Source of the DNA: a virus
Virus record (IMG/VR): IMGVR_UViG_3300034375_005223
Span: 1-20,341 of that record
Length of the DNA stretch: 20,341 bases
Reading direction: 5' to 3' (one strand)
Shown: positions 1-20,341 of the stretch, one piece after another
Layout: every line of letters starts with the position of its first letter
Position numbering within the stretch: the first letter of the stretch is position 1
The notes under the pieces: generated by a model
Database searches by the model: none
The model's input: only the letters and a program-made list of their open reading frames with translations
Told to the model about the DNA's origin: nothing
Position numbers and translations under genes: made by a program

Positions 1-97
1 TCAAAATACTTTTATGATTCACTCTGACAAGATCTTGACTATTGCTGACCCTAATAGTAAACTGAAGAGTAAGTATGAGAGTCTGGTGAAGGAATGA
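1..97 (+). CDS. 3' end of an upstream gene, unidentified
   Basis: This is an open frame entering from the left edge (codons from position 2) and ending at the TGA at 95-97. The visible tail ends in the residues KSKYESLVKE. Its stop overlaps the polymerase start as ATGA (94-97), so the two are probably translationally coupled. In T4-like phages the gene just upstream of gene 43 is usually a replication or regulatory gene such as regA or 62. I cannot tell which from 31 residues, so no name is given. Confidence 0.7.
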   Translation, partial: QNTFMIHSDKILTIADPNSKLKSKYESLVKE

Positions 98-1557
98 GGT
101 TCTACACTAATGTCCAGGTGGTTGGAAACAACTTCCTGGTTCGTGGTTTTGAAAATGGTAGAAGTTTTACTATCAAAGAAGAATACCAACCAACTCTCTA
201 TGTGAAATCAAAGAAAGAGAGCAAGTGGAAAACACTTGATGGTGAAAGTGTAGAACCCATTCAACCTGGGACAGTTAGGGACTGTAGGGAGTTCTATAAG
301 AAGTATGATGATGTAGATGGATTTCCAATTTATGGGAATGAAAGATATATCTACCAATACATTTCTGATAAGTATCCAGAAGAAGAGATCAAGTTTGACA
401 TCAAAAAGATCAACTTGGTCACTATGGACATTGAGGTTCAGGCAGAGGGGGGATTCCCTGATCCTGAGTCCTGCTCTGAGGAGATGCTGACCATCTCTAT
501 TCAGGACTACAGCACCAAGCAAATCACAACTTGGGGTAGGCATCCATATGTGCCTACACAGAAGAATGTAACCTATCACCACTACAGCGATGAGGTAGAG
601 ATGCTCAATGCTTTTCTCTACTGGTGGTCTAACAATACTCCTGATGTGGTTACAGGTTGGAATGTGAGACTGTATGATATTCCATATCTTTGTGGAAGGA
701 TCAGCAGGATTATGGGTGAGAAGAAGATGAAGCAACTCTCACCTTGGGGACTGGTCAACCAGGAACAAATTACTATTACAGGAAGAGAGTTTAATGTGTT
801 TGACATTGTTGGACTCACTACACTGGATTATCTTGATCTATACAAAAAGTTCACCTATGTGAATCGTGAGTCATATAGACTGGACTTTATTGCTGAGACT
901 GAACTGGGTCAGAAGAAGTTGGATCACAGTGAGTTTGAAACCTTCAGAGACTTCTACAGAGGTAACTGGAAGAAGTTTGTTGACTACAACATTATTGACG
1001 TGGAACTGGTTGACAGGTTGGAAGAGAAACTCAAACTGATTGAACTTGCTATTACCATGGCATATGATGCCAAGGTAAACTATGTGGATGTGATGTATCA
1101 GGTGAGGATGTGGGACACTATCATTTACAATTATCTGAAGAGGAGAAACATTGTGATTCCTCAAAAAGATAGGAGTGATAAGAGTGACAAGTTTGCTGGT
1201 GCTTATGTGAAAGAACCCACACCTGGTGTTTATGATTGGGTGGCATCCTTTGACCTTAACTCTCTGTATCCACACCTTATGATGCAGTACAACATCTCAC
1301 CAGAAACCCTGGTAGAAGAGAGGCACCCATCAGTCACAGTAAATAAGATTCTAGATGAATCTGTTACCTTTGAGATGTACAAGGACTATGCAGTCTGTGC
1401 CAATGGAGCAATGTATAGGAAGGATGTGAAGGGGTTCTTACCTGAACTGATGGAGAAAATGTATGCTGAGAGGACAGTCTTCAAAAAGAAGATGCTACAA
1501 TCAAAGCAGGCATTGGTTGATATTGAGAATGAAATCAAGCGCAGGAGGAAGAAGTAA
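94..1557 (+). CDS. 43A: DNA polymerase gp43, N-terminal part (split gene)
   Basis: This is the N-terminal half of a family B, T4-type replicative polymerase (487 aa). It carries the N-terminal domain and the 3'-5' proofreading exonuclease: Exo I MDIEV (D112, E114), Exo II GWNVRLYD (N190, D195), and Exo III YNIID (D302). It then enters the palm with motif A, FDLNSLYP (386-393, catalytic D387). It stops at TAA 1555-1557, about 50 residues after NGAMYRKD (437-444), within what aligns to the first fingers helix of RB69 gp43. The tail is strongly basic (KRRRKK). Motifs B and C are missing here and lie in the next gene. The two parts total 875 aa, close to T4 gp43 (898 aa), so little seems lost. 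The start ATG overlaps the upstream stop as ATGA. An intact exonuclease and motif A argue for a working subunit rather than a decayed gene. Confidence 0.95.
   Translation: MRFYTNVQVVGNNFLVRGFENGRSFTIKEEYQPTLYVKSKKESKWKTLDGESVEPIQPGTVRDCREFYKKYDDVDGFPIYGNERYIYQYISDKYPEEEIKFDIKKINLVTMDIEVQAEGGFPDPESCSEEMLTISIQDYSTKQITTWGRHPYVPTQKNVTYHHYSDEVEMLNAFLYWWSNNTPDVVTGWNVRLYDIPYLCGRISRIMGEKKMKQLSPWGLVNQEQITITGREFNVFDIVGLTTLDYLDLYKKFTYVNRESYRLDFIAETELGQKKLDHSEFETFRDFYRGNWKKFVDYNIIDVELVDRLEEKLKLIELAITMAYDAKVNYVDVMYQVRMWDTIIYNYLKRRNIVIPQKDRSDKSDKFAGAYVKEPTPGVYDWVASFDLNSLYPHLMMQYNISPETLVEERHPSVTVNKILDESVTFEMYKDYAVCANGAMYRKDVKGFLPELMEKMYAERTVFKKKMLQSKQALVDIENEIKRRRKK
1543..1548 (+). promoter_or_regulatory. 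Strong Shine-Dalgarno site for the second polymerase gene
   Basis: AGGAGG lies inside the last codons of the first polymerase gene, 8 nt before the ATG at 1557. It is a full consensus ribosome site, unlike the start of the following uvsX, which has none. It supports real independent initiation of 43B rather than a sequencing frameshift. Confidence 0.8.
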
Positions 1558-2723
1558 TGGGATATCTAATTGGCGGCGCAGAAGAAGGACCAGAACAGGA
1601 GATTATTGCGTCTGATGATAACCCCTATGCTGGTCTATCTGATAAGGAGTTGGCAAAACTGCATCAACAAACTATCAATGATATTTCCAAGTATAATAAC
1701 TTTCAGATGGCAAGAAAGATTGCTCTGAACTCTGCTTATGGTGCTATTGGTAATCAATATTTTAGGTACTATAAGTTAGCAAATGCTGAAGCAATCACCC
1801 TTTCTGGGCAAACTTCCATCCGTTGGATTGAGAATAGGATGAACAAGTATCTAAATACTCTGTTAAAAACAGAAGATGTAGATTATGTCATCGCATCAGA
1901 CACTGACTCAATCTATATTAATTTTGGACCTCTTGTTGATAAATTTTTTAGTAATCATCTCGGCAACAAGGCTAAGCTTGTGGAGATACTTGACAAGATC
2001 TGTCAAGACAAGTTGGAACCGTTCATCGAATCCTCTTATCAAGATCTTGCGACGTATGTGAATGCATATGATCAGAAGATGCAGATGAAGCGAGAGAACA
2101 TTGCTGATCGTGGAATCTGGACTGCTAAGAAGAGATACATTCTCAATGTGTGGGATAGTGAGGGTGTTAGGTATGATGAACCCAAACTGAAGATTATGGG
2201 TATTGAGGCAGTTAAATCCTCTACACCTGCTCCCTGTAGGAAGATGATTAAGGATGCTCTCAAACTGATGATGGAGGGCACAGAAGAGGATGTGATTGAT
2301 TTTATTGATGATGCCAGAGCAAAGTTCCGGAGAATGAAACCAGAGGAGATTGCTTTCCCCAGAACAGTATCTGATGTCTTAAAGCACAGGTCACATTCCA
2401 CAATTTATGGAAAGGGATGCCCTATTCATGTGCGGGGAGCTCTTCTATATAATCATTACATCAAAGAGAAGAACCTGACTAATAAGTATTCTTCTATCAA
2501 TAATGGAGAGAAAATCAAGTTCGTCTATCTCAAAAAGGCAAACCCTATCAGAGAGAATGTTATTTCCTTTATATCTGATTTCCCTTTTGAACTTGGTGTT
2601 GACAAGTACATTGACTATGACCTACAATTTGACAAAGCTTTCTTGGAACCTGTTAAGGTGATTCTTGATGCTATTGGTTGGAATGTAGAAAAAGTTGTAA
2701 ACCTAGAGTTATTTTTTGGCTAA
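1557..2723 (+). CDS. 43B: DNA polymerase gp43, C-terminal part (split gene)
   Basis: This is the C-terminal half of the T4-type polymerase (388 aa), holding the second fingers helix, the rest of the palm, and the thumb. Motif B is MARKIALNSAYG, with K54, N58 and Y61 corresponding to the nucleotide-binding K560, N564 and Y567 of RB69 gp43. Motif C is SDTDSIY with catalytic D115 and D117. The KKRY motif is at 191-194. The C-terminus (NLELFFG) resembles the short hydrophobic clamp-binding tail of T4-type polymerases. The start overlaps the previous stop as TAATG and has AGGAGG 8 nt upstream. The first 20 residues are acidic (GAEEGPEQE), opposite in charge to the basic tail of the N-terminal half, which might help the halves associate (inference). 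No intein motif is seen at either edge. Neither half alone has a complete active site, so function requires assembly of both. Confidence 0.95.
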   Translation: MGYLIGGAEEGPEQEIIASDDNPYAGLSDKELAKLHQQTINDISKYNNFQMARKIALNSAYGAIGNQYFRYYKLANAEAITLSGQTSIRWIENRMNKYLNTLLKTEDVDYVIASDTDSIYINFGPLVDKFFSNHLGNKAKLVEILDKICQDKLEPFIESSYQDLATYVNAYDQKMQMKRENIADRGIWTAKKRYILNVWDSEGVRYDEPKLKIMGIEAVKSSTPAPCRKMIKDALKLMMEGTEEDVIDFIDDARAKFRRMKPEEIAFPRTVSDVLKHRSHSTIYGKGCPIHVRGALLYNHYIKEKNLTNKYSSINNGEKIKFVYLKKANPIRENVISFISDFPFELGVDKYIDYDLQFDKAFLEPVKVILDAIGWNVEKVVNLELFFG

Positions 2724-3724
2724 TGGATTTCCTTAAAGACATTGTAAAAGAGATTGGTGATGACTATACCAAACTCGCATCAGACATAGATGAAACTGAA
2801 ACTTATGTGGACACAGGTTCGTACATTTTTAATGCACTGGTTTCAGGTAGTGTATTTGGTGGTGTATCTGGGGATAAGATTACTGCTATTGCTGGAGAGT
2901 CTTCTACTGGAAAGACTTTCTTCTCTCTCGCTGTGGTTAAGAATTTTCTTGATTCTAACCCCGATGGTTATTGTCTCTACTTTGATACTGAGGCCGCTGT
3001 TAATAAATCCCTACTTGAGTCTAGGGGTATTGACCTCAACAGGTTAGTTGTTGTTAATGTTGTAACAATTGAAGAGTTTCGTGGCAAAGCTCTCAAAGCA
3101 GTAGATATATACCTTAAGAAGTCTCCAGAAGATCGCAAACCTTGTATGTTTGTGCTAGACTCTTTGGGTATGCTTTCCACTGAGAAAGAAATTACTGATG
3201 CACTGAACGACAAACAAGTTCGTGACATGACCAAATCACAATTGGTCAAAGGAGCATTCAGAATGCTTACTCTCAAGTTGGGTCAAGCAAAAATTCCAAT
3301 GATCGTTACCAACCACACCTACGATGTTATCGGCGCTTACGTACCAACTAAAGAAATGGGGGGAGGCAGCGGACTCAAGTACGCAGCGTCTACAATCATT
3401 TATCTCAGCAAGAAAAAAGAAAAGGATGGAACAGAAATTGTCGGCAATCTTATCAAAGCTAAGACTGCTAAGTCGCGTTTGAGTAAGGAGAACAAAGATG
3501 TTACAGTACGTCTTTACTATGACGAGCGTGGTCTTGATCGTTATTACGGTCTTCTTGAACTCGGTGAACTGGGCGGTCTCTGGAAGAATGTCGCAGGACG
3601 ATATGAAATTGATGGTAAGAAGATCTATGCCAAGCAAATTCTCAAAGAACCTGAGGAGTACTTTACTCCTGAAGTAATGGAACAGTTGGATCAGATCGCT
3701 AAGAAGGAATTTAGTTATGGATAG
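2723..3724 (+). CDS. uvsX: UvsX, RecA-like recombinase
   Basis: This is the phage strand-exchange protein (333 aa). It polymerises on single-stranded DNA and drives recombination, recombination-dependent replication and repair. It has Walker A GESSTGKT (58-65), Walker B MFVLDS (142-147), and a conserved glycine-rich stretch EMGGGSGLKYA (211-221) in the L2/DNA-binding region. I chose the ATG at 2723 (MDFLKD), which gives a TAATG overlap with 43B; an in-frame ATG at 2678 would overlap 43B by 46 nt. There is no good Shine-Dalgarno, suggesting stop-start reinitiation. It sits between polymerase and helicase as in other T4-like phages. Bases about 3300-3600 are rich in CpG, unlike the surrounding DNA. 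Confidence 0.95.
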   Translation: MDFLKDIVKEIGDDYTKLASDIDETETYVDTGSYIFNALVSGSVFGGVSGDKITAIAGESSTGKTFFSLAVVKNFLDSNPDGYCLYFDTEAAVNKSLLESRGIDLNRLVVVNVVTIEEFRGKALKAVDIYLKKSPEDRKPCMFVLDSLGMLSTEKEITDALNDKQVRDMTKSQLVKGAFRMLTLKLGQAKIPMIVTNHTYDVIGAYVPTKEMGGGSGLKYAASTIIYLSKKKEKDGTEIVGNLIKAKTAKSRLSKENKDVTVRLYYDERGLDRYYGLLELGELGGLWKNVAGRYEIDGKKIYAKQILKEPEEYFTPEVMEQLDQIAKKEFSYG

Positions 3725-5090
3725 AGTTGAGTTTCTTGTTCTCAAGAACCTTTTACATAATGAAGAATATCTGAGGAAAGTAATTCCTTTTATCAAATCT
3801 GAATATTTTCAGGATTTTAATCAAAAAGTTCTCTATGAAGAGATACATAGTTTTGTATCTCAGTACAATGAGATGCCAACAAAAGAAGTTCTCAATATTG
3901 AGGTAGAGAAAAGAAAGGATATCAATGAAACTTCCTTCAAAGAAATTTCTCATCTGATCAAACACCTTGATAGTGAACCTGCAGAAATAGAATGGTTGAT
4001 GAACACCACTGAGAAGTGGTGTCGTGATCGTGCCATTTATTTGGCACTGATGGAGTCTATTCAAATCGCTGATGGTGGTAATGAGAAGAAAACTCCTGAC
4101 GCCATCCCATCAATCCTTTCTGATGCTCTTGCAGTTTCTTTTGATAACCATGTAGGACATGATTACCTTCAGGACTATGTTGAAAGGTACGAATTATACA
4201 ATAAAAAGGAAGAACGGATCGAGTTCGACCTGGAATACTTTAACAAGATTACAAAGGGTGGCCTTCCAAACAAAACACTCAATATTGCTCTCGCTGGCAC
4301 TGGTGTTGGTAAGTCTCTGTTTATGTGTCATGTCGCAAGCAGTGTGCTACTCCAAGGCAAGAACGTACTATACATCACGCTTGAAATGGCTGAAGAAAGA
4401 ATTGCGGAGAGAATTGATGCTAATCTTTTGAATGTCAATATTCAAGACATTGCTGGATTGCCCAAGCAGATGTTTGAAACTAAGGTAAATAATCTTGCTA
4501 AGAAGACTCAAGGAACTCTGATTATTAAAGAGTATCCTACTGCTTCAGCACATTGTGGTCACTTTAAGGGATTACTCAATGAGCTTGCTCTTAAGAAATC
4601 ATTTAGACCTGATATTATTTTCATTGATTACCTTAATATATGTGCTTCCAGCAGGTATAGCAAGATGGGCAATGTCAATTCATATAGCTATATCAAAGCA
4701 ATTGCTGAAGAGCTTCGAGGATTGGCTGTTGAGGCAAACGTCCCTATCGTTTCTGCCACGCAGACCACTCGCTCTGGTTTTGGTAGCAGTGACGTTGAAC
4801 TTACTGATACTTCTGAATCCTTTGGTTTGCCTGCTACTGCTGATCTTATGTTTGCCCTTATTTCTACTGATGACCTGGAAGGGCTCGGACAGATACTTGT
4901 GAAGCAACTAAAGAACAGATATAATGACCCTACAATCTACAAGAGATTTGTTGTGGGCATTGACAGGGCAAAGATGCGACTATATGACTGTGAGCAATCT
5001 GCTCAAGATGACTTGCTTGACAGCAAGAAGGAAGAAGAGTATAGTTATGAGGAAAAACCAAAGAAATCATTTGATGGATTTAAATTCTAA
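3717..5090 (+). CDS. 41: gp41 replicative DNA helicase (DnaB-like)
   Basis: This is a hexameric 5'-3' replicative helicase (457 aa) that pairs with primase gp61, encoded about 8.4 kb downstream. The N-terminal helical domain spans roughly residues 1-150 and the RecA-like ATPase core follows. Walker A is AGTGVGKS (193-200), Walker B is IIFIDYL (300-306), and SATQTTRSG (346-354) is the sensor/H4-like segment. The C-terminal tail is charged and ends in FDGFKF. It overlaps uvsX by 8 nt. Gene 41 is a known insertion point for fractured split inteins in marine phage DNA, but here it is continuous with no intein block. CpG-rich patches occur near the Walker A region (about 4190-4400) and at about 4710-4800. 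Confidence 0.95.
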   Translation: MDRVEFLVLKNLLHNEEYLRKVIPFIKSEYFQDFNQKVLYEEIHSFVSQYNEMPTKEVLNIEVEKRKDINETSFKEISHLIKHLDSEPAEIEWLMNTTEKWCRDRAIYLALMESIQIADGGNEKKTPDAIPSILSDALAVSFDNHVGHDYLQDYVERYELYNKKEERIEFDLEYFNKITKGGLPNKTLNIALAGTGVGKSLFMCHVASSVLLQGKNVLYITLEMAEERIAERIDANLLNVNIQDIAGLPKQMFETKVNNLAKKTQGTLIIKEYPTASAHCGHFKGLLNELALKKSFRPDIIFIDYLNICASSRYSKMGNVNSYSYIKAIAEELRGLAVEANVPIVSATQTTRSGFGSSDVELTDTSESFGLPATADLMFALISTDDLEGLGQILVKQLKNRYNDPTIYKRFVVGIDRAKMRLYDCEQSAQDDLLDSKKEEEYSYEEKPKKSFDGFKF

Positions 5091-5374
5091 TGGGACTAAC
5101 AACTAAAAAGTTACAATCACAATTAGTTGCTAGTGAACCTCCCCATTATTTTGAGGTCAGAGATACTAGAGGAGAAAGACACTGCCATTGTGGATCTGAA
5201 GAAGATGCACAAAGGATATGTGAAATGTATTGGGCATATGATTACACATATGTTAAAGTTTATCCACCTATACCAGAAACTGTAAATGTCCAACACACAG
5301 TTATGGATCCTGATCCACAACTATCTGAACAAAAAATTCTACCTGAATCACAACAACAACCATTAAATCTATGA
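5090..5374 (+). CDS. Small hypothetical protein with a Cys/His motif
   Basis: This is an unrecognised 94-residue protein. The start is coupled to gp41 by TAATG. The middle contains RHCHCGSEEDAQRICEMYW, in which C32, C34 and C44 with nearby His could bind a metal, although the spacing is not a classic zinc finger. The C-terminal third is low-complexity and rich in Pro, Gln and Glu. No signal peptide or membrane segment is present. The position between helicase and a MazG-like gene suggests early expression with the replication genes. The function is unknown. Confidence 0.75.
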   Translation: MGLTTKKLQSQLVASEPPHYFEVRDTRGERHCHCGSEEDAQRICEMYWAYDYTYVKVYPPIPETVNVQHTVMDPDPQLSEQKILPESQQQPLNL

Positions 5375-5763
5375 ACAACTACATTGACTTTGTAAAACAA
5401 ACCACTAGTGCTGCTAGTCTTGATTATCCAGTCTTAGCAGCACGTCTTGCTGAACTGGAAGCAAATGGGACTAATGTAAGTCAACTGCTGACTGCTTCTC
5501 TTGGACTGACTGCTGAAGCAGGTGAGTTCACTGAAGTGGTTAAAAAGATCTTCCTGCAGGGCAAACCCTACACTGAAGAGAATGTCTTCCACATGAAGCG
5601 TGAGTTGGGTGATATCTGCTGGTATTTGGCACAAGCATTCATGGCATTGGATACCAACTTTGATGAGATTCTTGATATGAACATTGAGAAACTCAGTGCA
5701 AGATATCCTGAAGGAACATTTAATGCTTATTATTCTGAAAATCGTAAGGAGGGAGACCTGTGA
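5371..5763 (+). CDS. mazG: MazG-like nucleoside triphosphate pyrophosphohydrolase
   Basis: This is a small all-alpha NTP pyrophosphohydrolase of the MazG type (130 aa), which converts (d)NTPs to (d)NMPs and pyrophosphate. The metal-binding pattern is visible: AEAGEFTE (E49, E52) on one helix and KRELGD (E78, D81) on the next, followed by the conserved NIEKLSARYP (104-113). Cyanophage MazG proteins are thought to adjust host nucleotide pools, with dGTP and dCTP reported as preferred substrates for one studied enzyme; the substrate here is unknown. It overlaps the previous gene by ATGA and the next by GTGA. The ends match a complete single-domain protein. Confidence 0.85.
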   Translation: MNNYIDFVKQTTSAASLDYPVLAARLAELEANGTNVSQLLTASLGLTAEAGEFTEVVKKIFLQGKPYTEENVFHMKRELGDICWYLAQAFMALDTNFDEILDMNIEKLSARYPEGTFNAYYSENRKEGDL

Positions 5764-5945
5764 AAAAAGTAACTATTGATATGCCTGTTCGTGCTGCAGC
5801 AGCAGTTCGTCAGGTCCTGTTTGAATCTCAGAAAGGATATGGAACTGAATATGTTCCTGATCGTGTTTTTGAAATTCGTGAAGTAATTACTGACCTTGAT
5901 GATGCTATTACCCAGGTATTAGAAAATGAAAATACTGACTCTTGA
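5760..5945 (+). CDS. Small hypothetical protein (GTG start)
   Basis: This 61-residue protein is of unknown function. The GTG at 5760 overlaps the mazG stop (GTGA), and AAGGAGG at about 5746-5752 sits at a suitable distance, which decides the start. The protein is acidic towards the end (DLDDAITQVLENENTDS) and looks soluble, with a predicted alpha-beta pattern (KKVTIDMPV then a helix). It overlaps the next gene by 20 nt. No motif is recognised. Confidence 0.7.
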   Translation: MKKVTIDMPVRAAAAVRQVLFESQKGYGTEYVPDRVFEIREVITDLDDAITQVLENENTDS

Positions 5946-6141
5946 AGATTATCAAAAGGCAGGTGAAACCTTTTGGCCAAAGTATTGGTATGTTGCCAAA
6001 GAACTTGGTGAAGGAGCAAAACCTGAGGACATTCTAAAGGTTATGGAAGCTGTTGGTGGCGTCGCTCTGAAAATGAAATTGGAAGAGGGTCCAAATCCAT
6101 TTGGATTTAATAAAAAGCAAGATAATGCTGACTCTATTTAA
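5926..6141 (+). CDS. Small hypothetical protein
   Basis: This 71-residue soluble protein is of unknown function. It is mostly helical by composition and contains AKELGEGAKPEDILKVMEAV (24-43). The ATG at 5926 lies inside the end of the preceding gene (20-nt overlap). It is the last confident gene of the replication block; after its stop comes the hairpin-rich stretch that leads to the first late promoter. Confidence 0.7.
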   Translation: MKILTLEDYQKAGETFWPKYWYVAKELGEGAKPEDILKVMEAVGGVALKMKLEEGPNPFGFNKKQDNADSI

Positions 6142-6331
6142 TTATCTGACAGCATTTTGGTCAGTTGTAGTTATCAACTGTATCAAACCAGTGAACTGGG
6201 AATACTGTCTCCCAGTTCATGAATGGTTGTTGCCAGACATTCAACAGGGGATTGAGATATATCTTAATCCCTCCTCTTTATATCAAGAGGAAAGAGAATA
6301 TTTGAAGAATATAAATAAAGAAAGGAAATAG
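6125..6331 (+). CDS. Possible small membrane protein (uncertain)
   Basis: This open frame of 68 residues starts from ATG 6125; an in-frame ATG at 6101 would add 8 residues. The N-terminus is hydrophobic (LFNYLTAFWSVVVINCI), compatible with one membrane helix, and the C-terminus is charged. Against it: the start has no good ribosome site, and most of the frame lies under several perfect inverted repeats (6146-6291), which is unusual for coding DNA. It could be a real small protein whose mRNA is strongly folded, or an open frame through a non-coding structured RNA. The late promoter at 6310-6317 lies inside its last codons. Confidence 0.45.
   Translation: MLTLFNYLTAFWSVVVINCIKPVNWEYCLPVHEWLLPDIQQGIEIYLNPSSLYQEEREYLKNINKERK
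6146..6180 (+). repeat. Two overlapping inverted repeats (alternative hairpins)
   Basis: CTGAC (6146-6150) pairs with GTCAG (6160-6164), and CAGTTG (6162-6167) pairs with CAACTG (6175-6180). They share bases 6162-6164, so the two stems exclude each other. Each alone is weak; they matter because stronger hairpins follow. Confidence 0.45.
6192..6219 (+). repeat. Perfect 10-bp hairpin
   Basis: TGAACTGGGA (6192-6201) pairs perfectly with TCCCAGTTCA (6210-6219) around an 8-nt loop. A competing small stem, CCAG (6188-6191) with CTGG (6196-6199), could form first. There is no T-run after it, so it is not a standard terminator. Confidence 0.8.
6248..6271 (+). repeat. 11-bp hairpin with one G-U pair
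   Basis: GGGATTGAGAT (6248-6258) pairs with ATCTTAATCCC (6261-6271), with one G-U wobble. Realistically this is about 10 bp with a 4-nt loop. It abuts the next hairpin with no gap. Confidence 0.8.
6272..6291 (+). repeat. Perfect 7-bp hairpin adjoining the previous one
   Basis: TCCTCTT (6272-6278) pairs with AAGAGGA (6285-6291) around TATATC. It could stack coaxially on the preceding stem. The late promoter box begins 19 nt further on. Confidence 0.75.
6310..6317 (+). promoter_or_regulatory. T4-type late promoter
   Basis: TATAAATA is an exact match to the T4 late promoter octamer, which is read by host RNA polymerase with the phage late sigma factor (gp55 type). Transcription would start about 6 nt downstream, just before the 6344 gene, opening the late block. 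Confidence 0.75.
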
Positions 6332-6343
6332 TAATTGCGAAAA

Positions 6344-7006
6344 ATGTCTTCATCAATGCGTAACTTCTTGGAAGCATATAGTGCTGTCCATAATACAGAA
6401 GCAAAAGAAGAATTTTATTCTCAAAGAGATCTAATCAGTGAGATGAACACTGCTTCTCTTACTGATAATGATCTTCGTGAAATTGCTGAAGAAATTTGTG
6501 AAGAACTCTTTTCTAAAGGATATAAAATTCAAGAAGCAGCTGATATCCTTTCGGAGATTCTTTCAGAAGGTGACAATGCTGGAAGAAATGCTAAACTCTC
6601 CAGACTGTTTGATGCATTTGCTGAGACATTCAATCGCATCCAATCAAAAGCAAATCAACTTGAAGCATTTGCTCAATACAGAAATTCCAAGAGACTTCAG
6701 GAAACTTGGTCTGCTAGATTCAATCAAGAGAAGAGAATCAAGAGACATCATAATGCTCTGGTAGCAGAAGATGTTTCTGGTGTGAAGAAGGGTCTTCTCC
6801 AAATGGTTGAACTTCATAGCCAAAAGGAAAATGAAGTAACTGAAGGCAAGAAAGCAAAGCCTGACTATCTTGACTTTGATGGTGATGGCAATGAGAAAGA
6901 GTCAATGAAGAAGGCTCTAAAGGATAAGAAGAAAGTCAAAGAAGAGTTGGAAGCAACTGGTAAGTTTTCTGAGCAAGAGATTGAGGCACTGATTGAAAAG
7001 ATCTGA
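6344..7006 (+). CDS. Probable virion or prohead-associated protein, hypothetical
   Basis: This 220-residue protein is expressed from the late promoter 27 nt upstream. The start is either ATG 6344 (MSSSMRNFLEAY) or an in-frame TTG at 6335; AAGGA at 6322-6326 fits the TTG better by spacing, so the start is not settled. The N-terminus (MRNFLEAY) resembles the short F-x-x-FL-x-EA type peptide found in head-targeted proteins. Residues 40-130 are helical and charged. Near the C-terminus, YLDFDGDGNEKESMKKALKD (175-194) resembles an EF-hand or dockerin-type calcium loop (D178, D180, D182, N184) followed by a basic helix. As I recall, similar tails occur in other proteins of marine T4-like phages. The exact role is unknown. 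Confidence 0.8.
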   Translation: MSSSMRNFLEAYSAVHNTEAKEEFYSQRDLISEMNTASLTDNDLREIAEEICEELFSKGYKIQEAADILSEILSEGDNAGRNAKLSRLFDAFAETFNRIQSKANQLEAFAQYRNSKRLQETWSARFNQEKRIKRHHNALVAEDVSGVKKGLLQMVELHSQKENEVTEGKKAKPDYLDFDGDGNEKESMKKALKDKKKVKEELEATGKFSEQEIEALIEKI

Positions 7007-7014
7007 GGTGACCA

Positions 7015-8280
7015 ATGGCTGATACAGCAAAATTTGAAGCAGCCACTATAGCCTCATATTATCAAGCAATTAGTAATGGCCAATCAACCACACCAGGTGC
7101 CAGTCTTGAAATGACAGAGGCAATGGATGCTGAGTATCCAAATATGTCATCAGAATGGCGTGAAGGCATTCTTGCTGGAACTGATGCTGTTATGGAATAT
7201 CTTGGTCACAGACCAGGAACAAGAGATGGTAGTTGGTTATATGCTCATTATGATGGAAGAACTAAAACTATCCCTGCTTCAGCAACAACTGATGTAATAA
7301 ACTATATTTGGGATAGTTTTTCTAAAGAGCAGAAAAAGATATTTACAAACAAGAAAGATTCTTGGAATACTGCTGATGTCTATATGACAAAGAAAGCAGA
7401 TGACGCAAAGATAAAAAAACTTGTAGACTCTTTAAAAAAAGAATTTGATGATTTAGATCCAGCAATATATGTTGGAACTATTAATGCTATGATGTCTCAG
7501 ATGTTGAAAGAGAAGAAGATGATACCTATTTCTCTTAAACAAAAAACAAGAGGTGCTGATGTAAAAATATATGAGACTAATTTAAAAATGGGTCCTGATG
7601 GACTAGAAGTGAGGGATGGTGATATTGAAACTCCTCTAAAGACAGTTATGGATGTTACTACCAGGGGAGGGGATACTGATTTTGGTGGAAACTCATTAAG
7701 ATTTGCTGCTAGGTTTGAAGCAGGAGCTTATGCTAAAAAGTATTCTTGGGAAAGCAAAGGTTCAAGTAAAACAGCAGACGCAACTGAACCAAGAGACTTG
7801 GTTTTAAATAATAAGGGAAAATATACAACAGCAACTGCTAGAAATGGTTCTATCCCTGGTCCAAAGATGGAAGAATTGGTCAAAAAATATACTGGGGAAG
7901 ATCTTAATCATAATATTCCTATGAATAGGCAGTTAAATGCCAGTGAAATAAAATATTGGCAGAATTATATTGATAGTATAATTTCAGGGAAGAGAAAAAA
8001 TGTTCCTATCAATCTTGGCAATTTCACAATTGGAGGTAAAAAGGTTCAACCAGATGAGTTTATTAAACTGATAGCACTGATGGACAAAGGGAAACCAGGT
8101 GGTAAGAACTTTGATCAAAAAATGAGAGCAAAGTTGAGACATTTAAGATACATTAAGATGTTCTATGAAGCTGATAAAAAGAAAAAACTTGGTGAACTTA
8201 TCTCACACGCTTATTTCTTATCATCTAAGATGAATATCAACCAAGATGATTTGTCTGGACCCTTTATAAAAGTTCAGTAG
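7015..8280 (+). CDS. Late-block hypothetical protein, 421 aa
   Basis: This soluble 421-residue protein is of unknown function, with GAGGTGA at about 7004-7010 as ribosome site. It sits 8 nt after the previous gene and is probably co-transcribed from the late promoter at 6310. No membrane segment or signal peptide is present. Residues 110-180 are Lys/Asp-rich helices, residues 205-260 are Gly/Asp/Thr-rich (TRGGDTDFGGNSLRFAARF), and the last 80 residues are basic and helical. Position suggests a structural or assembly protein, but no motif proves it. CpG is very rare (about 4 in 1,266 nt by eye). Confidence 0.8.
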   Translation: MADTAKFEAATIASYYQAISNGQSTTPGASLEMTEAMDAEYPNMSSEWREGILAGTDAVMEYLGHRPGTRDGSWLYAHYDGRTKTIPASATTDVINYIWDSFSKEQKKIFTNKKDSWNTADVYMTKKADDAKIKKLVDSLKKEFDDLDPAIYVGTINAMMSQMLKEKKMIPISLKQKTRGADVKIYETNLKMGPDGLEVRDGDIETPLKTVMDVTTRGGDTDFGGNSLRFAARFEAGAYAKKYSWESKGSSKTADATEPRDLVLNNKGKYTTATARNGSIPGPKMEELVKKYTGEDLNHNIPMNRQLNASEIKYWQNYIDSIISGKRKNVPINLGNFTIGGKKVQPDEFIKLIALMDKGKPGGKNFDQKMRAKLRHLRYIKMFYEADKKKKLGELISHAYFLSSKMNINQDDLSGPFIKVQ

Positions 8281-8281
8281 G

Positions 8282-8310
8282 TTGACAACTGATCAATAAT
8301 CTGCTATAGT
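8282..8310 (+). promoter_or_regulatory. Sigma70-type promoter of the methyltransferase
   Basis: The -35 is TTGACA (8282-8287) and the -10 is TATAGT (8305-8310), with a 17-nt spacer and an extended -10 TG (8302-8303). Transcription should start near 8317, leaving a leader of about 16 nt. The spacer contains the palindrome TGATCA. This allows early expression of the methyltransferase inside a late block. Confidence 0.8.
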
Positions 8311-8332
8311 ATTCCCATATAAGCGCATAGTT

Positions 8333-9103
8333 ATGATTGACCTGAGGACTGGTAACTGTATTGAGTTGGCAAAGGGTCTTGAAGATAATTCTATTGACTG
8401 TACTGTCACCTCCCCTCCCTACAACAAGTGTGGTGTAGGTGGTGGTTTGTTTCGTAAAATTGAATATGCTGCTTTTGATGATACTCTGCCTGAGGATGAG
8501 TACCAGGAGCAACAAATTGAATTGCTGAATACTCTATTTGATAAAACCAAAGAGGGTGGATCGCTGTTCTACAATCACAAAGTTAGGTACTTCAAGGGTG
8601 ATGCTATTTCACCTTGGGAATGGTTGACTAAAACCAAGTGGAATATCAGGGAAGAGATTATCTGGAATCGTGGAAGTGGTCCTGAGATTTCTGGTTACAG
8701 ATTCATCCAAACTGATGAAAGAATCTATTGGTTGTGTAAGGGAATAAAGCATCCACGTCTCCCAAGGCGTTGTGCTGAGTGGACTAGTGTCTGGAAGTTT
8801 GGTCCTGAGATGAAGAATCCTCACCCTGCTCCCTATCCTATTCAACTGCCTACTAGGTGTATTCAAGCAGTGATGCAGGGTCCTGGTGTTGTTCTTGATC
8901 CTTACAGTGGATCTGGAACTACTGGTCTTGCTGCTAAACTGTTGGGTCATGACTATATTGGTTTTGATCTCTCTGATGAGTATCATGACATGGCAAGGAA
9001 GAGGATTGCTGAACCATCCAAGAGTGATCTGAAGAAGTTCAGTGATGAAACTGGTCTTGCTCCTGAAACTGATAATGATGTGTTCAGTTTGGCAGACTCA
9101 TAA
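8333..9103 (+). CDS. DNA methyltransferase, beta class (N6-adenine or N4-cytosine)
   Basis: This site-specific DNA methyltransferase (256 aa) uses S-adenosylmethionine. Catalytic motif IV is TSPPY (26-30), which comes before the cofactor-binding motif I DPYSGSGTT (189-197); that order defines the beta class. HPAPYPIQLPTR (164-175) is the usual motif X region before motif I. TSPPY is compatible with N4-cytosine or N6-adenine methylation, so the base and recognition site cannot be fixed. There is no restriction enzyme gene beside it, so it is an orphan enzyme, likely protecting phage DNA or altering expression. It has its own sigma70-type promoter and almost no Shine-Dalgarno. Confidence 0.9.
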   Translation: MIDLRTGNCIELAKGLEDNSIDCTVTSPPYNKCGVGGGLFRKIEYAAFDDTLPEDEYQEQQIELLNTLFDKTKEGGSLFYNHKVRYFKGDAISPWEWLTKTKWNIREEIIWNRGSGPEISGYRFIQTDERIYWLCKGIKHPRLPRRCAEWTSVWKFGPEMKNPHPAPYPIQLPTRCIQAVMQGPGVVLDPYSGSGTTGLAAKLLGHDYIGFDLSDEYHDMARKRIAEPSKSDLKKFSDETGLAPETDNDVFSLADS

Positions 9104-9106
9104 ATA
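9099..9106 (+). promoter_or_regulatory. Late promoter variant
   Basis: CATAAATA overlaps the methyltransferase stop, 25 nt before the next ATG. It differs from the T4 octamer only in the first base; NATAAATA is the form I recall for T4-like cyanophages. Confidence 0.55.
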
Positions 9107-9130
9107 TTGTATGAGGAAAAGTTATAACTG

Positions 9131-10420
9131 ATGAAATCATTTTTTAGTTTCCTTAGAGAAGCAAGAACATCTCAGGCATCAGATCAGGCAGCACGCCTTA
9201 ATCTGACTGGTGATGGTCATGGTAACTGGTACGATAAGGATGGTGCTAGAGTTGCTGTAACCAAGGGCGGTAGACTTGAGATGCTGTCAAAGAAAGAAAA
9301 ACAGCAGACTGATGACACAGCAACTCAACAATCAACAAAAGAACCTGAACAACAACTCCAACAACAGGGACAGTTTGGAGCATTTGCAGATGGAACTCCA
9401 AGGAGAATGCCTCAACCTACGAGAGCAGATGGGTCTCCTAAAGAGGATCTTGGACCTCTGACTGTAACCTTTGGTAGGTTTAATCCCCCAACAGTAGGAC
9501 ATAAAAAACTTTTAGATGCTGCTAAGAAAGCAGCAGGTAAAGGATCTCTCAGAATTTATCCCTCAAGATCACAGGATGCTAAAAAGAATCCTTATGATGC
9601 TGATGAAAAGGTGGGTGTGATGCAGCAAATGTTCCCTGATCATGCAGAGAACATTGTTAATGATCCTAATGCCAAGACCATTTTTGACGTTCTGAAGCAG
9701 GCACACCAAGATGGATATTCAAGTGTTAAAATTGTGGTTGGTGGTGACAGAGTTAAGGAATTTGAAAAACTCTCAGGAGATTATAATGGTCAACTCTATG
9801 ATTTTTCTGGTGTGGAGACTGTATCTGCTGGAGAAAGAGACCCCGACTCTGAGGGTGTAGAGGGAATGTCTGCTTCCAAGATGAGAAAAGCAGCAGCAGA
9901 TAATGATTTCAAGTCATTCAGACAAGGTATCCCTAATAATATTGATGATAAAACTGCTAAGCAGATGATGAATAATCTTCGTAAGAAGATGAAAGTTACT
10001 ACTAAAGAAAGTTGGAATCTGTGGGAGATTGCTCCAAAGTTTGATTGGAAGAACCTGAGAGAGAATTATGTGACTGGAAAGATCTTTAAGGTTGATCAAC
10101 TAGTTGAGAATCTCAATACAGGTTTGATTGGTAAAGTTATCAGAAGAGGGACTAACTATCTTATCTGTGTAACTGAAGACAATATCATGTTCAAGTCTTG
10201 GATTAGAGATCTGCGTGAATATAGTGAAGTTAAGATGAATAGAAAGAATAGAGCTCCTGGTAAACCAAATACATTGGTTGGAACAGCAGGTTATTTTAAA
10301 AATGCTGCTGCTATTACACCTGGATTTGAGGAAGGTGATGATACTAACCTTCAACCTGGTGCCAAACCATACAAAGGATATGGTAGGGAATTCATAAATA
10401 AATATAAGAAAAAAAAGTAA
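9131..10420 (+). CDS. Nucleotidyltransferase-like protein with possible capsid-targeting N-terminus
   Basis: This 429-residue protein combines several parts. The N-terminus, MKSFFSFLREA, resembles the T4 internal-protein capsid-targeting peptide (MKTYQEFIAEA), and LRE|A fits the gp21 protease cleavage rule (L/I-x-E before A/G/S). Residues 27-52 form a Gly/Tyr-rich segment (GDGHGNWYDKDG), followed by a Gln-rich linker (58-100). Residues 108-260 form a HIGH-type nucleotidyltransferase domain: GRFNPPTVGH (115-124) and GMSASKMR (245-252) match the two nucleotide-binding motifs of the NMN-adenylyltransferase/cytidylyltransferase superfamily. Residues 312-365 (with GLIGKVIRRGTNYLI, 331-345) look like a KOW-like beta domain. 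The tail is Lys-rich. Substrate is unknown. A late promoter box precedes it, supporting a particle-associated enzyme. Confidence 0.85.
   Translation: MKSFFSFLREARTSQASDQAARLNLTGDGHGNWYDKDGARVAVTKGGRLEMLSKKEKQQTDDTATQQSTKEPEQQLQQQGQFGAFADGTPRRMPQPTRADGSPKEDLGPLTVTFGRFNPPTVGHKKLLDAAKKAAGKGSLRIYPSRSQDAKKNPYDADEKVGVMQQMFPDHAENIVNDPNAKTIFDVLKQAHQDGYSSVKIVVGGDRVKEFEKLSGDYNGQLYDFSGVETVSAGERDPDSEGVEGMSASKMRKAAADNDFKSFRQGIPNNIDDKTAKQMMNNLRKKMKVTTKESWNLWEIAPKFDWKNLRENYVTGKIFKVDQLVENLNTGLIGKVIRRGTNYLICVTEDNIMFKSWIRDLREYSEVKMNRKNRAPGKPNTLVGTAGYFKNAAAITPGFEEGDDTNLQPGAKPYKGYGREFINKYKKKK
10393..10400 (+). promoter_or_regulatory. Late promoter variant
   Basis: CATAAATA lies within the last codons of the nucleotidyltransferase-like gene, 30 nt before the next ATG. 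The match and spacing are the same type as at 9099. Confidence 0.45.
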
Positions 10421-10429
10421 TCTAGTGTC

Positions 10430-11365
10430 ATGATCTCTGAACAAGAAAATACACCAGAAGAGGTGAAAAGTAGGGTCACTCAGATGACCAAAGCAATCAG
10501 ATATAAAGCAAGAAAGGAAGGTGGTAATCTTTTCAAGGCTTTTAATGATTATATGGGATCTCAGTCTGGTATCAGTTCATCTGAACGTCAGTTAGTCAAG
10601 CAAAAACTTGGTTTGTCTGAAAGATATTCTTCTTGGAGAGATGAACTTGAACTTCGTGAAGTAGTTGATGTTCCTTCATCAGGGGCAAAGACTGATAAGG
10701 AAATGGAAAAGACTATCAAAGAAAAGAAAGTCAATAATAAAATTGTAATCAATCCTACAATGCAGGAAGCATTTGATGAGATTGGTGGCACTATTCTTGA
10801 AGTAGTTGAAATTGAAGAAGGTTATAAAGAGATAGACAAGAAGAAGGAAACAGCAATGTATCGTCGTGCTGGAAACCTGGCACGTACTTCTTTGTCTTCA
10901 AAAGGCAAAAAGAAAGAGGATGCTCAAAACAAGTCAGCAAAGATTGTTTCTGCCATCTCCAGACAGAAAGAGAATGAGAGATTCTCTAAGATGGCAGATG
11001 AGAAGGCACGTGACAATTATAATGAAGAATCTGAAAATGATGATATGAAGAAAAAGCAACTTCAGCATCAAACACAAATGCTGAAGAAGCAACAGATGCT
11101 TGATCGCCAGAGACTTCAGATGATGAAGCAAGGCAAACTTCCTACAGGTCATATGGAAGAAGTTGAGCAGATTGATGAGAAAGTTCTTGACAGAGCAGAG
11201 AAGGGTGAGAAGGAAAGAATTGTTAAAGGTATGAAGAAGAAGTTTAGCAGCTTCAAGGATAGATATGGTAAGGATGCTAAGTCTGTAATGTATGCTACTG
11301 CCACTAAGATGGCAAAGGATAATATGGACACCAGCAAATCTGATCGTAGATATGGTGTTGAGTGA
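10430..11365 (+). CDS. Late-block hypothetical protein with coiled coil, 311 aa
   Basis: This highly charged, helical protein is probably head- or scaffold-associated, inferred from position and composition. Residues 205-236 form a Lys/Gln/Met-rich stretch likely to be a coiled coil. The C-terminal part, KGMKKKFSSFKDRYGKDAKS followed by VMYATATKMA (266-295), resembles a short motif that recurs, as I recall, in several marine T4-like phage proteins. A further motif, MQEAFDEIGG (111-120), is of unknown meaning. The ATG at 10430 has no clear ribosome site. No enzyme motif is seen. Confidence 0.8.
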   Translation: MISEQENTPEEVKSRVTQMTKAIRYKARKEGGNLFKAFNDYMGSQSGISSSERQLVKQKLGLSERYSSWRDELELREVVDVPSSGAKTDKEMEKTIKEKKVNNKIVINPTMQEAFDEIGGTILEVVEIEEGYKEIDKKKETAMYRRAGNLARTSLSSKGKKKEDAQNKSAKIVSAISRQKENERFSKMADEKARDNYNEESENDDMKKKQLQHQTQMLKKQQMLDRQRLQMMKQGKLPTGHMEEVEQIDEKVLDRAEKGEKERIVKGMKKKFSSFKDRYGKDAKSVMYATATKMAKDNMDTSKSDRRYGVE

Positions 11366-11408
11366 TAATTGATCATATATACATTATATTCCTGTATTGA
11401 GGTTTATC

Positions 11409-11609
11409 ATGCTTTCATTCCTACTCCCATTAGCATCAAAGATTATTAAAGATGCAGTTGCCAAAATCCCAGAAAATGAAGAACTGGGTGAGAAGATGGT
11501 TGAGATCTGTCTTGTTATCCTTTCTAAAGCGGTTAAGTTGACCAAAACAGATATGGATGATCAACTGTTAGAGGTTGTTTCCAAAGCAATCAAAGCAAGA
11601 GAAGAGTGA
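11409..11609 (+). CDS. Small hypothetical protein, 66 aa
   Basis: The start ATG 11409 is chosen because GAGG (11399-11402) lies 6 nt upstream; an in-frame TTG at 11397 would add four residues. The N-terminus is hydrophobic (MLSFLLPLASKII) but short for a membrane helix; the rest is amphipathic and helical. It ends just before a terminator. The function is unknown. Confidence 0.65.
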   Translation: MLSFLLPLASKIIKDAVAKIPENEELGEKMVEICLVILSKAVKLTKTDMDDQLLEVVSKAIKAREE

Positions 11610-11614
11610 TGAAC

Positions 11615-11641
11615 AGGAGACCTTATGGGTCTCCTATTTTT
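11615..11641 (+). terminator. Intrinsic terminator
   Basis: AGGAGACC (11615-11622) pairs perfectly with GGTCTCCT (11628-11635) around TTATG, followed by a T-run at 11637-11641. It ends the transcript of the small gene before it. The last T is also the first base of the next late promoter. Confidence 0.85.
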
Positions 11642-11648
11642 ATAAATA
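11641..11648 (+). promoter_or_regulatory. T4-type late promoter
   Basis: TATAAATA is an exact match to the late octamer. It directly follows, and shares a base with, the terminator T-run, and lies 35 nt before the 11683 gene. Confidence 0.75.
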
Positions 11649-11682
11649 TTTGAAGCAAAGTATTCTTTTATAGGACAAAGAC

Positions 11683-12447
11683 ATGGCACTTTGGGGTAAT
11701 AACGACAATGTTGGATCAGCTGGTACAGTAAGTCTCAACTATGCAACTAGAGTTGTCACAGGAACTGGTACATCATTCGGTATTGCTGGTGGACTTTCAG
11801 AAGGTGATGTAATCAGATTTGGCACAAGAGGTGGTGGTGGAATCTATTATGGTGATGCAGTTGTAGTTAGTGTTGCAAGTTCTGAGTCTCTGACCATTGG
11901 ATCAACAATGGGTCTCTCAGGTGTTGCCATTGCAGGAACTGACTTCACTGTATCTCAGCTTCCTAAGTCATCTGTTCTTGACTCTTCATATTCTGAAACT
12001 AATTTTGTTGCACCATCATACACCAATATCTTCTTTACATCTGCAACAATTGAAGCTCCTGCTGGATTCACCACTGTTGCACTTAATGACATGGGAACAG
12101 ATGTGATCCAGGTAGGTGATCACCTTGTTTCTGCATCTGGTGTTGACACTCCAATTGCATCTATTGGAACCACTGGAGTTGTTCTTGGTTCTCCAATTGG
12201 TGCTGGTCTGACAATCAATGCAGGAACTGCAATCACCTTCACCAGATTGGTAGATGGTTATGACAAACTTGCCTATGGTATTTCTACTGCAACAACTGGT
12301 TCCTATCATGTAAGTCATGAGGGATGGGTTGGTGTTCAGACCTACATTGACAACCATGGTAACTTCAGAGTCAAATCTGAAACCTTAGTTGCTATGTCTG
12401 GAATCAGCACTGGCGATGGATCTATTGCATACCCAACTCCCGTCTGA
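11683..12447 (+). CDS. Probable virion structural protein
   Basis: This 254-residue protein is rich in Gly, Ser, Thr and Val, with few charged residues and repeated beta-strand-like segments (for example VVTGTGTSFG, VVVSVASSESLTIGS), as in phage head-decoration, neck or fibre proteins. It starts MALWGNNDNVGSAG, which I associate with T4-like cyanophage structural proteins, but I cannot name the T4 counterpart. The late promoter and terminator upstream make it the head of its own late transcript, consistent with high expression. Confidence 0.75.
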   Translation: MALWGNNDNVGSAGTVSLNYATRVVTGTGTSFGIAGGLSEGDVIRFGTRGGGGIYYGDAVVVSVASSESLTIGSTMGLSGVAIAGTDFTVSQLPKSSVLDSSYSETNFVAPSYTNIFFTSATIEAPAGFTTVALNDMGTDVIQVGDHLVSASGVDTPIASIGTTGVVLGSPIGAGLTINAGTAITFTRLVDGYDKLAYGISTATTGSYHVSHEGWVGVQTYIDNHGNFRVKSETLVAMSGISTGDGSIAYPTPV

Positions 12448-12451
12448 TTAA

Positions 12452-12832
12452 ATGCTTTTTACTGAATTGAATGAGAAGAACTTTCTTCTCTTTGCCATTA
12501 AACATTATGAAAATCCACAAGCAGTCACACGTGACGATTTTGAAAAAGATCTGAATCATTTCAGATACATCAAAAGACTTCTCAAAAGATATAAGAGTAG
12601 TGGTGAACTAAAGACACACTTGTTGATAAATCATTTTATCATCTTGTACAATGTTTTTGGTGATGCCACTACTCCTATGTTGTTTTATAAAGTTGATAGA
12701 GATCTTTGGGATGTTACCAAAACATTCATAGTCTTTTTAAATAGACTTCCAGAGTTTCCTAAAACAATCATTCATGATATTGAAATGGATCAAAAATGTT
12801 TAGAGGAACTGAAGAGAGTAACCCATGGATAA
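12452..12832 (+). CDS. Hypothetical protein, 126 aa
   Basis: This mainly helical 126-residue protein starts 4 nt after the structural gene. Phe/Tyr/Leu-rich helices include LINHFIILYNVFGDATTPML (58-77), amphipathic rather than a clear membrane segment. Proteins of this type seem conserved in T4-like phages, but I know no function. It overlaps the next gene by 8 nt and is probably co-transcribed from 11641. Confidence 0.75.
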   Translation: MLFTELNEKNFLLFAIKHYENPQAVTRDDFEKDLNHFRYIKRLLKRYKSSGELKTHLLINHFIILYNVFGDATTPMLFYKVDRDLWDVTKTFIVFLNRLPEFPKTIIHDIEMDQKCLEELKRVTHG

Positions 12833-13136
12833 GGACAAAATTGACAGAGTTATAAATGCCTTTCGTACAGCAATGTATAATGAATTCAGTGTCGCAGAGG
12901 AAGGAATGGTGGCAAATCCTCCTGGGGGATCTGGCGGATTTTCTGGGTCCTCCAATGCTGCTGGTCCTACTGCTGGCTACGACCCCGTTATGAAACTTGA
13001 TGGTAGAAACAAGTATGTCAGGAAAGCCATCAAAGACTTGATGGATAGAAGAGAAAAGAGAGCAGAAAGAAAGGCAAAGAAGAAGGCTTTAGATTTCAAT
13101 CCTTACTTCAAACCCCAAGATGGACGAACAAGTTAA
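12825..13136 (+). CDS. Hypothetical protein with Gly-rich linker and basic tail
   Basis: This 103-residue protein has three parts: an N-terminal helix (1-27); a Gly/Pro/Ser/Ala-rich, probably disordered linker (about 28-52, with NPPGGSGGFSGSSNAAGP); and a very basic helix (RREKRAERKAKKKA) ending in FNPYFKPQDG. The basic tail could bind nucleic acid or an acidic partner (inference). It overlaps its neighbours by 8 and 17 nt. The function is unknown. Confidence 0.7.
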   Translation: MDKDKIDRVINAFRTAMYNEFSVAEEGMVANPPGGSGGFSGSSNAAGPTAGYDPVMKLDGRNKYVRKAIKDLMDRREKRAERKAKKKALDFNPYFKPQDGRTS

Positions 13137-13503
13137 GCTGGCGGTATTGGAACAAAAAATTGAAGATCTTAAACCAGTCATTTTAAAAATTGATGATGCT
13201 ATTGAAAAGTTAAGTGAGGTAAATACTACAGTTAGCAGAATGCTTGCTGTTCATGAAGAACGAATATCAAAACAACAAGAAGTTGACGACATATTATTTG
13301 CAAAGATTGACAAACTCCGTGATAAAATGGACTCAGATAATGACAGTTTGCTGCAGAGATTACGTCAAGTAGAAAAGAGAGTCTGGATATCTTTTGGTGC
13401 GATGGCAATTCTTTCATTTGTCATCAATAGTAGCACGATATTTTCAAAACTCTTGACAGTCCAACCAGCACCAACTACAATAGAAAAGAGTTATACCAAC
13501 TAA
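13120..13503 (+). CDS. Coiled-coil protein with one C-terminal membrane segment
   Basis: In this 127-residue protein, residues 4-86 form a long heptad-like helix (KLAVLEQKIEDLKPV onward), followed by a hydrophobic segment at about 89-108 (WISFGAMAILSFVINSS) and a short tail. This layout, a soluble coiled coil then one C-terminal transmembrane helix, resembles XhlA-type accessory lysis proteins, but no sequence motif proves it. It might also be a membrane anchor for the replication proteins encoded next. The start lies inside the preceding gene. Confidence 0.7.
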   Translation: MDEQVKLAVLEQKIEDLKPVILKIDDAIEKLSEVNTTVSRMLAVHEERISKQQEVDDILFAKIDKLRDKMDSDNDSLLQRLRQVEKRVWISFGAMAILSFVINSSTIFSKLLTVQPAPTTIEKSYTN

Positions 13504-13507
13504 CAGC

Positions 13508-14500
13508 ATGGATTACATTGATGTTAAATACATCAATTTGATTTCTTCAAGACTTCAGAAGTTCAAAAAGGTCAAACCATATCTTTATAACTTCCGTTGC
13601 CCTATTTGTGGTGACTCTCAGAAACAGAAGAATAAGGCTCGTGGATATCTTTACAGGGTCAAGAACAATACAAATTACAAGTGTCACAATTGTGGCATTA
13701 GCGTATCCTTCAACAACTTCCTAAAGGATGTTGATCCTGAGTCACACAAGGAGTACATCTTTGAGAAGTTCAAAGAGGGTCATACTGGCAAAAACTATGT
13801 GACAGATGCTCCAGAAGATGTATTCAAAATTATGGATGAGTCAAAACCTGTCTTTAAGAAGAAGGTGAAAATAGATCTCCCTAATGCTTTTGAGGTTGCT
13901 AAGTCTAAGAGATATCTCCATGACAGAGCAATTTTCTCTGGAGAGTTTTATTATGCTAAAAACTTTAAAGAGTTTGTCAATACAATCAAACCCAATGCCT
14001 TTGAAAGTACAAAGTATGGGGAAGAGAGAATAATAATTCCTCTATATCATGAGGATAGACTTGTTGGGGTTCAAGGTAGAGCACTATCTGCAAACCCTAT
14101 TAAATACTTAACCATTATGTTGGATGAGGAGGCACCAAAGATTTATGGACTTGATAACATCAGAAGAGATGCTCCAGTCTTCATTACAGAAGGACCATTT
14201 GACAGCACGTTCATTCCAAATGCGATTGCTATGTGCGGAGCTGATGCTGATATTAGTGACTGGGGGATTAGCAATCCTGTTTGGATCTATGACAATGAAC
14301 CAAGGAACAAAGAAATCGTCTCAAGAATCCAACGTACAATCGATAGAGGTGATTCACTGGTCATCTGGCCATCCAACATCAGGGAAAAGGACATAAATGA
14401 TATGGTCCTAGCTGGACATCATGTTCAGCAATTGGTAGAATCAAATACACACTCTGGTTTAGAAGCAAAACTTAAATTCAACACCTGGAAAAAAATATGA
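13508..14500 (+). CDS. 61: gp61 DNA primase
   Basis: This primase (330 aa) makes RNA primers for the lagging strand in complex with gp41 helicase. The N-terminal zinc-binding domain has CPIC (C31, C34) and CHNC (C59, C62). The catalytic Toprim domain has ITEGPFD (226-232, E228), WIYDNEP (259-265, D262) and a later KDINDMV (294-300). It lies away from gp41 but just upstream of the ribonucleotide reductase genes, overlapping nrdA by ATGA. Bases 14205-14345, coding for the Toprim core, form a CpG-rich patch. Confidence 0.95.
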   Translation: MDYIDVKYINLISSRLQKFKKVKPYLYNFRCPICGDSQKQKNKARGYLYRVKNNTNYKCHNCGISVSFNNFLKDVDPESHKEYIFEKFKEGHTGKNYVTDAPEDVFKIMDESKPVFKKKVKIDLPNAFEVAKSKRYLHDRAIFSGEFYYAKNFKEFVNTIKPNAFESTKYGEERIIIPLYHEDRLVGVQGRALSANPIKYLTIMLDEEAPKIYGLDNIRRDAPVFITEGPFDSTFIPNAIAMCGADADISDWGISNPVWIYDNEPRNKEIVSRIQRTIDRGDSLVIWPSNIREKDINDMVLAGHHVQQLVESNTHSGLEAKLKFNTWKKI

Positions 14501-16797
14501 GCAACGGAACAAAGGTAAAAAAGAGGGATGGGAGAATTGAATCTCTTGACCTAGAGAAGATGCATCTGATGGTTGAAGAGGCAACCAAGGGTCTTGCAGG
14601 GGTCTCTGCAAGTCAAGTTGAGATGACCTCTGGTATTCAATTTTATGATGGAATTACCACAGCAGAAATTCAGGAGATCCTGATTAAGAGTGCTTCTGAC
14701 CTGATTGATCTAGAACATCCCAACTATCAGTTTGTTGCTGCTCGTCTTCTCTTGTTCTCTTTGAGAAAGCAACTGTATGGTAAGATGCGTGAACTTCCTT
14801 CTTTGAAGGATCACATTACTAAATGTGCTTATGACAATAACTACGACAAGGATATCTTCACTAAGTATTCTGCTGAAGAAATTGATAAAGTAGAATCATT
14901 CCTTGATCATGATCGTGACTTTCTGTTTACCTATGCTGGTCTTAGGCAGGTAGCAGATAAATATCTTGTGCAGGATCGTAGTTCTGGAAGGATCTATGAG
15001 ACTCCTCAGTTCATGTACATCATGATTGCATTGACTATCTTCAGGGACTACCCTAAAGAAACCAGACTGTCATACGTAAAAAGATACTACGATGCAATCT
15101 CAAAGCACAAAATCAACATTCCCACACCTATCATGGCGGGAGTGCGAACTCCACTTCGACAGTTTGCTAGCTGTGTTCTTGTTGATGTTGATGACACCCT
15201 CGATAGTATCTTTAGCTCTGATATGGCAATTGGCAGGTACGTTGCACAAAGGGCGGGAATCGGTATCAACGCAGGCAGAATCCGTGGCATCAACAGTAAG
15301 ATCAGAGGTGGAGAAGTTCAGCACACGGGTGTTGTACCGTTCCTCAAAAAGTTTGAGTCAACTGTCAGATGTTGTACACAGAATGGCATCAGAGGTGGAT
15401 CAGCGACAGTACACTTCCCAATCTGGCACCAAGAGATAGAAGATATCATCGTACTGAAGAATAACAAGGGAACTGAAGATAACCGTGTACGCAAACTCGA
15501 TTATTCCATTCAAATCTCCAAGATCTTCTATGAGAGGTTTATCAAGAATGAAGAGATCACACTCTTCTCCCCTCATGATGTTCCAGGTCTGTATGATGCT
15601 TTTGGGACTGATATGTTTGATGAACTATATGTGGATTACGAACAAGATCAGTCTGTTCCTGGAAAGAAGATTGGGGCTCAAGATCTTATTCTAGATCTTC
15701 TAAAGGAGAGAGCAGAGACTGGTCGTGTTTATATTATGAACATTGATCATTGTAACTCTCACTCTTCCTTCAAAGACAAGGTGAACATGAGTAACCTGTG
15801 TCAGGAGATTACCTTACCTACAGATCCTATCAATCACATTGATGAGGAGATGCCTGGTGAGATTGCTCTGTGCATTCTCTCTGCTGTAAATGTTGGAAAG
15901 ATTCATTCTGATAAAGAACTGGAAGAACTTTGTGATCTTTCTGTCAGAGGTCTGGAAGAACTCATTGACTACCAGGAGTATCCTGTAAGGGCAGCAGAGG
16001 TTGCTACAAAGGCACGTAGGTCCCTTGGAGTTGGTTTCATTGGTCTGGCACATTATTTGGCAAAACTTGGTTTCTCCTATGGTTCACAGGAGGCATGGGA
16101 TGCTGTTCATGGTCTCTCTGAATCCTTCCAGTACTACTTGCTGAAGGCATCCAATGAGATTGCCAAAGAAAAAGGACACTGTGAATATTTTGGTCGCACT
16201 AAGTATGCTGATGGAATTCTTCCAATTGATACATACAAAAAGGAAGTAGACGAAATCACATCAGTTCAACTGCAGCATGATTGGGAAAGTCTTAGAGCAT
16301 CTATCTTGGAGCACGGTCTCCGACACAGCACACTGTCCGCACAAATGCCTTCAGAGAGCAGTTCCGTTGTGTCAAATGCAACCAATGGAATTGAACCACC
16401 AAGAGATTACTTGTCCATTAAGAAGTCTAAGAAGGGACCTCTTAAGCAGATTGTTCCACAGTACTCATCCTTGAAGAATCATTACACCCTTTTGTGGGAA
16501 ATGCCTGACAATAGGGGTTACATAAATGTAGTGTCTGTGATGCAAAAATTCTTTGATCAGGCCATATCTGGTAACTGGAGTTACAATCCAGAGAATTATC
16601 CTGACAATGAGGTGCCTGTTTCTGTGATGGCAAACGATCTTTTGACTACATATAAGTATGGTTGGAAGACTTCTTACTATCAAAACACCTACGACATCAA
16701 AACTGATGAAGTGGTTGAAGAGAAGTCAAAACTAGATAATTTATTAGAAGAATTAAGTCAAGCCGAGGAGGGAGAGTGTGAATCCTGTGCAGTTTAA
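14497..16797 (+). CDS. nrdA: Ribonucleotide reductase class Ia, alpha subunit
   Basis: This is the large subunit (766 aa) that reduces ribonucleoside diphosphates to deoxy forms together with NrdB. It starts with an ATP-cone-like region (KRDGRIESLDLEK, 9-21; and to about 90), which in this family senses dATP/ATP; whether it still responds is unknown. Catalytic residues are present: C226 (FASCVLVD), C435 with N433 and E437 (MSNLCQE), and C459 (ALCILSAVN). The C-terminal redox pair is CESC (C761, C764). It is a complete class Ia enzyme. It overlaps gp61 by ATGA. Bases about 15061-15520 and 16190-16370 are rich in CpG, while the rest is nearly free of it. Confidence 0.97.
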   Translation: MSNGTKVKKRDGRIESLDLEKMHLMVEEATKGLAGVSASQVEMTSGIQFYDGITTAEIQEILIKSASDLIDLEHPNYQFVAARLLLFSLRKQLYGKMRELPSLKDHITKCAYDNNYDKDIFTKYSAEEIDKVESFLDHDRDFLFTYAGLRQVADKYLVQDRSSGRIYETPQFMYIMIALTIFRDYPKETRLSYVKRYYDAISKHKINIPTPIMAGVRTPLRQFASCVLVDVDDTLDSIFSSDMAIGRYVAQRAGIGINAGRIRGINSKIRGGEVQHTGVVPFLKKFESTVRCCTQNGIRGGSATVHFPIWHQEIEDIIVLKNNKGTEDNRVRKLDYSIQISKIFYERFIKNEEITLFSPHDVPGLYDAFGTDMFDELYVDYEQDQSVPGKKIGAQDLILDLLKERAETGRVYIMNIDHCNSHSSFKDKVNMSNLCQEITLPTDPINHIDEEMPGEIALCILSAVNVGKIHSDKELEELCDLSVRGLEELIDYQEYPVRAAEVATKARRSLGVGFIGLAHYLAKLGFSYGSQEAWDAVHGLSESFQYYLLKASNEIAKEKGHCEYFGRTKYADGILPIDTYKKEVDEITSVQLQHDWESLRASILEHGLRHSTLSAQMPSESSSVVSNATNGIEPPRDYLSIKKSKKGPLKQIVPQYSSLKNHYTLLWEMPDNRGYINVVSVMQKFFDQAISGNWSYNPENYPDNEVPVSVMANDLLTTYKYGWKTSYYQNTYDIKTDEVVEEKSKLDNLLEELSQAEEGECESCAV
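16766..16771 (+). promoter_or_regulatory. Consensus Shine-Dalgarno at the nrdA end
   Basis: AGGAGG lies 6 nt before the GTG at 16778. If used, NrdB begins 10 codons upstream of the ATG chosen here and overlaps nrdA by 20 nt. The motif also encodes acidic residues of NrdA, so it may be coincidental. Confidence 0.45.
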
Positions 16798-16807
16798 GGT
16801 TTCTCCA

Positions 16808-17971
16808 ATGAGTGATATTACAAAGACCCCTGTAAGGGGTATGACTGTTTTTAATCCAGAATCTCATAATACCAAAAAGCAACCTATGTTTTTTGGAAAA
16901 CCATTGGGGATTCAAAGATATGATTCATACAAGTATCCTGTTTTTGAGAAGTTAACAACCCAACAACTTGGTTATTTCTGGAGACCTGAGGAGGTCTCCC
17001 TTCAAAAAGATCGTGGTGATTATCATTCACTGCGTCCAGAACAGAAGCACATCTATACTTCTAACCTGAAGTATCAGATTATGCTTGATTCTATTCAGGG
17101 TAGGGGACCAGGAATGGCATTCATTCCTTATTGTTCTCTTCCTGAATTGGAAGCATGTATGGAAGTGTGGGGATTTATGGAGATGATCCATAGTCGTTCT
17201 TACACTTACATCATCAAAAATGTTTATTCAGATCCATCTGAAGTCTTTGATACCATTATCTCTGATGAGAGAATTCTTGAGCGTGCCAGAAGTGTAACAG
17301 AGTCATATGATGACTTCATCAACGCAGCACACCAATATGATAACTCTAATGATTGGATTCATGCCTTAGAACAAGTTCCATCAGCACAGGAGTCACTCAA
17401 AGATGTCAAACGAAAACTGTACAGAGCAGTTGCCAATGTTAACATTCTTGAGGGTATTAGGTTCTACGTTAGTTTTGCTTGTAGTTTCGCCTTCGGTGAA
17501 CTTAAGCTTATGGAAGGATCAGCTAAGATCATCTCTCTTATCGCAAGAGACGAAAACCAACACCTAGCAATCACTCAGAACATCCTCAATAAGTGGAGGG
17601 ATGGTGATGACCCAGAGATGAAGCAAATTGCTAAAGAGGAAGAGGAGTGGGTCTATGCTATGTTTGATAAGGCAGTCAATGAAGAGAAGAGATGGGCTGA
17701 CTATCTCTTCAAAGATGGATCTATGATTGGTCTAAATGATGCTCTTCTTAAGAAGTATGTTGAATGGGTTGCTAATCGTAGAATGAAGGCAATTGGTCTC
17801 AGACCAGTTTATGATATTGCTGCCAAGAATAATCCTCTTCCATGGACCCAGCACTGGATCTCTTCTAAGGGACTCCAGGTAGCACCACAAGAAACAGAAG
17901 TAGAATCTTATGTCGTTGGAGGAATTAAACAAGATGTCACCAAAGACACATTCGCAGGATTTAGTCTCTGA
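16808..17971 (+). CDS. nrdB: Ribonucleotide reductase class Ia, beta subunit
   Basis: This is the small subunit (387 aa from ATG 16808) that houses the diiron-tyrosyl radical. All ligands known from E. coli NrdB are present: D68, E125 and H128 (EMIH), the radical Tyr132 (SRSYT), E215, and E249 plus H252 (ARDENQH). The C-terminal DTFAGFSL is the tail that binds NrdA. The start is uncertain: ATG 16808 has AAGG 8 nt upstream, while GTG 16778 has a perfect AGGAGG. It sits directly after nrdA, as expected for one transcript and equal dosage. Confidence 0.96.
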   Translation: MSDITKTPVRGMTVFNPESHNTKKQPMFFGKPLGIQRYDSYKYPVFEKLTTQQLGYFWRPEEVSLQKDRGDYHSLRPEQKHIYTSNLKYQIMLDSIQGRGPGMAFIPYCSLPELEACMEVWGFMEMIHSRSYTYIIKNVYSDPSEVFDTIISDERILERARSVTESYDDFINAAHQYDNSNDWIHALEQVPSAQESLKDVKRKLYRAVANVNILEGIRFYVSFACSFAFGELKLMEGSAKIISLIARDENQHLAITQNILNKWRDGDDPEMKQIAKEEEEWVYAMFDKAVNEEKRWADYLFKDGSMIGLNDALLKKYVEWVANRRMKAIGLRPVYDIAAKNNPLPWTQHWISSKGLQVAPQETEVESYVVGGIKQDVTKDTFAGFSL

Positions 17972-18080
17972 TCCAAGAAACGAAGAAGACTTTGATACAT
18001 GGGAATATGGTACAGAACCTATTCCCCATGACAAAACCTGGAAAGAAAACACTGAAATTGAAGTAGACCAAAAAGGATGA
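17934..18080 (+). CDS. Small acidic ORF, 48 aa, hypothetical
   Basis: ATG 17934 lies inside the nrdB end in another frame, with GGAGGA at 17918-17923 about 10 nt upstream. It encodes 48 residues, rich in Asp/Glu with several Trp (for example DFDTWEYGTEP), and stops at TGA 18078-18080. Most of it lies beyond nrdB, where no other good frame covers the DNA. A +1 shift near the A-run at 18070-18074 would extend it by DDYIFEEYEK, which looks like coding sequence, so it may be a slightly longer protein with a frameshift or sequence error. The function is unknown. Confidence 0.5.
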   Translation: MSPKTHSQDLVSDPRNEEDFDTWEYGTEPIPHDKTWKENTEIEVDQKG

Positions 18081-18111
18081 CTACATATTTGAAGAATATG
18101 AAAAATAAAAC

Positions 18112-18582
18112 TTGGAAAAAGGTGAAGAACATCTTGAATATCCCAATCCCTGGACCTATTGTGGCAGGGTGTTTGACGGGAGCCTTATTGGGGACAACTA
18201 CGGCTTTGTTTACCTTATTACCTGTAAGGTCACCCAGAGAAAATATATCGGTAGAAAGTATTTCTGGCAAAAACGAAAGCCTAGATCTACAAATCAAACT
18301 AAAAAGCGGAGAAGAGTTACGTCTGAAAGCAACTGGCGTGACTACTATGGATCTAGTCCAGAGCTTAAAGAGGATGTTGCAAAGTATGGACGGGACTCTT
18401 TTACTAGAGAAATCCTATCCCTCCACAAAACTGTAGGCAAATGTAACTTTGAAGAGACCCGTCAACTCTTTCTAAATAATGTACTTACAGAGAGATTGAC
18501 AGAAGGGATCCCTGCCTACTACAATAGCAACATCCTGGGTCGTTACTATCGTAAGGATTATTTTGAGTCACCCATGCCTTGA
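18112..18582 (+). CDS. GIY-YIG family endonuclease
   Basis: This DNA endonuclease-like protein (156 aa) has the GIY-YIG fold signature: GFVYLI (31-36) and KYIGRKYF (44-51), then a basic stretch (KKRRR), and FEETR (113-117), where E114 or E115 may be the catalytic metal ligand. Such small nucleases in T4-like phages are either homing (Seg-like) or non-homing enzymes; no DNA-binding repeats are seen, so it may be a non-homing form. The frame has no ATG: a TAA at 18106 leaves TTG 18112 as the first usable start, with GTG 18169 as a later one that would still keep GFVYLI. No clear ribosome site is seen. Confidence 0.8.
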   Translation: MEKGEEHLEYPNPWTYCGRVFDGSLIGDNYGFVYLITCKVTQRKYIGRKYFWQKRKPRSTNQTKKRRRVTSESNWRDYYGSSPELKEDVAKYGRDSFTREILSLHKTVGKCNFEETRQLFLNNVLTERLTEGIPAYYNSNILGRYYRKDYFESPMP

Positions 18583-18614
18583 GCAAGAGGTGGATGTAGA
18601 GTTCAACTGAATTG

Positions 18615-19205
18615 ATGCTTAGAAAATTATTTACTGCTTTGATTGTTACTTCTGTTCCATCTGCATGTGCTTATCCAAGCATTAGCGAAATTAGTAATCC
18701 TCCCCAGGTCAATGTGGCAGCAGTTCCAATCAAAGTGGTGGAGAAGGAATGGACTTGTCCTGGATGCAATCCCAATGAACAATTTGTTCTAAAGGAGATT
18801 CAGAAAAGCACAAAGATTCGTGATAAGAATGCCCTTGCTACAATCATGGGCAATATCAAATCAGAATCTGGTTTTCGCCCTAATGTATGTGAAGGTGGCG
18901 CCATTGTACCTTACCAACAATGCCGTAGAGGTGGATATGGATTAATTCAGTGGACCACTACCAAGAGATATAATGGACTTGGTAAGTTCTGCAGAAAGTA
19001 TAACTGTGACCCATCTTCTCTTGAAGGTCAGGTTCGTTATATGATTAATGAAACACAATTCCAAAAAGTCTTACCAGAATTTGAAAATCCAGGATTCTCA
19101 ATCCCTCAATATATGGTTCCATCTTATTATTGGTTAGGTTGGGGCATCAAAGGACGTAGGACAAGTTACTCTTATGGTTACGTTAAAAAACTTGTATGGG
19201 CATGA
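18615..19205 (+). CDS. Secreted lysozyme-like peptidoglycan hydrolase
   Basis: This 196-residue protein has an N-terminal signal peptide, MLRKLFTALIVTSVPSACA, likely cut after ACA (residue 19); the Cys does not fit a lipobox well. The mature part contains ATIMGNIKSESGFRPN (75-90), with E84 as the probable catalytic acid, and GYGLIQWT (107-114), matching the phage tail-lysozyme-type family. Six cysteines after the signal could form disulfides outside the cytoplasm. It could be the endolysin, exported by the host Sec system, or a particle-bound lysozyme. The ATG at 18615 follows an in-frame TTG. The next gene overlaps its stop. Confidence 0.8.
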   Translation: MLRKLFTALIVTSVPSACAYPSISEISNPPQVNVAAVPIKVVEKEWTCPGCNPNEQFVLKEIQKSTKIRDKNALATIMGNIKSESGFRPNVCEGGAIVPYQQCRRGGYGLIQWTTTKRYNGLGKFCRKYNCDPSSLEGQVRYMINETQFQKVLPEFENPGFSIPQYMVPSYYWLGWGIKGRRTSYSYGYVKKLVWA

Positions 19206-19579
19206 TTAAAAAAGTCATTAAAGGAATCAAGAAACTCAAGGGCGTTTTTATTCCAAAGAGTGAGTTTATTGAACCTAAAAAAATTAACAAAACAAAAGTT
19301 CAATCAGACTATATTGGTGTTCCAGCACCAGTAGTTCTGTCAGATGATTCTTGGTTTGGTGTTGCTACTAAGACTGAAAAGGCAATAGAGTATGTCAAGC
19401 AAAAGAATGAGGAACTCTATCAAAAACTTGCTGAAGAACCCCAATCCAAAGAGGTTGACAACATACACCAAATGATGTATGATAGAGTGACCCAATACTG
19501 GGGTACTTGGAAAGAAGAACTTTCTGATAGTCCTGGAGATTGGCAATCTGGAACTGGATACAATCAGTTCAGAGATTGA
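19202..19579 (+). CDS. Hypothetical protein, 125 aa
   Basis: The start is ATG 19202, which gives an ATGA overlap with the lysozyme gene; an in-frame ATG at 19196 is also possible. The N-terminus is a basic amphipathic helix (MIKKVIKGIKKLKGVF), which could lie on a membrane surface. The centre has an acidic helix (about 60-80), and the end is Trp/Gly-rich (YWGTWKEELSDSPGDW). Its pairing with the lysozyme hints at a lysis helper, but this is only context. Its stop overlaps the -35 box of the tRNA promoter. Confidence 0.7.
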   Translation: MIKKVIKGIKKLKGVFIPKSEFIEPKKINKTKVQSDYIGVPAPVVLSDDSWFGVATKTEKAIEYVKQKNEELYQKLAEEPQSKEVDNIHQMMYDRVTQYWGTWKEELSDSPGDWQSGTGYNQFRD

Positions 19580-19604
19580 CAGAGGTGGGTTTCCCCTCTA
19601 TAAT
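19576..19604 (+). promoter_or_regulatory. Consensus sigma70 promoter of the tRNA cluster
   Basis: TTGACA (19576-19581) and TATAAT (19599-19604) are both perfect and are separated by 17 nt. Transcription would begin near 19611, just before the first tRNA at 19618. The spacer itself is an inverted repeat: AGAGG (19581-19585) with CCTCT (19595-19599). Confidence 0.9.
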
Positions 19605-19617
19605 AAGGAAACCGCAA

Positions 19618-19691
19618 GACTCAATAGCTCAGCTGGATAGAGCAACTGCCTTCTAAGCAGTCGGTCGTAGGTTCGAATCCTACTTGAGTCG
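19618..19691 (+). tRNA. tRNA-Arg (UCU)
   Basis: The acceptor stem GACTCAA pairs with TTGAGTC (19684-19690); a D-arm GCTC/GAGC and a T-arm with GGTTCGAATCC are present. The anticodon loop gives TCT, reading AGA/AGG, the favoured Arg codons of this phage DNA. No CCA is encoded. Confidence 0.95.
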
Positions 19692-19712
19692 TTGAATACT
19701 TATTGTATTCAA
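19692..19712 (+). repeat. Hairpin in the Arg-Thr tRNA spacer
   Basis: TTGAATAC (19692-19699) pairs perfectly with GTATTCAA (19705-19712) around TTATT. It fills nearly the whole spacer. There is no T-run, so it is not an evident terminator; a processing or protective role is possible. Confidence 0.8.
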
Positions 19713-19715
19713 GTT

Positions 19716-19792
19716 GCCAAATTAGCTCAGTTGGATAGAGCAGTGCTTTTGTAAAGCAAAGGTCGTCAGTTCAAGTCTGTCATTTGGCTCCA
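19716..19792 (+). tRNA. tRNA-Thr (UGU), CCA encoded
   Basis: The acceptor GCCAAAT pairs with ATTTGGC (19782-19788); anticodon TGT sits in loop TTTGTAA; the top pair of the anticodon stem is a G-A mismatch. The discriminator T is followed by an encoded CCA (19790-19792), and the next tRNA begins at once. Confidence 0.93.
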
Positions 19793-19865
19793 GGGGAATT
19801 AGCTCAGTTGGTAGAGCACCTGCTTTGCAAGCAGGCTGTCAGGAGTTCGAGTCTCCTATTCTCCA
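19793..19865 (+). tRNA. tRNA-Ala (UGC)
   Basis: The acceptor GGGGAAT pairs with ATTCTCC (one G-T pair); the anticodon loop TTTGCAA gives TGC. It starts directly after the CCA of tRNA-Thr, with no spacer. No CCA follows its own discriminator A. Confidence 0.95.
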
Positions 19866-19866
19866 T

Positions 19867-19902
19867 GGGGTTAGTACACCTCCACCCACCAGTACTAACC
19901 CC
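19867..19902 (+). repeat. Perfect 11-bp hairpin in the Ala-Gly tRNA spacer
   Basis: GGGGTTAGTAC (19867-19877) pairs perfectly with GTACTAACCCC (19892-19902). The 14-nt loop, ACCTCCACCCACCA, contains ACCTCC, the anti-Shine-Dalgarno core of 16S rRNA. There is no T-run after it. It may be a processing structure or a small structured RNA. Confidence 0.85.
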
Positions 19903-19906
19903 TCCT

Positions 19907-19978
19907 GCGGAATTAGTTCAGTGGTAGAACGTCAGCCTTCCAAGCTGAATGTCAGGGGTTCGAATCCCCTATTCCGCT
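19907..19978 (+). tRNA. tRNA-Gly (UCC)
   Basis: The acceptor GCGGAAT pairs with ATTCCGC (19971-19977); the anticodon stem TCAGC/GCTGA carries loop CTTCCAA, giving TCC. The T-arm has GGGGTTCGAATCCCC. No CCA is encoded. Confidence 0.95.
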
Positions 19979-19997
19979 TGAGACTTAAATAGTCTCA
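19979..19997 (+). repeat. Hairpin in the Gly-Asn tRNA spacer
   Basis: TGAGACT (19979-19985) pairs perfectly with AGTCTCA (19991-19997) around TAAAT. This is the third spacer of the cluster with a perfect stem. Confidence 0.75.
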
Positions 19998-20006
19998 CAT
20001 ACACAA

Positions 20007-20078
20007 TGGCGTGTAGCTCAATGGCAGAGCAGGGAGCTGTTAACTCTCTGGTTGCAAGTTCGAGTCTTGCCACGCCAG
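20007..20078 (+). tRNA. tRNA-Asn (GUU)
   Basis: The acceptor TGGCGTG pairs with CACGCCA (20071-20077); D-arm GCTC/GAGC; anticodon loop CTGTTAA gives GTT; the T-arm GCAAGTTCGAGTCTTGC is complete. Discriminator G. Confidence 0.93.
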
Positions 20079-20082
20079 CCTT

Positions 20083-20154
20083 GCCCAAATAGCTCAGCGG
20101 TAGAGCACCTCCTTTACACGGAGATTGTCGGGGGTTCGATCCCCTCTTTGGGCA
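20083..20154 (+). tRNA. tRNA-Val (UAC)
   Basis: The acceptor GCCCAAA pairs with TTTGGGC (20147-20153); anticodon loop TTTACAC gives TAC; the T-arm GGGGTTCGATCCCC is clear. It is the last tRNA of the cluster, 25 nt before the next gene. Confidence 0.93.
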
Positions 20155-20179
20155 TTCCTATAAGGAGGACCATGTTCCA

Positions 20180-20341
20180 ATGCTTAAAGTCAGATGTAAA
20201 TCCTGTAATAGGGAGATTGTTAGTTCTACTAAGACACAATGCTGTGGTTGTCCAAACATGCTAACAGTAAAAGAGGACAACATTACAGCAGTTGACTTAA
20301 CCAAGGTGGTTATGTTAAACTCAAACAAGGAAACCAAACAA
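20180..20341 (+). CDS. Zinc-ribbon-like protein, 5' part (runs off window)
   Basis: This open frame of at least 54 codons reaches the right edge. It begins MLKVRCKSCNREI and has a second Cys group, CCGC, about 12 residues later (C6, C9, then C21/C22 and C24), a CxxC...CxxC-type zinc ribbon. AAGGAGG (20162-20168) lies 11 nt upstream. The ATG at 20172 in another frame is too close to that site and reads a short, unlikely peptide. It may be co-transcribed with the tRNAs. The function is unknown. Confidence 0.7.
   Translation, partial: MLKVRCKSCNREIVSSTKTQCCGCPNMLTVKEDNITAVDLTKVVMLNSNKETKQ

Follow-up and report, generated by a model that had tools for sequence, protein, structure and literature searches.

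A conserved T4-like capsid-targeting leader on the cyanophage T4-GC190 enzyme, a predicted adenylyltransferase

INTRODUCTION

The internal proteins of phage T4 provide the closest described parallel to the protein family considered here. Both have an N-terminal leader of 10–11 residues with an aromatic residue at position 4, F at 7, L or I at 8 and E at 10, and both are associated with the virion. In T4 IPIII, targeting depends on residues 4 and 7, and processing on residues 8 and 10 (PMC9026906). The two differ in their cargo, which in T4 is a small variable internal protein and in the present family is a conserved enzyme, whose leader cleavage and head location are presumptive.

A second related system is T4-GC190, a group of cyanophage proteins named cytidyltransferases. 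T4-GC190 was detected by mass spectrometry (MS) in S-SM1 particles by Sullivan et al. and went undetected in S-PM2 virions (PMC3037559); the enzyme's association with virions and its possible part in NAD metabolism have both been published (PMC3037559, PMC9602691, PMC10665884). The published accounts of T4-GC190 consulted here do not mention a capsid-targeting sequence (CTS), and no description of a CTS in cyanophages or marine phages came up in the open-access literature that we searched. Of the features described here, the shared targeting tag is the one for which we found no earlier description there.

The third comparison is with NadD, NadM and CoaD. These have in common with our enzyme motifs of the GxFxPx[HT]xGH and SxSxxR types and the HIGH-superfamily fold, in our case a predicted one. 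They differ from it in that the first HxGH histidine is usually T in our family, which also has extra N- and C-terminal regions. Here we describe a member of this family encoded in a 20,341-nucleotide stretch of viral DNA (IMGVR_UViG_3300034375_005223, positions 1 to 20,341), referred to below as the window.

RESULTS

The enzyme gene and its late promoter box

The gene (9131..10420, plus strand) runs from an ATG start to a TAA stop and encodes 429 aa. The product matched PHROG 395 (E = 2.6e-105) and, as a HIGH-superfamily nucleotidyltransferase, PF01467 (CTP_transf_like; E = 3e-9, 37.5 bits against a gathering score of 21). Homologues were present in 528 phage records, of which 461 are cyanophages by organism name. 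BLASTP against S-SM1 SSM1_190, which is tagged 'T4-LIKE GC: 190' in its record, gave 45% over 387 columns (E = 4e-106), that is, full-length homology to the T4-GC190 family. Judged by sequence, the window enzyme is the cyanophage core gene T4-GC190.

The late promoter box reported by the first-pass annotation was borne out. A T4-type box, CATAAATA (9100..9107, plus strand), lies 31 nt upstream of the ATG, and [ACT]TAAATA boxes were found upstream of 74% of 121 homologues compared with 11% in shuffles, mostly 27–31 nt before the ATG.

A leader that keeps the T4 targeting positions

The first 11 residues, MKSFFSFLREA (9131..9163, plus strand), had been likened to the T4 capsid-targeting peptide MKTYQEFIAEA, which is a 100% match to an annotated T4 internal head protein. 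The two are identical at 5/11 positions and similar at 8/11, and the window leader has the aromatic residue at 4 with F at 7, and the L/I (here L) at 8 with E at 10. The enzyme had the highest T4-leader score (22; runner-up 16) of the window's 26 likely genes, and a relaxed CTS pattern matched once among 442 possible starts. In an alignment of 43 relatives, M1, F7 and E10 were invariant, K2 and F4 were kept in 42/43 and A11 in 41/43, whilst residue 8 was L, F, I or V and residues 3, 5, 6 and 9 were variable. Since the mapped CTS positions are kept and the residues between them vary, the resemblance goes beyond chance, and the original likening holds. The further suggestion that LRE|A fits the head-protease rule also stands at the sequence level, with the predicted cut after E10.

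Tagged orthologues in virions

Four orthologues of the window gene that carry a similar leader have been detected by MS in virions. Besides SSM1_190, whose MKKFSAFLNEA is the only strong CTS-like start that we found in the S-SM1 genome, these are the S-SCSM1 NMNAT (PMC9602691), which has the N-terminus MKSFLQFLKEA and shares 51.5% identity with the window enzyme; S-SZBM1_140 (PMC9146016), which starts MRFRQFIIEA and was detected with a low peptide count of 2; and S-CREM2 gp154 (PMC10665884), which starts MKNFSSFLTEA, also with a low count, 3. All four detections were in purified virions. When the S-PM2 record was searched, the enzyme domain was found fused to a DUF6267 protein, with an N-terminus that lacks the tag. 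The missing detection in S-PM2 virions is consistent with this tagless start; it is weak evidence because that S-PM2 dataset also lacked seven T4 structural homologues.

The S-CREM2 and S-SCSM1 authors left co-purification open (PMC10665884, PMC9602691), and the peptide counts are low, as would be expected if an abundant late cytoplasmic enzyme adhered to the particles and its CTS-like N-terminus had another role. We regard this as quite improbable: the tag keeps exactly the T4 CTS positions, detection was repeated in four phages in separate studies, and tagged proteins are enriched among the S-CREM2 virion proteins, as set out below. Capsid loading of the window enzyme, which had been proposed from its sequence, is well supported by the conserved CTS positions together with the four tagged orthologues in virions.

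The tag on other phage proteins

In S-CREM2, 5/6 carriers of a strict CTS pattern were virion-detected, compared with 47/213 other proteins (Fisher P = 0.003). For this pattern, an earlier P1' requirement had been dropped once the S-CRM01 N-termini had been inspected, at a point when the S-CREM2 proteins were still untranslated; the version with that requirement would retain only gp154 in S-CREM2, and a looser pattern gave P = 0.059 for the association. Tagged proteins without A/S/G after the glutamate were gp6 (EF), gp13 (EQ) and gp14 (EE). In a regex-free ranking gp154 came top and five of the six highest-scoring proteins were virion proteins, with the cut at six chosen after ranking. The T4-CTS scores of all non-structural S-CREM2 virion proteins taken together gave a non-significant result (Mann-Whitney P = 0.29); the tag is therefore found only on a subset of virion proteins. 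A matching site, LLTE|A, is present at residue 56 of the S-CREM2 major capsid protein.

When IMG/VR was scanned for the motif, at least 120 matches were obtained; at least 110 of them lay at the start of an ORF no shorter than 60 aa, and at least 76 were on the window-type enzyme. Complete scans with two permuted motifs gave 38 and 16 matches, of which 12 and 9 started ORFs of this size, and several of these ORFs were again the window-type enzyme or DUF6267. The first-pass annotation had proposed searching related phages for the same N-terminus on other proteins, and such carriers exist: among the matches listed, they were similar to DUF6267, GNAT and M78-like proteins, with HNH- and HAD-like calls made by eye. 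S-TIM5, which was reported with a virion kinase, had neither a window-type enzyme gene nor a match to the CTS pattern.

The sequence behind the tag is also shared. An N-terminal module around LTGDGHGNWYDKDG (residues 12–57; 9164..9301, plus strand) was delimited by alignment conservation and by a PHROG 3561 match to residues 2–65, and it likewise follows the tag in cyanophage virion proteins of kinase and HNH-like type (S-CREM2 gp12 and gp14; S-H34 and S-B68 homologues). S-CREM2 gp12 (L096:8498-11107) is annotated as Cas9 and had no Pfam match at E 0.1; inspection by eye shows the tag-like sequence LRFASFMAEAA at residues 17–27, the LGLVSDGHG module and a stretch resembling HNH. A GNAT-like acetyltransferase of S-CRM01 (L118:1501-1893) starts MKTFDEFLTEG, with a PF13508 match below the cut-off (E = 7e-5). 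A second small tagged family of about 105 aa (MKSFNQFLSEAVNIAGDFNGNLYINS) occurs in several cyanophages (L130:1501-1815, L113, L255 and L256).

A predicted ATP-type adenylyltransferase fold

The HIGH-type domain noted in the initial annotation was confirmed by the PF01467 match and by its motifs, GRFNPPTVGH at residues 115–124 and GMSASKMR at residues 245–252. Modelling of the full-length structure gave poor results outside this domain (mean pLDDT 67.8), and a separate AlphaFold2 model was therefore made for residues 105–290 (9443..10000, plus strand; pLDDT 93, pTM 0.88). Compared with the PDB by fold, the domain model matched NadD and PPAT best, and all 50 matches listed were NadD/NMNAT/NadM or PPAT adenylyltransferases, with no cytidylyltransferase among them. 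Matches to NadD, NadM and CoaD had 12–19% identity and a TM of about 0.5–0.7. Sequence searches of the PDB gave no match with the single window protein as the phmmer query and weak matches with a profile, including 2qjo at E = 0.34. We predict from the model that the domain has an ATP-type adenylyltransferase fold of the NadD/NadM/CoaD kind.

The earlier guess of NMN-adenylyl- or cytidylyltransferase-like chemistry, for which a structural comparison to NadM/NadR had been proposed, was right in part: the fold is predicted to be that of an adenylyltransferase and not of a cytidylyltransferase, but the scores stayed under every NAD-specific family cut-off. The enzyme scored 20.2 bits against 112.45 for NadD (TIGR00482), at most 14.7 against 354–403 for the NadD/NadM PRK05379 models, and 18.1 against 103.3 for CoaD (TIGR01510); PADLOC gave no match. 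Because the NadD, NadM and CoaD equivalog scores are far under their cut-offs, NMN or NaMN is put forward only as the leading candidate acceptor.

A sugar- or polyol-phosphate nucleotidyltransferase of the CTP type is suggested by the database name of PF01467, cytidyltransferase, and by a jumbo-phage survey in which NMP transfer to phosphosugars was proposed for some phage HIGH nucleotidyltransferases (PMC7824862). The domain fold, with its uniformly adenylyltransferase matches, speaks against this name and makes such chemistry distinctly unlikely. So does SASKMR, which is similar to the ATP-type second motif.

Packaged effector or head component

The most conserved part of the window enzyme is residues 291–365, within a C-terminal region (10010..10417, plus strand) that was defined by alignment conservation and by stand-alone counterparts, being a separate 91-aa protein in S-PM2 and S-CAM3. 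The neighbouring gene (10430..11365, plus strand) is a homologue of S-SM1 SSM1_191 (BLASTP 73% over 71 aa, E = 3e-24), and its product has several [LIV]xE sites and is possibly a virion or core protein. An enzyme-adjoining gene was virion-detected in S-SCSM1 and S-SZBM1; orthology of the S-SZBM1 neighbour to 10430–11365 was unsupported, the similarity being non-significant (E = 0.067). The best-conserved C-terminal region and the virion or LxE-rich neighbours would suit an enzyme that is packaged chiefly to serve in building the head, for instance as part of the core, with its nucleotidyltransferase activity secondary and no role as an injected effector. This seems unlikely to us, as the catalytic positions are kept across 67 divergent sequences, and tagless stand-alone versions in S-CAM3, MED4-213 and jumbo phages imply a domain function that is independent of the tag.

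The reading that we favour, and hold to be probable, is of a late-expressed HIGH-superfamily adenylyltransferase that is loaded into the prohead by a T4-type CTS. The leader would bind the scaffold core during head assembly, and a gp21-type prohead protease would probably cut at E10|A11. The mature enzyme would remain inside the head in low copy number and most likely enter the cyanobacterium alongside the DNA, there using ATP to adenylylate a small acceptor. If this is true, conserved enzymes of abundant ocean viruses join the small internal proteins as carriers of the T4 head-loading tag, and protein injection by cyanophages becomes directly testable. A sequence rule would then also be available for distinguishing genuine head cargo from co-purified contaminants in the virion proteomes of cyanophages; two of the proteome papers openly state this ambiguity.

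DUF6267 and adjoining genes

A DUF6267 protein adjoins, or is fused to, the window-type enzyme in S-SM1, Syn9, S-CAM3, MED4-213, S-PM2 and S-SZBM1. At two related loci (L219 and L308), the enzyme and DUF6267 genes both have CTS-like starts; at a third (L151), the called ORF begins upstream of the tag, which rests on an internal ATG. Conserved KxDG, EGxV and KxV columns are the sole grounds on which DUF6267 may be called ligase-like, and its profile gave no ligase match in the PDB. One could speculate, with considerable doubt, that in marine T4-like phages a single targeting code loads and injects a set of enzymes (the adenylyltransferase, a DUF6267 ligase- or capping-like partner, kinases, HNH-like proteins and others), and that the adenylyltransferase and DUF6267 would be paired in chemistry on nucleic-acid ends or linked to NAD at the start of infection.

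In the window, the gene directly upstream of the enzyme (8333–9103) encodes an N6/N4-type DNA methyltransferase (PF01555, E = 4e-31), a place where several relatives have a DUF6267 gene; among 80 related loci, a methyltransferase by a crude test was indicated at 23, and 12 matched a test for KxDGxP. Elsewhere in the window, a family B DNA polymerase is split across two overlapping ORFs, with the exonuclease and part of the polymerase domain in 94–1557 and the remainder in 1557–2723. Near the window end are a SegE-type GIY-YIG putative endonuclease (18112–18582; PF19835, E = 3e-49) and six consecutive tRNA genes for Arg, Thr, Ala, Gly, Asn and Val (19618–20155).

What the first reader, a model, noticed from the sequence alone, without database searches (positions are those of the whole stretch)
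19692..19997. tRNA spacers filled by perfect hairpins
Three spacers (19692-19712, 19867-19902, 19979-19997) each hold a perfect stem of 8, 11 or 7 bp that takes up nearly all of the spacer, with different sequences. The remaining spacers are 0 and 4 nt. This regular pattern suggests a designed processing or anti-decay function, or remnants of former tRNAs, rather than chance.
Basis: partly seen in the sequence, partly recalled or inferred. Interest (0 to 1): 0.6.

Follow-up and report, generated by a model that had tools for sequence, protein, structure and literature searches.

The report
Hairpins capping cyanophage tRNA ends
In this cyanobacterial virus, each gap between tRNA genes that is long enough to hold one is filled by an RNA hairpin that starts right where the preceding tRNA ends; the same rule, with ever-changing sequences, holds across many related phages and probably helps cut out and protect tRNAs that lack their own CCA tail.

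Summary
Three perfect stems (8, 11 and 7 bp) fill the Arg-Thr, Ala-Gly and Gly-Asn spacers of a six-tRNA cluster in a T4-like cyanophage fragment (dinucleotide-shuffle p = 0.001, 0.0006 and 0.010). It is also one case of a wider rule. In 65 non-redundant cyanophage inter-tRNA spacers of 15-120 nt, 52 carry a stem of at least 5 bp starting 0-2 nt after the tRNA's last base (shuffles: mean 6.5, max 13). The start offset peaks sharply at 0-2. The hairpins follow CCA-less tRNAs (151/369) far more than CCA-encoding ones (5/37; p = 0.0007). They also occur when no tRNA follows, and are not enriched after tRNAs of two Synechococcus genomes (2/47). Stem mismatches favour G-U over A-C (47:18), one family covaries strongly, and orthologous positions hold unrelated hairpins, so the sense-strand RNA structure is what is kept. 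Terminators, tRNA remnants, promoters and RNase III sites fail as general explanations. My best reading is an RNA cap at the RNase Z cut: it keeps the trailer from mispairing with the tRNA and shields CCA-less precursors from exonucleases. The biochemical step is inferred, not shown. I found no description in the papers searched. Interest 0.5.

The parts
19576..19604 (+). Consensus sigma-70 promoter, TTGACA (19576-19581), 17 nt, TATAAT (19599-19604), ending 13 nt before tRNA-Arg; probable promoter of the cluster
   Evidence: 12 of 12 matches; near-identical promoter sequence ahead of the cluster in L006 and L014
19618..19691 (+). tRNA-Arg(tct), no encoded CCA, next base T
19692..19712 (+). Trailer hairpin 1: TTGAATAC-TTATT-GTATTCAA (8 bp, 5-nt loop), starts at the first base after the discriminator
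   Evidence: identical in L002, L003, L005, L014; absent (spacer TT) in L006/L007
19716..19792 (+). tRNA-Thr(tgt) with encoded CCA, abutting tRNA-Ala (0-nt spacer)
19793..19865 (+). tRNA-Ala(tgc); last A is the discriminator, no CCA trailer encoded; next base T
19867..19902 (+). Trailer hairpin 2: GGGGTTAGTAC-ACCTCCACCCACCA-GTACTAACCCC (11 bp, 14-nt loop), starts at the second base after the discriminator
   Evidence: same hairpin between Ala and Gly in L095, L096, L098-L100, L102; diverged counterpart TGGGGTAGTGAAT...ATTCACTATCCC between Thr and Gly in L309
19907..19978 (+). tRNA-Gly(tcc), no encoded CCA, next base T
19979..19997 (+). Trailer hairpin 3: TGAGACT-TAAAT-AGTCTCA (7 bp, 5-nt loop), starts at the first base after the discriminator
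   Evidence: conserved in L006/L007, G-U variant TGAGACTTAAATGGTCTCA in L098-L100, L102
20007..20078 (+). tRNA-Asn(gtt), followed by a 4-nt spacer (CCTT)
20083..20154 (+). tRNA-Val(tac), last tRNA of the cluster held in this fragment

Best explanation
The three hairpins are RNA trailer caps of CCA-less tRNAs. The cluster is transcribed as one precursor from the promoter at 19576-19604. Host RNase P cuts each 5' end. RNase Z cuts just after the discriminator base, i.e. directly in front of the U that begins each hairpin spacer. The hairpin then does two things. It folds on itself, so the trailer cannot invade the neighbouring cloverleafs. It also removes single-stranded RNA next to the cut, so 3'-5' exonucleases cannot nibble into a tRNA whose CCA has still to be added, and maturation goes by the RNase Z route. 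Sequence does not matter, only a stem at this place. Shown here: the stems, their placement, their RNA-level conservation, the link to CCA-less tRNAs and the predicted fold protection. Inferred: the enzymes and the protection itself.
For: Placement: 52/65 non-redundant cyanophage spacers have a stem of at least 5 bp starting 0-2 nt after the tRNA (shuffles mean 6.5, max 13; at least 6 bp: 42, expected 1.4); the start of the longest stem peaks at offsets 0-2. Link to CCA: cyanophages 151/369 CCA-less against 5/37 CCA-encoding (p = 0.0007), ten other named phages 11/62 against 5/82 (p = 0.03). Present without a tRNA following: 98/279, expected 11, and whatever lies downstream, even an antisense frame. 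+1 T in 255/279 CCA-less tRNAs of that class and in 40/47 host CCA-less tRNAs, which show no hairpin excess (2/47, expected 0.8). RNA level: G-U 47 against A-C 18 (p = 0.0004), 29:11 without promoter cases; cUUCGg among the commonest short loops; covariation in a trailer family, 11 double-changed cells against 3.8 +/- 1.5, at most 3 in slid controls. Replacement: of 40 dissimilar Gly-tcc downstream sequences, 24 form stems of at least 5 bp with many unrelated sequences. Fold: acceptor-stem probability with native against shuffled spacers is 0.82 against 0.59 (upstream tRNA) and 0.84 against 0.62 (downstream). Literature: RNase Z cuts directly after the discriminator and CCA represses it (PMC7479834); cyanobacteria have RNase Z and no RNase T, and PNPase and RNase II are stopped by stable stems (PMC10989914); trailer structure as a block to 3'-5' exonucleases (PMC8549757).
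Against: More than half of the CCA-less cyanophage tRNAs with room downstream lack a stem of at least 6 bp (218 of 369), and many have 0-4 nt spacers, so the element is not obligatory. Host tRNAs do without it. An exonuclease block alone would tolerate a stem further downstream and does not explain the sharp 0-2 offset. Any self-paired spacer would score well in the folding test. No RNA or enzyme data exist for these phages here. Non-redundancy filtering does not fully correct for shared ancestry.
Confidence: 0.6

Rival explanations
1. 5'-end cap of the downstream RNA: after RNase Z cuts, the hairpin is at the new 5' end and protects the rest of the transcript from RNase E or RNase J, as known for 5' stem-loops of some mRNAs (own knowledge).
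For: The 0-2 nt offset is the geometry such a cap needs; CCA-encoding tRNAs, which have no defined cut at +1, lack it; host tRNAs lack it.
Against: The hairpin rate does not depend on what lies downstream: antisense frame next 35%, same-strand gene 23-45% (crude ORF calls). It persists where the spacer is itself a promoter for the next gene (27 of 42).
Confidence: 0.2
2. Promoter or operator palindromes: the spacers hold sigma-70 promoters whose -35 and spacer happen to be inverted repeats.
For: A subset is exactly this: TTGACA-N17-TATRNT starting at the tRNA 3' end, 42 of 369 CCA-less downstream regions, including most of the GACAATC family.
Against: None of the three window hairpins is a promoter (best 9 of 12 at hairpin 3; chance gives about one such match in the region). 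Promoters elsewhere in cyanophages show stems of at least 6 bp in only 7%, against 53% of those abutting a tRNA, so the stem follows the tRNA, not the promoter. Non-promoter hairpins are the majority.
Confidence: 0.04
3. RNase III processing sites that separate the tRNAs.
For: One cyanobacterial RNase III (A0061 of PCC 7002) takes part in tRNA and rRNA maturation (PMC10989914); hairpin 2 has 11 bp.
Against: Of 174 hairpins, 160 have stems of 10 bp or less, most 6-8 bp, below the roughly one helical turn that RNase III usually needs (own knowledge).
Confidence: 0.06
4. Transcription terminators or pause hairpins.
For: Hairpins directly after genes.
Against: 0 terminators in the region; only 6 of 150 hairpins are followed by a T run; arms have 41% GC; terminating inside the cluster would silence the downstream tRNAs.
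Confidence: 0.02
5. Remnants of deleted tRNA genes, or mobile palindromes that inserted at tRNA 3' ends with no function.
For: Hairpins are gained or lost cleanly between relatives (TT against 24 nt).
Against: No acceptor-arm match beyond chance; the three hairpins have unrelated sequences; covariation and the G-U bias show selection on the RNA; the CCA link and the fixed offset are unexplained.
Confidence: 0.08

Closest known systems
CCA-less pre-tRNA 3' trailers processed by RNase Z (B. subtilis, S. oligofermentans)
   Same: No CCA after the discriminator; U at +1; in S. oligofermentans some trailers carry a terminator structure said to prevent 3'-5' exonuclease attack (PMC7479834, PMC8549757)
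   Different: Here a stem of any sequence starts 0-2 nt after the tRNA, usually without a T run, inside multi-tRNA transcripts; host Synechococcus trailers lack this
T4 tRNA cluster
   Same: Phage tRNA array with very short spacers; some of its tRNAs (Ser, Pro, Gln) lack CCA by sequence
   Different: T4 spacers are short and show no hairpin abutting these tRNAs
5'-terminal stem-loop mRNA stabilisers (e.g. E. coli ompA leader; own knowledge)
   Same: Stem within a few nt of an RNA 5' end, sequence free
   Different: Here the stem follows a tRNA and its presence does not depend on the downstream gene
abiF-type antitoxin RNAs in cyanophages
   Same: Structured RNA in the same tRNA clusters of other cyanophages (reported for S-CREM1, PMC9964418)
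   Different: Conserved sequence and structure (RF03085), located 5' of tRNA-Arg, not a simple trailer stem; absent from this window's tRNA region

Membership tests
CCA-less tRNA trailer processed by RNase Z | No CCA directly after the discriminator | tested here: met
   Arg, Ala and Gly (the three tRNAs before the hairpins) lack encoded CCA; Thr, which has CCA, has no spacer
CCA-less tRNA trailer processed by RNase Z | U at +1, the 5' base seen on an RNase Z-released trailer | tested here: met
   T at 19692, 19866 and 19979; 255/279 in cyanophages
CCA-less tRNA trailer processed by RNase Z | Cleavage by RNase Z after the discriminator | not testable with these tools
   No RNA data
Intrinsic terminator | GC-rich stem followed by a T run | tested here: not met
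   0 found; 6 of 150 in relatives
sigma-70 promoter | TTGACA and TATAAT hexamers 16-18 nt apart within the spacer | tested here: not met
   None convincing in the three window spacers; met in a subset of relatives
RNase III substrate | Double strand of about 11 bp or more | tested here: not met
   8 and 7 bp in two of the three; 14 of 174 reach 11 bp
tRNA remnant | Acceptor-stem or tRNA-like sequence | tested here: not met
   8 shared 7-mers against 5.6 expected; no Rfam tRNA match confined to a spacer
Dispersed palindromic repeat (REP/BIME-like) | Copies of one sequence at several sites | tested here: not met
   Three unrelated stems; many unrelated stems after Gly-tcc

The most novel reading that the evidence does not exclude
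Phages have evolved a sequence-free structural element, a hairpin locked 0-2 nt behind the discriminator base, that is a standard part of CCA-less tRNA genes carried on long phage transcripts. It replaces the monocistronic layout of host tRNAs and steers these tRNAs to RNase Z maturation in a cell full of active nucleases. The weaker link to missing CCA in non-cyanophages suggests it arose repeatedly.
Probability: 0.4. Interest if true: 0.65.

Novelty: new variant of a known kind. Interest (0 to 1): 0.5.

Why it matters
How phages mature their own tRNAs from long transcripts in hosts whose tRNAs are mostly single genes is little studied. A simple structural rule that predicts where RNase Z cuts would improve annotation of phage tRNA arrays and of promoters hidden in them. 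It makes phage tRNA maturation directly testable in cultured Synechococcus-phage pairs, and offers a short, sequence-free design element for multi-tRNA transcripts.

Tried and rejected
tRNA remnants, terminators, RNase III, and promoters as the general cause. The GACAATC 33-mer family, first taken as pure RNA covariation, turned out to be mostly sigma-70 promoters that also form stems; its inner stem covaries only weakly, so I rely on the Thr-trailer family, whose members also tend to overlap promoters, and on non-promoter hairpins. Exact copies of hairpin 2 in L097/L101 lie in loci with no tRNA and are followed by a T run in L097, so they look like chance or terminators. An Rfam search of the spacers found no known family. 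The downstream-protection model was tested and not favoured.

Full report
What is there. The window is an IMG/VR virus fragment. Its genes, by their order and similarity (NrdA, NrdB, DNA primase; gp43-, UvsX- and gp41-like from reading the frames), match T4-like cyanomyoviruses such as RN05-S, S-B43 and S-T4. Six tRNA genes lie at 19618-20155, preceded by a perfect sigma-70 promoter at 19576-19604.

Survey. I collected cyanophage loci from IMG/VR by three routes (relatives of the ORF just upstream, relatives of NrdB, and DNA patterns for hairpin 2, tRNA-Gly and tRNA-Arg), nine named cyanophages and ten unrelated named phages, and ran ARAGORN on all. Cyanophage spacers are bimodal: 0-4 nt, or about 16 nt and longer. 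The long ones mostly begin T plus a stem. Of 65 non-redundant spacers, 52 have at least 5 bp starting at offset 0-2, against 6.5 in shuffles. The offset distribution is sharp at 0-2, and the 3' arm usually stops 3-8 nt before the next tRNA, leaving a short single strand there.

The element belongs to the tRNA end. Hairpins also follow cyanophage tRNAs with no tRNA within 120 nt (98/279, expected 11), but not CCA-encoding tRNAs in that position (3/32, expected 1.0). The link to missing CCA holds in cyanophages (p = 0.0007), in ten other named phages (p = 0.03), and in the other phages pooled with the tRNA-Arg set, which contains some cyanophages (p = 0.0002). Tests by Fisher on non-redundant sequences do not fully remove shared ancestry. 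Sixty tRNA genes of two Synechococcus genomes (WH7803, RCC307) share the +1 T but not the hairpin (2/47 CCA-less, expected 0.8).

RNA, not DNA. Mismatches inside stems are G-U 47 times and A-C 18 times in cyanophage CCA-less trailers (p = 0.0004), and 29:11 after removing promoter cases; controls are near 1:1 or reversed. The commonest short loops include cUUCGg. In the Thr-trailer family, 94% of cells pair, with 11 double changes against 3.8 expected and at most 3 in slid controls. After Gly-tcc, many unrelated hairpins occupy the same place.

Promoter overlap. Some trailers are also promoters (TTGACA-N17-TATRNT). Those abutting a tRNA form stems of at least 6 bp in 53% of cases, against 7% for promoters elsewhere. 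So the stem is demanded by the tRNA end even when the same bases serve as a -35 box. The window hairpins are not promoters.

Mechanism. RNase Z cuts directly after the discriminator and is repressed by CCA (PMC7479834). Cyanobacteria have RNase Z and no RNase T, and PNPase and RNase II are stopped by stable stems (PMC10989914). In S. oligofermentans the released trailer begins with U, and trailer structure is said to block 3'-5' exonucleases (PMC8549757). Partition-function folding shows that native spacers keep both neighbouring acceptor stems formed far better than shuffled spacers, though any self-paired spacer would help. The hairpin rate does not depend on the downstream gene, which favours a benefit to the upstream tRNA over protection of the downstream RNA. 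The enzymes and the protection itself remain inferred.

Limits. 'Cyanophage' for IMG/VR loci rests on how they were fetched, not on formal taxonomy. ARAGORN boundaries can be off by 1-2 nt. CCA status is by sequence. The ORF calls are crude. Ten paper searches in an open-access library found no description of this rule; that is not proof of novelty.

Noticed in passing
L045:3640-3676 (+), L178:4779-4815 (-); similar in L026, L029, L048, L076, L079, L136: abiF antitoxin-type RNA (Rfam RF03085 in L045 and L178; others by sequence pattern) just 5' of tRNA-Arg(tct) in several cyanophage tRNA clusters, behind a second conserved stem (GGTCCAAAC...GTAAGTCC). One cyanophage case is published (S-CREM1); a decoy against AbiF-type defence is conceivable.
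   Followed up: partly
L328 (S-SM2) between Gly and Asn tRNAs; L342 (Syn1) between Thr and Asn; L023, L072, L074, L083 between Asn and Val: A 130-150 nt sequence sits between tRNAs, partly annotated as hypothetical proteins in S-SM2 and Syn1; it looks like an undescribed structured RNA and has no Rfam hit at gathering threshold in the loci searched (L328, L342, L023, L072).
   Followed up: no
L034, L058, L075, L085, L091 and others, between tRNA-Arg and tRNA-Gly: Recurrent element GGGCA-[stem with a CCACC-rich loop]-TGTAAGACCC with a conserved internal loop; window hairpin 2 has a similar C-rich, G-free loop.
   Followed up: no
L045:5417-5668: Cyanobacterial-type tmRNA (RF01851) inside a cyanophage tRNA cluster.
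   Followed up: no
window 94-1557 and 1557-2723: DNA polymerase gp43 appears split into two overlapping frames (ATGA overlap); not checked against relatives.
   Followed up: no
window 18112-18582: Frame that reads like a GIY-YIG homing endonuclease, upstream of the tRNA cluster; GIY-YIG genes are annotated in the matching region of S-WAM2 and S-SCSM1.
   Followed up: no
L328, L342, L023, L127: wcaG RNA (RF01761), a known cyanophage cis-regulatory RNA, on the same loci as the tRNA clusters.
   Followed up: no
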